In this document: positions 1-64,000 of the stretch, piece by piece
How the letters are laid out: each line of letters starts with the position of its first letter
Position numbering within the stretch: position 1 is the stretch's first letter
Source of the DNA: Hamadaea tsunoensis DSM 44101
Lineage (GTDB): Bacteria > Actinomycetota > Actinomycetes > Mycobacteriales > Micromonosporaceae
Assembly: GCF_000428945.1 (NCBI RefSeq)
Contig: NZ_AUAX01000003.1
Span: 372,001-436,000, forward strand
Direction of reading: 5' to 3'
DNA length: 64,000 nt
Program-made: the position numbers and the translations under genes
The notes under the pieces: generated by a model
Told to the model about the DNA's origin: nothing
Databases searched by the model: none
Seen by the model: the letters and a program-made list of their open reading frames with translations, nothing else

Positions 1-1
1 C

Positions 2-1759
2 CCCCCGTTCGCGAAGTGGTTCGTCGGCGGCCAGCTGAACATCGCCTACAACTGCCTCGACCGGCACATCGCCGCGGGCCGGGGTGACAAGGTCGCCATC
101 CACTGGGAGGGCGAGCCCGGCGACACCCGCACCATCACGTACGCCGACCTGCACGCCGAGGTCTGCCGCGCCGCCAACACGCTGACCGACCTCGGCGTCG
201 TCGCCGGTGACCGGGTCGCGATCTACCTGCCCATGATCCCCGAGGCCGCGGTGGCGATGCTCGCCTGCGCCCGGATCGGCGCCACGCACTCGGTCGTCTT
301 CGGCGGCTTCAGCAAGGACGCGCTGGGCGGCCGGATCCAGGACGCCAGCGCCAAGCTCGTCATCACGGCCGACGGCGGCTACCGGCGGGGTGCGCCGAGC
401 GCCCTCAAGCCGACCGTCGACGAGGCGGTCGCCGAGTGCCCGACGATCGAGAAGGTGCTCGTCGTCCGGCGTACCGGCCAGGACGTGGCGTGGGACCCCG
501 AGCGGGACGTCTGGTGGCACGAGAGCGTCGCGACCGCCTCCGCCGAGCACGAGGCCCAGCCGTTCGACAGCGAGCACCCGCTGTTCATCCTCTACACCTC
601 GGGCACGACCGCCAAGCCGAAGGGCATCCTGCACACCACCGGCGGCTACCTGACCCAGGCGTCGTACACGCACCACGCCGTCTTCGACCTCAAGCCCGAG
701 ACCGACGTCTACTGGTGCACGGCCGACATCGGCTGGGTCACCGGGCACTCCTACATCGTCTACGGGCCGCTCTCCAACGGCGCGACCCAGGTGATGTACG
801 AGGGCACGCCGGACACCCCGCACCGCGGCCGGTTCTGGGAGATCGTGCAGAAGTACGGCGTCACGATCCTCTACACCGCGCCGACCGCGATCCGTACCTT
901 CGCCAAGTGGGGCGACGACATCCCGGCCCAGTTCGACCTGTCCTCGCTGCGCATCCTGGGCAGCGTCGGCGAGCCGATCAACCCCGAGGCGTGGATGTGG
1001 TACCGCAAGCACATCGGCGGTGACCGCTGCCCGGTCATCGACACGTGGTGGCAGACCGAGACCGGCGCGATCATGATCTCCCCCCTGCCCGGCGTCACCG
1101 ACTGCAAGCCCGGCTCGGCCATGGGCCCGCTGCCCGGCATCTCGGCCGACGTGGTCAACAACGACGGCGAGGTCGTCGGCAACGGGGGCGGCGGCTTCCT
1201 GGTGCTGCGTGAGCCGTGGCCGTCGATGCTGCGTACGGTGTGGGGCGACGACCAGCGCTTCATCGACACGTACTGGTCCCGCTTCAGCGAGCAGGGCTAC
1301 TACTTCGCCGGCGACGGTGCCAAGAAGGACAACGACGGCGCGCTCTGGCTGCTCGGCCGGGTCGACGACGTCATGCTCGTCAGCGGCCACAACATCTCGA
1401 CCACCGAGGTGGAGTCGGCGCTCGTGTCGCACCCGTCGGTCGCCGAGTCCGCGGTCGTCGGCGCGTCCGACCCGACCACCGGCCAGGCCGTCGTCGCGTT
1501 CGTCATCCTCAAGGGCGGCCTCGACGCCAGCGAGGCGGAGCTGAAGGACCACGTCGCCAAGACGCTCGGCCCGATCTGCAAGCCGCGCCAGATCCAGTTC
1601 GTCGCCGAGCTGCCCAAGACCCGGTCGGGCAAGATCATGCGCCGCCTGCTCAAGGACATCGCCGAGAAGCGGTCCCTGGGCGACGTCACCACGCTGCAGG
1701 ACTCCTCCGTCATGCAGCTGATCGCCGACGGCATGGCGACGGCGTCCAGCGAAGACTGA
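2..1759 (+). CDS. acsA: Acetyl-CoA synthetase, 5'-truncated by window edge
   Basis: AMP-forming acetate-CoA ligase: activates acetate with ATP to acetyl-AMP and then makes acetyl-CoA in the cytoplasm. The reading frame is open from base 2, so the N-terminus lies outside the window; about 585 residues remain of a family usually near 650. Visible signatures are the adenylate-forming P-loop ([11 protein letters not shown]), the WWQTETG motif, the [11 protein letters not shown] hinge region, and the C-terminal [11 protein letters not shown] containing the lysine that is acetylated by Pat-type enzymes and deacetylated by sirtuins in this family. It converges on the M6 protease gene, with a shared hairpin between them. 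The assignment is firm; only the start is missing. Confidence 0.96.
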
Positions 1760-1780
1760 TCCTCCACCCGCGACAAGCGA

Positions 1781-1814
1781 AAGGCCCCCGTCCGGCGTAC
1801 CGGGCGGGGGCCTT
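1781..1814. terminator. Bidirectional hairpin terminator between acsA and the M6 protease gene
   Basis: Ten-base arms AAGGCCCCCG (1781-1790) and CGGGGGCCTT (1805-1814) pair perfectly around a 14-nt loop that can itself pair in part. The arms begin and end in A/T runs on both strands, and the hairpin lies between two convergent stop codons, as expected of a terminator serving both genes. Confidence 0.85.
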
Positions 1815-1829
1815 CCTATGTCCGCGAGA

Positions 1830-4112
1830 TCAGTTGTTGACCTGCAGGATCATGAGGTTCAGCGCGGAGACCTGCGCGAGTACGCGGATCTTCGTGCCGT
1901 GGCCCGCGACGTACGTCGAACCCCAGGGGTTCGCCGCCGAGTAGTACGCGGCCGGGTTGGTGTCGTCGAACACCGGGATGCCCGCCGACGACGGAACGGT
2001 CACGCCCACCCCGTTGCGGTGGAACGTCACCGACTGGGTCGGCGTCAGGCCGAAGGTGGCGTCGAACGGCTGACGACGATTGCCGAGCTTCACACCGTCC
2101 GGGAAGACGACCGGCGTCGGCCGGGCGTCGACCGGGAGCGCGAGGCCGTGGCCGGGCGTCGACTTCGTGTTGTTGTTGTCGTAGCCGAGGTCGACGTACC
2201 AGACGAGCAGGCCCGGCTGGTAGGAGAACTTCTCGACCCGCTTCGGCTGCGTGTTGTTGAAGCCGTAGTTGTACGGACCCGACTGCAGCGCCTTGTCGTA
2301 GCCGGTGAAGGTACGGTTCTCGGCGATGTAGTAGTGGTGCTCCTGCTCGGACAGGCTGCCGCCCATCCGGGTGAAGCCCGACGCCGTCCAGGCTCCGGTA
2401 CCCGACTCGACGTCGTCGCTCCAGGCAGCGGCACCGTCCTTGACGAGCGAGATGTCGTCGAGGAAGGCACCGGCGTAGTGGACGCCGCCGTCGGTCGTGT
2501 AGTGGTACCGGAACTTGACCGTCGAACCGGCGTACGCCGACAGGTCGTAGCTCAGCGTCGTCCAGTCGGACTCGCCGGCCGTGTCGCCGAGCCGGGTCCA
2601 GGTGGCTCCGCCGTCGGTCGAGACCTCGCCGTACAGGTGGTCACAGTCGCAGTCCTCGATGTTGTACCACGCCTTGGCCGTCAGCGACGCCGTGGTGGCG
2701 CCGGTGAGGTCGAGGTCGCGGGTCAACGTGGTGCTGAGGTTGTCGGCCGAGCCGCCCCACCACTCGTAGCTACCGGAGGCAGGGGTGTTGAAGTTCGTGA
2801 CCTTCGTGTAGTCCGGCAGGTTGACGATCACCGCCTGCGACAGCGGGCCGGCGGCGTCACCGGCCGCACCCAGGGTGACGATCTTCTTCTTACCCGGGTC
2901 GACCACGGTGTAGTCGAGCCAGCCGAGGTAGAGCTTCTCCCACGGTCCGGAGTAGACCGGCTCCGAGCCGATGCTCGGCTGCCCGGCCTTGCTCATCCAC
3001 GAGCCCGCGGACATGAGCGTCCAGAAACCGGTGCCGTTGTCGCCGTTGTTGGTGTCGTACATGTCCGGCAGACCGAGGTCGTGGTGGTACTCGTGCGTGA
3101 ACACGCCGAGACCGCCGTTCTCCGGCTCGGTGGTGTAGTCGGCGATCCAGATGCCGCTGCTGCCGATCTGGGTGCCGCCCTGGCCACCGGGGCCGTTCGT
3201 GCCGCCCTGGAACGCCTTCCAGCGGTGCGACCAGATCGCGTCGCTGCCCTGGGCGCCGCCGCCGGCCTCCTCGCCTTCACCGGCGTGGATGACCTGGAAG
3301 TGGTCGACGTAGCCGTCCGGCTCGTTGAAGTTGCCGTCGCCGTCGATGTCGTAGCGATCCCAGACGTCGAACTTCGCCAGGTAGGCCTGGATGTCCGCCG
3401 CCGACTTGCCGGCCGCGAGCTGGCTGTTGTACCAGGCGTTGGCCGCGTCCTGCACGAGGAACCAGGTGCGCACATCGCCGGGCTGGGTACCCCAGTCCTC
3501 GTTGCTGCCGTAGTGGGCCTCGTTGTACGGCACCTTGACCCACTGGGTCACGTCGCCGGTCACCGAGTACTTGTTGCCCGACTCGGAGGCGAAGAAGTCC
3601 GCCATCGAGTCCGACTTACCGGTGACCAGGTTCTGGTAGTAGGACTGGTTGAAGTCCGACTGCCAGATGGTCGAGTTGTCGTACGCCGCGCCGCTGTTGG
3701 GGTCGCGGTTCGGGGCCGCGATCTGGTTGTGCACCGGACCGCTGGTACCGCCCGCGGTGGCGTCGACCTGGTCGCCGAACTCGGCGAGGATCGTGAAGAT
3801 CGGGTCGACCTTCGCCGGCTTCGACTTCAGCTCGATCCAGCGGCTCTTGTAGCGGACGACCTCCGAACCGTTGCGCTGGATCGGGGTGAGCTTGCCGGCC
3901 AGAACCTGCTGGATGGCTTCCTTCCGCAGCGCCGACTGCTTCTCGGCGTCGGGGTTCGGCAGATTGTCCGGCCGGCTCACGTTCGCCGACTCCGGCTGCG
4001 CCACCAGGCTCGCCGTGCCCGACGATGCCTGCGCACCCGGCGCGCCGAGGAAACCGGCGGCCAGTACTACCGACGCGAAACCGGCTGAACCGGCCAATAC
4101 ACGCCTACGCAA
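1830..4112 (-). CDS. Secreted immune inhibitor A-like M6 metalloprotease
   Basis: Predicted extracellular zinc metalloprotease of the InhA/M6 family, about 760 aa. The zinc motif HEYHHDLGLPDMYD (HExxHxxGxPD) is at about residues 340-353. A calcium-like DIDGDGNFNEPDG segment lies before it, and the C-terminal half looks like carbohydrate-binding/MAM-like beta domains typical of InhA. I chose the TTG start at 4112 because it follows a near-perfect ribosome-binding site (GGAGGGAGGA) and opens directly into a signal peptide (LRRRVLAGSAGFASVVLAAG, then AGAQASS). The frame stays open upstream to 4313, but that extension has no ribosome site and would bury the signal peptide. Family assignment is firm; substrate is unknown. 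Confidence 0.92.
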   Translation of the reverse strand: MRRRVLAGSAGFASVVLAAGFLGAPGAQASSGTASLVAQPESANVSRPDNLPNPDAEKQSALRKEAIQQVLAGKLTPIQRNGSEVVRYKSRWIELKSKPAKVDPIFTILAEFGDQVDATAGGTSGPVHNQIAAPNRDPNSGAAYDNSTIWQSDFNQSYYQNLVTGKSDSMADFFASESGNKYSVTGDVTQWVKVPYNEAHYGSNEDWGTQPGDVRTWFLVQDAANAWYNSQLAAGKSAADIQAYLAKFDVWDRYDIDGDGNFNEPDGYVDHFQVIHAGEGEEAGGGAQGSDAIWSHRWKAFQGGTNGPGGQGGTQIGSSGIWIADYTTEPENGGLGVFTHEYHHDLGLPDMYDTNNGDNGTGFWTLMSAGSWMSKAGQPSIGSEPVYSGPWEKLYLGWLDYTVVDPGKKKIVTLGAAGDAAGPLSQAVIVNLPDYTKVTNFNTPASGSYEWWGGSADNLSTTLTRDLDLTGATTASLTAKAWYNIEDCDCDHLYGEVSTDGGATWTRLGDTAGESDWTTLSYDLSAYAGSTVKFRYHYTTDGGVHYAGAFLDDISLVKDGAAAWSDDVESGTGAWTASGFTRMGGSLSEQEHHYYIAENRTFTGYDKALQSGPYNYGFNNTQPKRVEKFSYQPGLLVWYVDLGYDNNNTKSTPGHGLALPVDARPTPVVFPDGVKLGNRRQPFDATFGLTPTQSVTFHRNGVGVTVPSSAGIPVFDDTNPAAYYSAANPWGSTYVAGHGTKIRVLAQVSALNLMILQVNN

Positions 4113-4278
4113 AGGGTCCTCCCTCCCTTGTGGACCAGCCGAGGCGCCGTCCGATCGGGAGTGCAGCCTCGGCACACGTGGTGCCGAGGCTGCCATACGA
4201 CTCGCCGTAGGTGAATAGGTGAGTGAGAAGAAATTTCCTGTTAACGACCCGACCTGGTCAGATGCGGTTTCCAGCCGC

Positions 4279-5394
4279 TCAGGAGAAGGGTGTGTATAGG
4301 GTTCCGGTCCCACCCTCGCAGGGTGGCCCGGGGATCAGCCGGAGCGACCGTTCATCCAGATCCATCACCGTCGTCCAGATCGTCTCGGACCGGTCCAGCT
4401 CCGCGTCCCGCAGGTCCAGGTGCCGGCAGACCGCGACCGGCTCGCTGTGGTGGTCCGTCAACGCGCCGAGCAGCTCCTTCTCCCCGATCCGGGGGTACGC
4501 GTCCAGCAGCCGGCGTACGCGGGCGGAACGGAACAGCGACGAGCCGCCCCAGTCCTTGATGGTGTCGTAGACGGGCAGCCCGGTCTCGAAGTGGTTGGCG
4601 TGCACCAGCAGGCCGTCGGCCGGATGCAGCCAGCCGGCGTCGCCGGGGACCAGTTCCAGGTCGATGACCTCGCCACCGTCCGGATGCGACTGGCCGATGA
4701 GCAGGTTGATCGAGGCCGACCGGGGTGCCCGGACCGCGTTGCGCAGCGCCCAGGACAGCGAGTCCGCCTCCAGCACCGAGCGCAGCAGCACGTGGTAGGG
4801 CACGCCGCCGGGGCGGCCGTCGCGGTCGCTGCCGAGCAGGTTCACGCAGACGCCGAGGCCCTTGTTGTTGAGCCCGGACTTGGCCAGCATGCCGGCCTCG
4901 GTCAGCACCGCGACCTCGTGACCGCGCTCGTCCCGCGTGATCAGGACCAGGGTGTACGGGCGCTGCTCCGGGTGCCAGTCCCAGTTCTGGGCCAGCATCG
5001 TGTGCCCGGTGTCGGTACGCCCGTCCAGCACCCCGACGACCGTGCACTCACCGGTCGGCTCCGCGCCGCCGGGCGTACCGCAGGCGGGGGTGCCGTAGAG
5101 GAGTTCGGAGCGGGCGTTGACCGCGTAGATCAGGGCGGGCTCGACCCCGGCCCCGGCTGCGACGCCGGCCAGCATCTCGGCGAGCCGGGGGAAGTGGGCC
5201 ACGGTCGTCTCGATGTATGCGCGCCCCTCCCTGATCACGGCCTCCCGGTCGAGCCCGACGGCGAGCCGGAAGCGGAGGAGGTATGCCTCGATGTTGGCCC
5301 GGATCAGGTCCGCGGCCTGTACGCCGTACGCGTGGCCCATCTCGGTCGGGGTGCCCGACACGTCGACGACGAAGGGTGCCGTGGGGGTGGTCAT
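4279..5394 (-). CDS. C45-family autoproteolytic acyltransferase/hydrolase
   Basis: A 371-aa Ntn-hydrolase of the peptidase C45 / acyl-CoA:6-aminopenicillanate acyltransferase family. These proenzymes cleave themselves before an internal cysteine, which becomes the N-terminal nucleophile. The likely nucleophile is Cys117 in GECTVVG; it is followed by the family motif AQNWDWHPEQ and preceded by NARSELLYG. Family members hydrolyse or transfer acyl/amide groups; the substrate here cannot be told and should not be assumed to be a beta-lactam. No signal peptide is seen. The ATG follows TAGGGT by 7 nt and lacks a ribosome site, so the mRNA is probably leaderless. It is diverged from nhaA. Confidence 0.85.
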   Translation of the reverse strand: MTTPTAPFVVDVSGTPTEMGHAYGVQAADLIRANIEAYLLRFRLAVGLDREAVIREGRAYIETTVAHFPRLAEMLAGVAAGAGVEPALIYAVNARSELLYGTPACGTPGGAEPTGECTVVGVLDGRTDTGHTMLAQNWDWHPEQRPYTLVLITRDERGHEVAVLTEAGMLAKSGLNNKGLGVCVNLLGSDRDGRPGGVPYHVLLRSVLEADSLSWALRNAVRAPRSASINLLIGQSHPDGGEVIDLELVPGDAGWLHPADGLLVHANHFETGLPVYDTIKDWGGSSLFRSARVRRLLDAYPRIGEKELLGALTDHHSEPVAVCRHLDLRDAELDRSETIWTTVMDLDERSLRLIPGPPCEGGTGTLYTPFS

Positions 5395-5401
5395 GCGCCC
5401 G

Positions 5402-5407
5402 ACCCTA
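5402..5407 (-). promoter_or_regulatory. -10 box for a leaderless C45 hydrolase transcript
   Basis: Minus-strand TAGGGT fits the actinobacterial -10 pattern TANNNT and ends 7 nt before the ATG at 5394, which places the transcription start at or next to the start codon. No Shine-Dalgarno sequence precedes the ATG. Confidence 0.55.
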
Positions 5408-5486
5408 ACTGTAAGGACCGGCGGGCCACCACTGTGATTGCCCGTTTTCGAGGTCGTTGGGCGGTTCTGTCGGCCAGACTAGGCCC

Positions 5487-6704
5487 ATGACAAGTCAGCG
5501 GCGGCTGCGCAAGCGCGCGTACCGGCTCCGGCATGTGGCCGCCGCGAGCGAGGTGGTGCGCTTTCTGCGTACCGAGCAGATCGGGGGGATCCTGCTGCTC
5601 GTGGCGGCCGCCAGCGCGCTCGTCATCGCGAACACCCCGCTGGCCGGGGCGTACGAGCGGCTGTCGGAGTTCGAGATCGGGCCGAAGGCGCTGCACCTGC
5701 ACCTCAGCCTGGAAGACTGGGCGGCCGACGGCCTGCTGACGGTGTTCTTCCTGGTCGCCGGCCTGGAGCTCAAGCGCGAACTGGTCGTCGGCGAACTGCG
5801 CCACGTACGGCAGGCGCTACTGCCGATCTTCGCGGCGATCGGCGGCATGATCGTGCCCGCGGCCCTCTGCGCGATCGTGGCCCTCGGCGCGCCGGGCGGG
5901 GCCGACGTCTGGGCGGTGCCGGTCGCCACCGACATCGCCTTCGCGCTGGCCGTGCTCGCCATCGCCGGCTCGGGATTCCCGCCCAGCCTGCGGGTGTTCC
6001 TGCTGACCCTGGCCATTGTGGACGATCTCGGCGCCATCCTCCTGATCGCGGTCCTCTTCACGGCGTCGGTCGTCTGGGCGGCCCTGCTGGGTTCGGTCGC
6101 CTGCGTGGCCGCGTACGCCGTCCTGCAGCAGCTGCGCTTCCGGGGCTGGTGGCTGTACCTGCCGCTGGGCGTGGCCGCCTGGGCCCTCATGCACGCCTCG
6201 GGGGTCCACGCGACCATCGCCGGCGTGGCTCTCGGGCTCGCCACCCGCGTACGCCGGGATCACGGCGAGGCCCAGTCCCCGGCCGCCTGGCTGGAACACA
6301 CCCTCCAGCCGATCTCGGCCGGGGTGTGCGTACCGCTGTTCGCGTTCTTCGCGGCCGGCATCCCGATCAGCGCGGGCGCGCTCGGGCAGCTGTTCACCGA
6401 TCGGGCGGCGCTCGGCGTACTCGTCGGGCTGGTGGTGGGAAAGACCCTCGGCGTGCTGGGCGGATCCGCGCTGGCCGTACGCCTGCGCCTGGCCCGCCTG
6501 CCGGGCGACCTGGGCTGGCGCGACCTGACCGCGGTGGCCCTGCTGACCGGCTGCGGATTCACGGTCAGCCTGCTCATCGCGGAGCTGGCCTTCGGCGAGG
6601 GCGAGCAGCGCGACCGGATCAAGATGGCCGTGCTGGCGGGGTCGCTCGTGGCCGCGCTGCTCGGTGCGGCGGGCCTGCGCCGGCGCCGGCAGGCCCGCAC
6701 CTAG
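5487..6704 (+). CDS. nhaA: Na+/H+ antiporter NhaA
   Basis: Cytoplasmic-membrane sodium/proton antiporter for pH and Na+ homeostasis, 405 aa, normal length for NhaA. About 11-12 hydrophobic segments are visible. The paired aspartates of the ion site are in TLAIVDDLGAILLIA (Asp179-Asp180), and the helix IV-like VATDIAFALAVLA and the conserved GLELKRELVVGEL segment are present. The ATG at 5487 is preferred over an upstream GTG at 5457: the sequence from MTSQRRLRKR onward is the usual short cytoplasmic leader, and CAGACT, a near -10 box, ends 6 nt upstream. Divergent from the C45 gene with about 90 bp between, and followed by the hydrolase gene on the same strand. Confidence 0.96.
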   Translation: MTSQRRLRKRAYRLRHVAAASEVVRFLRTEQIGGILLLVAAASALVIANTPLAGAYERLSEFEIGPKALHLHLSLEDWAADGLLTVFFLVAGLELKRELVVGELRHVRQALLPIFAAIGGMIVPAALCAIVALGAPGGADVWAVPVATDIAFALAVLAIAGSGFPPSLRVFLLTLAIVDDLGAILLIAVLFTASVVWAALLGSVACVAAYAVLQQLRFRGWWLYLPLGVAAWALMHASGVHATIAGVALGLATRVRRDHGEAQSPAAWLEHTLQPISAGVCVPLFAFFAAGIPISAGALGQLFTDRAALGVLVGLVVGKTLGVLGGSALAVRLRLARLPGDLGWRDLTAVALLTGCGFTVSLLIAELAFGEGEQRDRIKMAVLAGSLVAALLGAAGLRRRRQART

Positions 6705-6757
6705 ACTGTGCACCCCACGCCGTCGCCGCATCCAGGGCGGGCGTACCGAGGGAAGGT

Positions 6758-6763
6758 TAAGCT
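6758..6763 (+). promoter_or_regulatory. -10 box for a leaderless hydrolase transcript
   Basis: TAAGCT (TANNNT) ends 7 nt before the GTG at 6771, with no ribosome-binding site before the GTG. It decides the start of the following gene in favour of GTG 6771 rather than the ATG at 6708. Confidence 0.55.
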
Positions 6764-6770
6764 TCGCATC

Positions 6771-7724
6771 GTGAGGACCGATCAGCGGCGGCCGTCGACG
6801 CAGGATGACGCGCGGGCCGACGAGGCGTGCGTCCTCGTCGAGGGGCCATGGACGCACCGGTTCGTGCATGCGAACGGCTCGCGCTTCCATGTCGTCGAGG
6901 CCGGGGCCGGCCCACTCATCCTGCTGCTCCACGGCTTCCCGGAGTTCTGGTGGGCCTGGCACGAGCAGCTGCCCGCGCTCGCCGACGCGGGCTACCGGGC
7001 GGTCGCGGTCGACCTGCGCGGCTACGGCGCCACCGACAAGCCGCCCCGCGGCTACGACGGCTTCACGCTCGCCGCCGACGTCACGGGCCTCATCCGCGCC
7101 CTCGGCGAACGGGACGCGGTCCTGGTCGGGGCAGGTGCGGGCGGTCTGATCGCCTGGACCGCCGCGGCCTTCCACCCGAAGATGGTTCGCCGGCTGGTCG
7201 TACTCGGCGCCGCGCATCCGCTGCGCTTACGCTCCGCCATCCTCACCGACCCGCGCGGCCAGACCGCGGCGTCGCTGCAGCTCCTGCGCTTCCAGATCCC
7301 CCGCTACGAGCACCAGCTCACCCGGGACGGGGCCGCCGGCATCGGCGCGCTCCTCGACCGCTGGGCCGGGCCCACCTTCGCCTCCACACCGGCGTACGCG
7401 GCGGTCCGCGGCCGGTACCAGGAGGCGATGCGCATCCCGCAGGCGATGTTCTGCGCGCTGGAGGCGTACCGGTGGGCGTTCCGGTCGGTCCTGCGCTGGC
7501 ACGGCTACCGGTTCATCCGCAAGCTGCGCGAGCCCATCGTCACGCCGACCCTCCAGCTGCACGGCAGCCTCGACAAGGCGTCCCTGCCGTCGACCGCCCA
7601 GGGCTCGGGCCGCTACGTGGTCGCCGAGTACGAGTGGCGAATGCTGGAGGGTTTGGGGCATTTCGCCCACCTCGAAGCGCCCGAGCTCATCACCGGCGAG
7701 ATCCTGCGCTGGGCGAAGTCCTGA
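6771..7724 (+). CDS. Alpha/beta-hydrolase, epoxide-hydrolase-like, nucleophile apparently absent
   Basis: A 317-aa alpha/beta-fold protein resembling EphE-type epoxide hydrolases: LLLHGFPEFWWAWHEQL (oxyanion motif), DLRGYGATDKP, and a C-terminal GLGHFAHLE supplying the usual catalytic His. The nucleophile elbow, normally GHDWGG or GxSxG, reads VGAGAGG, so the Asp/Ser position (about residue 122) is Gly. Classical hydrolase chemistry therefore looks unlikely unless another residue serves. In Mycobacterium tuberculosis ephE also lies near acs, which supports the family placement. Stop codons of this gene and the convergent 120-aa gene lie in one small palindrome, CTGACC-GG-GGTCAG (7721-7734). 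The start was chosen from the -10 box. Confidence 0.8.
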   Translation: MRTDQRRPSTQDDARADEACVLVEGPWTHRFVHANGSRFHVVEAGAGPLILLLHGFPEFWWAWHEQLPALADAGYRAVAVDLRGYGATDKPPRGYDGFTLAADVTGLIRALGERDAVLVGAGAGGLIAWTAAAFHPKMVRRLVVLGAAHPLRLRSAILTDPRGQTAASLQLLRFQIPRYEHQLTRDGAAGIGALLDRWAGPTFASTPAYAAVRGRYQEAMRIPQAMFCALEAYRWAFRSVLRWHGYRFIRKLREPIVTPTLQLHGSLDKASLPSTAQGSGRYVVAEYEWRMLEGLGHFAHLEAPELITGEILRWAKS

Positions 7725-7730
7725 CCGGGG

Positions 7731-8093
7731 TCAGACCCGGACCTCGCGGAGATCGGTGACATCCGCGGCCGGCGCCCACCCCTGGTAGACCCCGTAGTCG
7801 AACTCCTCCAGGCCGAGGTCGCGGGCGATCGGGGCCTTGCCGCCGGTGTACTCCACCCGCAGCCACTTCTCGTGCTGGCCGAGCACGATGAAGGGCTCAC
7901 CGCGCCAGGTGCACGCCGTACGCACGTAGCAGAGGTCGTCGACCTGCGCGATGGGCAGGAGCCGGACGAACCGGCCGGGGCGGATCTCCTCGAAGCCGTC
8001 GGCCGCGTCGGGCAGGTAGATGCGCACGTCGTCGCCGTCGGGGCTGGCCTCGTACTCCATCCCCCGCCAGCGGGCCACATAGCCGTCGCGCAT
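7731..8093 (-). CDS. Unknown 120-aa protein coupled to the SseB-domain gene
   Basis: I do not recognise a named family. The product starts MRDGYVARWRGMEYEAS, is rich in predicted beta-strands and acidic, and has no signal peptide or membrane segment. The ATG at 8093 follows the TGA of the SseB-domain gene by one base and sits behind its GAGGAGGG, so the two are translationally coupled and probably act together. A longer frame upstream to 8291 is only overlap with the upstream gene. Position at the edge of the type VII locus suggests an accessory role; that is inference. Confidence 0.75.
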   Translation of the reverse strand: MRDGYVARWRGMEYEASPDGDDVRIYLPDAADGFEEIRPGRFVRLLPIAQVDDLCYVRTACTWRGEPFIVLGQHEKWLRVEYTGGKAPIARDLGLEEFDYGVYQGWAPAADVTDLREVRV

Positions 8094-8094
8094 C

Positions 8095-9948
8095 TCAGCC
8101 CTCCTCGATGACTTCGCCCTCGACGGTGCCGTCCACGTCCTCGGCGACGGGCTGCTGCTCCTCGCCGGCCGGCGGGGTCTCGGCGGAGCTCTGCGGGTAC
8201 TTGCCGACCTTGAGCCAGCGCGGGCCGTCCGCGTCGAGCACGGCGACGATCTCCTCGACGCCGTCGGCGCCCAGGCGCAGCAGCCGGGCACCGTGCGGCA
8301 GCCGGGCGCTGTCCACCTTGAACTCGGCGATGACCGTGCTCGACTCGCCCGGGGCGAAGCCGTTGCCGCGGAACGGCGGGCGCTCGATGACCCAGCCCTC
8401 CATGGCCTTCATCGCCTGCTCGTTCTGCCCGCCGTAGGGGATGCGGTAGAGGCTCGGCCGGTACGCCGACCAGCGCAGGATGTAGATCTCGTCGGCGTCC
8501 TCCTCGAACGGCGTGCCGTCCCAGGTGAGGCCGAGCGCCGTACGCAGCTGGTCGGGGGTCTTGAGCTGGCCGACCTCATGGGCCCGGTGCACGAAGCCGG
8601 ACACCCGGTCGTAGCCGCGCTCCAGGTAGAAGCCGATCTGGCTGGGCGAGATCGGCTTCTGCATCACGGTCGGCGGGGCCGCCTTCGGCGAGACCGCCGG
8701 CACCGAGGAGCGGATCTCCGAGGTCTCCTCGCTCGACAGTCCCATCCGGCCGGCCCAGTTCGCGAGCATCACGACCTGGTCGCCGGGCAGGGTCGCGCCG
8801 ACCGGCGTACCGGGGTTGACAGCGAACGACCACGTCTCGTCCGGCCAGGCGCTGATGAGCTGGATGAACCGCACGCGTACGCACTGCCCGGCCTGGCCGC
8901 CGGCCCGGTCGGCGGAGGTGTAGACGACCACGTACGGCTGGCCGTCGATGATCTGCGTCTGCCAGCCGAAGTTCGAGTCGGCCGGCCGCAGCACGGAGCG
9001 CGCGCTCGGCGGCACCGGCACGAGGACCTGGGCCAGCAGCAGCGTGGAGAGGAAGTTGTCGGTGTCGCCGAACTCGGCCGCCTCGAACAGCTGCCGCTCG
9101 ACCTCGTTGGCCGGGGTGAACGAGTCGGCGTGGCGGCCGCCGGCGGGGCGCGCGGCCGACTCCAGCTCCAGCAGTGGCTGGCCGTCCCGGGCGGCCGTGC
9201 GTCCGTTCGCCGGTTCGGCGGCCGGCGGGCGCTGGTCACGGCGCGTATCCGCCGGAGCCGTCCCGCCGTACGCCGGTCGGGACGGCGCTGCCTGCGACTG
9301 CGCGTACGCCTGGTAGTGCTCGCCGCGCTGGGCTCCGGTGTAGCGGGCCGGGTCGGGGCGCTCGGCGGGCTGAGCCGGCCGCTGCGGCGCTTCCACGCCC
9401 GCCTGCGCCCGGGTCAGGGCTTCGAGCCGCTCGGCGCGCGAGCGGGGGTTCCGGCCGTTGGCCGGGGGGATCGGGGTGGTGGGGGCCATCGGCGGGGCGG
9501 GCACCGCCGGTGCCGGCGGCGCGACGGGCGGGACCGGCGGCGCCTGCGCGCGCAGCGCGTTGTTGCGGGCCTGGGCGGCGAGCTGGGCGACGAACCAGGA
9601 CGGCAGGTAGCCCTCGATCGGCAGGCCGGGATTGACCGCGAGCCACCATTCGTGGTTCGGCCACTGCTCGGCGAGCCGCAGGTACGGGATCCGGCGGGCG
9701 CTGCCGGCGTTCTGGGCCAGGCAGGCCTGCATGGCCTGCGGCGACGTGAAGGCCAGGACGTGCGTGCGGTGGTCGGTCGTCCAGGTCCCCCAGCCGCTCG
9801 GCGATGCGCCGCCGCCCGCAGCATCCGGTGAAACCGGGAGAACCAACTCCATTTGCGACAAGATATGGAAATATCGGTCCTGGTCACCGCTGCGCAGCGC
9901 ATCACGCAGAGCGACCTCTGCCTGCGTGCTCGGCTGCCACTCAGCCAA
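8095..9948 (-). CDS. Two-SseB-domain protein with unassigned C-terminal domain
   Basis: A 617-aa soluble protein. Residues about 1-115 and 270-410 are two copies of an SseB N-terminal-type domain; each carries a phrase such as WPNHEWWLAVNPGLPI or WPDETWSFAVNPGTPV. A Pro/Ala-rich linker (about 120-265) separates them. The C-terminal 200 residues, from about IGFYLERGYDR, belong to no family I can name and end in an acidic tail. The TTG start at 9948 follows GGGAGGA by 4 nt. No secretion signal. SseB domains are common in actinobacterial proteins beside type VII and polymorphic-toxin loci; the name comes from a Salmonella effector and does not imply that function. It is diverged from mycosin. 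Confidence 0.8.
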   Translation of the reverse strand: MAEWQPSTQAEVALRDALRSGDQDRYFHILSQMELVLPVSPDAAGGGASPSGWGTWTTDHRTHVLAFTSPQAMQACLAQNAGSARRIPYLRLAEQWPNHEWWLAVNPGLPIEGYLPSWFVAQLAAQARNNALRAQAPPVPPVAPPAPAVPAPPMAPTTPIPPANGRNPRSRAERLEALTRAQAGVEAPQRPAQPAERPDPARYTGAQRGEHYQAYAQSQAAPSRPAYGGTAPADTRRDQRPPAAEPANGRTAARDGQPLLELESAARPAGGRHADSFTPANEVERQLFEAAEFGDTDNFLSTLLLAQVLVPVPPSARSVLRPADSNFGWQTQIIDGQPYVVVYTSADRAGGQAGQCVRVRFIQLISAWPDETWSFAVNPGTPVGATLPGDQVVMLANWAGRMGLSSEETSEIRSSVPAVSPKAAPPTVMQKPISPSQIGFYLERGYDRVSGFVHRAHEVGQLKTPDQLRTALGLTWDGTPFEEDADEIYILRWSAYRPSLYRIPYGGQNEQAMKAMEGWVIERPPFRGNGFAPGESSTVIAEFKVDSARLPHGARLLRLGADGVEEIVAVLDADGPRWLKVGKYPQSSAETPPAGEEQQPVAEDVDGTVEGEVIEEG

Positions 9949-10125
9949 CGCTTCCTCCCACGGTTCCGGACCGCTACCGCGTAGCTACCCGTGCCTATAC
10001 AACCTAACAAGCCGGGGCCCCGCAGCGGCATAGACGCCGCCAGTTCGAGATGCGCATAGCACGCTCGTCGGCCACTCGGATAGCATCGGCCCGCCGGACG
10101 GTCGGAAGTCAGCGGGAGGCGATCG

Positions 10126-11343
10126 ATGAGGTTGCGCGCGGCGATCACCCTGTCAGCCCTGGCCGCGGCCCTGGTGGCGCTGCCCGCCACGCCCGCGTCC
10201 GCCAACTGCGGCACGCTGCGGCCGGGCGACCCGGGCAAGTACCAGCTGCCGAAAGACGACGCGGGCAATTTCGTGCTCGCGCGGTTCGGTCTCGACCAGC
10301 TGCCGCCGCGGGTCGACGGGAGCGGGGTCACCGTCGCCGTCCTCGACTCCGGTGTCGACAAGTCGCACCCCGCGCTGGCCGACCGCGTCCTCGGGACTGG
10401 CCGCGACTTCCTGGAAGCGCACGACAGCACCCACGGCACCGAGGACTGCCGCGGGCACGGCACGGCCGTGGCCAGCCTGATCGCCGGCAACCCGCACGCG
10501 GGCTTCCGCGGTATCGCGCCCGGCGCGTCGATCCTGCCGATCCGGGTCAACGAGGCCGAGGAGAACGAGAGCGACAACCAGGGCGTGCGGCCCACCAGCG
10601 ATCAGAAGATCGCCGACGCCATCGAGTACGCGGTCAGCCACGGCGCGGACGTCATCAACATCTCGTTCGCTTACACGGGGAAGGACGCGGACCCGGATCA
10701 GCACCAGGTGTTCGCCGCGGCCCTGCGGGACGCGATCGCCAAGGACGTCGTGGTCGTGGCCGCCACCGGCAACACGAAGGGCGCCTCGGACAGCTTCCCG
10801 GCCAACCAGCCGGGCGTGATCGGCGTCAGCGCGGTCACCGCGAAGGGCGTGACCTGGCCCAACTCCACCGTGGGCAGTTTCGTGGACATCTCCGCGCCGG
10901 GTGAGGCGGTTCCGGGTGCCTGGGCCAACGGCGTGTACGCGGAGCTCAACGGCACGAGTTTCGCCGCGCCGATCGTGTCCGGCACCGTGGCGCTGCTCAA
11001 GCAGTTGCACCCGAACTGGCACAACGACCAGTTCATCGCGCAGCTCGCGGCGAGTGCCGACCCGTCTCCGGGCGGCAAGGGTTCGAAGATCTACGGTGCG
11101 GGCGTCGTCGACCCGGTACGCGCCTGCTCGGTGCTGCAGGCGGCCGGGCAGGCGTACGTGGCGCCGGCGATTCCGCTGAGCCACGACGATCCCGCTTCGA
11201 TCGCCGCCGCCCGGGACGCCTCGGTACGCCATGAGCACGCTCTCTGGCTCGCCCTCGGTGTCGCGGCCGTGACGGTGATCATCCTGTTCAGCTCGGCCAT
11301 CATCGCCAACGGATCCCGCCGGCGGTGGCACGTCGCCGAGTGA
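10126..11343 (+). CDS. mycP: Type VII secretion mycosin, S8 serine protease
   Basis: A 405-aa subtilisin-like protease anchored outside the membrane, the MycP component of ESX systems. Signal peptide about 1-26 (ending TPASA), N-terminal extension, catalytic Asp74 (AVLDSGVD), His111 (DCRGHGTAVA) and Ser278 (LNGTSFAAP), then a transmembrane helix at about 373-393 and a basic cytosolic tail (SRRRWHVAE). Length and order match mycosins. The ATG follows GGGAGG. It lies between the SseB-domain gene and the WXG100 pair. In mycobacteria the protease cleaves EspB-like substrates and stabilises the ESX channel; the substrate here is unknown. Confidence 0.93.
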   Translation: MRLRAAITLSALAAALVALPATPASANCGTLRPGDPGKYQLPKDDAGNFVLARFGLDQLPPRVDGSGVTVAVLDSGVDKSHPALADRVLGTGRDFLEAHDSTHGTEDCRGHGTAVASLIAGNPHAGFRGIAPGASILPIRVNEAEENESDNQGVRPTSDQKIADAIEYAVSHGADVINISFAYTGKDADPDQHQVFAAALRDAIAKDVVVVAATGNTKGASDSFPANQPGVIGVSAVTAKGVTWPNSTVGSFVDISAPGEAVPGAWANGVYAELNGTSFAAPIVSGTVALLKQLHPNWHNDQFIAQLAASADPSPGGKGSKIYGAGVVDPVRACSVLQAAGQAYVAPAIPLSHDDPASIAAARDASVRHEHALWLALGVAAVTVIILFSSAIIANGSRRRWHVAE

Positions 11344-11447
11344 CCGCGTACGCGGAGTCCGGCACGGACACTCGCCGCCGGCCTCTGTGGACGAGTTGTC
11401 TGCACCACTATGGACGGTTACGGGCCGGCCACAGAGTGACAGCGAAA

Positions 11448-11476
11448 GAGGGCAGGACCGTGATGGTCCCGCCCTC
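11448..11476. terminator. Hairpin terminator between mycP and the WXG100 pair
   Basis: Arms GAGGGCAGGACC (11448-11459) and GGTCCCGCCCTC (11465-11476) pair with one A/C mismatch around a 5-nt loop, followed by TTCTTC on the plus strand and preceded by a GAAA run. It lies between convergent genes and can serve both. Confidence 0.8.
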
Positions 11477-11521
11477 TTCTTCGTTCGCGGACGGCCACGC
11501 CGTCCCATCACCGAGCCGAGC

Positions 11522-11818
11522 TCAGTGGTGGAACATGCCGGTGTTCTTGTTCTCCGTGGCGTGGTAGTGGTCCAGCGACTCTTCCAGCGCGCCCTTGATC
11601 TGGCTCAGCATCTGGGAGAGGTCGTTCGCAGCGGAGCGCCACTGGCGCTGCCGCGCCTGGTAGGCCTCCTGCGCGTCGCCGGCCCAGGTCGCAACCAGCT
11701 TGGCCGCGTCACCCTCGAGCGTGTCCAGCGAGCCGTTGAGCTTGCCGATGGCGGTGCCGATGTCGGCGCCCGCCTGCTGCATCGAGGCGAAATTAACGAC
11801 AAGGCTGTCGTCGGACAT
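11522..11818 (-). CDS. WXG100-family protein (ESAT-6-like), second of the pair
   Basis: A 98-aa helical-hairpin protein of the WXG100 family, probably a type VII substrate or half of a heterodimer. The turn motif is Trp45-Ala-Gly47, and the C-terminus carries Tyr85-HAT-Glu89, a YxxxD/E secretion signal. It starts 17 bp after the first WXG100 gene, so both are in one transcript. Pairing with the 106-aa partner is inferred from adjacency, as for EsxA/EsxB. Confidence 0.92.
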   Translation of the reverse strand: MSDDSLVVNFASMQQAGADIGTAIGKLNGSLDTLEGDAAKLVATWAGDAQEAYQARQRQWRSAANDLSQMLSQIKGALEESLDHYHATENKNTGMFHH

Positions 11819-11835
11819 GTCTTAACCTCCCCAGG

Positions 11836-12156
11836 TCAGAGCGGAAGCGTAACGCCGCCGCCGTGGATGGACCCCATCTTGCTGGAGGCGTCGGAGTCCG
11901 TGGCCGTGTAGTTCTTGCCCGACTCCCGGATGGCCTGGGCGGTCGTCAGCAGCGCCCGTCCAAGCTTGTCCTGGTCCTCCGACCAGCGCTCCTTGACCTG
12001 CTGGAAAGACCGGCCGCCGGCACCCTTCCAGGCCGACTGCAGCACCTCGAGCTGTCCGAGCAGCGTCTTCAGCATCGACTGCAGCTCGCCGTTGACGCTC
12101 TCGAACTTGCCCGCCGTCGTCTCCATGAACGCGGCTTGGGCCTGCGTCTCAGCCAT
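11836..12156 (-). CDS. WXG100-family protein (ESAT-6-like), first of the pair
   Basis: A 106-aa WXG100 protein with Trp43-Lys-Gly45 at the helical turn and Tyr83-TAT-Asp87, the YxxxD/E type VII signal, near the C-terminus. It is longer at the C-terminus than its partner, as one member of such dimers often is. The ATG at 12156 is preceded by GAGGAAG. It is transcribed with the 98-aa gene and lies between mycosin and EccB. Confidence 0.92.
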   Translation of the reverse strand: MAETQAQAAFMETTAGKFESVNGELQSMLKTLLGQLEVLQSAWKGAGGRSFQQVKERWSEDQDKLGRALLTTAQAIRESGKNYTATDSDASSKMGSIHGGGVTLPL

Positions 12157-12296
12157 GTGTCACCCCGCTTCCTCAATCTGTTTCGGGTCCCCACCGTCGA
12201 CCATTCTGTCCGATCGACGCACTGTGAGAGACGGTAGCCGCGTTGGACAACCGTCGCCACCCCCTGTGGATAACTCCATCAATCCGCGAGATCCGG

Positions 12297-13700
12297 TCAG
12301 CCGAGCGTCATCGCGGCGCCGGCGTCCGTGCGGTTCAGCTGCGGTCCTTGCGGCAGAAGGGCCACGAGGCTCACCGGCATCCGCGTACGGTCCACGCCGG
12401 CGTAGCCGAGGGCGCCCATCGCGGCATCGTCGGCGATCGGGAACTGCTGGCCCACATCGGTCACGATGCTGACGACACCGCTGGACGTCTTCGCGAACGT
12501 GTAGCCCTCGACCAGCACACCGCCGCCGGACTGCACGACGACGTAGTCGGCGATCGGCGTACCGCGGGAGCTCTTGCCGGCGGTACGCAGCACGCCGGTC
12601 ACATCCGGCACCGGAACTCCATATCGGACGGTCGAGAAGCCGTTCTCGTTGGACGCCGTGGCGCACAGGCCGCCGTCGCCCTCGTCGGTCGGTGTGAGCT
12701 TCACCGCCGGGGGCGCGTCGTCCCCCTGCGGGATCAGTTCGGTGCTCGGGTTGCCGGTGATCTGGTTGGCGTTGGCCGGCTCCACGCGCGGCGCGAGCAG
12801 GCTCGCCTGGACCTGGGTGATCTCCTTCAGCCCGGTGGACGTCGCGACGAAGAACCGGTCGCCCGAGGAGCTGCGGTTGCGCAGCACCTGGCCCACCTTG
12901 TAGCCGCTGACCGGGGACTGGGTGCCGACCTCGCCGACCGGCGGCGCCTGGATCGGCTCGCCGGACTCGAAGGCGTTGAGGAACGCGCGGTCGACCACCG
13001 GCAGCTTGGTCGGCTCCAGCGCGAAGCCGATGGCGACGAGCGTGTCCTTGTTGACGTTCTTGATGAGGAACTTCCGCTGGCGCCACAGCAGCCACGCGTC
13101 CGCGCTCCCCGGCACGGTCACCACGAGCCCGGTGTCGTCCTTGAGGGCGGTGCCGCCCTTGGAGACGCCGAGCATGTCGCCGACGACCAGCAGCGTACGG
13201 CGGCCGCCCTCCTCGGGGGCCGCGTCCTGTCCGGCGGGGATGTCGCAGACCGTCCACGCGCCGGTGACGAGCTTGTCCGCGGCCGGGATCGAGTCGGGCG
13301 CGTCGGCGATGCCGACCAGGGCGCCCCGCGGCACCTTCGCCAGCGAGTTCGAACTCACCTTCACGATGTTGCGGGTGGAGCCGCCGGCGAACAGCAGGGC
13401 CGAGGCGAGATTCCGCGTCGGGTGCAGCACGTTGTCCTGATAGACGAAGTGCGCGCCGGACTCGTCCTGCAGGACCGCTCCGGTCTGCGTCTTCCAGGAG
13501 TCGGTGGCGCCGCCGGTGAACAACGCGTACACGCCGAAGCCGGCGATCAGCACGACACCCACCATCAGGCTCGCGAAGCCCGCGACCGTCACCCGCCGGA
13601 ACGGCGACTGGGTCGGATCCGTCTCGCGCAAGACGAGCGCCGAGACCACGCGTTGGACCGAGAACTGGTACGACTGCAGCTGATCCTGCCTCGACGGCAT
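12297..13700 (-). CDS. eccB: Type VII secretion protein EccB
   Basis: A 467-aa ESX core-complex subunit: a short cytosolic N-terminus (MPSRQDQLQSYQFSVQRVV, the family opening), one transmembrane helix at about residues 40-63, and a large extracytoplasmic repeat domain. EccB links the membrane complex to the cell envelope. The ATG at 13700 follows GGGGAGG by 6 nt; the frame is open upstream to 13961 but that extension is out of character and lacks the family opening. Divergent from eccE with 182 bp between. A TATCCT -10-like box lies upstream of the leader repeats. Confidence 0.92.
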   Translation of the reverse strand: MPSRQDQLQSYQFSVQRVVSALVLRETDPTQSPFRRVTVAGFASLMVGVVLIAGFGVYALFTGGATDSWKTQTGAVLQDESGAHFVYQDNVLHPTRNLASALLFAGGSTRNIVKVSSNSLAKVPRGALVGIADAPDSIPAADKLVTGAWTVCDIPAGQDAAPEEGGRRTLLVVGDMLGVSKGGTALKDDTGLVVTVPGSADAWLLWRQRKFLIKNVNKDTLVAIGFALEPTKLPVVDRAFLNAFESGEPIQAPPVGEVGTQSPVSGYKVGQVLRNRSSSGDRFFVATSTGLKEITQVQASLLAPRVEPANANQITGNPSTELIPQGDDAPPAVKLTPTDEGDGGLCATASNENGFSTVRYGVPVPDVTGVLRTAGKSSRGTPIADYVVVQSGGGVLVEGYTFAKTSSGVVSIVTDVGQQFPIADDAAMGALGYAGVDRTRMPVSLVALLPQGPQLNRTDAGAAMTLG

Positions 13701-13706
13701 CGTCGC

Positions 13707-13740
13707 CTCCCCAAGTGACGGCCCGTGGCTCCCCAAGTGA
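13707..13740 (-). repeat. Two 12-bp direct repeats in the eccB leader
   Basis: CTCCCCAAGTGA occurs at 13707-13718 and again at 13729-13740, a 22-bp period (two helical turns). The proximal copy includes the eccB ribosome-binding site. Both lie downstream of a TATCCT box (minus strand), thus in the presumed 5' leader. They could be a protein-binding site or chance. Confidence 0.5.
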
Positions 13741-13882
13741 GACACCCGCCGCCTAGGATAGGCGGCCGGAGGAACGTACCGCCGACCCCCTTCGCGGCGC
13801 CGGCGGCCGCCCGGCCCCACCCCAGGCCCCCGGTACCCGGCCGGCCTGGCGGCGGAGCCCGTCCAGGGGGAGGCAACGCCGC

Positions 13883-15724
13883 ATGACGACCGGCGCCACG
13901 TACAGATCGAGGTCCTCGGCGGCCATCCAGTCACCGACGTCCACCCAGCCGACGGTCGCACCGTCGGTCCGCCGCCGCAATCCGAACCGCATCCACAGTG
14001 GTCAGATCGTGGCGACCGAGCTCGCCGTCGCCCTGCTCCTGCTCGGCACGATCTGGGGCATCATGGCGGTGCTCGGCCTCGCCGTCGCCGCGGCCGCGCT
14101 CATCATCACCGCCTGGGCCCGCATCCGCGGCCGCTGGCTGTTCCAGTGGATCCGCGTCTGGCTGAGCTACGGCACCCACCGGCGTACGCTGGCCGCCGGC
14201 TCGGACTCGCAGGCGCTGCTGCAGCTCGTCCGGCCGAACGCGGCGATCGACGAGATGGAGGTCGAGGGGCTGCCCTGCGCGGTCATCGCCGACGGGGAGG
14301 GGCTGACCGCCATTCTCGAACTCGGCGACGACACGCTGCTGCCGGGCGGCCTGATCACGATCCCGTCGCCGGCCGCCCTGCTTCCGCCGCCCGCGCCGAA
14401 CACGCCGCGGTTCCGCCTCCAGTTGGTCTACTCCGCCGTCCCCGCCGACGGGCCGGGTGCGCCGGTGCAGGCGTACCGGCAGCTGACCGAGGGGCGGCTG
14501 GCCGCCTCCGAACGCGTCGTCCTCGCGGTACGCGTACCGGCCGCCGAAGGCTGGGAGGAGAACGACCTGCGCCGGGCGCTCGGCGGGGCGATCCGGAAGG
14601 TCCGGCGGAAGCTCGACACCATTCCCAGCCGCATCCTCGACGGCGAGTCCGCCCTGCGTACGCTGCAGGAACTGGCCGCGCACGACGGCGCGCACCCGAT
14701 CCGTGAGGCGTGGTCGGGCGTGAGCGTCGGCGGCCTGGCGCAGGCGACGTTCCGGCTGCGGCGCTGGCCCGACCCGCGCTCGGAGGCCGGCCGCGAACTG
14801 CTCACCCGCCTGCTGGCCATCCCGGCGCGGGCGGTGACCGTCAGCCTGACCGTCGGGCCGTGGACCGCGCCGGACGGCAGCGAGATGCGCAGCGACCTGG
14901 TGGTACGCCTCATCGCCGCCGACGCGGCCGCGCTCAACACCGCGACGGGGGCGATGCAGCGGGTGCTGAGCGCGGAGAAGGCGGCCGCCATCCGGCTCGA
15001 CGGCGAACACCTCGACGGCCTCGAAGCGACCCTGCCGCTGGGCGGGTCCGCGCCGGCCCTGATGCCGACCGAGACCGAGCACGGCCAGCCGCGGGATGCC
15101 GCTCCGCTGGCGGCGCTGCGCGTACCCCTGGGGGCAGCCGGCCTGATGGTCGGCCCGAACCGGCGGCGCGAGCCGGTCACGGTGCGGTTCTTCCGTCCCC
15201 GGGCCACGCGGGCGATGCTCGTCGGCGGCGTACCGTCGGCGCAGCTGATCGCGTTGCGCTCGCTCGCCCTGGGCGCGCGGGTCATGGTGCAGACCGCCCG
15301 GCCGCCGGCGTGGGAGCGGTTCTTCCGCAATCTCGGCGGTCCCAACGACTCGCTGGCCATCGTGCCGCCGGGAGCACCGCTCGCGGTGCCGCCGGCGACG
15401 CAGCTGCGCCCGCTGCTGATGATCGTGGACGTGGGCGCGGTCGGTGCGGACCGGACGCCGGGCCACCCGTGGCAGACCACGCTCGTCCTGCGCGAGGAGC
15501 TGTCCCCTGTGGACATCGATGCGCTCGGGCACGCGGATCTGGCTCTGCTGCAGCCGACCACGCCCGACGCGGCCGCGCTCGCGGTCTCGGTGCTGGGCCT
15601 GTCCGACAGCCAGCGGGAGGCGCTGAGCAGGCCGGTCGCCGGCCTGGTCGGCGTCGTGCACCGCCGGTCGGTCCGGTGGGCGTCGCTCGGCACCGCCCCG
15701 CTGGAACAGCAACTCCTCGCCTGA
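13883..15724 (+). CDS. eccE: Type VII secretion protein EccE
   Basis: A 613-aa ESX membrane subunit. Two adjacent N-terminal hydrophobic helices (about residues 45-90, IVATELAVALLLLGTIWG and following) are followed by the family phrase RGRWLFQWIRVWLSYGTHRR and a large soluble domain. EccE sits at the rim of the ESX membrane complex. The ATG follows GGGGGAGG by 10 nt. It is the last type VII gene here; a strong hairpin follows. EccC (ATPase) and EccD (channel) are not adjacent and must be encoded elsewhere if the system works. Confidence 0.85.
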   Translation: MTTGATYRSRSSAAIQSPTSTQPTVAPSVRRRNPNRIHSGQIVATELAVALLLLGTIWGIMAVLGLAVAAAALIITAWARIRGRWLFQWIRVWLSYGTHRRTLAAGSDSQALLQLVRPNAAIDEMEVEGLPCAVIADGEGLTAILELGDDTLLPGGLITIPSPAALLPPPAPNTPRFRLQLVYSAVPADGPGAPVQAYRQLTEGRLAASERVVLAVRVPAAEGWEENDLRRALGGAIRKVRRKLDTIPSRILDGESALRTLQELAAHDGAHPIREAWSGVSVGGLAQATFRLRRWPDPRSEAGRELLTRLLAIPARAVTVSLTVGPWTAPDGSEMRSDLVVRLIAADAAALNTATGAMQRVLSAEKAAAIRLDGEHLDGLEATLPLGGSAPALMPTETEHGQPRDAAPLAALRVPLGAAGLMVGPNRRREPVTVRFFRPRATRAMLVGGVPSAQLIALRSLALGARVMVQTARPPAWERFFRNLGGPNDSLAIVPPGAPLAVPPATQLRPLLMIVDVGAVGADRTPGHPWQTTLVLREELSPVDIDALGHADLALLQPTTPDAAALAVSVLGLSDSQREALSRPVAGLVGVVHRRSVRWASLGTAPLEQQLLA

Positions 15725-15737
15725 TCACCAGGCTTTC

Positions 15738-15770
15738 GCGGTCGCGTGGCACCGGGTGTCACGCGACCGC
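15738..15770 (+). terminator. Hairpin terminator after eccE
   Basis: Perfect 11-bp arms GCGGTCGCGTG (15738-15748) and CACGCGACCGC (15760-15770) with an 11-nt loop, starting 14 nt after the eccE stop; no long T-run follows, as is common in this phylum. Confidence 0.8.
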
Positions 15771-15843
15771 TGTCATTTCCGCGCCCCTGTCCTGCGGAAT
15801 TTGGGTATCGCCGGGTTGCGCGGCCTGTGGCACTATGCCCCGC

Positions 15844-16221
15844 ATGGGCATACTCCTCCGATGGGCGGTGAGCGCGGTCGCGCTGTGGCTCGCCACCGCG
15901 CTGATCTCCGGCATCCGGCTCACCACCGACTCGATCGCGGGCCAGATCGGTACGCTGATCGCCGTCGCGGCCATCTTCGGCGTGGTCAACGCCGTGCTGC
16001 GGCCGATCATCAAGACGATCGGCTGCGCCTTCTACGTCTTCACGCTGGGCCTGATCGCGCTGCTCGTCAACGGTGCCCTGTTCATGCTGGCGAGCTGGAT
16101 CGCCGGGCAGCTGGGCCTGCCGTTCACGGTCGACAACTTCTGGCCGTCGGCGATCCTGGGCGCGCTCATCGTCGGGCTCGCGAGCTGGGCGATCAACCTG
16201 GTGGTCAGCGACCGGGACTGA
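15844..16221 (+). CDS. Four-helix membrane protein of the phage-holin-like superfamily IV
   Basis: A 125-aa integral membrane protein with four hydrophobic segments (about 5-22, 34-54, 62-82, 96-118), including VNAVLRPIIKTIGCAFYVFTLGLIA, cut here as VNAVLRPIIKTIG and FTLGLIALLVNG, typical of the mycobacterial four-TMS holin-like family. These are chromosomal proteins of unknown function; nothing else here suggests prophage. A second ATG at 15835 in the same frame is possible, but a CACTAT -10-like box lies 7 nt before 15844. Confidence 0.8.
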   Translation: MGILLRWAVSAVALWLATALISGIRLTTDSIAGQIGTLIAVAAIFGVVNAVLRPIIKTIGCAFYVFTLGLIALLVNGALFMLASWIAGQLGLPFTVDNFWPSAILGALIVGLASWAINLVVSDRD

Positions 16222-16247
16222 CCTGTCGCCCTGATAACCAGGGCGAC

Positions 16248-16253
16248 TACGGT
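16248..16253 (+). promoter_or_regulatory. -10 box for leaderless rarD-like transcript
   Basis: TACGGT (TANNNT) ends 7 nt before the GTG at 16261. This fixes the start at 16261 rather than at the GTG at 16252 inside the spacer. Confidence 0.55.
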
Positions 16254-16260
16254 GGGGGCC

Positions 16261-17196
16261 GTGAGTGATCTTCGGCGCGGCTACCTGCTCGGCTTCGGGG
16301 CCTACGTTCTCTGGGGTTTCTTCCCCCTGTACTTCAAAATGCTCAAGTCGGCCGGCCCGGTGGAGATCCTCGCCCACCGGGTCGTCTGGTCTCTGGCCTG
16401 CGTCGCCGTTCTGATCACCGTGCTGCGCCGCTGGCGGGCGATCGCCGCCCTCCGGCACACCCCCGGCAAGATCGCCGCCATGGCCGCCGCCGCCGTGCTG
16501 ATCGCGATCAACTGGGGCACCTACATCTTCGGCGTGAACTCGGCCCGGGTCGTCGAGACCGCGCTCGGCTACTTCATCACGCCGCTGGTCGTCATCCTGC
16601 TGGGCGTCGTCGTGCTCCGGGAGCGGCTGCGCCGGGGACAGTGGATCGCGGTCGGCGTCGGCACCCTGTCCGTGGTCGTCCTCGCCGTCGACTACGGCCG
16701 CCTGCCCTGGATCGCGCTCACCCTCGCCTGCTCGTTCGGCCTCTACGGGCTGGTCAAGAAGCGGGTCGGGCTGCCGCCCGCCGACGGCCTGCTGCTGGAG
16801 TCCGCGATCCTCTTCCTGCCCGCGGCGGCGTACCTGGCTTATCTGGGCGGGGACAACACGTTCACACGGGACGGCGCCGGGCACACGCTGCTGCTCGCCT
16901 TCTCCGGAATCGCGACCGTCGGGCCGCTGCTGATGTTCGCCGGCGCCGCGAACCGCATCCCGCTCTACGGCATCGGGATGCTGCAGTACATCGGGCCGAT
17001 CATCCAGTTCGGACTCGGCGTGTTCCTCTTCCACGAGCCGATGCCGGCCGCGCGCTGGCTGGGCTTCGGCCTGGTGTGGCTGGCCCTGGCGGTCTTCAGC
17101 GTCGAGGGACTGGTCCACGTACGCGGCAACCGGGCCCGCGCCGCCGCGACCGCGGTCGCCGAGCAGGTACCCGAGGTTCCCGTACTCCGGGACTGA
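16261..17196 (+). CDS. rarD: RarD-like EamA/DMT-family transporter
   Basis: A 311-aa polytopic membrane protein of the drug/metabolite transporter superfamily, RarD branch, with about ten hydrophobic helices. The opening RGYLLGFGAYVLWGFFPLYFKML and the segments AINWGTYIFGVNS and LYGIGMLQYIGPIIQF are the clear RarD-type signatures (the first phrase is best read as residues 5-27). The name comes from chloramphenicol-sensitivity studies; the natural substrate is unknown. The gene ends with a hydrophilic tail. It appears to be a monocistronic leaderless gene between the holin-like gene and an IclR regulator. Confidence 0.87.
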   Translation: MSDLRRGYLLGFGAYVLWGFFPLYFKMLKSAGPVEILAHRVVWSLACVAVLITVLRRWRAIAALRHTPGKIAAMAAAAVLIAINWGTYIFGVNSARVVETALGYFITPLVVILLGVVVLRERLRRGQWIAVGVGTLSVVVLAVDYGRLPWIALTLACSFGLYGLVKKRVGLPPADGLLLESAILFLPAAAYLAYLGGDNTFTRDGAGHTLLLAFSGIATVGPLLMFAGAANRIPLYGIGMLQYIGPIIQFGLGVFLFHEPMPAARWLGFGLVWLALAVFSVEGLVHVRGNRARAAATAVAEQVPEVPVLRD

Positions 17197-17258
17197 CCCA
17201 GCCCCGCCGCCGGCCCCGGACCGCAATAGAGATCCAGATGCGACCCAGGGGGATGACT

Positions 17259-17268
17259 CACGTACGTG
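17259..17268. promoter_or_regulatory. 10-bp palindrome upstream of the IclR-type gene
   Basis: CACGTACGTG, a perfect palindrome, lies 62 nt before the IclR start; a second dyad CTTG-CATA-CAAG follows at 17283-17294. IclR proteins often repress themselves from palindromes in this position, so these are candidate operators. CGTACG words are common in this genome, which weakens the case. Confidence 0.35.
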
Positions 17269-17330
17269 AAACCTCCTATTCTTCTTGCATACAAGCGGCG
17301 GATATCACACGGCGTAGCGGAGGTGCGGCG

Positions 17331-18119
17331 ATGCGTGAAACAGCGACGGAACCCCCTCATCTCGTGCAGAGTGTCTCGCGAGCCCTCCGCATCCTCGAAG
17401 CGGTCGGGCGTGAGCCCAGCGGCCTGTCGGTCAAACAGATCGCCAGTCGCTGCGAGATGAGCACCACCAGCGCGTACCACCTGGTACGCACACTGCACTA
17501 CGAGGGCTACCTGACCCGGCTCAACGACGGGGCGTACACCACCGGGACGGAGGTCTCCGACCGGTACCGGGAACTGGTCAGCGCGTACCGGGGGCCGAGC
17601 GCGGTCGGCGAGGTGCTGCGGCGGGCGGCCTGGGAGAGCGGCTACAGCCACATCCTGGGGTCCTTCGTGGACCGGCGGATCGTGGTGACGGCGGTGGCCG
17701 AAGGGCGCAACTCGCCCTACATCGAGGAACTCGTGCCAGGCTTCGACGAGGGCGCGCATGCCACGGCGCTCGGCAAATCCCTGCTCAGTACGCTCAACCC
17801 GCTACAGCGCCGCCGATATCTGGAGGAGAACGGCCTGCGCCGGTTCACCCGCAACACCCTGGTCTCGGTGCAGACGCTGGAGGCCGACCTGGCCCGCGGC
17901 GAGCGCATCGGCATGCAGGTCGAGGTCGCACAGTTCCGCCCGGACGTGGGGTGCGGCGCGGTGCTCGTCCGCAACCATCGAGACGAGCACCGGCGGCTGG
18001 CCGTGGCGATCTCCGCGCCCGCGGCCGACGTGCAGCGCAAGACAGTCCTGATCCGTACGCGCCTGCAACAGACCGCCCGGCAACTGCTGGAGGCGATGAC
18101 GCCCAGCGTCGCCGTCTAG
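17331..18119 (+). CDS. IclR-family transcriptional regulator
   Basis: A 262-aa repressor/activator with an N-terminal winged helix-turn-helix (about 12-75: SRALRILEAVGREPSG, VKQIASRCEMSTTSAYHLVRTL in two parts) and a C-terminal IclR effector domain recognisable by AHATALGKSLLS and by the late segment RPDVGCGAVLVRN. The ATG follows GGAGG by 7 nt. No metabolic operon is attached, so the effector and targets cannot be guessed; the palindromes upstream are possible autoregulatory sites. The adjacent gene on the other strand is the polyprenyl synthase. Confidence 0.88.
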   Translation: MRETATEPPHLVQSVSRALRILEAVGREPSGLSVKQIASRCEMSTTSAYHLVRTLHYEGYLTRLNDGAYTTGTEVSDRYRELVSAYRGPSAVGEVLRRAAWESGYSHILGSFVDRRIVVTAVAEGRNSPYIEELVPGFDEGAHATALGKSLLSTLNPLQRRRYLEENGLRRFTRNTLVSVQTLEADLARGERIGMQVEVAQFRPDVGCGAVLVRNHRDEHRRLAVAISAPAADVQRKTVLIRTRLQQTARQLLEAMTPSVAV

Positions 18120-18147
18120 CGCCGCCGGCGCCGTCCAACCAGGAGAG

Positions 18148-19155
18148 CTACGCGGTACGGTCCGCCACCGCGTCACACAGGGCGTTGAGCGCCTTGCGGG
18201 CCGGCATGTCCGGGAGCACGGTCAACGCCTCGCGCGCGCGGTCGGCGTACCCGTGCACGGTCTGCCGCGCCCGCTTGAGCGCCGCCGAATCGCGCAGCAG
18301 GGACAGCGCCTCGGCGTGCAGGGCGTCATCGGTCACCGGGCCCTTGGACAGGATCTCGCGCAGGCGTACGGCGTCGGGCGAAGCGTCCTCGTCGGCCAGC
18401 GCGTACAGCACCGGCAGGGTGGGTACGCCCTCGCGCAGATCGGTGCCGGGCGTCTTACCGGACTGGGCGGCGTCACTCGCGATGTCGAGCAGGTCGTCGG
18501 AGAGCTGGAACGCGATGCCGAACATCTCGCCGTACTCGCTCAGCGCGTCGACCTGACGATCGGTCACACCGGACACCATCCCGCCCAAGCGGCTGGACGT
18601 GGAGATGAGCGACCCGGTCTTCTCCGCGAGTACGCGCAGGTGGTGCTCGATCGGGTCGGCGTCACGCGGGCCGATGGTCTCTGCGATCTGGCCGTGCACC
18701 AGCCGCGCGAAGGTCTGCGCCTGCAGGCGTACCGCTGCGGTGCCGAGGTCGGCCGCGATCTCGGCGGCCCGGGCGAACAGGTAGTCGCCGACGAGGATGG
18801 CCAGCGAGTTGCCCCAGCGGGAGTTCGCGCTCGGGGCGCCCCGGCGCAGATCGGCCTCGTCCATCACGTCGTCGTGGTAGAGAGTGGCCAGATGCGTCAG
18901 CTCCACCACGGCGGCGGCGTCGACGACCCGCTCCTGAGCCGGCTCACCGAACTGGCTGGACAGAATGACCAGCAGCGGGCGGTAACGCTTGCCACCGGCG
19001 TCCAGCAGCTGCCGGGCAGCCTCGGCGACCAGCGGGTCGGCACTGTTCACCGCCCGGTGCAGCCGCTGCTCCACGGCCACCAGTACGCCGGACGCGTGCG
19101 ACTCCAGCTCCGGATCCGCGAAGCTGAGCCCCTGTTTCACGCTCACGGTGTTCAC
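18148..19155 (-). CDS. Polyprenyl (medium/long-chain) diphosphate synthase
   Basis: A trans-prenyltransferase of about 335 aa that condenses isopentenyl diphosphate onto an allylic diphosphate. The two Asp-rich motifs are DDVMD (about Asp95-Asp99, in YHDDVMDEADLRR) and DDLLD (about Asp220-Asp224, in FQLSDDLLDIASD); GGKRYRPLL is the substrate motif. Absence of bulky residues just before the first motif (LATLYHDD) fits a longer-chain product. Beside complex I and menaquinone genes it most likely makes the menaquinone side chain; that is inference. The start is uncertain: GTG 19155, GTG 19158 and ATG 19185 are all in frame; GGGGGG precedes the first two. Confidence 0.9.
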   Translation of the reverse strand: MNTVSVKQGLSFADPELESHASGVLVAVEQRLHRAVNSADPLVAEAARQLLDAGGKRYRPLLVILSSQFGEPAQERVVDAAAVVELTHLATLYHDDVMDEADLRRGAPSANSRWGNSLAILVGDYLFARAAEIAADLGTAAVRLQAQTFARLVHGQIAETIGPRDADPIEHHLRVLAEKTGSLISTSSRLGGMVSGVTDRQVDALSEYGEMFGIAFQLSDDLLDIASDAAQSGKTPGTDLREGVPTLPVLYALADEDASPDAVRLREILSKGPVTDDALHAEALSLLRDSAALKRARQTVHGYADRAREALTVLPDMPARKALNALCDAVADRTA

Positions 19156-19294
19156 CACGCCCCCCACGATGCCACATGAGTCCATCGTTACTTGATCCGA
19201 CCCGTACCCCATCCAGGCCCGCCTCCGATCCTGCCGCCAGAACCCACCCCGCGGATCAGGGAATCTCCCCCTCCCGGGGTCAAGCAACCCTGAG

Positions 19295-19350
19295 TGGTCA
19301 CGGCCATTGGTGGTCACGGCCATTGGTGGTCACGGCCATTGGTGGTCACG
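19295..19350. repeat. Tandem 16-bp repeat, about 3.5 copies
   Basis: TGGTCACGGCCATTGG is repeated exactly at 19295, 19311 and 19327, with a half copy at 19343 and a degenerate copy around 19362-19378. It lies in the 400-bp gene-free stretch between the polyprenyl synthase and nuoN. No spacer sequences separate the units, so this is not a CRISPR array. The copy number may vary between strains. Confidence 0.85.
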
Positions 19351-19455
19351 GTCGTGTGATGGTTGCGGTCATTGGTGGTCCAGTCCCTCGGTGGGCGCTG
19401 GGAAGGTTACTGCCCGTTCGCCCTTCGGGCGAGACGAGGGCACATCGGCCCTTAT

Positions 19456-19518
19456 GCGACGTCCGGCGGCACAAGATCCTCAAACTTCGTTTGCAGATCT
19501 TGCACCGCCGGACGTCGC
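19456..19518. repeat. 29-bp imperfect inverted repeat, gene-free stretch
   Basis: Arms 19456-19484 and 19490-19518 begin with 14 identical paired bases (GCGACGTCCGGCGG), then two mismatches, then CAAGATC/GATCTTG, then a weaker inner part and a TTCG-containing loop. It is too long and imperfect to be a plain terminator; a second real terminator follows at 19564. It may be an intergenic repeat element or a structured RNA. A small TCGCCC-TTC-GGGCGA hairpin lies at 19418-19432. Confidence 0.8.
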
Positions 19519-19563
19519 GGCCGAGTGCGGGGTGGTGCTGGTGAAGCAGGGGGCGGCCTAGAT

Positions 19564-19602
19564 ACAGCAGGGGCCGCCACATACCGTGGCGGCCCCTGCT
19601 GT
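19564..19602 (-). terminator. Terminator of the nuo operon
   Basis: A perfect 17-bp stem: the left arm starts ACAGCAGGGGCC at 19564 and ends at 19580; the right arm runs 19586-19602; the loop is ATACC. It lies 6 nt past the nuoN stop on the minus strand. Confidence 0.9.
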
Positions 19603-19608
19603 CGAGCT

Positions 19609-21153
19609 TCATCGGATGAAGTTCGCTGCTTCGCTTGTGAGATGCAGGAGCGGCTGCGGCGCCACACCCACGAAGATCGTGATCACGACGCCGATGACCA
19701 GCGCGGCCGACGTGAGCATCCCGGGCAGGGACACCGACGGCGTCTGCTCGCCGGGCTCGGACAGCCACATCATCACGACGACCCGCAGGTACGGGAACGC
19801 CAGGATCATGCTGCTGACCACGCCGACGATCACCAGCCAGCTCTGGTCGCCGCCGCCGGCCGCCGAGAAGACCGCGAACTTCGAGGTGAAGCCGCTGGTC
19901 AGCGGGATACCGGCGAACGACAGCAGGATGACCGTGAACACCGTCGCGTAGAACGGCGACCGCCGACCCAGTCCGGCCCAGCGCGACAGGTGCGTCGCCT
20001 CGCCGTCCGCGTCGCGTACCAGAGTGATGACGGCGAACGCGGCGATCACCGTGAAGCCGTACGCCACCAGGTAGAACATGACGCTCGACAGGCCGAGCGC
20101 GCTGTTGCCGAGTACGCCGACCAACAGGTAGCCCGCGTTCGCGATCGACGAGTACGCGAGCAGCCGCTTGATGTCGGTCTGTGTGACGGCCAGGATCGAG
20201 CCGACGAGCATCGTCAGCACCGCGATCGCCGCGATGATCGGCGAGTAGTCCCAGTGGACGCGGTCGAAGCCGGCGTACAGGACGCGCAGCAGGCCACCGA
20301 ACGCGGCGACCTTGGTGCACGCCGCCATCAGCGAGGTGACCGGGGTCGGGGCGCCCTGGTAGACGTCCGGCGTCCACACGTGGAACGGCACGGCCGCCGC
20401 CTTGAAGAGCAGGCCGATCGAGACGAGCGCGAGGCCGGCGTACAGGAGGGTGATGTTGCCTGTCCCGTTCTGGGCCGACTCGTTGATCTTGGCGAACGTG
20501 ATCCCGCCGGCGAAGCCGTAGAGCAGCGCCAGTCCGAACAGGAAGAACGCCGAGGCGTACGCGCCGAGCAGGAAGTACTTGAGCGCGGCCTCCTGCGAGA
20601 TGAGCCGCCGGCGACGGGCCAGGGCGCACAGCAGGTAGAGCGGCAGCGAGAAGACCTCGAGCGCGACGAACATCGTCAGCAGGTCGTTCGCGGCGACGAA
20701 GAGCAGCATCCCGGAGAGCGAGAAGATCGTCAGCGGGAAGACCTCGGTGGCGCCGCTCTCACGGGCGGCCTGCCGCTGGTCGGCGTCGGAGCCGACGGTG
20801 ATCGCGGCCTGGGCCACGAACGGGCCGCCGCGCTCGAGCGCGCGCTCGCCGATGAGCAGCAACGCCACCGCGCCGAGCACGATGAGCGTGCCCTGCAGGA
20901 ACAGCGCGGGCTTGTCGACGCTGACCGCACCGGCCGCCGTGATCGCGTTCTCGGCGGTGACCTTGCCGGCCCGCAGGACGACCGCGACGAACGCGGCGAT
21001 CAGGCCGACGAGGGCCACCACCAGCTGGATCGGGTAGCGGGCCTTGCGCGGGGCGAACGCGTCGACGAGCACGCCGACGCAGGCCACTCCGAAGAGGATC
21101 AGCATCGGCGCGAGCGCCGCGTAGTTCAGATGGGGCAGACTGATGTCTTTCAC
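19609..21153 (-). CDS. nuoN: NADH-quinone oxidoreductase subunit N
   Basis: A 514-aa antiporter-like membrane subunit of complex I, last of the 14 nuo genes. About 14 hydrophobic helices; the proton-channel segment around LLFKAAAVPFHVWTPDVYQGAPT and the helix with KRLLAYSSIANAGY are the family signatures. The ATG overlaps the nuoM stop by 4 nt (ATGA). It is followed by the operon terminator. Length is normal. Confidence 0.97.
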   Translation of the reverse strand: MKDISLPHLNYAALAPMLILFGVACVGVLVDAFAPRKARYPIQLVVALVGLIAAFVAVVLRAGKVTAENAITAAGAVSVDKPALFLQGTLIVLGAVALLLIGERALERGGPFVAQAAITVGSDADQRQAARESGATEVFPLTIFSLSGMLLFVAANDLLTMFVALEVFSLPLYLLCALARRRRLISQEAALKYFLLGAYASAFFLFGLALLYGFAGGITFAKINESAQNGTGNITLLYAGLALVSIGLLFKAAAVPFHVWTPDVYQGAPTPVTSLMAACTKVAAFGGLLRVLYAGFDRVHWDYSPIIAAIAVLTMLVGSILAVTQTDIKRLLAYSSIANAGYLLVGVLGNSALGLSSVMFYLVAYGFTVIAAFAVITLVRDADGEATHLSRWAGLGRRSPFYATVFTVILLSFAGIPLTSGFTSKFAVFSAAGGGDQSWLVIVGVVSSMILAFPYLRVVVMMWLSEPGEQTPSVSLPGMLTSAALVIGVVITIFVGVAPQPLLHLTSEAANFIR

Positions 21154-22685
21154 TTCCCCGCCTCCGTCTGGTTGTTCGCCGGCGCCGGGTCGTGCACACC
21201 GAGGTCGGTCTGCAGCGTCACGGACACGGCCGGGTTGATCACGTCGAGCACCGGCTTCGGGTAGAAGCCGAGCACCAGCAGCAGCGCGATGAGCGGAGCG
21301 ACCACCAGGTACTCGCGGCCGGTCAGGTCCTTGCGCAGGCCGCTGACCTCAGTGAGGCTGGGGTTCAGCTTGCCCTGCATGGTGCGCTGGATCATCCAGA
21401 GCACGTAGGCCGCCGCGAGGATGATTCCCAGCGTCGCGATCACCGCCACCGTCTTGTTCACGGTGAAGGTGCCGATGAGGACCAGGAACTCCGAGACGAA
21501 CGGCGCGAGGCCCGGCAGCGCCAGCGAGGCCATGCCGGCGAGGAAGAAGACCCCGCCGAGCACCGGCACGAGCTTGCCCGCGCCGCCGAAGTCGCTGATC
21601 GCCGCGCTGCCGCGCCGGCTGACCAGCATGCCCACCACCAGGAAGAGCAGGCCGGTCGCCAGGCCGTGGTTCAGCATGTAGAGAACCGCGCCGGTGGCGG
21701 CCTGCGTCGTGAACGCGAACACCCCGATGCCGATGAACCCGAAGTGCGCGATCGACGTGTACGCCACCAGCCGCTTCAGGTCGTTCTGACCGACCGCCAG
21801 CAGGGAGGCGTACAGGATGCCGACGACCGACAGGGTGATCGCGAGCGGCGCGAAGTAGCGCGACGCCTCCGGGAACAGCGGGAGGCAGTAGCGCAGGATG
21901 CCGAACGTGCCGACCTTGTCCATCACGCCGACGAGCAGCGCGGCCACGCCTGCGGGGGCGGCGCCGCCGGCGTCCGGCAGCCAGGTGTGGAAGGGGAAGA
22001 ACGGCGCCTTGATCGCGAAGGCGATGAAGAACCCGAGGAACATCCACCGTCCCGCGGTACGCGAGAACTCCTCGTTCGCCAGCGTCTGCCAGTCGAACGT
22101 GTGCCCGCCGTACACCCACAGCCCGACGATCGCGGCCAGCATGAACAGGCCGCCGACGAGCGAGTAGAGGAAGAACTTCACCGCGGCGTACTGGCGCTGC
22201 TTCTGGGGCACGTCCGCGCCGTAGGAGCCGATGAGGAAGTACATCGGCACCAGCATGATCTCGAAGAAGACGTAGAACAGCAGGACGTCGGTGGCCGCGA
22301 AGACACCGATCATCGCGCCTTCGAGGAACAGCAGCAGGGCGAAGAAGGCCGGCACCGAGCGCCGGGAGTCGGTCTCCGCGTGGTTCCAGCTCGCGATGAT
22401 CACGAGCGGGACGAGCAGCGCGATGAGGCCGAGCAGCACCAGTGCGATGCCGTCGGCGCCGAACCCGATCCGTGCCCCCCAGGCGGGGACCCAGGTGTAG
22501 CTCTCGGTGAGCTGCATCCGGGCACCGCCGGGCTGGAACTTCAGCCAGGCGGCGATCGCCACGCCCAGGACGCCGACCGACACCACGAGCGCGATCAGCT
22601 TGGCGAGCCTGCCGGCCGAACGCGGCAGGCAGCCCACCACGATCGCACCGAGCAGCGGCGCGGCTGTCATGATCGACAGGTACAT
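21150..22685 (-). CDS. nuoM: NADH-quinone oxidoreductase subunit M
   Basis: A 511-aa antiporter-like proton-pumping subunit of complex I. Signatures are FFLIAF-like helices, KAPFFPFHTWLPDAGGAAPAG and the NDLKRLVAYTSIAHFGF helix (given in part). The true ATG at 22685 overlaps the last base of the nuoL stop (TGATG). The frame continues open far upstream across nuoL to 23894, but that is shadow; the subunit opening MYLSIMTAAPLLGA is unmistakable. It overlaps nuoN by 4 nt. Confidence 0.97.
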   Translation of the reverse strand: MYLSIMTAAPLLGAIVVGCLPRSAGRLAKLIALVVSVGVLGVAIAAWLKFQPGGARMQLTESYTWVPAWGARIGFGADGIALVLLGLIALLVPLVIIASWNHAETDSRRSVPAFFALLLFLEGAMIGVFAATDVLLFYVFFEIMLVPMYFLIGSYGADVPQKQRQYAAVKFFLYSLVGGLFMLAAIVGLWVYGGHTFDWQTLANEEFSRTAGRWMFLGFFIAFAIKAPFFPFHTWLPDAGGAAPAGVAALLVGVMDKVGTFGILRYCLPLFPEASRYFAPLAITLSVVGILYASLLAVGQNDLKRLVAYTSIAHFGFIGIGVFAFTTQAATGAVLYMLNHGLATGLLFLVVGMLVSRRGSAAISDFGGAGKLVPVLGGVFFLAGMASLALPGLAPFVSEFLVLIGTFTVNKTVAVIATLGIILAAAYVLWMIQRTMQGKLNPSLTEVSGLRKDLTGREYLVVAPLIALLLVLGFYPKPVLDVINPAVSVTLQTDLGVHDPAPANNQTEAGK

Positions 22686-24568
22686 CAGCCCAACCTCACC
22701 ATCAGGAAAGCGCCCACTACCAGCAGGGCGCCGGTGAGCATGGAGAGGGCGTACGAGCGGACGAAGCCGTTCTGCAGCCGGCGCAGCCGGCCCGAACCGC
22801 CGCCGACGATCGCGGCGAGGGAGTTCACGAGCCCGTCCACGCCGCGGTAGTCGAGGAAGACCAGGCCCCGGGTGAGCCAGTTGCCCGGCTTCTCGAAGAC
22901 GGCCACGTTGAAGGCGTCGGCGTAGAGGTTGTTGCGCGCGGCCGTGACGACCGGGCCGGCCGGCTGCTCCACCAGCGCAGTGCCCCGCCGGAACAGCATG
23001 TACGCGATCCCGGCGCCGACCACCGTGATGGCGACCGAGAGGATCGCGCCGGTGACGTTGGTGATGCGGTGGACCTCGTCCTCGGCACCGGTCGGGTCGA
23101 GGACCGGGGTCAGCCAGGTCACGACGCTGGTCTTCATCATGAAGCCGGCCACGACCGAGCCGATCGCCAGGAAGATCAGCGGGATCGTCATGATCCACGG
23201 CGACTCGTGCGGGTGCTCGATGTCCTCGGTCCAGCGCTTCGGACCGTGGAAGGTGAGCACGAACAGCCGCGTCATGTAGAAGGCCGTCAGGCCCGCGCCC
23301 AGCAGCGCGACGCCGCCGAAGAGCCAGCCCGTCCACCCGGGACGGTTGAAGGCGGCCTCGATGATCGGGTCCTTGGTGAAGAAGCCCGACAGCGGCGGGA
23401 TGCCGATGATCGCCAGCCAGCCCATCATGAAGGTGAGCCACGTGACCGGCATGTACTTGCGCAGCCCGCCGAACCGGCGGATGTCGGTCTGGTCGTTCAT
23501 GCCGTGCATGACCGAACCGGCCCCGAGGAACATGTTCGCCTTGAAGAAGCCGTGCGCGAGCAGGTGGATGATCGCCAGCGCGTACGCCCCGCCGCCCAGT
23601 CCGACGCCGAGGAACATGTAGCCGATCTGGCTGACCGTCGACCAGGCGAGGACGCGCTTGATGTCGTCCTTGGCGCAGCCGATGACGCAGCCGATCAGCA
23701 GCGTCAGCGCGCCGACGCTCACCACCACCGTCTGCAGCGTCGCGTTGGCCGAGAAGATCGGGTTCGACCGGGCGATCAGGTAGACGCCGGCGGTGACCAT
23801 CGTCGCGGCGTGGATGAGGGCCGAGACCGGGGTCGGGCCCTCCATCGCGTCCGGGAGCCAGGACTGCAGCGGGAACTGACCCGACTTGCCGCACGCGCCG
23901 AGCAGGAGCAGCAGCCCCATCATCAGCACGGTGCCGGTCGACAGCTTCGCGACGCCGGCGAAGACCTCGGTGTACTGCGTGGTACCCAGCGTCGCGAACA
24001 TCAGGAAGATGCCGATCGCGAAGCCGGCGTCACCGACGCGGTTCATCAGGAACGCCTTCTTGCCGGCGGTGGCCGCCGAGTTCCGGTTGTACCAGAACGA
24101 GATCAGCAGGTACGACGCGAGACCCACGCCCTCCCAGCCGAGGTAGAGCATCACGTAGTTGTTGCCCAGCACCAGCAGCAGCATCGCCGCGACGAAGAGG
24201 TTGAAGTAGCCGAAGAACCGGCGACGCCCCTCGTCGTGCGACATGTAGCCGACGGCGTACAGGTGGATCAGCGAGCCGACGCCCGTGATCAGCAGCACGA
24301 AGACCGCCGACAGCGGGTCGAACAGCAGGCCGAACCCGACGTGCAGGGAACCCGAGTCGATGAAGTTCCACAGCTGCGTCGAGTACGCGCGCGCGTCGAC
24401 CGGCAGGTCGGCGAGCTTGAAGAAGGCGATCAGGCCCAGGACGAACGACGCCATCGGCGCCAGTACGCCGAGCCAGTGTCCCCACCGGTCGGTGAGCCGG
24501 CCGCCGAGCAGCAGGATCGCCGCACTGGCGAGCGGTATCGCCACCAACAGCGGAATGAGTGTCTGCAT
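22685..24568 (-). CDS. nuoL: NADH-quinone oxidoreductase subunit L
   Basis: A 627-aa antiporter-like subunit of complex I with the long C-terminal lateral helix region typical of NuoL. Signatures are the helix LGWEGVGLASYLLISFWY, KSGQFPLQSWLPDAMEGPTP, and DDIKRVLAWSTVSQIGYM. It starts 10 nt after nuoK and overlaps nuoM by one base. Length and helix count are normal; no sign of damage. Confidence 0.97.
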   Translation of the reverse strand: MQTLIPLLVAIPLASAAILLLGGRLTDRWGHWLGVLAPMASFVLGLIAFFKLADLPVDARAYSTQLWNFIDSGSLHVGFGLLFDPLSAVFVLLITGVGSLIHLYAVGYMSHDEGRRRFFGYFNLFVAAMLLLVLGNNYVMLYLGWEGVGLASYLLISFWYNRNSAATAGKKAFLMNRVGDAGFAIGIFLMFATLGTTQYTEVFAGVAKLSTGTVLMMGLLLLLGACGKSGQFPLQSWLPDAMEGPTPVSALIHAATMVTAGVYLIARSNPIFSANATLQTVVVSVGALTLLIGCVIGCAKDDIKRVLAWSTVSQIGYMFLGVGLGGGAYALAIIHLLAHGFFKANMFLGAGSVMHGMNDQTDIRRFGGLRKYMPVTWLTFMMGWLAIIGIPPLSGFFTKDPIIEAAFNRPGWTGWLFGGVALLGAGLTAFYMTRLFVLTFHGPKRWTEDIEHPHESPWIMTIPLIFLAIGSVVAGFMMKTSVVTWLTPVLDPTGAEDEVHRITNVTGAILSVAITVVGAGIAYMLFRRGTALVEQPAGPVVTAARNNLYADAFNVAVFEKPGNWLTRGLVFLDYRGVDGLVNSLAAIVGGGSGRLRRLQNGFVRSYALSMLTGALLVVGAFLMVRLG

Positions 24569-24578
24569 CGCGGCGACC

Positions 24579-24878
24579 TCAGTACTTCAGCAGGTTCGCG
24601 TCGTCGACGCTGGCGGAGCGTCGCGTACGGAAGATGGACATGATGATCGCGAGGCCGACCACGACCTCGGCCGCGGCGATGACCATCGAGAAGAACGCGA
24701 TGATCTGACCGTCCAGCGTGCCGTTGATCCGGCTGAACGTGACCAGCGCGAGGTTGGACGCGTTCAGCATCAGCTCGATGCACATGAACAGCACGATCGC
24801 GTTGCGGCGGATGAGTACGCCCACCGCGCCGATCGTGAAGAGCGCGGCCGCGAGGACGATGTACCACGTCGGGGTCAT
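24579..24878 (-). CDS. nuoK: NADH-quinone oxidoreductase subunit K
   Basis: A 99-aa membrane subunit of complex I with three helices. The conserved buried glutamates are in [15 protein letters not shown] and in the last helix ([11 protein letters not shown]). It starts 7 nt after the nuoJ stop. It takes part in the E-channel that couples quinone reduction to proton pumping. Confidence 0.97.
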
Positions 24879-24885
24879 GAGAAAG

Positions 24886-25680
24886 TCACCGGCCTTCCGT
24901 TTGCTTGTTGGCCACCTCGGCGGCGGTCAGCTCCCGCGTGGGCAGGATCGGCGAGATGCTGCGCTGGGCGGGCGTACCGTCGGGCAGTTTCGCCGGGGTG
25001 GCGATCGAGGTCGAGGTGGCGAAGACGCCGGGGCCGGGCTTGGGGCCGGGGTAGCTGCCCGGCTCGAAGCGGGCCCGCATGCGCTCCGGCTGGCTCATGA
25101 CCGCCGTGCCGTCGCGGAGGCTGCGGTCCACGTGGGCCAGGATCATCGCGCCGACCGCCGCGGTGATCAGCAGCGCGCTCGAGATTTCGAAGACCCACAC
25201 GTACTTGGTGAACAGCAGGGCGGCGATGCCCTGCACGTTGCCGTCCGCGTTGGCCTGTTCGAGGCCGACCACCTTGAGCGAGCCCACCACCCGGGCGAGC
25301 CCGGTGCCGAGCAGGCCGGCGAAGCCGACACCGAGGACGATCGCCCAGGCCTGCTGGCCGCGCAAGGTCTCGATGACGGCGTCGGAGGCGTCGCGGCCCA
25401 CGAGCATCAGCACGAAGAGGAAGAGCATCATGATCGCGCCGGTGTAGACGATGATCTGCACCATGCCGATGAACGGTCCGGCCTGCACGATGTAGAAGAC
25501 GCCCAGGCTGAGCATGGTCAGGACCAGCCACAGCGCGGAGTGCACCGCGTTGCGGGCGGCGACCATGCCGATCGCGCCGATCAGCGCGATGGGCGCGAGG
25601 ATGAAGAAGACGGCCTTCTCCCCCGTGGTGACCTCGCCCGCGGCGGCGGCCGCCGCGACCAGGTGCAGTGCGCTTGTCAT
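24886..25680 (-). CDS. nuoJ: NADH-quinone oxidoreductase subunit J
   Basis: A 264-aa five-helix membrane subunit of complex I; the pi-bulge helix is in [19 protein letters not shown]. It has a long hydrophilic C-terminal tail of about 75 residues (from about [12 protein letters not shown]), longer than in E. coli NuoJ but usual for actinobacteria. The ATG overlaps the nuoI stop (ATGA). Confidence 0.96.
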
Positions 25681-26210
25681 CGTCCCTCAGCTCCCACCGA
25701 GACACCGGGGTTCGTCGGCCCGCTCAGGTAGTAGTCCTTCTCCGACTCACCGAGGCGCATCGGGTGGGGCGGCTGCTCCATCCCGGGCAGCAGCGGCGCG
25801 AGCAGCTGCTCCTTGGTGAAGATCAGGTCCTTGCGGTCGTCCCGGGCGAGCTCGTACTCGTTGCTCATGGTCAGCGAACGGGTCGGGCACGCCTCGATGC
25901 ACAGGCCGCAGAAGATGCAGCGGGCATAGTTGATCTGGTACACGCTGGCGTACCGCTCGCCGGGCGAGAAACGGGCGCCCTCGGCGTTGTCCCCGCCCTC
26001 GACGTAGATCGCGTCCGCCGGGCAGGCCCACGCGCACAGTTCGCAGCCGATGCACTTCTCCAGGCCGTCCGGGTGACGGTTGAGGATGTGCCGGCCGTGA
26101 TAGCGCGGCGCGGTCGCGTCCGGCTTCTCGGGGTACTCCGTCGTGACGACCTTCTTGAACATGTGCGAGAAGGTGACACCGAAGCCCTTGGCCATACCTA
26201 CGACGCCCAT
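25677..26210 (-). CDS. nuoI: NADH-quinone oxidoreductase subunit I
   Basis: A 177-aa ferredoxin-like peripheral subunit holding clusters N6a and N6b. The two four-cysteine motifs are [12 protein letters not shown] and [12 protein letters not shown], both intact. The ATG lies one base after the nuoH stop (TGAGATG), and the gene overlaps nuoJ by 4 nt. Confidence 0.97.
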
Positions 26211-26211
26211 C

Positions 26212-27570
26212 TCACGCCTCCTTCGGGCCAGTGGAATCGTCGGGGGCGCCGACCGTCACGGGCTCCTCGCGGGACGCCGTGATCCGTTTGGCGCGCGGGT
26301 TCACCGGCACGACCAGGTCGAGCGGCGGAAGCGGGAAGCTGCCGTCGGGCCGGGCGGCGATCTGATCGGCCACCGTGAGCTTCTCCGGCTCCTTCTTGGA
26401 CGGCCAGACCAGGGCCACGATCAGCAGCAGGATGACGACGCCGACGACGACCATCGTCCGCTTCGTGCCGTCCCAGTCCGACTTCTGCAGCGTCTTGATG
26501 CCCGAGAGGGCCACGATCCAGATCAGGTTCGCCGGGATCAGAACCTTCCAGCCGAACCGCATGAACTGGTCGTAACGCAGCCGGGGCAGCGTACCGCGCA
26601 GCCAGACGAAGACGAACAGCAGCAGCAGGATCTTGATCGTGAACCAGAGCATCGGCCACCAGCCGCTGTTCGCGCCGGCCCAGAGCGAGATCGGCCACGG
26701 GGCGCGCCAGCCGCCGAGGAACAGCGTCGTGCACAGGGCCGACACCGTCACCATGTTGATGTACTCGGCCAGGAAGAACAGCGCGAACTTCAGCGACGAG
26801 TACTCCGTGTGGAAGCCGCCGACCAGCTCCGACTCGGCCTCGGGGAGGTCGAACGGGGCCCGGTTGGTCTCACCGATCGCCGAGACGAAGTAGATCACGA
26901 AGCTCGGCAGCAGCAGGATCGCGTACCAGCTGGGGGCGGTGATCGGTCCCCAGTGGGTGTCGCTGCCGGCCTGCGCCGCCACGATCCCGGAGGTGCTCAT
27001 CGTCCCGGAGGTCATGAAGACCGCCACGATCGACAGGCCCATCGCGACCTCGTACGAGATCATCTGGGCGCTGGACCGCAGACCGCCGAGCAGCGGGTAG
27101 GTCGAGCCACTCGCCCAGCCGCCGAGCACGACGCCGTAGATGCCCAGGCCCGAGCAGGCCAGCACGAGCAGCACGGCGACCGGGATGTCGGTCAGCTGCA
27201 GCGGCGTCTTGTGCCCGAACAGGCTCACGACCGGCCCGAAGGGCATGATCGAGAAAGCGGTGAAGGCGCACACCGTCGAGATCACCGGGGCGATGAAGAA
27301 GACCGCCTTGTCGGCGAGCTTCGGCATGATGTCCTCTTTGAAGGCCAGCTTGAGGCCGTCGGCGAGGGACTGCAGCAGGCCGAAGGGTCCGTTGCGGTTG
27401 GGGCCGGGCCGGACCTGCATCCGGGCCACGACGCGCCGCTCGTACCAGATCGCGAACAGCGTCATCACCACGAGGAACGCGAAGACCACGACGACCTTGA
27501 TCAGGACGATCCACCAGGGATCGTGCCCGAAATCGTTCAGCGTCGGGTCCTGCGCCAGGGGCTTCATCAT
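26212..27570 (-). CDS. nuoH: NADH-quinone oxidoreductase subunit H
   Basis: A 452-aa eight-helix membrane subunit that forms the quinone-access tunnel with NuoB and NuoD. The acidic loop [17 protein letters not shown] and [15 protein letters not shown] are diagnostic. The C-terminal tail (about 50 residues after [10 protein letters not shown]) is hydrophilic and longer than in proteobacteria. The first of two adjacent ATGs (27570) overlaps the nuoG stop and follows GGGGAG by 6 nt; the open frame upstream to 27663 is shadow. Confidence 0.97.
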
Positions 27571-30020
27571 TCCGCACTCCCCTTCGAGAGCGTGACGACC
27601 GAACCCGCCACCGCGCCGAGCGCGCGGCGTACCGGCGAGGACGGGGAGTTCGTCGGCAGCCACACGACGTCCGACGGCAGCTCGGTGATGAGCGCCGGCA
27701 GGGTGATCGAACCCCGGTCGGTGCTGACCGTCACCTGGTCGCCGTCGACCACGCCGAGCCCGATCGCCATGCTCTTCGCGAGCCGGACGACCGGCGTACG
27801 GGCGGTGCCCATGAGCACCTCGTCGCCGTCCAGCAGGCTGCCGTTGTCCAGCAGGTGGTGCCAGGTCGCCAGAACCGCCGAGCTGCCGGCCGGCTGCGGG
27901 CGCTCCGCGGGCGCCACGGTCGGGGCCAGCGGGCGCTCGCCGGTCGACGCCGGAAGGCTGCCGAGCTGACGGCGTACCTCGGCGACGTCGCCGGTACCGA
28001 GCGCGACACCCAGCTCCGCGGCGATCGCGTCGAGCACGCGCGCGTCGGACATCATCGCCGCCGCCTGCCGGCCGCCCATCGTCGTGGTGAACTCGAAGAC
28101 CTGCTCGAACGGGCGCAGCCGGCCCTCCCAGTCCACGAAGGAGCCGGCCTTCTCGGAGACCGTCGCGACCGGCAGCACCACGTCGGCACGCCGGGTCACG
28201 GCCGTCTGCCGCGCCTCCAGGCTCACCAGGAACCCGACCTTCTCCAGCGCAGCGTCGGCCTGCGCCGGGTCGGCCAGGTCGCCCGGGTCCACGCCCGCGA
28301 CGAGCAGCGCACCCACGCGGCCGGCGGCCGCCGCGGCCAGGATCGCGTCCGTGTCCCTGCCCACCTGGCTCGGCAGCACGCCCGGCTCCAGACCCCAGGT
28401 CTGCGCCAGGTCCGCGCGCGCGGCCGGGTCGTTCACCGGCCGGCCGCCGGGCAGCAGGTTCGGCAGGCAGCCCGCGTCCACCGCACCCCGGTCACCCGCG
28501 CGCCGAGGCACCCAGGCGATCTTCGCTCCCGTACGCGCGGCCAGCCCGGCCACGCTCGAGAAGCCGCCCACGACCGAGGCGAGCCGCTCGCCGACCAGGA
28601 TCACGGTGTCGGCGTCGACGCCGATGATCCGGTCCAGCGCGGCCGGCTCCTCGCCGGGCGCCACGCTGACCAGCGAGCCGGACAGCTTCTGCAGCCCGCG
28701 GGTCGCGAACGGGGCGACCCCGGTGACCCGCAGCCGCTTCTTCGCCACCGCCTTGCGCAGGCGCAGGAAGATGATCGGGCACTCCTCCTCCGGCTCCAGG
28801 CCGATGAGGACGACGTGCTTGGCGTTCTCGAGGTCCGCGTAGGTGACCCCGGTCTCGCCGGCGACGGACGAGGCGAGGAAGTCCGCCTCCTCCCCCGACA
28901 GCGGCCGGGCACGGAAGTCGATGTCGTTGGTGTTGAGGGCGACGCGGGCGAACTTCGCGTACGCGTACGCGTCCTCGACGGTCAGCCGGCCGCCGGTCAG
29001 GACGCCGACCCCGTACGCGCCGTCCCGGGCGGCCCGCAGGCCCTCCGCGGCGACCGTCAGGGCCTCGCTCCAGCTGGCCTCGCGCAGCTCACCGGTGTCC
29101 TTGTCGCGTACCTGCGGGGTGGTGAGCCGGTCGAAGGCGGTGGCGTACTGGAAGCCCCACCGGCCCTTGTCGCAGTTCCACTCCTCGTTGACCTGGGCGT
29201 CCTCGCCGGCCAGCCGCCGCAGCACCTTCCCGCGCCGGTGGTCCGTACGCTGAGCGCACCCGGCCGAGCAGTGCTCGCACACGCTCGGCGAGGAGACCAG
29301 GTCGAACGGGCGGGCCCGGAACCGGTACTGGGCACCGGTCAGCGCGCCGACCGGGCAGATCTGCACGGTGTTGCCGGAGAAGTAGGAGTTGAACGGCTCG
29401 TCGCCGGCCCCGTCCTCCTCGCCCGCGTAGAACGAGTCCCGGTACGTGTTGATCTGCTCGGCGGACGAGCGGTCCATCAGGTCGATGAACTTGTCGCCGG
29501 CGATCTCCTCGGAGAACCGCGTGCAGCGCTGGCAGAGTACGCAGCGCTCCCGGTCCAGCAGCACCTGGCTGGAGATCGGCAGCGGCTTCGGGTACTCGCG
29601 CTTCTGCTCGTGGAACCGGGTGTCGGTACGCCCGGTCGACATCGCCTGGTTCTGCAGCGGGCACTCGCCGCCCTTGTCACACATCGGGCAGTCGAGCGGG
29701 TGGTTGACCAGCAGCAGCTCCATGATGCCGGCCTGGGCCTTCTGGGCCACCGCGGAGCTGCGCTGCGTACGCACGACCATGCCGTCGGCGACCGTCTGCG
29801 TACACGAGGCGACCGGCTTGCGCTGGCCCTCGACCTCGACGAGGCACTGGCGGCACGCGCCGGCCGGGGCCAGCAGCGGGTGGTCGCAGAAGCGCGGGAT
29901 CTCGATGCCCATCTGCTCGGCGACGCGGATGAGCAGCGTGCCCTTCTTCGCGGTCACCTCGATCCCGTCGATGGTGAGGGTGACCTCGTCGGTGTTCTTC
30001 GCTACCTCGGCACTAGTCAT
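27567..30020 (-). CDS. nuoG: NADH-quinone oxidoreductase subunit G
   Basis: An 817-aa Fe-S subunit of the NADH arm. N-terminal [2Fe-2S] ligands in [15 protein letters not shown], the His-ligated cluster region [28 protein letters not shown], the CEHCSAGC motif of the extra domain, then a molybdopterin-enzyme-like C-terminal domain with no catalytic role. The ATG at 30020 follows the nuoF stop by one base; a GTG at 30032 in the same frame is an alternative start inside nuoF. Overlaps nuoH by 4 nt. Confidence 0.96.
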
Positions 30021-30021
30021 A

Positions 30022-31323
30022 TCAGTGGGCACCCGCCATCGCCTTCTCGGAGAGCTTCGGTGCCGTCCGGCCCTCGATGTAGTCCAGGTAGTCCTGCTTG
30101 AAGTACTGCAGGGAGCTGGTCACCGAGCTGGTGGCGCCGTCGCCCAGGCCGCAGAACGCGCGGCCGAGGATGTTGTCGGAGGTGTCGAGCAGCGTGTCGA
30201 GGTCCTCATACGTGCCCTGGCCGCTCAGGATGCGCCGGTAGACCCGGACCATCCAGTAGTTGCCCTCCCGGCACGGGGTGCACTTGCCGCACGACTCGTG
30301 GTGGTAGAACTCCAGCCAGCGGTAGGTCGCGTAGACCGGGCAGTCCTGGTCGGAGAAGATCTGCGTCGCCGTGGTGCCGAGGATCGACCCCGCGGCCGCC
30401 ACGCTCTCGAAGTCCATGTGCACGTCGATGTGCTCGGCGGTGAGCAGCGGCGTACTGGATCCGCCCGGCGTCCAGAACTTCAGCTTGTGGCCCGGCTTCA
30501 TCCCGCCGGCCAGCTCGATCAGTTCCCGCAGCGTGATGCCCATGGTGCACTCGTACTGGCCCGGGTTCGCGATCCGGCCGGACAGCGAGTAGATCATCGG
30601 GCCGGAGGCCTTCTCGGTGCCCATCGTCTTCCACCAGGCGGCTCCGCCCAGCACGATGTAGGGCACGCTCGCGATGGTGCCGACGTTGTTGACGACGGTC
30701 GGGCTCGCGTACAGGCCGTGGGTCGCCGGGAAGGGCGGCCGCAGCCGGGGCTGCCCGCGCAGGCCCTCCAGCGAGTCCAGCAGCGCCGTCTCCTCGCCGC
30801 AGATGTACGCCCCGGCACCCGAGTGGATCACGAGCTCGAGGTCGAACCCGGTCCCCTGGATGTTCTTGCCGAGGTACCCGGCCGCGTACGCCTCCTTGAC
30901 CGCGTTGCGCAGTCGCCGGGCGGCGTGCACCGCCTCACCGCGGATGTAGACGAACGCGTGGTTCGCCCGGATCGCGTACGAGGCGATGATGATGCCCTCG
31001 ATCAGCGAGTGCGGGTCGTAGGTCATCAGCGGGAGGTCCTTGCAGGTGCCGGGCTCCCCCTCGTCGGCATTGACGACCAGGTAGTGCGGCTTGCCGTCGT
31101 TCTGCGGGATGAAGCCCCACTTCAGACCGGTCGGGAAGCCGGCGCCGCCGCGGCCGCGCAGGCCCGAGTCCTTGATCAGGGCGATCAGGTCGTCGGGGTG
31201 GGCCGCGAGGGCCTTGCGCAGTGCGGCGTAGCCGTCGAGACGCTCGTACACGTCGATCCGCCAGGCGTCCGGCGAGAGCCAGCGCTTGGTGAGGACGGGC
31301 GTGAGCTTTTCGAAGACGCTCAC
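30022..31323 (-). CDS. nuoF: NADH-quinone oxidoreductase subunit F
   Basis: A 433-aa flavoprotein that oxidises NADH with FMN and holds cluster N3. Visible are [13 protein letters not shown] (NADH/FMN glycine-rich loop), [12 protein letters not shown], and the N3 ligands [10 protein letters not shown] plus a downstream Cys (AFCGLGDG). The GTG at 31323 overlaps the nuoE stop (GTGA); upstream frame to 31755 is shadow inside nuoE. Confidence 0.97.
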
Positions 31324-32086
31324 TTGTTGCCTCCGGAGGCGGACGGGATCGGGGTGGTGATGTCGAAGCCCGCCGGGCTGATGCCGTGCTGCTGGGCCAG
31401 CTTGACGCCGCGGAGCGTGGGCTCGCCCGCGGGGCCCTCGCCGACCGCGCCCTCGCGCTCGTCGGCGAACCCGGCCAGCTGCAGCGCCATCTCCTTCAGC
31501 GTGCACAGCCGCGCGCCGCGGTTGATGACGACCTCCTTGCCGTGGCTGAGGTCGTCCACCAGGCCGACCGCGGACTCGGGGTCCAGGCCGTCGACGAAGT
31601 CGTAGTTGACGGTGACGGCCGGGCCGTAGTCGCAGGCCGCCAGGCACTCGGCGTGCTCCAGCGTGATCTTGCCGTCCGCGCTGGTCTCCTGGTGCCCGAC
31701 ACCCAGGTGGTCGCTGAGCGCGTCGTAGATCGCCTGCCCGCCGAGCACGTCGCACATCGTGTTGGTGCAGACGCTGACCAGGTAGTCACCGGTGGGCTGC
31801 CGCTTGTACATCGTGTAGAAGGTCGCGACCGCACCGACCTGGGCCTTGGTGATGCCGAGCTGCTCGGCGCAGAACTCGACACCGTCCGGCGTCACCTGCC
31901 CGTCCTCGTTCTGCACCAGGTGCAGCAGCGGGAGCAGGGCGGAGCGCTGCCGGCCCTCGGGGTAGCGGGCCTTGATCTCGGCAGCCCGCCGGTAGGTCTC
32001 CTCGGAAAACACGGTCACCTGACTGAACTCCTGGCTCTTCGCGCGAGCGCTCACCTGAATGAACTCCTGCCTCTTCGCGCTAGCGC

Positions 32087-32090
<4 letters not shown>
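31320..32090 (-). CDS. nuoE: NADH-quinone oxidoreductase subunit E with duplicated N-terminus
   Basis: A 256-aa thioredoxin-fold subunit carrying [2Fe-2S] cluster N1a with ligands Cys108, Cys113, Cys149 and Cys153, all present. The C-terminal tail beyond about residue 215 is longer than in E. coli. The first 26 residues are a tandem duplication ([24 protein letters not shown]) caused by a 36-bp DNA repeat right at the start of the gene. The ATG overlaps the nuoD stop by 4 nt, so the start is secure and the repeat is translated. Confidence 0.96.
32015..32086 (-). repeat. 36-bp tandem duplication at the nuoE 5' end
   Basis: Units 32015-32050 and 32051-32086 match at 33 of 36 bases; each begins TCACCTGA and ends AGCGC on the plus strand. 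The length is a multiple of three, so the frame is kept and 12 residues are repeated. The three differences show that the copies are not an assembly artefact of perfect repetition. Confidence 0.9.
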
Positions 32091-33408
<1,318 letters not shown>

Positions 33409-33412
<4 letters not shown>

Positions 33413-34095
33413 CGGTAGGACCTCCGCTGGTCCGGCGGTGGAATCTCGGCGCCCTTGTACTCGACCGGCACGCCGCCGAGCGGGTAGTCCTTGCGCTGGG
33501 GGTGGCCGTCCCAGTCGTCCGGCATCAGGATGCGGGTGAGGTTGGGGTGGCCGTCGTAGATGATCCCGAACATGTCGTACGCCTCGCGCTCCTGCCAGTC
33601 GGCGGTCGGGTAGACCGCCGTCACGCTCGGCAGATGCGGGTTCTCGACCGTCACGGCGCACTCCAGGCGCAGCCGGCGGCGGTACGTCATCGAGGTCAGG
33701 TGGTAGACCGAGTGCAGTCGGCGGTCCTCGGCCGGATAGTCCACACCGGACACCGAGGAGCACAGCTCGTAGCGCAGGCCCTCGTCGTCCCGCAGGATCC
33801 GGCAGACGTCGGCGATCCGCTCGGGCTTGATGTGCAGCGTCAGCTCGCCCCGGTCGACGACGACCCGCTCGATCGCGTCGGCGAAGCTCAGGAACGCCCG
33901 CTCCGGCTCGTTGGCGGCGGTCGCGAGCGCGTCCTCGAGGCCGTCGAGCACCTCGTCGAACTCGTCGACGCCGACCGGCCGGCCGACCGTGGCCGGCGCG
34001 AGGGCCGGACGGCGTACGAGGCCGGAGAACCCGGACGTGTCGCCCGTGCCACCGACGCCGAACATGCCGTGCTGGCCGTTGACGATCTCGCTCAT
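33409..34095 (-). CDS. nuoC: NADH-quinone oxidoreductase subunit C
   Basis: A 228-aa 30-kDa-type subunit of the Q-module, separate from NuoD (unlike the fused E. coli protein). The signature is [23 protein letters not shown] in part, followed by [19 protein letters not shown]. An N-terminal extension of about 60 residues ([12 protein letters not shown] and following) is low-complexity. The ATG overlaps the nuoB stop by 4 nt. Confidence 0.96.
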
Positions 34096-34751
34096 CGAGC
34101 GACCTCCCGCTGCATCCAGTTCGCGATTCGCAGCTGCTCCTCGGTGCCCTCGGCGACCGCCTTCTCCCACTCGGCGCGGCGCGCCTTGTCGTAGCGGTAG
34201 CTGGACGGCATCGCGCCCGGCTGCACGATCGGGCCCTTGCCGTCGGCCTCACGCTGCGCGACGGTCTTGGCCCGGCGGTCGCCCAGCGGCTCGGCCATGA
34301 CCTTCTCGTGCAGCTTGAGGATCGCGTCGATGAGCATCTCCGGCCGCGGCGGGCAGCCGGGCAGGTACATGTCGACCGGTACGACGTGGTCGACGCCCTG
34401 CACGATCGCGTAGTTGTTGAACATGCCGCCGCTGGACGCGCAGACGCCCATGGACAGCACCCACTTCGGGTCCGGCATCTGGTCGTAGATCTGGCGCAGG
34501 ACCGGGGCCATCTTCTGGCTCACCCGGCCCGCGACGATCATCAGATCGGCCTGCCGCGGCGAGGCCCGGAAGACCTCCATGCCGAACCGGGCCAGGTCGT
34601 ACCGGGCCGCGCCGGTCGCCATCATCTCGATCGCGCAGCAGGCCAGGCCGAACGTCGCCGGCCAGAAGCTCGCCTTGCGCGACCAGTTGACCAGCTTCTC
34701 GACCGTGGTCAGCAGGACGCCGTTGGGGAGGAGTTTTTCTTCGATACCCAC
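34092..34751 (-). CDS. nuoB: NADH-quinone oxidoreductase subunit B
   Basis: A 219-aa subunit holding the terminal [4Fe-4S] cluster N2, which passes electrons to quinone. The four ligands are the tandem Cys38-Cys39, Cys104 (GVCASSGG) and Cys133 (PGCPPRPE). A C-terminal extension of about 40 residues is usual in actinobacteria. It starts 15 bp after nuoA and overlaps nuoC. Confidence 0.97.
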
Positions 34752-34766
34752 TGCTGTGACCGCCCT

Positions 34767-35132
34767 TTAGTCCCAGTCCAGGCCGCCGCGCCGCCAGACG
34801 TAGGCGTACGCGACGAAGACCGTGCCGATGAACAGGATCATCTCGATGAAGCCGAAGACGCCCAGCTGGTTGAAGCTGACCGCCCACGGATACAGGAAGA
34901 TGATCTCGATGTCGAAGACGATGAAGAGCATCGCGGTCAGGTAGAACTTGACCGGGAAGCGGCCGCCGCCGATCGGCTGCGGAGTGGGCTCGATGCCGCA
35001 CTCGTACGCGTCGAGCTTGGCCCTGTTGTACCGGCGGGGTCCCACGAACGGCGCGATCGCCACCGAGAAGAGGGCGAACAAGGCAGCGAGCGCGAACAGC
35101 CCGACTATCGGTACGTACGGCGAGAGCGACAT
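34767..35132 (-). CDS. nuoA: NADH-quinone oxidoreductase subunit A
   Basis: A 121-aa three-helix membrane subunit of complex I. The loop after helix 1 contains YECGIEP, with the cysteine that reacts in the deactive state in mitochondrial ND3, and [11 protein letters not shown] follows. The ATG at 35132 follows GGAG closely and lies only 20 bp after the stop of the reductase gene, so the nuo genes are probably co-transcribed with it. Confidence 0.97.
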
Positions 35133-35152
35133 TGCTCCATCACGTCCCTTCC

Positions 35153-36424
35153 CTACACTGCCGGGGCAACCCGACTCAGACCGTTGATGATGCGATCCAT
35201 CGCGTCGCCGCCGCGTGGGTCGGTGAGGTTGGCCAACAGCTTCAAAACGAAGCGCATGAGCGTGGGATGCGGCATTCCGTGCCTGGTCGCCAGCTTCATG
35301 ACCTGCGGATTGCCGATCAGCTTCACGAACACGCCGCCGAGCCGGTAGTACCCGCCGAACCGGTCCTTCAGCACCTGCGGGTAGGCCGCCAGCGCCCGCT
35401 CCCGCTCCGGTCCCTCCGGCCGGGCGAGCGCCTGCACCATGACCTCCGCGGCCATCGCGCCGGACTCCATCGCGTACGCGATGCCCTCGCCGTTGAACGG
35501 GTTGACCATGCCGCCGGAGTCGCCGACCAGCAGCAGGCCGCGGGTGTAGTGCGGGGTCCGGTTGAACCCCATCGGCAGCGCGGCGCCCCCGATCGGGCCG
35601 TCGGCGTTGGCCTCCTCGTTCATGCCCCACTCCGGCGGCGTCGTCGCCAGCCAGTCGAGGAGCAGCTGCCGGTAGTTCGTCTTGCCGTAGGCCGTCGAGC
35701 TGTTGAGCACGCCGAGGCCGACGTTCACCCGGCCGTCGCCCATGCCGAAGATCCAGCCGTAACCGGGCAGGAGCTTGTCCCCACCCTCGCGGCTGCGCAG
35801 CTCCAGCCAGGACTCCAGGTAGTCGTCGTTGGTCTTCGCGGCGCTGCGGTAGTAGCGGCGTACCGCCACGCCCATCGGGCGGTCCTCGCGCTTCGCGATA
35901 CCCATCGCGAGCGGGAACCGCGCGCTCACACCGTCGGCGGAGACCACCAGCGGCGCCCGGTAGGTGACCTCGCCCTCGGCGGTCTTGGCCGTCACGCCCA
36001 CGACCCGGCCCGCGGTGTCCAGCACCGGCCCGGTCACGTTGGTGTTCACCACCAGCTTGGCGCCGGCCTCCACCGCCCGCCGGGCCAGCAGGTCGTCGAA
36101 GTCCATCCGGGTACGCGTGACGCCGTACCCCGGGTAGGCGGCCAGCTCCGGCCACGGCAGCTCGAGGCGCATCCCGCCGCCGATGACGCGCAGACCCTTG
36201 TTGCGCAGCCAGCCGGCGTCCTCGGAGAGGTCGACGCCCATGTCGACGAGCTGCTTGACGGCGCGCGGGGTCAGTCCGTCGCCGCACACCTTCTCGCGGG
36301 GGAACTCGGTCTTCTCCAGCAGCAGCACCTGAGCGCCGTGCTTCGCCAGGTGGTACGCCGTGGCCGACCCGCCCGGGCCTGCGCCCACGACGATGACGTC
36401 AGCGTCCACATCTGTCGTGGTCAC
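35153..36424 (-). CDS. FAD-dependent geranylgeranyl / menaquinone side-chain reductase
   Basis: A 423-aa flavoprotein of the geranylgeranyl reductase family. The FAD fold is at the N-terminus (DVIVVGAGPGGSATAYHLA), followed by EKTEFPREKVCGDGLTP and, later, LLVGDSGGMVNPFNGEGI. In mycobacteria the homologue MenJ reduces one isoprene unit of menaquinone. Directly upstream of nuoA and near menG and mqnC, the same role is likely here; archaeal-type lipid reduction is less likely. The GTG at 36424 follows GGAGG by 5 nt; GTGs at 36430 and 36463 are in frame. A possible -10 box and iron-box-like sequence lie upstream, so it probably heads the nuo operon. Confidence 0.88.
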   Translation of the reverse strand: MTTTDVDADVIVVGAGPGGSATAYHLAKHGAQVLLLEKTEFPREKVCGDGLTPRAVKQLVDMGVDLSEDAGWLRNKGLRVIGGGMRLELPWPELAAYPGYGVTRTRMDFDDLLARRAVEAGAKLVVNTNVTGPVLDTAGRVVGVTAKTAEGEVTYRAPLVVSADGVSARFPLAMGIAKREDRPMGVAVRRYYRSAAKTNDDYLESWLELRSREGGDKLLPGYGWIFGMGDGRVNVGLGVLNSSTAYGKTNYRQLLLDWLATTPPEWGMNEEANADGPIGGAALPMGFNRTPHYTRGLLLVGDSGGMVNPFNGEGIAYAMESGAMAAEVMVQALARPEGPERERALAAYPQVLKDRFGGYYRLGGVFVKLIGNPQVMKLATRHGMPHPTLMRFVLKLLANLTDPRGGDAMDRIINGLSRVAPAV

Positions 36425-36484
36425 GGTCACCTCCGCTGCTCCACCGCTCGTGAAACTCTTCACAAGCTCGGCTCAGGGCGCACT

Positions 36485-36490
36485 CTAATA
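36485..36490 (-). promoter_or_regulatory. Candidate -10 box of the reductase-nuo transcript
   Basis: Minus-strand TATTAG, overlapping TAGAGT (TANNNT), about 60 nt before the GTG at 36424. It would place the transcription start near 36478 and the iron-box-like sequence at about -36 to -54. Confidence 0.4.
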
Positions 36491-36513
36491 CCGCTTCTCA
36501 GCGACCGTGTGAG

Positions 36514-36532
36514 TTAGGTTACCCTTACCGGT
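36514..36532. promoter_or_regulatory. Candidate DtxR/IdeR-type iron box
   Basis: TTAGGTTACCCTTACCGGT matches 15 of 19 positions of the IdeR/DmdR consensus TWAGGTWAGSCTWACCTWA, with a perfect first half. It lies just upstream of the presumed promoter of the reductase-nuo unit. The match is by eye; binding and direction of effect are unknown. Confidence 0.5.
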
Positions 36533-36770
36533 GACCAAGATCTCGTTTCCGCAGGTCACGATCTTGGTCACAACGCAGGTCAACGCGATTTTTCCGGTTT
36601 GCCCATCTCATCCGATGGACTCCCGACCTAGTTGATTGACCGTTTCCCAGCTCGCAAGATTCCCCTGATGGGGATGGCTGACCGGCGGCCGCACCGGCCG
36701 CCTCGGTCAGGTCGCGAACGCGTACGGGCTCCTCGTCGAAGCCCCCGCCGAGGTTTCCCAGTACACCCAT
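36525..36770 (-). CDS. Doubtful 81-aa open frame between menG and the reductase
   Basis: An open frame beginning MGVLGNLGGGFDEEPV, with a CATAAT box 6 nt before the ATG like other leaderless genes here. The first 30 codons have the high third-position GC of the neighbours, but the rest does not, and the frame ends inside a palindrome. It may be a small protein, the start of a decayed gene, or chance. No family recognised. Confidence 0.25.
   Translation of the reverse strand: MGVLGNLGGGFDEEPVRVRDLTEAAGAAAGQPSPSGESCELGNGQSTRSGVHRMRWANRKNRVDLRCDQDRDLRKRDLGHR
36531..36571. repeat. Perfect 12-bp inverted repeat GTGACCAAGATC / GATCTTGGTCAC
   Basis: Arms 36531-36542 and 36560-36571 with a 17-nt loop. 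It sits downstream of menG and upstream of the reductase promoter, so it may terminate menG transcription or be an operator. It overlaps the iron-box-like sequence by two bases. The CAAGATC/GATCTTG core recurs in two other gene-free hairpins of this window. Confidence 0.75.
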
Positions 36771-36809
36771 ATATGCATTATGTCGGATTCTGACGTCACT
36801 TTCAGGACG
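36571..36809. other. Gap between menG and the reductase palindrome
   Basis: Apart from the doubtful 81-aa frame and the palindrome and iron-box-like site described at its left side, this stretch shows nothing that can be named. An AT-rich CATAATGCATAT block lies at about 36771-36785. Confidence 0.4.
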
Positions 36810-37502
36810 TCAGGGGCGTACCGCCCGGTGCAGCGCGGCGATCCCGCCGGTGAGATTGCGCCACTTCACCTGGCCCCAGCCCGACTCCGCGATCAACCCG
36901 GCCAGGCTCCGCTGATCGTGCCACGCCTTGATCGACTCCGCCAGATAGACGTACGCGTCCGGATTGGACGCCACCTTCCGTGCGATCGCCGGCAGGCTCC
37001 CCATGAGATAGGTGAGGTACACCTTCCGGAACGCGGCCAGCGTCGGATGGCTGAATTCGCATACGACGAGCCGTCCGCCCGGCTTGGTGACCCGCGCCAT
37101 CTCCCGCAGGCCGGCCGCCGTGTCCTGCACGTTGCGCAGCGCGAACGAGATCGTCACAGCGTCGAAACTGTTGTCCGCGAAGGGAAGCGCGAGCGCGTCC
37201 CCGGCGACGAGCGGCACGTGCGGGCGTACGCGCCGGCCGACCCCGAGCATGCCGAGCGAGATGTCGCTGCCGACGGCGTACGCGCCGGAGCGGGCCAGGT
37301 CGACAGTGGAGACGCCGGTCCCGGCGCCGAGGTCGAGGACCTTCTCGCCCGGCTTGAGGTGCAGCGCGGCCGCCGTGGCCTTGCGCCACGACCGGTCCTG
37401 TCCGAAGGAGAGGATGGTGTTCGTCCGGTCGTAGTGCTCGGCGACGCCGTCGAACATGGCGGCGATCTCGTGCGGCTCTTTGTCCAGGTCTGCGCGGCTC
37501 AC
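36810..37502 (-). CDS. menG: Demethylmenaquinone methyltransferase
   Basis: A 230-aa SAM-dependent methyltransferase of the UbiE/MenG family, performing the last step of menaquinone synthesis. Opening [25 protein letters not shown] motif [15 protein letters not shown], then [19 protein letters not shown] in part and [20 protein letters not shown] in part. The GTG at 37502 lies 6 nt after CAGAGT, so it may be leaderless; the open frame upstream to 37880 is shadow. No ubiquinone genes are near, and the phylum uses menaquinone, so MenG is preferred to UbiE. Confidence 0.93.
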
Positions 37503-37554
37503 GCGTTCACTCTGCCAAACGGCGGCCGCGTACGCGTGGCCGGGCTGCCCGCCC

Positions 37555-38364
37555 TCAGCGGGAGTGCCGAGGGCGCTGCGGCGTGAACGTCTGCGTCTCG
37601 TCGTCGATGTCGTCCTCGGGGTCGCGGCGCAGCAGCCGCCACATGAGGATGCCGCCCACGCCGACCAGCACCGCTCCGCCGCCGAGGACGAGGACCGAGC
37701 CGATGCCCAGACCGCCGCCGCCGGTGTCGGTCGACGCTCCGGCCAGGGCTGGCGCGCTCTCGGTAGTCGAGGTCGTCTCCACCTGGTCCACGACGGCCTC
37801 GGTCGCCTCCGGCGTCGGCGAAGCCTTCCGGCTCGGCGAGGACTTCGGCGACGGCGAAGCGCTGCGGGCGGCCGCGGCACAGTTGCGCGGCTGGCCGCCG
37901 ACGGTCACGCGCAGGTTCACGCCGTTGTTGCTCGGCCGGGGGTCGTTCGAATAGTTGACGATCATCGCACCGCACGTCTGCGGCTGCGCGTTGATCCGCA
38001 GGTTCAGCGTCATCTCCCGGCGGTCACCACGCAGCAGCGGGTACGCGTACGTGCACCGGAGGTGGCCCCGCGACGCGTTCACGCACTGCCCGCCCTGCGC
38101 CACGCTGCCGCCGCCGGCGAACTGGGTGCCGTCGGGTGCGGCGATGTCGAGCGACCACGCGCCCGGGGCGGCCATGCCGGGCCCGGCGTTGCGTACCACG
38201 AATTTGATTTCGACCGACTCGCCGACGTCGCCGTTCTTGCCGGAGGCGGACAGGCTCAGGTCGGCCTTGGGCACGTCCGCCCGGGCCGGCGCGGCCATGA
38301 TCCACGCAGCCAGCAACGCCACGAAAACCGCGGCCCAGCCGGCCGCCAGCCTGCGCAACAGCAT
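37555..38364 (-). CDS. Secreted single-pass surface protein (beta domain, Ser/Pro stalk), first of three
   Basis: A 269-aa predicted extracellular protein. Signal peptide about 1-30 (ending MAAPARA), a beta-sandwich domain of DUF11/CARDB type with four cysteines and the terminal phrase [14 protein letters not shown], then a Ser/Pro/Lys-rich stalk ([16 protein letters not shown]), a transmembrane helix (about 222-245) and a short [10 protein letters not shown] tail. No LPxTG motif, so it is membrane- rather than wall-anchored. The ATG follows GGGGAGG. Function unknown; two similar genes follow upstream in tandem. Confidence 0.8.
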
Positions 38365-38440
38365 GTCAGCCTCCCCTACCGGCCGGCGTACGCGCCCGGC
38401 ACCGAGAATCGCCGGAGCGTAACACGAGCCGGGCTCGGGC

Positions 38441-39244
38441 TCACTCGTCCGCGATGTCCGGTCGCCGACGGCGCAGCCACCACACGAGGACGCCGCCGGC
38501 CAGCACGAGCGCGCCTCCGCCGGCGAAGGCGTACACCGAAGAAGAGGCACCGGAGCTGTCGTCGCCGGCGAGGGCCAGATCCGTGTTCAGCGTCTGCGGG
38601 TTGTCCAGCGTCGCGGTGTCCGCGGACGGCGAGTCCGACGGGGCGTCGGGGCTGAGGCTCGGCTCGGCGCCTGGGACGACGCTTGGAGAGGGCTTGGGGC
38701 TGGGCTTGGGGCTCGGCTTCGGGCTGGGCTTGGGGAAGCACGTCGTGGGCTGGCCCTTGTAGGTCAGCCGCGAATAGGCCGTGTTGTTCGACGACTTGGT
38801 GTCGCCGCCATACGTCGAGACGGCTTTTCCGCAGGTGAAGTGGGTCTTGTCGGTGACCACGAGCCGAATCGTGATCTCGTAGCCTTCCAGCGGCGCGTTG
38901 TCGTGCCCGTCCACCCAGAGCGAGCCGTAGGGACGGCAGCGGACATGCCTGGAGTCGATCTTCGTGCAGTCCGGCCAGGTCCTCGGGAAGCTGTCGTCGA
39001 ACCGGGTACCGCCCGGCGCCCAGAAGTCGAGTTGCAGCCAGCCCGACGCCGCCACCGGACCGTAGTTGTGCCGGTAGAACGTCATGACGATGTGATCGCC
39101 GCTGTACGAGTTCTTCTCGAAGGAGACGACCGAGCCCTTCAGACCCACGTCCGTGCGCGGCTCCGCGGCATGCGCCTGCGTCCCCGTGAGCACCACTGCC
39201 AGCAGGCCGGTGCAGGCACCGACCAAGATCCCCCGTGTACGCAA
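38441..39244 (-). CDS. Secreted single-pass surface protein, second of three
   Basis: A 267-aa protein with the same plan as its neighbours: signal peptide (1-26, ending TQAHA), beta domain with paired cysteines and KSSNNTAYSRLTYKGQP at its end, a regular KPSP repeat stalk (KPSPKPSPKPSPKPSP), a transmembrane helix (about 235-257) and a WWLRRRRPDIADE tail. Sequence identity to the other two is low outside the SNN phrase. Function unknown. Confidence 0.8.
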   Translation of the reverse strand: MRTRGILVGACTGLLAVVLTGTQAHAAEPRTDVGLKGSVVSFEKNSYSGDHIVMTFYRHNYGPVAASGWLQLDFWAPGGTRFDDSFPRTWPDCTKIDSRHVRCRPYGSLWVDGHDNAPLEGYEITIRLVVTDKTHFTCGKAVSTYGGDTKSSNNTAYSRLTYKGQPTTCFPKPSPKPSPKPSPKPSPSVVPGAEPSLSPDAPSDSPSADTATLDNPQTLNTDLALAGDDSSGASSSVYAFAGGGALVLAGGVLVWWLRRRRPDIADE

Positions 39245-39258
39245 CGAACTGTCTCCCG

Positions 39259-40068
39259 TCAGCGGCCGCCGAAACGCGTGTCGAGGAAGTCCTCCCCCTC
39301 GTCGTCGTCATCATCGGGGCGGCGCAGGAGCAGCCACATCAGCAGAACGCCCACGATCACCAGGACGATCGACCCGCCGATGATCACCACGGAGAGCAGG
39401 CTGACGCTCTTGTCAGGGGCGTTCGTGCCGGCGGTCGGCAGCGCGTCGGCGCTCGTCGCGTCCGCGCCGGCCGCCTCGGTCGGAAGATCCGCCGTCGGCG
39501 ACGCCTCGGGACTCGGCGACTCCGTCGACGGCGATGGGCTCGGAGACGGCCGCCGTGACGGCGAGGCCGAAACGGCGGCCGAGGGTGACGCCGAGGCGCC
39601 GGGCACCGTGACCCGGATGGCCGCCGCGTTGTTCGACGTGTCCGGGTCCACGTAGGTGGCCGCGCCCGGCGCCGTGCCCGGCTCGAACCTCAGGGCGAAC
39701 CCACCCGGGCCCACCTGCGCCGAGGTGATCCGCAGCCGCAGCGTCAGCGTGTGGTCGCCCTGCTGCAACGTCGTGTACGCGCAGTCCAGCGGCCCGGTCG
39801 CCGGCCCCTTGCACCGGGGCTGGAAGATCGCGGCCGGCGTCACGGTGGTCCCCGGCGGGAACGCGATCTTCACGTGTACGCCCGCCGACGGCGCCGACGA
39901 CGAGAAGTGCAGCAACAGCGGCACGGTTTCGCCGACCGACCCGGTCACCTGGGCCTCGACCGCCCGGAGGTCCACCGGGATCGTGGCGGCCTGAGCAGCC
40001 GGAACCTGTCCTGATACGGCCAGCAGTACGCCGACTGCACCCGCCGCGGCGACGAACCGGATATTCAT
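39259..40068 (-). CDS. Secreted single-pass surface protein, third of three
   Basis: A 269-aa protein: signal peptide (1-27, ending VPAAQA), beta domain ending DTSNNAAAIRVTV, Ser/Pro-rich stalk (RRPSPSPSPSTESPSPE), transmembrane helix (about 222-245) and an acidic DDDDDEGEDF tail after LLLRRP. Only 14 bp separates it from the second protein, so the three probably form one operon with this gene first. Function unknown; no sortase motif. Confidence 0.8.
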   Translation of the reverse strand: MNIRFVAAAGAVGVLLAVSGQVPAAQAATIPVDLRAVEAQVTGSVGETVPLLLHFSSSAPSAGVHVKIAFPPGTTVTPAAIFQPRCKGPATGPLDCAYTTLQQGDHTLTLRLRITSAQVGPGGFALRFEPGTAPGAATYVDPDTSNNAAAIRVTVPGASASPSAAVSASPSRRPSPSPSPSTESPSPEASPTADLPTEAAGADATSADALPTAGTNAPDKSVSLLSVVIIGGSIVLVIVGVLLMWLLLRRPDDDDDEGEDFLDTRFGGR

Positions 40069-40115
40069 GACCGCCTCCCTCGGGGACGAGGGAGGCTAAC
40101 ACGAATCGACTCCGG

Positions 40116-41315
40116 TCAGCGTGCCTCGACGAGCGGCAGGGCCTTGCCGGCACCGCCGCCGGGCAGCGCGATCGACGAGAAGTGCGAGGTCACGCGCTCG
40201 TCGGTGGGGTCGTCCGCCGGCGTGGCGTGCACCGCGAGGTGGTTGTAGAGGGTGTCGCGCTGGGCCGGGATGCGACCGGCGCTGCGGATCAGCCAGATCA
40301 GATCGTGCAGGTTGGACCGGTGCTTCGCCCCGGCCGAGGAGATCACGTTCTCCTCCAGCATGATCGAGCCGAGGTCGTCCACGCCCATGTGCAGGGCCAC
40401 CTGGCCGACGTCCTTGCCCGTGGTCAGCCAGGACGCCTGCAGGTGGTTCACGTTGTCGAAGAACAGCCGGGACACCGCGATGAAGCGCAGATATTCCAGC
40501 GACGTGGCCTGCGTACGCCCCTTGAGGTGGTTGTTCTCGGGCTGGTAGGTCCACGGGATGAAGGCGCGGAACCCGCCGGTGCGGTCCTGGACGTCGCGGA
40601 TCATGGTGATGTGCTCGATACGCTCGGCGTTCGTCTCGCCGGTGCCCATCATCATGGTCGCGGTGGACTCGACGCCGTGCCGGTGCGCGACCTCCATGAC
40701 CTCCAGCCACCGGGCGCCGGACTCCTTGAGCGGCGCGATGGCCTTGCGCGGCCGGTCGGGCAGCATCTCCGCACCGGCACCGGCGATGGAGTCGAGGCCG
40801 GCGGCCTTGATCCGGACGACCGCCTGCTCGATGGAGACCCCGCTGACCTTGGCCATGTGCAGGATCTCGCTCGGCCCGATGCTGTGGATGACCAGCTGCG
40901 GGTACGCCGCCTTCACCGACGAGAACAGCTGCTCGTAGTACTCGACGCCGTACTCGGGGTGGTGGCCGCCCTGCAGCATCACCTGGGTCGCGCCGAGGTC
41001 GACGGCCTCGCCGCACCGGCGGAGGATCTCCTCCATCGGGTGCGACCAGCCCTCCTCGTGCTTCGGGGCCCGGTAGAACGCGCAGAACTTGCACGCCGTC
41101 ACGCAGACGTTCGTGTAGTTGATGTTGCGGTCGATCAGGTACGTGACGATGCCGTCCGGGTAGCGGCGGCGGCGTACCGCGTCGGCGGCCTCGCCCAGCG
41201 GGTGCAGGGGTGCATCGGTGTAGAGCAGCAGCGCCTCTTCGGGGCTGATCCGCCCGCCGTCGGCCGCCCGCCGCAGAATGCCGTCGATCTCGTTCATGAT
41301 CCCGCTGTCCGTCAC
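40116..41315 (-). CDS. mqnC: Cyclic dehypoxanthinyl futalosine synthase
   Basis: A 399-aa radical SAM enzyme that cyclises dehypoxanthine futalosine in the futalosine route to menaquinone. The [4Fe-4S] cysteines are Cys71, Cys75 and Cys78 (CVTACKFC); QGGHHPEYGVEYYE, HSIGPSEI and FIPWTYQPENNHLKG are typical of MqnC. It tells us that this organism uses the futalosine rather than the MenFDHCEB route; the other mqn genes are outside the window. The GTG at 41315 is 6 nt after TACGCT, hence leaderless; the TTG at 41330 is less likely. Confidence 0.95.
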   Translation of the reverse strand: MTDSGIMNEIDGILRRAADGGRISPEEALLLYTDAPLHPLGEAADAVRRRRYPDGIVTYLIDRNINYTNVCVTACKFCAFYRAPKHEEGWSHPMEEILRRCGEAVDLGATQVMLQGGHHPEYGVEYYEQLFSSVKAAYPQLVIHSIGPSEILHMAKVSGVSIEQAVVRIKAAGLDSIAGAGAEMLPDRPRKAIAPLKESGARWLEVMEVAHRHGVESTATMMMGTGETNAERIEHITMIRDVQDRTGGFRAFIPWTYQPENNHLKGRTQATSLEYLRFIAVSRLFFDNVNHLQASWLTTGKDVGQVALHMGVDDLGSIMLEENVISSAGAKHRSNLHDLIWLIRSAGRIPAQRDTLYNHLAVHATPADDPTDERVTSHFSSIALPGGGAGKALPLVEAR

Positions 41316-41321
41316 AGACCC

Positions 41322-41327
41322 AGCGTA
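41322..41327 (-). promoter_or_regulatory. -10 box for leaderless mqnC
   Basis: Minus-strand TACGCT (TANNNT) ends 6 nt before the GTG at 41315, with no ribosome-binding site between. Confidence 0.55.
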
Positions 41328-41340
41328 CAAGCCGGGAAGA

Positions 41341-41378
41341 GAGTCGGCCGCGCCCCCGTCCGGGAGCGCGGCCGACTC
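41341..41378 (-). terminator. Terminator of the 808-aa surface-protein gene
   Basis: Perfect 13-bp arms GAGTCGGCCGCGC (41341-41353) and GCGCGGCCGACTC (41366-41378), 14 nt past the stop codon. The core CGGCCGCGC..GCGCGGCCG recurs in the terminator of the upstream paralogue at 43963-44000. Confidence 0.88.
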
Positions 41379-41391
41379 GACACCACGGAAA

Positions 41392-43818
41392 CTATTCGCC
41401 CGTACGCATCAGCGGTGCGGGCTGGTTCGCCGGAAGAGTGAACGTACGCGGGCCGGCGGAACGCAGACCCGCGCCGGCCGAACCGCCCGACAGCGAGTAG
41501 AACGTGCCCACCACGTCGACGCAGACGTTCGCCGTGCCGTTGAAGTTGTAGAGCTGGAACGCGCCCGTGCCGCCGAGGCCGGTGACGACCGCGTTCGGCA
41601 CGATCGCGCCGGCGACCGCGTTGACGTTGCTGACACCGGGACGGACGCCCGACGGCCACACCGTCAGGTAGGTGCCCTTGGTCGGGGCGATCGCCGTCAC
41701 GTTCAGCGCCAGGCCGAGCGTGTCCGCGTCCACCACCGAGGCCGGCGGCGTCACGGAGACGGTCGTGTCGGCGCCGAGCGCCTTGGCGATGCCCAGCCCG
41801 CTGCGGCTGTCCGCGACGCGTACCGGGGTGATGGGCTGGAAGCGCACGCCGTCGCCGACCTTGCCGTCGTCGTAGAAGCCGAAGATGTCGACGATCACGT
41901 ACGCGTCCGCGCTGGTGTACACCGCGATCGACGGCAGGTTCTGCGCGTCGGCCGGGCAGTCGGAGCACGGCACCGACGGCACGATCGCGAAGTTCGACGC
42001 TGTCTGGCCCGCGGTGAAGTTCAGCGTGGACGCCGTCGGCGGCTCGCCGTTGCCGTCCCACGTGGTGAAGTACCCGGGCTTCGACGGCGACACCGCCGTC
42101 ACGTTGACCGCCCACGCCTTGACGTGCGGGTTCAGATCCGCGCCGAAGTCGACCGGCAGCGTGACGGCGGAGTTGGCCGGCAGCTTGCCGTCCGCACCGA
42201 AGTCACGGCTGTCCAGCAGACGGACGGGCGAGTCCGCCGGGATGTACTCACCGCTCGGCAGCGGCGTACCGGTGCCGTCGATGTAGTAGCCGACGACATC
42301 CGCGATGATGTTCGCCGACCCCGAGTTGTTGTAGAGGTCCACCTTGCCGCCGTCGCCCAGGGCGACCGTGACCGAGTTGGCCCCGGTCCACCCCGCCGGG
42401 AAGTTCAGCGAGGACACCGTCGGCCGCGGGCGCCCGGTCGGGAAGACCGAGACGTAGCCCGCAGCGGTCGGACCGGTGACCGTGACGTTGAGGACGACGG
42501 CCGTCGCGCCGCTGACGGGAACCGAGCCACGGCCGGACACCTGCAGGTGAACGGACTTGCCCGGCCCGACCGCACCCTTCGCGGCCCCCAGCCCGGTACG
42601 CGTGTCCAGCAGCCGGACCGGCGCCACCGGCCGGAACGTACCGACGAGCGACGGGGTCCCGGTCACCACCAGCGAGAACGTGCGAGTGAAGCTGTACTGG
42701 TCGACGACCGTCAGGTTCGCCTGCACGTTCCCGACGACCTTGGGCGAAGCGGTGATCGTGATGTAGCAGCCGTTGCCGGACGCGATGGTCTTTCCGGAAC
42801 ACTGATCGTCCACGATGTCGAAGGCCGACGCCGAGGCACCGGTGATCGTGGCACTCGTCAGCTTCAACGGCCGGTTCCTACCGGTCCGATCGGTGACCTG
42901 CAGATACACCGGGTGGGCGGAACCGGTGCTGCCGGCCGGGACGTTGCCGAACGATTCGTAGCCCGGCGAGCCCGTGACGTCGTGCACCGAGATGCCGTTC
43001 ACGCGCAGGGCGGCGTACCGGGCGCCGGTGGAGCTGTTGTCCGGAATCGTCAGCAGGCCGAGCTGCTCAGTCGCCTTGACCGCCGTCGGCCGGATGGTGA
43101 CCGAGCACGCCTGCCCGTACGCGAGCGACGTACCCGAGCACCCGTCGGAGACGATCGCGAACGCCGGGGCGTCCGCGCCGGTCACCGCGGCCTGGCCGAG
43201 GACGAGGGACTGCGTACCGTGCCCGGTGAAGGTGACGGTCTGGTCGGTGCCGGTGCTGCCGGCCGCCAGATCGCCGGCGTCGTACAGGCGGGAGGCCACG
43301 TCACCGGCGACGAACCCGGTCGGCGAGTGCCAGCGCAGCTCGCCGCTCGCGGTCGCCCCCGCACAGCTCGTCAGGGTGTACGACGCGGCCAGGCCGGTCA
43401 GTACGCCCTCGGAGTCGCGCTGGACGTCGCCGACCGTCACGGTTCCGGCGTCCTGTGCACAGTGGACGATGGAATCGCGGGCGACCTCCAACTGGGGGTG
43501 TCCCAGACCCCCCAGCGAGTACGAGGTCCCCGCCGTCCACGGGTCGGAGCCCGCGTACAGATAGGCGCTCATCGTGCTGGCGCCGCGGGTGAACCAGAGG
43601 TCGAGGCTCTCGCCGGTGCGACTCTGGGTGAACGTGTCGTTGTCGTCGAAGGTGCCGGACGCGGTGCCACCCACGTGCGGACCGTCGCTATAGGACAACA
43701 TGTCGTAGGGAGCCGCCGGAACGGCGGCCGAGGCCGCGACGGGAACCGCCAGTACGGCGGTGGCGACGGCGAGTGACCCCACGACGGCGCCGCTCAGGGC
43801 GCGTCGGAGCGTACGCAC
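41392..43818 (-). CDS. Large secreted protein with threefold RLLDTR-type repeats, paralogue 1
   Basis: An 808-aa predicted secreted protein. Signal peptide VRTLRRALSGAVVGSLAVAT and following, cleaved near AASA. N-terminal half: unknown domain then Ig-like ASH/choice-of-anchor modules (phrases GTSLAYGQACSVTI and GKTIASGNGCYITI). C-terminal half: three repeats of about 130 residues beginning PVRLLDTR (about 401), PVRLLDSR (533) and PVRVADSR (666). No transmembrane anchor or LPxTG. The GTG at 43818 follows GGGGGTT; frame upstream is shadow. The paralogue lies next to it. Function unknown, probably cell-surface or matrix binding. Confidence 0.82.
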   Translation of the reverse strand: MRTLRRALSGAVVGSLAVATAVLAVPVAASAAVPAAPYDMLSYSDGPHVGGTASGTFDDNDTFTQSRTGESLDLWFTRGASTMSAYLYAGSDPWTAGTSYSLGGLGHPQLEVARDSIVHCAQDAGTVTVGDVQRDSEGVLTGLAASYTLTSCAGATASGELRWHSPTGFVAGDVASRLYDAGDLAAGSTGTDQTVTFTGHGTQSLVLGQAAVTGADAPAFAIVSDGCSGTSLAYGQACSVTIRPTAVKATEQLGLLTIPDNSSTGARYAALRVNGISVHDVTGSPGYESFGNVPAGSTGSAHPVYLQVTDRTGRNRPLKLTSATITGASASAFDIVDDQCSGKTIASGNGCYITITASPKVVGNVQANLTVVDQYSFTRTFSLVVTGTPSLVGTFRPVAPVRLLDTRTGLGAAKGAVGPGKSVHLQVSGRGSVPVSGATAVVLNVTVTGPTAAGYVSVFPTGRPRPTVSSLNFPAGWTGANSVTVALGDGGKVDLYNNSGSANIIADVVGYYIDGTGTPLPSGEYIPADSPVRLLDSRDFGADGKLPANSAVTLPVDFGADLNPHVKAWAVNVTAVSPSKPGYFTTWDGNGEPPTASTLNFTAGQTASNFAIVPSVPCSDCPADAQNLPSIAVYTSADAYVIVDIFGFYDDGKVGDGVRFQPITPVRVADSRSGLGIAKALGADTTVSVTPPASVVDADTLGLALNVTAIAPTKGTYLTVWPSGVRPGVSNVNAVAGAIVPNAVVTGLGGTGAFQLYNFNGTANVCVDVVGTFYSLSGGSAGAGLRSAGPRTFTLPANQPAPLMRTGE

Positions 43819-43962
43819 ACAACCCCCATGGGATAGGGCGCTGGAAGAGAAAGAAATGGAACAGCGCACGGTATCCATGGGCGCGGCGGGCAGACAAGAT
43901 CCCGGGACGAGAACTGGCCGAACGGCCGGGTATCGATCCGTTACGCGGTCCGCCGGTACGCG

Positions 43963-44000
43963 AAGCGGCCGCGCCCCGTCGCCGGGAGCGCGGCCGCCTT
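43963..44000 (-). terminator. Terminator of the 820-aa surface-protein gene
   Basis: Arms AAGCGGCCGCGC (43963-43974) and GCGCGGCCGCCTT (43988-44000), 25 nt past the stop. It is nearly the same as the terminator of the downstream paralogue, evidence that gene and terminator were duplicated together. Confidence 0.85.
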
Positions 44001-44024
44001 GATCCAGTCCGCAGTGGACTGTCT

Positions 44025-46487
44025 CTAATGGAGGACGGGGTTCGGCTGATGTGCGCTCAGCGTCTTCGGTCGCACCGGGTCCGGCTGGGTAGCGGTGATT
44101 CCCGCCCGCACAGCCGTCACATCGAGCCGGGACTGCGAGTAGAACGCCCCGGACACGTCGACACAGAAGTTCGTGTCGCCGGCCAGGTTGTAGACGTAGA
44201 AGTCGTACGGGCCGATCACGGTGATCGCCGCGTTCGGCACGATCGCACCGGCGTTGGCGTTGACGTTGCTGACCGCCGGGCGGGGCAGGTCACTGGGATA
44301 CACCGTGAGATACGTGTTCCTGGTCGGAGCGATCGCGGTGATGTTCATCGCGTACGCGAGCGCGTCGGGCGCCTGCGCGATGACCTCGTACGGCGGGGAG
44401 ACGCCCACCGTGATCCCGGTGCCCGGCCTCGGCGTGGTGAAGCCCGAACCAGCCCGGGTGTCGGCGATGCGTACCGGGGTCATGGGCCGGAACCGCAGGC
44501 CGTCACCGGCGACGCCGTCGTCGTAGTACCCGAGGATGTCGACGATGACGTACGCCGAGGCGCTGCTGTACACACCGATCGACGGCAGCCCGTGCGCCGA
44601 ACCCGTGCACACCGTGCACGGTGCCGACGGCACGATCGCGAAGTTCGAGACCGTCTGCCCCTGCGTGTAGTTCAGCGTCGAGGCGGTCGGCGGCGTACCC
44701 GTACCGCTCCACGTCGTGAAGAAGCCCGCCTTGGTCGGCGAGACCGCCGTGACGTTGACCGCCCATGCGCGTACGTGGGTGTTGTCGGTGCCGAAGTCCG
44801 CCGGCACCTGGTAGGCACCGCCGGCCGCGACCCGGCCGCCCGCACCGGGCTCCCGGCTGTCGAGCAGGCGTACAGGCTCGACCGGCTGGTACTCGCCCGC
44901 CGGCTTGCCGCTCTCGGCACTGCCGAGGTAGTAGCCCACCACGTCGGCGATGAGCTGGACCGAGCCCGAGTTGTTGTAGAGGTTCACCTTGCCGTCGGAG
45001 CCGAGGCTGACCGTGACGGAGTTCGCGCCCGTCCATCCCTGGGGGAAGTTGAGCGAGGACACCGTCGGCCGGGTCCCACCGGACGGGTACACCGACACGA
45101 AGCCGGCGGCCGTCGGGGCGGTGACGGTGACGTTCAGGACGACCGCCGAAGCCGCCGCCGGTACGCCGCCACGCCCCCGGACCAGGAGCGGTACGACCCC
45201 TTGCGGACCGACCGCGGCCTTGGGCGCGCCGAGGCCGGAGCGGGTGTCGAGCAGCCGCGCCGGCGGCACGGGCGCGTACATGCCCGCTCCGACGTCCTGC
45301 CCGGTCACAGTCAGGGGCGCCCAGGCCATCGCCTGCTCGGTGGTGTGCACCTGCAGCGCGACGGTGGCGACGCCGACCGCGTTCGGCTGGGCGGCGACGC
45401 CGACCGTGCACGTCTGGTCCTTGCCGAGCGTCTTGCCCGCGCACGTGTCGCTCACGATGACGAACGCAGGGCTCTCGATCACCGACCCGCTGATGTTCGC
45501 CGCCACGAAGGTGAGCGGGTTGAGGCCGGTGACCGTGATGGTGAAGGTCTTCGTAGCGGTACGCGTACCCACCGGGACGGTCCCGAAGTCCATCGACGTC
45601 GGCGACGCCGCGGTGGTGTGGTTGTTCACGCCGAAGACCGTCAGGTTGAGATACGTGGCCCCGCGGCCGTTGTTGTTGGCCAACTGCACACGGTCCGAGT
45701 TGACACCGAACTGCGCCGCCCGGGCCCTGACCGACAGCGTGCACGACTGCCCCGCCTGAACCGTCGTGTTGCTGCACGTGTCCGCGGTGATCTCGAATCC
45801 CGAGCCCGAGAAGACCGTGGCCGCCCCGAACTGGGTTGGTGCGGTGCCCCGAGCGGTGTACGTCACCGTCTGGGGAGCGGTGTAGCCGTCGCCGATGCCG
45901 GCGCCCACCCCGATCGAACCGAAGTCGATCGAGCTGGCACTGTAGTCGGTGGCGACATAGCCGAGCGACGAGTTGTACCGGAGCTCGCCGTCCACCTGCT
46001 CGGCGTAGCCGCCGCACCCGCTCGCCGCGTACGAGGCCGCGAAGGCGGTCAGCGCTCCCGAGGCGTCGCGGACGACCTCCTTGACGTCCAGCCAGCCGTT
46101 CTGGATGGCACAGGCCGAGCCGTCCTTCACCAGGGTGAAGGTGATGTAGTAGACGGCGTCGAGGGTGCCGGAATTGTACTGCTTGACCGTCCACTTCGGA
46201 TCAATGAGGCTCGGGGCAACATGCACTGTGAGTGCGCGGCCCGGATCTGCCCCCGATGTACCGGTGAAGGTGAGGTCCTCCCCCGAGAGCACGACCGAGG
46301 TGTCGGCCGCGCCGTACTCGGCCGCCGAGCGCAGGGCGCTCGACCCCGAGGTCAGCTGGCTGCCCTCGTAGGTGACGCCGGTGATGGGCTCCGCGGCGTT
46401 CGCGGAGAGGGAGGTCGCGAAGACGCCGCCCGAGACGGCCAGGGTGATCGCGACCGCGCCGAGAAGGGCGCGTCGAAGAGTGCGCAC
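44025..46487 (-). CDS. Large secreted protein with threefold RLLDTR-type repeats, paralogue 2
   Basis: An 820-aa homologue of the downstream 808-aa protein. It shares the signal peptide opening VRTLRRALLGAV, the ASH-like modules (GQSCTLSVRARAA, GKDQTCTVGVAAQP) and the three C-terminal repeats starting PARLLDTR (about 411), PVRLLDSR (539) and PVRIADTR (672), each with phrases like NLYNNSGSVQLIADVVGYY in shortened or variant form. The GTG at 46487 follows GGGGGTT exactly as in the paralogue. N-terminal domains have diverged more than the repeats. Function unknown. Confidence 0.82.
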   Translation of the reverse strand: MRTLRRALLGAVAITLAVSGGVFATSLSANAAEPITGVTYEGSQLTSGSSALRSAAEYGAADTSVVLSGEDLTFTGTSGADPGRALTVHVAPSLIDPKWTVKQYNSGTLDAVYYITFTLVKDGSACAIQNGWLDVKEVVRDASGALTAFAASYAASGCGGYAEQVDGELRYNSSLGYVATDYSASSIDFGSIGVGAGIGDGYTAPQTVTYTARGTAPTQFGAATVFSGSGFEITADTCSNTTVQAGQSCTLSVRARAAQFGVNSDRVQLANNNGRGATYLNLTVFGVNNHTTAASPTSMDFGTVPVGTRTATKTFTITVTGLNPLTFVAANISGSVIESPAFVIVSDTCAGKTLGKDQTCTVGVAAQPNAVGVATVALQVHTTEQAMAWAPLTVTGQDVGAGMYAPVPPARLLDTRSGLGAPKAAVGPQGVVPLLVRGRGGVPAAASAVVLNVTVTAPTAAGFVSVYPSGGTRPTVSSLNFPQGWTGANSVTVSLGSDGKVNLYNNSGSVQLIADVVGYYLGSAESGKPAGEYQPVEPVRLLDSREPGAGGRVAAGGAYQVPADFGTDNTHVRAWAVNVTAVSPTKAGFFTTWSGTGTPPTASTLNYTQGQTVSNFAIVPSAPCTVCTGSAHGLPSIGVYSSASAYVIVDILGYYDDGVAGDGLRFRPMTPVRIADTRAGSGFTTPRPGTGITVGVSPPYEVIAQAPDALAYAMNITAIAPTRNTYLTVYPSDLPRPAVSNVNANAGAIVPNAAITVIGPYDFYVYNLAGDTNFCVDVSGAFYSQSRLDVTAVRAGITATQPDPVRPKTLSAHQPNPVLH

Positions 46488-46589
46488 GTAACCCCCATGG
46501 AGAGCGCGCGGAGAATTTGCTCGCGCACCGTACCTGGCCGGTGTTTTCAGGTTCAATACCGTTGCGTCAAGTCCGGCCGAAGGGACGGG

Positions 46590-46595
46590 TAGATT
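46590..46595 (+). promoter_or_regulatory. -10 box for leaderless aldo/keto reductase
   Basis: TAGATT (TANNNT) ends 7 nt before the ATG at 46603; no ribosome-binding site is visible. Confidence 0.55.
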
Positions 46596-46602
46596 CCGGA
46601 TC

Positions 46603-47556
46603 ATGTCTGACATGCGGTACCGCCCGCTCGGCGACTCCGGCCTGCTCGTCTCCGTCGTCGGTCTGGGGTGCAACAACTTCGGCCGCAAGCTCGACGCCGC
46701 CGGGACCGCCGCGGTCGTCGCGGCCGCGCTCGACGCCGGCATCACCTTCCTCGACGCCGCCGACATCTACGGCGAGCCGTCCGGTTCCTGCGAGACCTTC
46801 CTCGGCGCGGCCCTGAAGGGCCGGCGCGACGAGGTCGTACTGGCCACGAAGTTCGGCATGGACATGGGCACCGGCCGGCCGGACGAGGCGCGCGGCTCGC
46901 GGCGCTACATCATGCGCGCGGTCGAGGACTCGCTGCGCCGGCTCCAGACCGATTACATCGATCTTTACCAGTTCCACAAGCCCGATCCGAGTACGCCGAT
47001 CGAGGAGACCCTCTCGGCCCTCGACGATCTGGTACGCCAAGGGAAGGTGCGCTACCTCGGCTCCTCCCAGTTCGCCGGCTGGCAGGTGACGGACGCGTCG
47101 TGGACGGCGCGCGTACGCGGTCTGACGCCGTTCGTCAGCACGCAGGCGCACTACAACTGGGTGCACCGCTCGCCGGAGACCGAGCTGATCCCGGCCTGCC
47201 TGAAGGCGGGCGTCGGTCTGATCCCCTACTTCCCGCTGGAACTGGGCCTGCTGACCGGGGTCTACAAGCGTGGCGTCACCCCGCCCGAGGGCACCCGCCT
47301 GGCCGGCGCCCGGTACGCGGCCGGCTACGCCCGGGCGGACTGGGACCGGGTCGAAGCGATCGACGGGTTCGCGGCCGAGGCCGGGATCACGATGCTGGAC
47401 GCGGCCATCGGCGGGCTGGCGGCCATGCCGGGCGTCGTCTCGGTGATCGCCGGCGCGACCAAGCCCGAGCAGGTACGCGCCAACGCCCAGGCGGGATCGT
47501 GGCAGCCGACCCCGGCCGAGCTGACCGCGCTCGCCGAAGCGACGGCCGTCCGCTGA
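46603..47556 (+). CDS. Aldo/keto reductase
   Basis: A 317-aa NADPH-dependent oxidoreductase with the AKR barrel. The catalytic tetrad is visible: Asp51 and Tyr56 (FLDAADIYG), Lys83 (ATKFG) and His125 (YQFHKPDP); the cofactor-binding late segment is VIAGATKPEQVRANAQA. Substrate unknown. The stop is 5 nt before the MidA-like gene start, so the two are probably co-transcribed, though no shared function is obvious. Confidence 0.93.
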   Translation: MSDMRYRPLGDSGLLVSVVGLGCNNFGRKLDAAGTAAVVAAALDAGITFLDAADIYGEPSGSCETFLGAALKGRRDEVVLATKFGMDMGTGRPDEARGSRRYIMRAVEDSLRRLQTDYIDLYQFHKPDPSTPIEETLSALDDLVRQGKVRYLGSSQFAGWQVTDASWTARVRGLTPFVSTQAHYNWVHRSPETELIPACLKAGVGLIPYFPLELGLLTGVYKRGVTPPEGTRLAGARYAAGYARADWDRVEAIDGFAAEAGITMLDAAIGGLAAMPGVVSVIAGATKPEQVRANAQAGSWQPTPAELTALAEATAVR

Positions 47557-47561
47557 CCGCG

Positions 47562-48578
47562 ATGGCGGAACGGCTCCGGACGGCGATGGACCGGGCGCTC
47601 TACGGGCCCGGCGGATTCTTCCGTACCCATCGTCCGGCCGGGCAGTTCCGCACCTCGGTCACAGCGTCCCCGCTGTTCGCCGTCGCGCTCGCCCGGCTGG
47701 TCGCGTACGCGGACGGCGTCCTCGGGCACCCGGACCGGTTCGACCTCGTCGACGTGGGAGCCGGGCAGGGACTGCTGCTGGACCGGGTGATGACCGTGCT
47801 CGGCTGGCCGGACCGCGTACGTGCCACGGCCGTCGAGAAGGCGGACCGACCGGACGGGCTCGACGAGCGCATCGCGTGGGTCACCGAGCCGCCGGCCGGG
47901 ACGGTGGGCGTCCTGCTCGCGACCGAGTGGCTGGACAACGTCCCGCTCGACATCGCCGAGGTGGCCGAGGACGGCCGGATCCGGTACGCGCTCACCGACG
48001 GGAGTCTCGGCGACGAGATCGACGCGGCCGACCGGGCCTGGCTGGCGGAGTGGTGGCCGGTCAGCGAACCGGGCGAGCGGGCGGAGATCGGCCGGACCCG
48101 CGACGAGGCGTGGTCGGCGGCGGTCGCGACGGTCCGGCGGGGGATCGCGCTCGCCGTCGACTACGGGCACACGCGGGCCGACCGGCGGCCGACCCTCACC
48201 GGATTCCGCGCCGGTCGCGAGGTCGAGCCGCGTTTCGACGGCACCACCGACATCACCGCTCACGTGGCGGTGGACTCCATCGGTCCCGCCCGGCTACGCG
48301 TACTCCCAGGCAAGCAGCGGGAAGCGCTGCGAGATCTCGGGGTCGACGGCGCGCGGCCACCCCTCAGCCTCGCTCATGAAGATCCCAAGGCCTATGTACG
48401 CGCGTTGAGCCGCGCGAGCCAGGCGGCGGAGCTGACCGGTCCGGGCTTGGGTGATCATTGGTGGGTGCTCGCGCCGGTGGCCATAGAGTGGGGGGATGAC
48501 GACCTTCGCCGAGCTGGACGCGCTGAGCACCACCGACCTGCGCGACCGGGCCTTCGACCTGGCCAAGCAGCGCCGTGA
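47562..48578 (+). CDS. MidA/NDUFAF7-like SAM-dependent methyltransferase
   Basis: A 338-aa methyltransferase of the DUF185/MidA family. Features match NDUFAF7: N-terminal GQFRTSVTASPLFAVALA, SAM motif VDVGAGQG (about 63-70), TEWLDNVPLD (121-130, cf. EFFDVLP), ALAVDYGHTRADRRPTLTGFR region (196-216) and DGTTDITAHVAVDSI. Human NDUFAF7 dimethylates Arg85 of NDUFS2, the NuoD homologue. A NuoD paralogue with Arg at that position is encoded at 50043-51188, so it is a candidate substrate; this is inference. The last 83 bp overlap the next gene, and the final 25 residues are Arg-rich and look unlike the rest. Confidence 0.8.
   Translation: MAERLRTAMDRALYGPGGFFRTHRPAGQFRTSVTASPLFAVALARLVAYADGVLGHPDRFDLVDVGAGQGLLLDRVMTVLGWPDRVRATAVEKADRPDGLDERIAWVTEPPAGTVGVLLATEWLDNVPLDIAEVAEDGRIRYALTDGSLGDEIDAADRAWLAEWWPVSEPGERAEIGRTRDEAWSAAVATVRRGIALAVDYGHTRADRRPTLTGFRAGREVEPRFDGTTDITAHVAVDSIGPARLRVLPGKQREALRDLGVDGARPPLSLAHEDPKAYVRALSRASQAAELTGPGLGDHWWVLAPVAIEWGDDDLRRAGRAEHHRPARPGLRPGQAAP
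48484..48489 (+). promoter_or_regulatory. -10 box inside the MidA-like gene for the 94-aa gene
   Basis: TAGAGT (TANNNT) ends 6 nt before the ATG at 48496; the spacer is six G, which could also serve as a poor ribosome site. The box lies within the coding end of the methyltransferase. Confidence 0.5.
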
Positions 48579-48780
48579 CCTGGGATTCTTCATCGACCTG
48601 TCGCAGCACCTTCCGTCGGCGGGCGACGCGGAGCAGGGCGACGACTCGCTCGGCGACATCGGCCCGCAGATCGACGACTACTTCAACATGTGGCACGAGC
48701 TGAAGGGCCACGAGTACGGCGACCGCGAGCCCCTGATCCGAGCCCGTTTCATCGACTACCTGATGGACGCGGAGAAGTAA
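48496..48780 (+). CDS. Small unknown soluble protein, 94 aa
   Basis: A conserved-looking acidic, mostly helical protein (MTTFAELDALSTTDLRDRAF; central DDSLGDIGPQIDDYFNMWHEL). Codon use matches the neighbours, and it has its own -10 box, so it is a real gene. It overlaps the methyltransferase end by 83 bp in another frame. No family recognised; no signal peptide or membrane segment. Confidence 0.75.
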   Translation: MTTFAELDALSTTDLRDRAFDLAKQRRDLGFFIDLSQHLPSAGDAEQGDDSLGDIGPQIDDYFNMWHELKGHEYGDREPLIRARFIDYLMDAEK

Positions 48781-48834
48781 CCCGTACAGGTGGGGGCGGG
48801 GCGCGGCTCCCGTGACTTTCCCCGCGACGATCGG

Positions 48835-48840
48835 TAGGCT
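48835..48840 (+). promoter_or_regulatory. -10 box for leaderless 364-aa gene
   Basis: TAGGCT (TANNNT) ends 8 nt before the ATG at 48849; no ribosome-binding site in between. Confidence 0.5.
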
Positions 48841-48848
48841 GACCAGCC

Positions 48849-49943
48849 ATGCCGGGCTCCTCCGAATCCCCCGAACGGCACCGCGGCAAGCTGCCCGCGA
48901 TGCTGCTGTGGGCCGGGGTGGGCATCGCCCCGCTCGCCGCGCTCGCCCTCATCCTCGGCAGCGGTGACCGCTCCCTGCGCGTCGCCGTCGGCCTGGCCCT
49001 CGTCGCCGTCGTCCTGATCGGACTGGCGATCGTGCTGCGGCCGGCCGCCGAGCAGATCAAGGAGGAGCTGGAGGACTCCCTCTACGACGAGCTGGACGTC
49101 GTCCGGGAGGACATGCGCGGCGACATCACGACGGCCGCCCGCGCCACGCACAGAGCCTTCGCGGAGCGGTTCCAGCAGCTGCAGGACGGCGTCGAGCAGA
49201 TGCGCGGGCAGGTCGAGGGCATGCGCGCCGAGATCGCCCGGCAGGAGGCGATGCGCGGCAGCCAGCCGCAGCAGCCGTCCCCGCACGCCGCGCCGCCCCG
49301 GCCGAACGGTCCCGGCGTCGTCCGGCACACCGAGACCGTCCAGGTCACGACCCGGTCCACCATCGTCGACCCGCACACCGAGGAACCCGCGCCCGCCCGC
49401 GGCACGGTCTGGGGCCGGCGCCCCGAACCCGCGCCCGAGCCCGCGCCGCCGCGCCGGGCGGAACCCGCGTACCCGGAGGCGCAGCAGTACCCGAAGTACG
49501 AGGAGTCCTGGACCGAGCAGCAGCTGCGCCAGCGGCTCGCCGAGGCGTCGAACCGCGGGCCCGCCCCCGAGGAGCCGCCGTCGGACGAGCGCTGGTCCGG
49601 CGTACGCTCCGGCGACCGCTGGGCCAGCGTCCGGGCCGACGAGCGCGGCCGGGAGCTGCGGATGGGCGAGCGGCGCAGCTCGATGCACGCCGACGAGAAC
49701 GGTTCCGAGGTCCGCTACGAGGACCGCTGGACGGCCATGCGCCGCGAAGACCCCCGGTACGCGGGCGACGCGCCCCGCCGCCGCGAGGAGCAGCCGGACT
49801 GGGAGGGCCGCCGCGGTCCCCGGGCGCTGCCGGCCACATCGGACGAGCAGTCGGGGTCGGAGTGGGTCGGCCGCTGGGCGCCACCGGCCGAGCCGGAGCC
49901 GGAACCGCGTCGCCGCCGCCGCTACGACGACGGCGGTTATTGA
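48849..49943 (+). CDS. Unknown membrane protein with coiled coil and disordered tail
   Basis: A 364-aa protein with two N-terminal transmembrane helices (about 15-38 and 44-63), a coiled-coil (about 68-135, ADEQIKEELEDSLYDEL-like region through RAEIARQEAM), then a long Pro/Arg/Glu-rich disordered region with repeated Trp-Arg phrases (GDRWASVR, EDRWTAMR). Not assigned to a family. It could organise something at the membrane; no function is claimed. It converges on the NuoD paralogue across a large inverted repeat. Confidence 0.7.
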   Translation: MPGSSESPERHRGKLPAMLLWAGVGIAPLAALALILGSGDRSLRVAVGLALVAVVLIGLAIVLRPAAEQIKEELEDSLYDELDVVREDMRGDITTAARATHRAFAERFQQLQDGVEQMRGQVEGMRAEIARQEAMRGSQPQQPSPHAAPPRPNGPGVVRHTETVQVTTRSTIVDPHTEEPAPARGTVWGRRPEPAPEPAPPRRAEPAYPEAQQYPKYEESWTEQQLRQRLAEASNRGPAPEEPPSDERWSGVRSGDRWASVRADERGRELRMGERRSSMHADENGSEVRYEDRWTAMRREDPRYAGDAPRRREEQPDWEGRRGPRALPATSDEQSGSEWVGRWAPPAEPEPEPRRRRRYDDGGY

Positions 49944-49955
49944 TCTCTGCCGGTC

Positions 49956-50038
49956 CCAAGATCCCGCTTGGATCAGGGATATCACCCGAATCTTGGGCCA
50001 TGATTACGTGCGAAAACCTGATCCAAACGGGATCTTGG
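49956..50038. repeat. Long inverted repeat, 22-bp arms with one mismatch
   Basis: Arms 49956-49977 and 50017-50038 begin CCAAGATCCCG and end CGGGATCTTGG, with one G/T-type mismatch. The 39-nt spacer holds another degenerate copy (AATCTTGGG). The GC content is clearly lower than around it. It lies between convergent genes and may end both transcripts, but size and composition suggest an inserted intergenic repeat element. Confidence 0.85.
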
Positions 50039-50042
50039 CCGC

Positions 50043-51188
50043 TTACTTGTCGATGTCGCCGACGACGAAGAACATCGAGCCGAGGATGGCGACCAGGTCG
50101 GGCACGAGCGTGCCGGGCAGCAGCGTCGACAGCGCCTGGACGTTCGCGTACGAGGCGGTGCGCAGCTTCATCCGCCAGGGCGTCTTCTCCCCGCGGGACA
50201 CCAGGTAGTAGCCGTTGACGCCGAGCGGGTTCTCCGTCCAGGCGTACGTGTGGCCCTCGGGGGCCTTGACGACCTTGGGCAGCCGCACGTTCACCGGGCC
50301 GCCGATCTGGTCCAGCCTGGTCAGGCACTGCTCGGCGAGGTCCAGCGACACGTGGACCTGGTCGAGGAGCACCTCGAACCGGGCATGGCAGTCGCCCGCC
50401 GTACGCGTCACGACCGGCACGTCGAGCTGCCCGTACGCGAGGTAGGGCTCGTCGCGGCGCAGGTCGAAGTCGAGCCCGCTGGCCCGGGCGACCGGACCGG
50501 ACGCGCCGAACGCGGCGGCCTGCTCCGCCGACAGCACCCCCACCCCGACCGTACGCGCGAGGAAGATCTCGTTGCCGCGGATGATCCGGTCGAGGTCGGG
50601 CAGGCGGCCGCGGACCTGGCCGATGACCTCCCGGGCGCGCCGCGTCCAGCCGGCCGGCACCTCTTCCTTGACGCCGCCGACCCGGTTGAACATGTAGTGC
50701 ATGCGACCGCCGGAGACCTCCTCCATGATCGCCTGCAACGCCTCGCGCTCGCGGAACGCGTAGAAGACCGGGGTGATCGCGCCGAGCTCCAACGGGTACG
50801 ACCCCAGGAACATCAGATGGCTCAGTACGCGGTTCAGCTCCGCCAGGGCCGTACGCAGCCACACCGCCCGCTCGGGCACCTCGATGCCCATCATCCGCTC
50901 GACGGCCAGCGCGACACCGAGTTCGTTGGCGAACGCGCTCAGCCAGTCGTGGCGGTTGGCGAGCACGATGATCTGGCGATAGTCGCGTACCTCGAAGAGC
51001 TTCTCGGCGCCGCGGTGCATGTAGCCGATGATCGGTTCGGCGGTGACCACGCGTTCGCCGTCGAGGGCCAGCTTCAGCCGCAGTACGCCGTGCGTCGAGG
51101 GATGCTGCGGTCCGATGTTGAGGATCATGTCCTCGGTCTCGATGCCGGCGCCCGTGCCGACCGTCAGTTCCCGCAGCGCCTCAGCCAT
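50043..51188 (-). CDS. Orphan NuoD paralogue (NuoD2)
   Basis: A 381-aa protein clearly homologous to complex I subunit D ([52 protein letters not shown]), but about 60 aa shorter than NuoD and not in a nuo operon. His33 of the quinone site is kept; the quinone-site Tyr is Trp82 (RHDWLSAF versus RMDYLAPL), and the NDUFS2 Arg85 position is Arg59 (YMHRGAEK versus YLHTGIEK). It therefore probably does not reduce quinone as NuoD does. It may work in a variant complex or have a regulatory role. It starts 9 bp after the permease-like gene, so both are in one operon. Confidence 0.9.
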
Positions 51189-51197
51189 GGACCGAGC

Positions 51198-52427
51198 CTA
51201 CCGGCCGGAACTCCAGCGGTCGTCCTGCCACGGGTCGGGCCGGGGCTGCTGGGTCGGCAGCGAGGTCGCCCAGGACCCCGCCTCCGGGGTGGTCCAACCG
51301 CCGCCGGTCCACGTGGTGGCGGCCTCGGCGGCCCAGGTGTCCTCGTCCGAGGCGGCCAGCGGCCGGCCGAACGTCTCGACCAGCCGCGTCACGATCAGGC
51401 CGGCGGCCAGGGTCGCGGCGGCCACCGCGTACGGGGAGATCTTCCAGTTGGCCGCGTCGCCGAGGCGCAGGACGAGCGCGACCACCGTGGTGCCCAGGAT
51501 CGTGCCGAGCACCCCGCCCCGCCGCCCGTACGCCGACACGCCGCCGACGAGCGCGGCGCCGATCGCGAGGCCGGTCCAGTCGAACCCGAGGTCGGGCCGC
51601 ACGCTGCTGCTGAGCCCGGCGAGCAGGACGCCCGCGGCGGCGGCGAGGACCATGGAACCGACGAGGGCGGCCGAGGCGACCATCGCGCCGAAGGTGCCGC
51701 GCCGCAGGGCCGGGTCGCTCACCGGGCGGAAACGGCCGACGCCGCGCCGCAGCGGGCGGATCACGCACAGCACCGCGCCGAGGAACGACACGGCGACGAA
51801 GCCGCCGAGGTAGTACCAGGCGCGGTCGGTCGGGTCGAACTCGCCGGCGACGATGACGGGGCCGGTCTGCTTCTGGATCCAGACGACGACTCCGAGCGCG
51901 GCGGCGAGCGAGCCGGCCCAGGCCGGTACGTGGAACCCGGCCACCAAGACCGCGACGGCGACGCCGGCGAGCGCGGCGAAGCCCACGATCTTGATGCCGA
52001 CCGGCGTCACACCGTCCGCGCCGTGCTGGGCGAAGTAGATCGCCGAGGCCACCGCGACCGGTCCGAGCGCCAGGTTCGGCACGGCCGCGCGCAGCGTGGC
52101 GCTCGCACCGAGGGCCAGCAGGCCGAGCGCGGCGATGAAGACGACCAGCTCCCGCAGGTGCGTCCCGGTGACGAACGCCTTGTGCTGCGAGTACAGCAGG
52201 TACGCGAGCACACCGGCGCCGATCAGGAGGATGGCCTCCCAGGCGAAATGGACGGCCAGCCGATCCCGGCCCGGGTCGCCGTGGTGGGGGTCGTCGAAAA
52301 TGTCCTCGAGCGGTGCGCTGCCGCCGCGTACCGGCGCGATGGACCCGGTCGACGTCGCCGTGCGGAAATCGGGCTCTTCGCGAAAGCCCGGTTCGCCCCG
52401 GAAACGGGTGTCGTCGTCGTAGGCCAT
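51198..52427 (-). CDS. Permease-like membrane protein (BPD_transp_2-type)
   Basis: A 409-aa protein with about 10 hydrophobic helices, a 60-residue acidic N-terminal cytosolic region and a Trp/Thr/Ser-rich C-terminal tail. The arrangement of helices (ALGASATLRAAVPNLALGPVAVAS in part; LDWTGLAIGAALVGGVSAYGRRGG region) resembles permeases of branched-chain amino-acid/ribose ABC transporters. No ATPase or binding protein is nearby. The ATG is preceded by GGAGG. The following gene is the NuoD paralogue, 9 bp away; a joint role is possible but unproven. Confidence 0.65.
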   Translation of the reverse strand: MAYDDDTRFRGEPGFREEPDFRTATSTGSIAPVRGGSAPLEDIFDDPHHGDPGRDRLAVHFAWEAILLIGAGVLAYLLYSQHKAFVTGTHLRELVVFIAALGLLALGASATLRAAVPNLALGPVAVASAIYFAQHGADGVTPVGIKIVGFAALAGVAVAVLVAGFHVPAWAGSLAAALGVVVWIQKQTGPVIVAGEFDPTDRAWYYLGGFVAVSFLGAVLCVIRPLRRGVGRFRPVSDPALRRGTFGAMVASAALVGSMVLAAAAGVLLAGLSSSVRPDLGFDWTGLAIGAALVGGVSAYGRRGGVLGTILGTTVVALVLRLGDAANWKISPYAVAAATLAAGLIVTRLVETFGRPLAASDEDTWAAEAATTWTGGGWTTPEAGSWATSLPTQQPRPDPWQDDRWSSGR

Positions 52428-52559
52428 CTGGACGCCTCCATCGGTTCGGCCCGCCGGACGCCCCGCTGGCAGCGCGTCTGTTCGGCCCCCGGCGCTCCGC
52501 CGTCGGGTACGGCCGCCACAGGCTGGGAACCTACCGGCTGTACGCCGAGAGCAAAAGGC

Positions 52560-53132
52560 CTAGTGCAAGTCTTCTTCACGCTCGCGGCGCCCGCCGACCG
52601 GCACGGTCGCGTAGGTCATCCGGCCGTTTCCGCCGCCCGACCGGCCGTTTCCGTTTCCGTTCTCGTCCTTGTCATCCGGTTGGTCGGGAATCCGGCAGGA
52701 GTGCTCCAGCCAGAGCGCGGCCGCGATCAAGGCAAGCGCGGCGACGAAACCCGCGATGGCCGGCGGCAGGTCGGCCCGGGCGTGCCCGTTGTCGCCCTTG
52801 AGCACCAGGCCGACGACCATGCCGCCCATGAACCCACCGAAGATCGCCCCGGCCAGGGACGACGCCTTGGCCAGCACGACCCAGCGCGCCACCAGCAGCC
52901 CGTGGATGGGCAGGCGGCCGGGCTTGCGGGCGATGCGGGCACGGGTGTTGTTCGCGACCACCACCTCGAACAGGGCCAGCGCGCCCAGCGTCACCGCCGG
53001 GATCCACTGCAGCGACGGGATGCGGTTGTACCAGATGCTGACCAGGAGCCAGGCCACGGCCGCCGCGATCAACCCGGCCACGACCAGGGTCGCCGGGTTC
53101 GTCGGCCGTAGCGACGGCTTCGGTTCGGTCAT
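52560..53132 (-). CDS. DUF3180-family membrane protein
   Basis: A 190-aa protein with four hydrophobic helices and a Gly/Asn-rich tail (ENGNGNGRSGGGNGR). The opening MTEPKPSLRPTNPATLVVAG and position next to folK fit the actinobacterial DUF3180 family, which has no known function. The ATG at 53132 is preferred over a GTG at 53141 because AGGGGG is at the right distance. It probably ends the folP-folB-folK transcript. Confidence 0.85.
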   Translation of the reverse strand: MTEPKPSLRPTNPATLVVAGLIAAAVAWLLVSIWYNRIPSLQWIPAVTLGALALFEVVVANNTRARIARKPGRLPIHGLLVARWVVLAKASSLAGAIFGGFMGGMVVGLVLKGDNGHARADLPPAIAGFVAALALIAAALWLEHSCRIPDQPDDKDENGNGNGRSGGGNGRMTYATVPVGGRREREEDLH

Positions 53133-53172
53133 GAGAATCACGGCCCCCTGCCGGCGTTGGTGGTCGTCGTCC

Positions 53173-53721
53173 CTACGACTCTAGCGAGATCTCCGGCCGC
53201 GCCCACATGGCGAGCACGTCGGTCGCCACCGGCTCGGCGCGGATCAGGTCGTAGACCCAGCCGTGACCCGGCAGGCGCGCGTACGGCTGCGCCTCCAGCC
53301 ACGGCCGCAGCACGAAGGCCCGCAAGTGGGCACGCGGGTGGGGCAGCGTCAGCGCCGCGGTGTCGCGCAGGACCGGCTCGCCGTCCGCGGTGGTCGCGGC
53401 GATGAGATCCACATCGAGCGTACGCGGGGCGAACCGCCGCCCCGGGTCGCGTTCCCGGCCGGCGGACTGCTCGCAGCGCTGGGCGAAATCGAGCCACTGC
53501 TCGACGGTCCGGCCGGCATGCCCGACGATGGCGACGGCATTGAGATAGTTGGGCTGGTCGGCATCGCCCCACGGGGGTGTCTCGTAGACGCCGCTCACCA
53601 CGAGCAGGTCGTCGCCGAGCGCGCGGACCACGCCGCGCAGGTGGGCCTCACGGTCGCCGAGATTGCTGCCGAGACTGAGGACGACGACGTCCATGCGCTC
53701 CTCGCCTGTCACGCTGCTCAT
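53173..53721 (-). CDS. folK: Hydroxymethyl-dihydropterin pyrophosphokinase
   Basis: A 182-aa enzyme of folate synthesis that transfers pyrophosphate from ATP to 6-hydroxymethyl-7,8-dihydropterin. The signatures are LSLGSNLGDREAHL, YETPPWGDADQPNYLNAV and RRFAPRTLDVDLIA (ATP/pterin site). The ATG at 53721 is 7 nt after the folB stop; an ATG at 53694 (MDVVVLSLG) is an alternative start. The long open frame upstream is shadow. Confidence 0.94.
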   Translation of the reverse strand: MSSVTGEERMDVVVLSLGSNLGDREAHLRGVVRALGDDLLVVSGVYETPPWGDADQPNYLNAVAIVGHAGRTVEQWLDFAQRCEQSAGRERDPGRRFAPRTLDVDLIAATTADGEPVLRDTAALTLPHPRAHLRAFVLRPWLEAQPYARLPGHGWVYDLIRAEPVATDVLAMWARPEISLES

Positions 53722-53728
53722 CGCGCGC

Positions 53729-54079
53729 TCACCGCCGGCGGCTGAGGGTGACACTGACATCGGAAAAACTGTGCGGAATCGGGGCACTCGGCTTGTGCAC
53801 GGTGACCGTCGCGCCATTCACTCGCGTATCACTCAGGCAGGCGTCGAGGAGTCGGTCGGCGAGCGTCTCGATGAGGTTCACCGGCTCGCCCTGGACGATC
53901 GCGACGAGCGCGTCCGCTAACTCTCCGTAGTGGACGGTGTCCCGAACGTCGTCGCTCGCGGCGGCCGGGGCGAGATCGAGATCGAGCCGGACGTCGACGA
54001 CGAAGTCCTGCCCCTCGGCCCGCTCGAAGTCGTAGACGCCGTGGTGCCCCCGAGCCCGCAGGCCGGTCAGCGTGATCAT
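53729..54079 (-). CDS. folB: Dihydroneopterin aldolase
   Basis: A 116-aa enzyme that converts dihydroneopterin to hydroxymethyl-dihydropterin and glycolaldehyde. The motif ARGHHGVYDFERAEGQ (with the conserved catalytic region), VHYGELADAL and the late Lys in VTVHKPSAPI are present. Between folP and folK, as in many actinobacteria, so the three steps are encoded together. Length normal. Confidence 0.94.
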   Translation of the reverse strand: MITLTGLRARGHHGVYDFERAEGQDFVVDVRLDLDLAPAAASDDVRDTVHYGELADALVAIVQGEPVNLIETLADRLLDACLSDTRVNGATVTVHKPSAPIPHSFSDVSVTLSRRR

Positions 54080-54126
54080 TCATTCCCCCAGGTCATGCGG
54101 TTCGGCAGGTCGTGCAGGCCGCCAGG

Positions 54127-54969
54127 TCATGCGGGTCGCCAGGTGAGCTCGGGTGCGCCGGTCGCGCGCCAGACCGCGATCGCGTCGACGGTCGCGCGGA
54201 CGTCGTGGACGCGTACGCCCCAGGCGCCGGCCGCCACGGCGAGCACACTGGTCGCGACCGTGGCCGCCTCGCGACCGTCGACCGGCCGGGGCTCGCCGTC
54301 GGGACCGGCCAGCAGCCGCCCGAGGTAGCTCTTGCGGCTCGACGCGTACAGGACCGGGAAACCGAGCTCGATCAGCCGGTCGAGGTGCCGCGTGAGCTCC
54401 CAGTTGTGCTCGGGCAACTTGGCGAAACCGAGGCCCGGGTCGAGGATGATCCGCTCCGCGCGTACGCCGGCCGCCAGCGCGTCGTCGACGCGGCGGGACA
54501 ACTCGTCGCGTACCTCGGTGACGACGTCGGAGTAGACGGCGCGCGACTGCATGTCCGCGGAGTGCGCCCGCCAGTGCATGATCACGAACGGGCAGCCCGC
54601 GTCGGCGACCACCTTGACCATGGCGGGGTCGGCGAGGCCGCCCGAGACATCGTTGACGACCTGGGCGCCGGCGGCCAGTGCCGCGGCCGCCACCTCGGCC
54701 CGGGTCGTGTCGATGCTCGTTGGCACATTCTGTGCCGAGAGTGCCTCGATGACCGGTACGACACGCCCGATCTCCGTCACAGCCGGTACGCGCGCCGCGC
54801 CGGGACGGGTCGACTCGCCCCCTACATCAACCAACTGCGCTCCGTCACGGATCAGCGACGTTCCGTGCTGGACAGCGGCAGCGAAAGAGTCGTATCGGCC
54901 CCCATCCGAAAACGAATCGGGCGTCACATTCAGGACACCCATGACCACCGGCGGCGACAAGAGCAGCAC
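54127..54969 (-). CDS. folP: Dihydropteroate synthase
   Basis: A 280-aa TIM-barrel enzyme joining p-aminobenzoate to hydroxymethyl-dihydropterin pyrophosphate; target of sulfonamides. GVLNVTPDSFSDGGRY and VDVGGESTRPGA are the loops that bind pyrophosphate and pABA; DPGLGFAK and KSYLGRLLAG are also present. The GTG at 54969 follows TAATGT by 6 nt, so the mRNA is leaderless. First gene of the fol operon; divergent from the conjugation-like operon. Confidence 0.95.
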   Translation of the reverse strand: MLLLSPPVVMGVLNVTPDSFSDGGRYDSFAAAVQHGTSLIRDGAQLVDVGGESTRPGAARVPAVTEIGRVVPVIEALSAQNVPTSIDTTRAEVAAAALAAGAQVVNDVSGGLADPAMVKVVADAGCPFVIMHWRAHSADMQSRAVYSDVVTEVRDELSRRVDDALAAGVRAERIILDPGLGFAKLPEHNWELTRHLDRLIELGFPVLYASSRKSYLGRLLAGPDGEPRPVDGREAATVATSVLAVAAGAWGVRVHDVRATVDAIAVWRATGAPELTWRPA

Positions 54970-54975
54970 GTTCTC

Positions 54976-54981
54976 ACATTA
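54976..54981 (-). promoter_or_regulatory. -10 box for leaderless folP
   Basis: Minus-strand TAATGT (TANNNT) ends 6 nt before the GTG at 54969. Confidence 0.55.
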
Positions 54982-55030
54982 CTCATGGTCGCCACGCGAG
55001 GACGCCCGGCTCACATCGGTGAGCTTGTCG

Positions 55031-55047
55031 CGGGGCGACCCGCCCCG
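55031..55047. other. Small GC-rich hairpin upstream of the conjugation-like operon
   Basis: CGGGGCG-ACC-CGCCCCG, a perfect 7-bp stem with a 3-nt loop, in the 253-bp gap between folP and the pilin-like gene. It could be an operator or attenuator, or chance; no other structure stands out in this gap beyond a weak TTGAAC (55060-55065). Confidence 0.35.
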
Positions 55048-55222
55048 TACGCTCTGCTATTGAACCTCGCGCTGAGGTGCAAAAATGTACGAAACAGACA
55101 GTGACGAGCTCATAAGAACGCGAGACACGACATCGACGCCGCACACAGCGTCCGCGATGAAGTGACCGCGGACTGAAAAGCTGGTGCAGGTGCCGGGCAC
55201 TCGCATCGGGGAGGGACGCAAC

Positions 55223-55528
55223 ATGATCGCCACAGGGCTCGCCCACGTGGCGTGGCAACACGCCAGCGCTCTGGTGGAACTCGCGCCAACACCGTCCCCC
55301 GGCACCAACGGTGTCAACACCGACAAGGTCCTGGGGTTCTTCGTCAAGAACATCGTCCCGATCCTGCTGGCCGCGCTGGGCGTCATCTTCATCGGCCGCG
55401 CCGGCAAGGGCGAGATGTCCAAGGTCATGACGAGTTCGGCGATCGCGATCGTCGGCCTCGCCTTCATCGCCGGCGCAGGCGCCTTCTTCTTCTTCGGTGA
55501 GTACCTCGTCAACCTCATCTTCGGGTGA
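55223..55528 (+). CDS. Small two-helix membrane protein, VirB2/pilin-like
   Basis: A 101-aa protein with an N-terminal hydrophilic part and two long helices (about 35-57 and 65-95), IVPILLAALGVIFIGRAGKG between them. Size, two helices and being first in a set with a VirB4-type ATPase match VirB2/TrbC-like pilin subunits; sequence similarity is too low to be sure. The ATG at 55223 follows GGGGAGGG. First gene of the operon, 9 bp before the next. Confidence 0.65.
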   Translation: MIATGLAHVAWQHASALVELAPTPSPGTNGVNTDKVLGFFVKNIVPILLAALGVIFIGRAGKGEMSKVMTSSAIAIVGLAFIAGAGAFFFFGEYLVNLIFG

Positions 55529-55537
55529 CCGGCCGCG

Positions 55538-55900
55538 ATGAGGCTGCGTACCGACGATGACATCTACCGGGCCCGCCTGGTCTACCTCGGGCCGCCCGGC
55601 TACACCCTCCCGGTGCAGCTGCCCTATGCGCAGTACGGCCTGTTCATCGTCCTGGTCCCGCTCTACATGGGACTGCACTTCCTGTTCGCGCAGTCGATCG
55701 ACCCGTTCCCGGCGTGGGAGATCGCGCTGGCCATGGTCACGACGTCCTACATCTTCCGGCACGTCGACCCCGACCGCCCGGCCCGACTGGTCATCCGGAC
55801 CGCGCTGACCGACTGGCGGCGGTCCCGTGAGGCCGACCGGGAGCTGGTCGAGCCGCGGATCGTCGCACGCCGGATCGTCATGCGGAGGTCGATCACGTGA
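55538..55900 (+). CDS. VirB3/TcpE-like small membrane protein
   Basis: A 120-aa protein: hydrophilic start, two close hydrophobic helices (about 27-50 and 53-75), then HVDPDRPARLVIRTALTDWRR and a basic tail. In conjugation operons a two-helix VirB3/TcpE/PrgI protein sits just before the VirB4 ATPase, as here. The stop overlaps the VirB4 start by 4 nt (GTGA). Confidence 0.65.
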   Translation: MRLRTDDDIYRARLVYLGPPGYTLPVQLPYAQYGLFIVLVPLYMGLHFLFAQSIDPFPAWEIALAMVTTSYIFRHVDPDRPARLVIRTALTDWRRSREADRELVEPRIVARRIVMRRSIT

Positions 55901-58900
55901 CCACCGACGAACTCAACGACACCGTCCTGTCCGGCGAGGTGGTCGAGCCCGGCGGACCCGGCGGGGAGACCGATCCCGCCGAGGTCGAGTCGCCGTTCCT
56001 CAACCTCTTCGACCCGGACGCGCCGAGCCCCGGCTCGGTCTCGGTGCTGCGCCGCGGCGAGGTGCCGCCCGGCCGGCCGCCCGCGCGTACCGGCGTACCG
56101 GCGCAGACTCCGGTCGAGAACGGCCAGCGGCGTACCACCTCGCACCGGGCGCCCGAGGAAGCCCCTCCTGTGGGGAACGCCCCGGAACGGCCGGCCCGGC
56201 GGGACGCCGCGGCACGGTTCGCCGGCGGCCCCGAAGGGGCAGGCCGTGGCCCGGCCGGAGCTCCGCCGGCAGCGCCGTCCACGCGGGAGGGTTCGACCGG
56301 TCGCGGTGCGGCCCCCGAGGCCACGCCCCGACGCGATCCGGGCCGGGAGGCACCGCGCGCCCTGCAGGGCCGCCAGCCGGACAGCCGCCAGCCCGACAAC
56401 CGCCAGCCGGCCGGGCGGGAGAGCGCCGGTCGCGAACTCGCTCAGCGGGAACCGGACCGCGGGCAGCGTACGCGTCCGGCGCATGCGACCCCGCCGGCCA
56501 AGGCCGAGCCCCGCCAGCAGCGGCCCGCACGCGCCCTGCCGGCGGCCAAGTCCGCGCCGCTGCCGAAGCCGCCGAAGGCCGCCAAGGACCGCGGCCCGGC
56601 GATCGAGCTGGCCCTGACCGAGATCGCGGGCCACCTGACGTTCACCCCGCACGCCGTCACCGCCTGGTACTGGGTGCCCGAGGTCCGCTGGGCGTTCCGC
56701 CCCGACCCCGAGCGCGAAGCGCTGATCGACGCCATCGCCGAGCAGTACGCCGGCCTCGCCGGATTCCGGCTGCACGTCCGGCGTACGAGCCGGCCGTTCC
56801 CGGCGGCCGAGTGGGCGCGCACGATCGACCATCTGACCACCCGGCCGCTGCCCAACGTCCAGGGCTCGACGTCCTGGTCGGATCACCTGGTCGCGGCGCA
56901 GCAGCACCTGGTCGGCTCCAATCACGCAGAAGGCCGGACATATCTGGGCGTCACCTTCGCCCGCCGCAGCCTGGGCGACGCCTTCTCCAGCCGCCTGTTG
57001 CGCGCCTTCGGCAAGGGCAGCACCCTGTCCGAACGCTCCAAGCTGGAGCGCAGCGTCGAGCAGTTCGACGAGGTGCTGGGCGCGTTCGGCATGCGCGGCC
57101 GCCGGGCCAGCGCCGAGGAGCTCGAATGGCTGCTCTACCGGTCGGTGGCGCTAGGCATGGACCCGCCGGCGCACGCCAGCTCGGTCGGACACGGCCACTG
57201 GGAGGCCGGCGACCTGCTGGCGCTGACCGAGCAGATCGAGCGCTACCGTGCCCCCTACGGCTCGAGCGTCAAGCTCGTCAACCGGCTCACCGGCGAGGAG
57301 AAGCACGTCGCCGTGCTGACCGTCGGCCGCATGGAGCCGCTGGACATCCCCGAGCGGCACGAGCCGTGGCTGCACTTCCACGAGCGGCTGCCGTTCCCCA
57401 TGGAGCTGTCCAGCCGGATCGACATCCTCGGGCAGTCGGACAGCTTCCGCAACCTCGAGCAGCGCCTGCGCATGATCCGCTCGCAGCAGCTGGACTACCT
57501 CGAGCACGGCATGGACGCGCCCCCCGAACTCGAACGCCTCGCCAAGCGGGCGCTCGTGATCGGCGATGAGATGACCACGGGCCTTCCGGTCGACTCCGCC
57601 CGCGCCCACGGCTGGCACCGGATCGCGGTCGCCGGCAGCTCGCGGGACGAGTGCCTGGAACGCGTACGCAAGGTCGTTCAGCTCTACAGCCGCGAGATGC
57701 GCATCTCCCTGCAGCACCCCAAGCAGCAGGACCAACTCGTCCGCGAGTTCATCCCGGGCGAGCCGATCGCGAACTCCGGCTACCTGCGCCGCATGCCGGT
57801 CAAGCTGCTCGCCGCCGCGCTACCGCAGGCGGCGTCCACCGTCGGCGACAACCGCGGCGACCTGATCGGGCGTACCGCGGGCACGTCCCGCCGGCCGGTC
57901 TTCCTCGACCTGCACTTCCCCATGGAGGTACGCGAGCGCTCCGGTCTCGGCGTGTTCGTCGCGGAACCCGGTGGCGGCAAGTCCACCCTCCTCGGCGCGC
58001 TCGGCTACCTGGCCGCCCGGCGCGGCGTACGCGTGACCCTGCTCGACCCGAGCGGCCCGCTCGCCCGCCTCACGTCGATGCCGGAACTGCGGCCGTTCTC
58101 CCGGGTCATCAACCTGACCGGATCGGAACAGGGCACCCTGGCCCCGTACGCGCTCATCCCGACCCCGTCACGCGACGAGTTCCCCGACACCGCCGAGGGC
58201 GTACGCGAATACGACATCGCCGTGTCCAACGCCCGGGCCGAGCGCCGCATGCTCGTCCAGGACATCGCGTCGATGCTCGTCCCGCCCCAGGTCGCCAAGG
58301 AAGCCTCGACGGCGACCCTGCTGCGGCACGCGGTGCGGACGATCCCCGCCGAGGAGACGTCCACCCTGGACGACGTCGTCGAATGCCTGCGCGGGCTCAG
58401 CGAGTCCGAGGGCCGTGAGCTCGCCAACCTCCTGCTCGACACGGCCGAGATGCCGCTGGCGCTGCTGTTCTTCGGCGCTCCGCCGCCCGGCCTGCTCGGC
58501 TCGGACGCGGCCCTGACGGTGATCACGATGGCCGGCCTCCGGCTGCCCGACCTCAAGATCGAACGCGAGTACTGGTCGGCCGAGGAGGCGCTGGCGCTGC
58601 CCATGCTGCACACCGCGCACCGGCTCGCCGTACGCCGCTGCTACTCCGGCGACATGCACCAGCGCAAACTCGTCGGCCTCGACGAGGCGCACTTCATGGA
58701 AGGCTGGCGGTCCGGCCGGTCGTTCCTCGTCCGCCTCGCCCGCGACTCCCGCAAATGGAACCTCGCGGCCCTGGTCGCCTCCCAGAACCCCAAGGACATC
58801 CTGGGACTCGACGTACAGAACCTCGTCTCGACCGTCTTCGTCGGCCGCATCGCCGAGGACACCGAAATCGCCTCCGAAGCGCTGCGGCTGCTCCGCGTAC

Positions 58901-59103
58901 CGACCGACGTCGGTTACGAAGCGGTCCTCGCCGGTCTCTCGGCGGCGGACGGTGGATCATCGGCGCGCCTCGGCTACCGCGAATTCGTTGTCCGAGACGT
59001 GGACGGCCGAGTACAGAAGATCCGAGTCGACGTCTCGTATGTCGAAGGGCTGCTCGCGGCCCTCGACACGACGCCGCTCACCGCCCCCGTCCCGGCCGGG
59101 TGA
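55897..59103 (+). CDS. VirB4/TraC-like conjugation ATPase
   Basis: A 1068-aa protein. The first 220 residues are Pro/Arg-rich and disordered; the rest is a VirB4-like domain. Walker A is AEPGGGKST (689-697); Walker B-type GLDEAHFM has Asp929 and Glu930; the following NLAALVASQNPKDIL (sensor-like Gln) is typical of VirB4/TraC/TrwK. These ATPases energise type IV secretion at the membrane. GTG start overlapping the previous gene. The long disordered N-terminus is unusual for VirB4. Confidence 0.85.
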   Translation: MTTDELNDTVLSGEVVEPGGPGGETDPAEVESPFLNLFDPDAPSPGSVSVLRRGEVPPGRPPARTGVPAQTPVENGQRRTTSHRAPEEAPPVGNAPERPARRDAAARFAGGPEGAGRGPAGAPPAAPSTREGSTGRGAAPEATPRRDPGREAPRALQGRQPDSRQPDNRQPAGRESAGRELAQREPDRGQRTRPAHATPPAKAEPRQQRPARALPAAKSAPLPKPPKAAKDRGPAIELALTEIAGHLTFTPHAVTAWYWVPEVRWAFRPDPEREALIDAIAEQYAGLAGFRLHVRRTSRPFPAAEWARTIDHLTTRPLPNVQGSTSWSDHLVAAQQHLVGSNHAEGRTYLGVTFARRSLGDAFSSRLLRAFGKGSTLSERSKLERSVEQFDEVLGAFGMRGRRASAEELEWLLYRSVALGMDPPAHASSVGHGHWEAGDLLALTEQIERYRAPYGSSVKLVNRLTGEEKHVAVLTVGRMEPLDIPERHEPWLHFHERLPFPMELSSRIDILGQSDSFRNLEQRLRMIRSQQLDYLEHGMDAPPELERLAKRALVIGDEMTTGLPVDSARAHGWHRIAVAGSSRDECLERVRKVVQLYSREMRISLQHPKQQDQLVREFIPGEPIANSGYLRRMPVKLLAAALPQAASTVGDNRGDLIGRTAGTSRRPVFLDLHFPMEVRERSGLGVFVAEPGGGKSTLLGALGYLAARRGVRVTLLDPSGPLARLTSMPELRPFSRVINLTGSEQGTLAPYALIPTPSRDEFPDTAEGVREYDIAVSNARAERRMLVQDIASMLVPPQVAKEASTATLLRHAVRTIPAEETSTLDDVVECLRGLSESEGRELANLLLDTAEMPLALLFFGAPPPGLLGSDAALTVITMAGLRLPDLKIEREYWSAEEALALPMLHTAHRLAVRRCYSGDMHQRKLVGLDEAHFMEGWRSGRSFLVRLARDSRKWNLAALVASQNPKDILGLDVQNLVSTVFVGRIAEDTEIASEALRLLRVPTDVGYEAVLAGLSAADGGSSARLGYREFVVRDVDGRVQKIRVDVSYVEGLLAALDTTPLTAPVPAG

Positions 59104-60950
59104 CGGCCGTGAACCGGCTCGTCAGCGGCGCGCTGGCCACCCTCGTCCTCGCCCTCGGTACGCTTTTCGCCGGCCCGGTCACGCCAGCCACGGCCCAGCC
59201 GCCGGCAGTGGCGGCGCCGGGAGATCCGGCGTGCTCGCTGGAGGAGTGGCAGAAGTACCCGCTCCAGACGTGCATCGACCGGCTGCAGGACGTGGCGTCG
59301 GCCCGAGTGCAGTGCCTGGAGGCGCCGACACCGGAAGCGCCGGACAACGGGATGGCAGGCTGGTTCATCTCCAAGCCCACCTGGGATCAGCGCGGTATCG
59401 GTCGAGATCTTTACAGCCGCTACGGCTATGCGGGCTACGACTACACGACCTATGACATCGGCTGTGCGCAGACCGTCATGCATCCCGACTACAAGTTCGA
59501 GAACACCGTCGCAAATGGCGAATTCATGCTGGCCGGAGGCATCATCGGTGGTTCCAACGCGCTGCGCGAGCGTGCATGGGACCCCGGCCAGATGTGGGGT
59601 TGGGCGGATCCGCTGGTCGAGAACGCCACTCAGGCGATCTACAGCAAGGTCTTCTCGGTCTTCGGCGTCCTCACCCTGGCCGTCGTTGGGCTCTACCTGA
59701 TCTGGCGCTCGCGAAACGCGCAGCTCTCGGGCGCTATGACCACCGCAGGCTGGGCGCTGTTCGTCATGGTGGCGGTAACAGCGATCGCCGCCTGGCCGAT
59801 CCGCTCGGCGCACGTCGCGGACACCGCCCTGACGAGCACGCTTGGCGTAGTCCATGACGCCGTTGGCCCCAGCTCTGCCAAGATTCCGCCGGATTGTGCA
59901 TCGTTGGATACGGTGGACTGCCGTGACAACCGGCCGCCTGCGGTCCGCTCCAGTGATACCGCGGTGAGGACGCTTCTCTACCGGAACTGGCTTCGCGGCC
60001 TCCTTGGCTCCGCCGACTCCGAGACCGCCGAAAAATACGGCCCTGCGCTGTACGACTCCAAGTCACTGACGTGGGGGGACGTTCAGGCAATCCAGCAAGA
60101 GCCCGACCCCATCAAACGAGCGCAGGATCGCGATACGCTCCTGCGCAAGAAGCAGCAGAACTGGATGAAGGTCGCCGAGCAGATCCGCACCGAGGACCCC
60201 GACGCCTACCAGTACCTGCAGGGCACCAAGGGCATGGAGCGCATCGGCGCAGGCTTCGTCGCCATCCTCTCCGCGATTTCCTTCGCCCTCTTCGACATCG
60301 TCGCCTCCGTCCTGGTCCTGCTCGGATTTCTGATCTTCCGCTGGGCCGTGATCGCCGCCCCAGCCCTCGGTACCGTCGGGCTGCTCCGGCCGGCCAGTGC
60401 TGGCCTGCGTCGCCTCGCCGGCGCCGTCCTGGCCGCCGTCTTCAACATCGCTATCTTCGGCACCGGCGCCGCCGTCTACCTGTCCGCGGTGGACCTCATC
60501 ATGAGTACGCCCAGCCTGCCCGGCTGGCTTCAGGTGACGTTGATGCTGCTCTGCGGTGTGGTCGCGTGGATTCTGCTGCGCCCGTACCGCCGGATCACGC
60601 AGTTGGGCGGCAACACCCCGGCGAACGGCTGGGCCCGGGCGCTCGTACGCCCAGCCGCGGCCACCGCGGCGGCTACGGTCGCGGGTGGAGCGGCGGCTGG
60701 TGCGGCCGCTGCGATCGCAGGGCGGCCGGAGACTCGACCGGACGCGCCGAACGAGGCCAAGCCGGCACCGACGGAGACGCTCCAGCGGGAACTCGTGCGC
60801 AGCGAGGCTCTTCCGGAGCAGCGCCGCTGGGTCACGCCGGGGTTGCCAGAGGCCGCGCCCTCGCAGGCGATCTACCGCCCGGAGCCCGTACGCGAGTCCG
60901 CGCCCGAGCCGTCCAGCAGTCAACCGGTCGTGAGGGCCGAGGCGAGGTAG
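59100..60950 (+). CDS. VirB6/TrbL-like polytopic membrane protein
   Basis: A 616-aa protein with a signal peptide (1-30, ending TPATAQ), a Cys-containing extracellular region (CSLEEWQKYPLQTC), and about six helices grouped at 185-245 and 385-510, then an Ala/Pro-rich cytosolic tail. Topology and position after VirB4 match VirB6/TrbL; similarity is structural, not strong. The GTG at 59100 overlaps the previous stop (GTGA); GTG 59109 is an alternative. Confidence 0.65.
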   Translation: MTAVNRLVSGALATLVLALGTLFAGPVTPATAQPPAVAAPGDPACSLEEWQKYPLQTCIDRLQDVASARVQCLEAPTPEAPDNGMAGWFISKPTWDQRGIGRDLYSRYGYAGYDYTTYDIGCAQTVMHPDYKFENTVANGEFMLAGGIIGGSNALRERAWDPGQMWGWADPLVENATQAIYSKVFSVFGVLTLAVVGLYLIWRSRNAQLSGAMTTAGWALFVMVAVTAIAAWPIRSAHVADTALTSTLGVVHDAVGPSSAKIPPDCASLDTVDCRDNRPPAVRSSDTAVRTLLYRNWLRGLLGSADSETAEKYGPALYDSKSLTWGDVQAIQQEPDPIKRAQDRDTLLRKKQQNWMKVAEQIRTEDPDAYQYLQGTKGMERIGAGFVAILSAISFALFDIVASVLVLLGFLIFRWAVIAAPALGTVGLLRPASAGLRRLAGAVLAAVFNIAIFGTGAAVYLSAVDLIMSTPSLPGWLQVTLMLLCGVVAWILLRPYRRITQLGGNTPANGWARALVRPAAATAAATVAGGAAAGAAAAIAGRPETRPDAPNEAKPAPTETLQRELVRSEALPEQRRWVTPGLPEAAPSQAIYRPEPVRESAPEPSSSQPVVRAEAR

Positions 60951-61490
60951 ATGCGCGCCACGCTCGTCGGGCTCCTGCGATCCCGGGTCGGGGTCGCGCT
61001 CATCCTCGCGGCGATCGTGCTCGGCGCGGTCGGTATCGCCCGGGTCTTCGGTGACAACCGGGCGACCGGTCCGTCCACGGGCAGCTACACCGCGCCTTCC
61101 GCAGATCCGCTGTTCCCGGCCTCCACCGCGCCCGATGACGGAGTCGTCTCCGCCATACCCACGGTGTCGCCGAGCGTCGCGTCGGGAGCAGCCACGCCGG
61201 CTCAGGTCGCGAGCGCGTTCGCCGCCAGCTGGCTGCAGCGTACGCGTACCGCCAAGGCCTGGCTCGACGCGCTCCGACCGCATGCTACCCAGCAGTTGGT
61301 GGACCAGTTGCAGGGCGTGGATCCCGAAGACGTGCCGGACACCCGGATCACGGGCACGGTCGCGCTGGTGACCTACTCGGAATCGGCCGTGCAGGCGGTG
61401 ATCCCGCTGGACAGCGGCCGCCTGGTCCTGCGCATGGTCGGTCCCAACGGGCACTGGTTCGTGGACGGTGTCGACTGGGAGCGGGCATGA
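60951..61490 (+). CDS. Single-pass protein with NTF2-like domain, VirB8/TcpC-like
   Basis: A 179-aa protein: transmembrane helix about 11-33, Ser/Thr/Pro-rich linker, then an alpha/beta domain (about 75-179: ASAFAASWLQRTRTAKAWLD in part; ITGTVALVTYSESAVQAVIPL in part) with the fold expected of VirB8/TcpC. Begins directly after the previous stop and overlaps the next gene by 4 nt. The role as a channel component is inferred. Confidence 0.65.
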   Translation: MRATLVGLLRSRVGVALILAAIVLGAVGIARVFGDNRATGPSTGSYTAPSADPLFPASTAPDDGVVSAIPTVSPSVASGAATPAQVASAFAASWLQRTRTAKAWLDALRPHATQQLVDQLQGVDPEDVPDTRITGTVALVTYSESAVQAVIPLDSGRLVLRMVGPNGHWFVDGVDWERA

Positions 61491-62626
61491 GCGACGACGC
61501 CGGTCTCTTCGCCGAGGAGCAGCTACGCGACCCTCGCCGGCGGCGCCCACGCCCCGCCCTCTGGATCGCGCTGACCGCCACCCTGGTCCTGCTCTGTTGC
61601 GGCGGCGGGCTGAGCGCGTTCACCCTGGACCAGCTGTCGGGTGGATCGGACGTCACCAATCAGGCCTTCACCTGCGGCAAGAAGGGTGTCCTCGACCCTG
61701 GCAAACAGATGCCCCGGATCGGCCCCTACGGCGAGGACCAGGTACGCAACGCCGCGATCATCATCAAGACCGGCCACGACCTGAAGATCCCGCCACGAGG
61801 CTGGATCATCGCCGTCGCGACCGCGATGCAGGAGAGCAACCTCATCAACCACGGCTTCCTCGGCGCCCGGAACGACCACGACTCACTGGGCCTCTTCCAG
61901 CAGCGACCCAGTCAGGGTTGGGGCACCCCTGAGCAGGTCATGGACCCGGTCTACGCCTCGAAGAAGTTCTACGAGAAGCTCATCAAGATCCCGGGCTGGG
62001 CGACCCTCCCGCTCACCGTCGCGGCCCAGACCGTGCAGCGCTCCGCCTATCCCGACGCGTACGCGAAACACGAGCCGCTCGCCACGACGATCGTGAACAC
62101 GCTGGCGGACGGGGCAGGTCTGGCCGTCGCCGCTGCTTCGGAGTTGCAGTGCGCCACCGCCGGCGAGATCGCGGCCTCGGGCTGGACGGTTCCGGTCAAG
62201 GCGGACATCGTCTCCGGCTGGCGTACGTCCGACCGCCCCACCCACAACGGAGTCGACCTCGGAGCCTCCCGATACACCCGCATTCACGCCGCCGCCGCCG
62301 GTGTGGTGATCGTCAGCAAGTGCGACATCGGCAACTGCGACCATGACGGCTCGCCGAGTACCCCCGGTTGCGGCTGGTTCGTGGACATCCTGCACGCTGA
62401 CAACGTGATCACCCGCTACTGCCACATGGTGCAGCGCCCGTTCGTCTCCGTGGGCGATCGCGTCACGGTCGGGCAGGTCATCGGCCTCGTCGGCACCTCG
62501 GGGCACTCGTCCGGCCCGCACCTGCATTTCGAGACGCACCTCAACGGTGACCGGTCGTTCGACGGCGCGGTCAATCCCGTCCCGTTCATGGCCGCCCGTG
62601 GAGTCCCGCTCGGGGCGGCACCGTGA
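61487..62626 (+). CDS. Membrane-anchored cell-wall hydrolase: lysozyme-like plus M23 peptidase
   Basis: A 379-aa protein: cytosolic Arg-rich start, transmembrane helix 22-44, a lysozyme-like domain (about 80-200; likely Glu116 in AMQESNLI, then DSLGLFQQRPSQGWG), and a LytM/M23 zinc peptidase (about 235-375; His253 and Asp257 in HNGVDLG, His345 and His347 in GPHLHFE). Four extra cysteines (279, 284, 295, 312) may form disulfides. Such two-domain hydrolases open the wall for type IV channels in Gram-positive conjugation. Intact catalytic residues in the M23 part. Confidence 0.88.
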   Translation: MSDDAGLFAEEQLRDPRRRRPRPALWIALTATLVLLCCGGGLSAFTLDQLSGGSDVTNQAFTCGKKGVLDPGKQMPRIGPYGEDQVRNAAIIIKTGHDLKIPPRGWIIAVATAMQESNLINHGFLGARNDHDSLGLFQQRPSQGWGTPEQVMDPVYASKKFYEKLIKIPGWATLPLTVAAQTVQRSAYPDAYAKHEPLATTIVNTLADGAGLAVAAASELQCATAGEIAASGWTVPVKADIVSGWRTSDRPTHNGVDLGASRYTRIHAAAAGVVIVSKCDIGNCDHDGSPSTPGCGWFVDILHADNVITRYCHMVQRPFVSVGDRVTVGQVIGLVGTSGHSSGPHLHFETHLNGDRSFDGAVNPVPFMAARGVPLGAAP

Positions 62627-63225
62627 CCGAGTTCGACTTCCACCGCTGGGCCAACGAGTTCCGCCGCGCCCCCGCTCCGATCATTCCTCTACCGGCGCTT
62701 CATGTCGCCGCCGCCGACCCCACCGCCCTCCGCGGCAAACGGGTCGTCGTGGGCCTGCCCGGTCACGGCTGGCGTACAGACCTTCGCGCTGACTCCCTGA
62801 TCCGCCAGGACGCTCGCAGCCTGGTCCCGGTCCTGCCGGAGGCGGACTGGTACCGCGCGGAGCAGGACCGCGTCGAGGTCTTCGCTCCCCTGATCCCCGC
62901 CGAGCGAGTCTGGGTGGAGACCCTGGGTGAGGACATCGCCGAACCCGATCCGGCCGACGCTGTCAGCATGGACAGGCCGCCCGTACGCCCCGCCGTCCAC
63001 GCCGAGGGCGTACCGTTCCTCACCGGCCGCCGCCTCGCCGTGATGACCGAGCGCGCCGACGACTACGTCGCGGAGCGCGATGTCCGGGCCGTCACCGAAG
63101 CACATCGTGGTCTCTCCGCCCCCCAGGTACGCATCGCCACCGAAGGCGACTGGTACCGCTGGGCGTCCACCGGCCTGGTGCCGCCGACGAGAATCGTGCC
63201 GCTCAGCTTGGTGTGGTTGGAGTAA
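62623..63225 (+). CDS. Unknown 200-aa protein, last gene of the conjugation-like operon
   Basis: A soluble-looking 200-aa protein (MTEFDFHRWANEFRRAPAP; later WYRAEQDRVEVFAPLIPAERVWVE in part; two copies of a DWYR phrase: ADWYRAEQ and GDWYRWAS). It starts at a GTG overlapping the previous stop, so it belongs to the operon. No family recognised. Its end overlaps the convergent gene by 23 bp. Confidence 0.7.
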   Translation: MTEFDFHRWANEFRRAPAPIIPLPALHVAAADPTALRGKRVVVGLPGHGWRTDLRADSLIRQDARSLVPVLPEADWYRAEQDRVEVFAPLIPAERVWVETLGEDIAEPDPADAVSMDRPPVRPAVHAEGVPFLTGRRLAVMTERADDYVAERDVRAVTEAHRGLSAPQVRIATEGDWYRWASTGLVPPTRIVPLSLVWLE

Positions 63226-63712
63226 TCGACACCGAGGGCGACGGAGAAGGATCCGGCAACCGGGAAGCCCCACACACCCGCCAGCCGTCCTGATCTACCA
63301 AAGTAAAGCGCCACTGCATGATGCGCGTACGTACGGTGGTGCCCTGCCCTTGGTTCACCTGCAACTCAACATCAACATATTTACCACCGTCGACCTCGGT
63401 AGATCGGCTAATCACCAGCTGCGTTGCGTAGCCATTGGCCTGTTCGCTTGCTATAAGATCGCTCTCCAACGACTGAACTTCCCCTAGCTGGGGGTTCTTA
63501 CACGAGAAGAGCGCGGCGCGATCGTTGTCTCGCGACACCAAAGCGGCATCTATGTATTGTCGAACAACAACCTTGGCGATCGTTCTATCGATTTTAGTCT
63601 TCTGGTCATATGACCGGAGGGCCAGCCCGGTGCCCACCACGCCCCCCAGCACGACGATGCCTAGCACCGTCAGGACGACTCGCTTAACCCTCGATCTGAA
63701 CACATGGAACAT
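63203..63712 (-). CDS. Single-pass protein with NTF2-like domain, lower GC
   Basis: A protein of about 169 aa: basic start (MFHVFRSRVKRVV), transmembrane helix about 10-30, then an alpha/beta domain with AKVVVRQYIDAALVSRDND and MQWRFTLVDQDGWRVCG, and a Ser/Pro/Thr tail. It resembles VirB8/TcpC or Mce-associated proteins in plan. Third-position GC is much lower than upstream, which suggests different ancestry. The start is uncertain; the frame is open to 63919 and no ribosome site is clear. Confidence 0.6.
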   Translation of the reverse strand: MFHVFRSRVKRVVLTVLGIVVLGGVVGTGLALRSYDQKTKIDRTIAKVVVRQYIDAALVSRDNDRAALFSCKNPQLGEVQSLESDLIASEQANGYATQLVISRSTEVDGGKYVDVELQVNQGQGTTVRTRIMQWRFTLVDQDGWRVCGASRLPDPSPSPSVSITPTTPS

Positions 63713-64000
63713 CGTAAACCAGCGGTCCACACTGCCGAAGATCCCGATCGACACCCCCGCGCTTGCCGCTTGGGGCTCCGAGAGCCCATTCAGCCATCGG
63801 CAATGCGGTGCATCCCCGGTCAGATTGAACGCGAATATCCAGCACATGATTATCCGATGCCAACACATTGTGCGCCTGCACCCAGTAAATCGATGATCAA
63901 ATCGGCAGAGTAACCGCACTCACCGTCCGCAACGTCGCCTCGGAGACTATGTCCTACCTGTTCAGGCCTGGTTGCCGCGGCACGTCGTAAGCTTCCTTCG
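63713..64000. other. Lower-GC end of window, no gene seen
   Basis: About 290 bases with lower GC than the rest of the window and no convincing coding frame, RNA gene or repeat. It may hold the promoter of the minus-strand gene ending at 63203 or the upstream part of its coding sequence. Confidence 0.4.

Follow-up and report, generated by a model that had tools for sequence, protein, structure and literature searches.

A gene for a MidA/NDUFAF7-like methyltransferase is paired beyond chance with the gene for NuoD2, which belongs to a second complex I (Nuo2) as its D subunit, and we propose that the enzyme probably methylates Arg59 of NuoD2, acting as an assembly factor for Nuo2 only in a cell with two complex I isoforms. 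Both genes were found in the 64,000-nucleotide stretch of Hamadaea tsunoensis DSM 44101 DNA analysed here (the window), 1.5 kb apart and convergent, with the gene for a small protein, sm94, and a 364-aa ORF between them. The relevant features of the window are as follows.

32087–33412, minus strand: canonical NuoD (NuoD1), with Thr78 in HTGIEK and Tyr101 at the Tyr87 site
34095–34766, minus strand: canonical NuoB (NuoB1), open frame
34524–34526, minus strand: Arg codon of NuoB1, aligned with Arg83 of Thermus Nqo6
47562–48578, plus strand: MidA/NDUFAF7-like SAM-dependent methyltransferase (PF02636), 338 aa
48496–48780, plus strand: sm94, a 94-aa protein with no Pfam or NCBIfam match, overlapping the end of the MidA ORF
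48849–49943, plus strand: ORF of 364 aa lying between midA and nuoD2, with hydrophobic stretches and no family match above cut-off
49956–50038, no strand: inverted repeat between the convergent genes, two 22-nt arms, 95% complementary
50043–51188, minus strand: NuoD2 (381 aa), the D subunit of Nuo2, encoded apart from the nuo2 cluster
50943–50945, minus strand: Trp82 codon of NuoD2, aligned with Tyr87 of Thermus Nqo4
51012–51014, minus strand: Arg59 codon (HRGAEK), the proposed methylation site, equivalent in position to human NDUFS2 Arg85
52560–54969, minus strand: DUF3180, folK and folP, which recur as neighbours of nuoD2

The first-pass annotation had placed a MidA-family gene near a second NuoD, and both assignments were borne out; it gave no strand for the second NuoD, whose gene runs on the minus strand. 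The MidA-like ORF gave the sole PF02636 match in the genome (55.3 bits, cut-off 23.3), and two NuoD genes are present, NuoD1 in the canonical operon and NuoD2. No NCBIfam model was found for the MidA-like protein. It carries the motifs VGAGQG (from residue 65), ATEWLDNVP (from residue 120) and DYGH (from residue 200), the first two of which we take to be the SAM-binding glycine motif and the conserved acidic loop of the MidA family. An AlphaFold2 model of the protein had a mean pLDDT of 92.3, with low confidence for the last residues, which overlap the next ORF. Its six top PDB matches (4g67, 4f3n, two chains of 1zkd, 5ztz and 5zu0; E 4e-19 to 2e-16) were all members of the COG1565/MidA family, the next match having an E of 1e-5, and the MidA profile matched Dictyostelium MidA 5ztz with an E of 5e-18. 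By profile, fold and motifs the ORF belongs to the MidA/NDUFAF7 family (PF02636, COG1565).

NuoD2 was matched by PF00346 (249 bits) and by NF004739 (387.6, cut-off 360), and scored under the cut-offs of TIGR01962 (397 of 459) and NF008974 (412 of 522). Its HRGxEK motif beside cluster N2 is present; the earlier reading of Arg59 (HRGAEK) in NuoD2 against Thr78 (HTGIEK) in the canonical NuoD was right for both residues. The quinone-site Tyr (Thermus Tyr87) is missing from NuoD2, where Trp82 aligns, and each of the 80 distinct Arg-type NuoD sequences read has Trp at this site. The residues at N2 are opposite between the isoforms, NuoD-Thr/NuoB-Arg in Nuo1 versus NuoD-Arg/NuoB-Thr in Nuo2, with no exception among the strings read. 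An Arg/Thr switch between subunits has been described for Thermus and Yarrowia; the pair of Thermus thermophilus, Nqo4 Thr with Nqo6 Arg83, recurs by alignment in Nuo1 here, whereas the present genome holds both forms of the switch, one per isoform. Partial Pfam matches had hinted that NuoB2 lacks the N2 cysteines in divergent lineages, but the sequences keep LACC and GCPP and this idea was dropped.

NuoD2 had also been called an orphan. Its separate location stands, but it belongs to a second complex I as a detached D subunit and is no orphan. Family models identified a complete second set in this genome (A2, B2, C2, D2, H2, I2, J2, K2, L2, M2 and N2), the ten remaining genes lying elsewhere on the same contig as nuoD2, and a lone relic is ruled out because these ten other subunits exist. 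The single NuoE-type gene of the genome lies inside the canonical (Nuo1) cluster, and a second NuoF-type gene is present on contig C36. By gene content, two isoforms of complex I are encoded, Nuo1 and Nuo2. A detached nuoD2 has already been reported in Streptomyces, within the same second set (nuoA2, B2, D2, H2–N2), although the available parts of those papers mention neither MidA nor the residue switch (PMC8388888, PMC3765725); in the present genome nuoA2 is detached as well.

The first-pass annotation had suggested a survey of MidA against Arg-type and Thr-type NuoD, which was run on 296 genomes of the class (Actinomycetes). NuoD2 was found in 116, MidA in 105 and both in 100. MidA co-occurred with Arg-type and not with Thr-type NuoD, being present in 100/116 genomes with NuoD2 versus 5/180 without it, counts that take related genomes as independent. 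Within the 11 families variable for NuoD2, 33 genomes had both genes, 93 neither, 4 NuoD2 only and 2 MidA only, and three families (f10, f26 and f40) hold four of these six exceptions. On the NuoD2 tree the presence of MidA changes at least 13 times. The two genes share a contig in 93 of the 100 pairs, with a largest gap of 11.0 kb; of 77 genomes, 21 have NuoB2 and NuoD2 on one contig, and there they are 74–921 kb apart. At named MidA loci NuoD2 was present in 76 of 80, with Arg in all 75 read. Arg-type NuoD2 was left without detectable MidA in 12/116 class genomes after local re-search, and a relaxed profile search for a hidden MidA in 12 MidA-less class loci gave noise only (best E 0.77). 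In genome G069 MidA is present, but neither NuoD2 nor a second NuoB was seen at E 1e-40.

Among 11 genomes examined outside the class, nine have midA immediately behind the final antiporter gene of a nuo2 operon, starting 34–319 bp past the last antiporter match in these nine. Seven further non-class genomes showed no nuo gene near MidA within the 7–9.5 kb fetched. MidA was found in 52 of 80 NuoD2 genomes outside the class and was undetected in 28, in a set that leaves out 43 NuoD2-type genes below 46% identity. NuoD2 without detectable MidA made up 26/60 of the in-operon cases and 2/20 of the detached ones, and Arg was present in 27 of the 28 MidA-less NuoD2, that is, in all readable ones. 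Co-occurrence, linkage and operon position together rule out that midA and nuoD2 are chance neighbours.

A Phe following the Arg motif (HRxFEK/HRxFDK) outside the class was considered as a marker of MidA status, being present in 23/27 readable MidA-less versus 3/52 MidA-bearing cases (Fisher 8e-13). It was not upheld, with only two changes on the NuoD2 tree and an independent-pair test against MidA giving 2 for, 0 against and 9 without difference (p 0.5). The contrast may be one lineage effect, and it is kept as a lead.

NDUFAF7 methylates NDUFS2 Arg85 in human cells (PMC3829151). The present case shares with NDUFAF7–NDUFS2 and Dictyostelium MidA the enzyme family (by profile and fold), the residue and the HRGxEK motif. 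Here, however, the candidate substrate is NuoD2 of the second complex I, the main complex having Thr, and the enzyme gene is tied to that of its putative substrate. The first-pass annotation had proposed an enzyme–NuoD2 modification pair, which the sequences partly support. It had also called the modification undescribed in bacteria, a claim that fails because NuoD (Nqo4) Arg65 of Paracoccus denitrificans is symmetrically dimethylated (PMC3750175); according to a review, evidence points to alphaproteobacterial NDUFAF7 homologues as the enzymes responsible (PMC9006661). The Arg of a bacterial NuoD is the same in both cases, but its methylation was seen in Paracoccus and is predicted here, and the two-isoform setting is a feature here, none being described in the available part of the Paracoccus paper (PMC3750175). 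The effect of Arg dimethylation beside cluster N2 is still debated (PMC8042128).

By its residues beside N2 (NuoD Thr, NuoB Arg), Nuo1 is of the Thermus type, and its NuoD therefore offers nothing to methylate there, while Nuo2 (A2, B2, C2, D2, H2–N2) is of the mitochondrial type, with Arg59 in NuoD2 and Thr in NuoB2. We propose that the MidA-like enzyme would bind freshly made NuoD2 and methylate Arg59, by analogy through symmetric dimethylation, before or during the joining of NuoD2 to NuoB2; acting at this step, it would thus be an assembly factor of Nuo2 alone. We infer this substrate, chemistry and assembly role from the genes, residues, linkage, operon position and fold observed here.

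Linkage and operon position show partnership with Nuo2, not chemistry, and MidA could instead bind or chaperone NuoD2, with a methyltransferase activity that is weak, lost or directed at another NuoD2 or NuoB2 residue. We consider this unlikely. The glycine motif does deviate in some members (MAAGRG, GASDG), and E. coli retains the Arg unmethylated (PMC3750175), so that the Arg alone does not demand methylation. However, Glu122, Leu124, Asp125, Asp200 and Tyr201 are invariant in 28 aligned MidA members, with Gly68, Gly70 and P128 conserved in at least 90%, and a methyltransferase-deficient mutant failed to rescue the Dictyostelium midA knock-out, as reviewed (PMC9006661).

It is improbable that the linkage is merely historical, midA and nuoD2 having moved together into the fol neighbourhood and been kept there by inertia while MidA acts elsewhere. 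The order folP-folK-DUF3180-sm94-nuoD2-midA recurs across loci, sm94 adjoins nuoD2 in many other genomes, and MidA lies apart from nuo genes in the seven non-class genomes above. Yet folP is present at only 45/80 named MidA loci versus 76/80 for nuoD2, several loci keep midA and nuoD2 without any fol gene found, and orientation varies among the 93 same-contig pairs (70 upstream on the same strand, 17 convergent, 5 and 1 other). Inertia also sits poorly with the nine genomes where midA closes the nuo2 operon and with the 175/296 class genomes that have neither gene.

We know of no isolated Nuo2 complex, and Streptomyces RNA papers suggest possible swapping of Nuo2 antiporters into complex I (PMC8388888, PMC3765725), but that NuoD2 is an alternative D subunit swapping into the canonical complex, with no separate Nuo2, is very unlikely given that NuoB/NuoD residue sets are matched and never mixed in 109 fetched loci with one of each, that nuo2 operons with B2, C2, D2 and H2–L2 all on one strand exist outside the class, and that all eleven second-set genes are in this genome.

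A detached nuoD2 in Streptomyces and Arg dimethylation in Paracoccus were already known; new are the co-occurrence and linkage of MidA and NuoD2 within the class, the position of midA at the nuo2 operon end outside it, and the opposite N2 residues. Methylation of Arg59 by the MidA-like enzyme would give this protein a likely substrate and the detached nuoD2 noted in Streptomyces a partner. Actinobacteria provide a natural experiment, with two complexes I per cell, one with a methylatable Arg and an enzyme gene versus one with the Thr/Arg swap, to which relatives that keep the Arg with no detectable MidA add. More speculatively, and with low probability, Arg59 methylation might be an isoform-sorting mark, and Nuo2 (Trp82) might use another acceptor or potential and a donor other than NADH. 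If so, only methylated NuoD2 would fit NuoB2 (Thr) and it would be excluded from NuoB1 (Arg), so that the mark would hold both complexes I of a cell apart.

The methyltransferase ORF and the second NuoD gene were found where the first-pass annotation had placed them, and both residues it had read (Arg59 in the second NuoD, Thr78 in the canonical NuoD) were correct. It had not stated, however, that the second NuoD is encoded on the minus strand; the two genes are therefore convergent, and one 94-aa ORF and one 364-aa ORF lie between them. The relevant features, in the window and on contig C3 of Hamadaea tsunoensis (NZ_AUAX01000003.1), are:

window 47562-48578, plus strand: midA, MidA/NDUFAF7-like methyltransferase (PF02636)
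window 48496-48780: sm94, 94-aa protein matching no Pfam or NCBIfam model
window 49956-50038: inverted repeat (22-nt arms) in the gap where the 364-aa ORF and nuoD2 converge
window 50043-51188, minus strand: nuoD2
window 50943-50945: codon of NuoD2 Trp82
C3:285.7 kb: nuoB2, 136 kb from nuoD2
C3:197085-197381 (L432): nuoA2, ~88 kb from nuoB2

The MidA ORF was the sole PF02636 match in a profile search of the 9.48-Mb genome. A profile of 28 relatives matched PDB entries from Burkholderia (4f3n, E 4e-29) and Rhodopseudomonas (1zkd, E 6e-23) as well as the Dictyostelium NDUFAF7 homologue (5ztz, E 5e-18), and the six top PDB matches of an AlphaFold2 model (pLDDT 92) were all from the MidA family.

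Two copies each of NuoA, NuoB and NuoD are encoded in the H. tsunoensis genome. The second cluster comprises nuoB2-C2-H2 followed by nuoI2-J2-K2-L2-M2-N2, with ~7.8 kb carrying three long, mutually similar genes in between; every second-set gene was named by Pfam and NCBIfam models, several under curated NCBIfam cut-offs. A NuoD search of the genome found none in this cluster, and the same second set with a separate nuoD2 is described for Streptomyces in two reports (PMC8388888, PMC3765725). The second NuoD, which the first-pass annotation had called an orphan, indeed stands apart from the cluster but is therefore assigned as NuoD2 of this second complex I, Nuo2. The single NuoE is located in the canonical cluster, and a second NuoF-type gene on contig C36. 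Like nuoD2, nuoA2 is detached from the nuo2 cluster. The three genes between nuoH2 and nuoI2 (C3:276300-284026; L007:3300-11026) are in tandem and code for ~840 aa each, the first with carboxypeptidase-regulatory-like domains, and a repeat-rich 2125-aa ORF lies immediately downstream of nuoN2 (L431:1547-7924).

In Thermus, according to PMC8042128, Thr replaces the Arg of mitochondrial NDUFS2, and Nqo6 Arg83 substitutes for that Arg. NuoB1 of H. tsunoensis shares this Arg by alignment, whereas NuoB2 has Thr, the same as mitochondrial NDUFS7. Alignment of one set of loci gave 47 Thr, 19 Arg and 3 unreadable at the NuoB site, and 64 Arg, 21 Thr and 3 unreadable at the NuoD site. Pattern reading of 450 loci, some overlapping and most chosen for holding these nuo genes, yielded 108 distinct NuoD strings (80 Arg+Trp, 28 Thr+Tyr; Arg site open to any residue, second site restricted to Y, W or F) and 95 distinct NuoB strings (69 Thr, 26 Arg). 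Loci with one NuoB and one NuoD were Thr/Arg in 74 cases, Arg/Thr in 35 and mixed in none. Among 14 genomes with divergent NuoD2, NuoB1 was of Arg type in all 14 and NuoB2 of Thr type in 11; no second NuoB of Thr type was read in G027, G190 and G203, the last having a hydrogenase-like match with Ala at the switch site. NuoD2 Trp82 aligns with Thermus Tyr87, to which the same source assigns a role in the quinone site (PMC8042128), and Trp occupied this position in every Arg-type NuoD2 string read, hinting at another quinone mode or another acceptor.

In a sample of 296 Actinomycetes genomes, NuoD2 (a one-piece alignment to residue 380 or 381, except in G097, where it is a fragment) was present in at least 116 and PF02636 in 105. 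The co-occurrence of MidA with Arg-type rather than Thr-type NuoD, proposed as a check in the first-pass annotation, was borne out: among the NuoD2 matches listed, 100 genomes had both, 16 NuoD2 only, 5 MidA only and 175 neither (Fisher 1e-54, kinship of genomes ignored). The listed matches end near E 5e-71, and the count could therefore miss weaker NuoD2. A local profile search of the 16 NuoD2-only genomes found MidA in four, two of them clipped by a contig end, revising the counts, for the same matches, to 104, 12, 5 and 175. MidA accompanied 93 of 95 NuoD2 in the main clade, the exceptions (G015, G097) being fragmentary drafts, and 11 of 21 in divergent lineages, whose other ten members make up the rest of the 12 MidA-less genomes. 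In nine of these ten, MidA was not found in ~7 kb upstream of nuoD2, and in G116, G127, G177, G203 and G263 there was none within at least 3.6 kb on either side. Of the MidA-only genomes, two (G023, G076) carry part of NuoD2 at a contig end, another two (G014, G108) have NuoB2, and G069 (L154) showed no NuoD2 match and no second NuoB at E 1e-40. Across the 11 families with variable NuoD2 (132 genomes), the counts were 33 both, 4 NuoD2 only, 2 MidA only and 93 neither.

The two genes are also closely linked in the class: 93 of 100 pairs share a contig, 89 at 6 kb or less, with a widest gap of 11.0 kb. In the 21 of 77 genomes with NuoB2 and NuoD2 on a common contig, these are 74-921 kb apart, and MidA lies 0.17-6.9 kb from NuoD2. 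Among the named MidA loci (best 80 of at least 586 confirmed matches, chiefly Streptomyces and Micromonosporaceae), NuoD2 was found in 76, with its Arg read in 75, and folP in 45; a recurrent order is folP-folK-DUF3180-sm94-nuoD2-midA.

In 246 genomes of a phylum sample, with at most nine candidates scored per genome, a MidA match was obtained in at least 63 outside the class, of which at least 57 also had a one-piece NuoD2-type match; among the matches listed, 28 of the 57 pairs were on one contig, with separations from 46 bp to 20 kb. We examined 80 of the 123 NuoD2 listed, those of at least 46% identity: Arg was present in 79 of 79 readable and Trp in all 80. MidA was borne by 34 of the 60 genomes with in-operon NuoD2 and by 18 of the 20 with detached NuoD2, so that MidA is usually present where nuoD2 is detached, and Arg does not require MidA. 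MidA can stand at the end of the nuo2 operon: twelve genomes carry MidA on the nuoD2 strand and downstream of that gene; 11 were checked, and in nine MidA follows the last antiporter match by 34-319 bp, same strand (6.7 and 12 kb away in G337 and G399). In seven further genomes the 7-9.5 kb examined around MidA contained no nuo gene, so MidA is not always beside nuo genes. In loci L351-L430, MidA-less NuoD2 mostly read HRxFEK and MidA-bearing NuoD2 mostly HRx(Y/A/H)EK, a difference that amounts to only two changes on the NuoD2 tree.

The most economical reading is that MidA modifies NuoD2 Arg59; it would act during assembly of Nuo2, with Nuo1, the canonical complex, not involved. For the chemistry, this reading extrapolates from work on this Arg modification in human, Pichia and Paracoccus (PMC3829151, PMC3750175). 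No publication on a MidA-NuoD2 pair in actinobacteria was found by title or abstract start, in a search outside which most subscription journals lay. The sm94 gene recurrently adjoins nuoD2 in distant actinobacteria, including at loci without MidA, and its product is possibly a small Nuo2-related factor.
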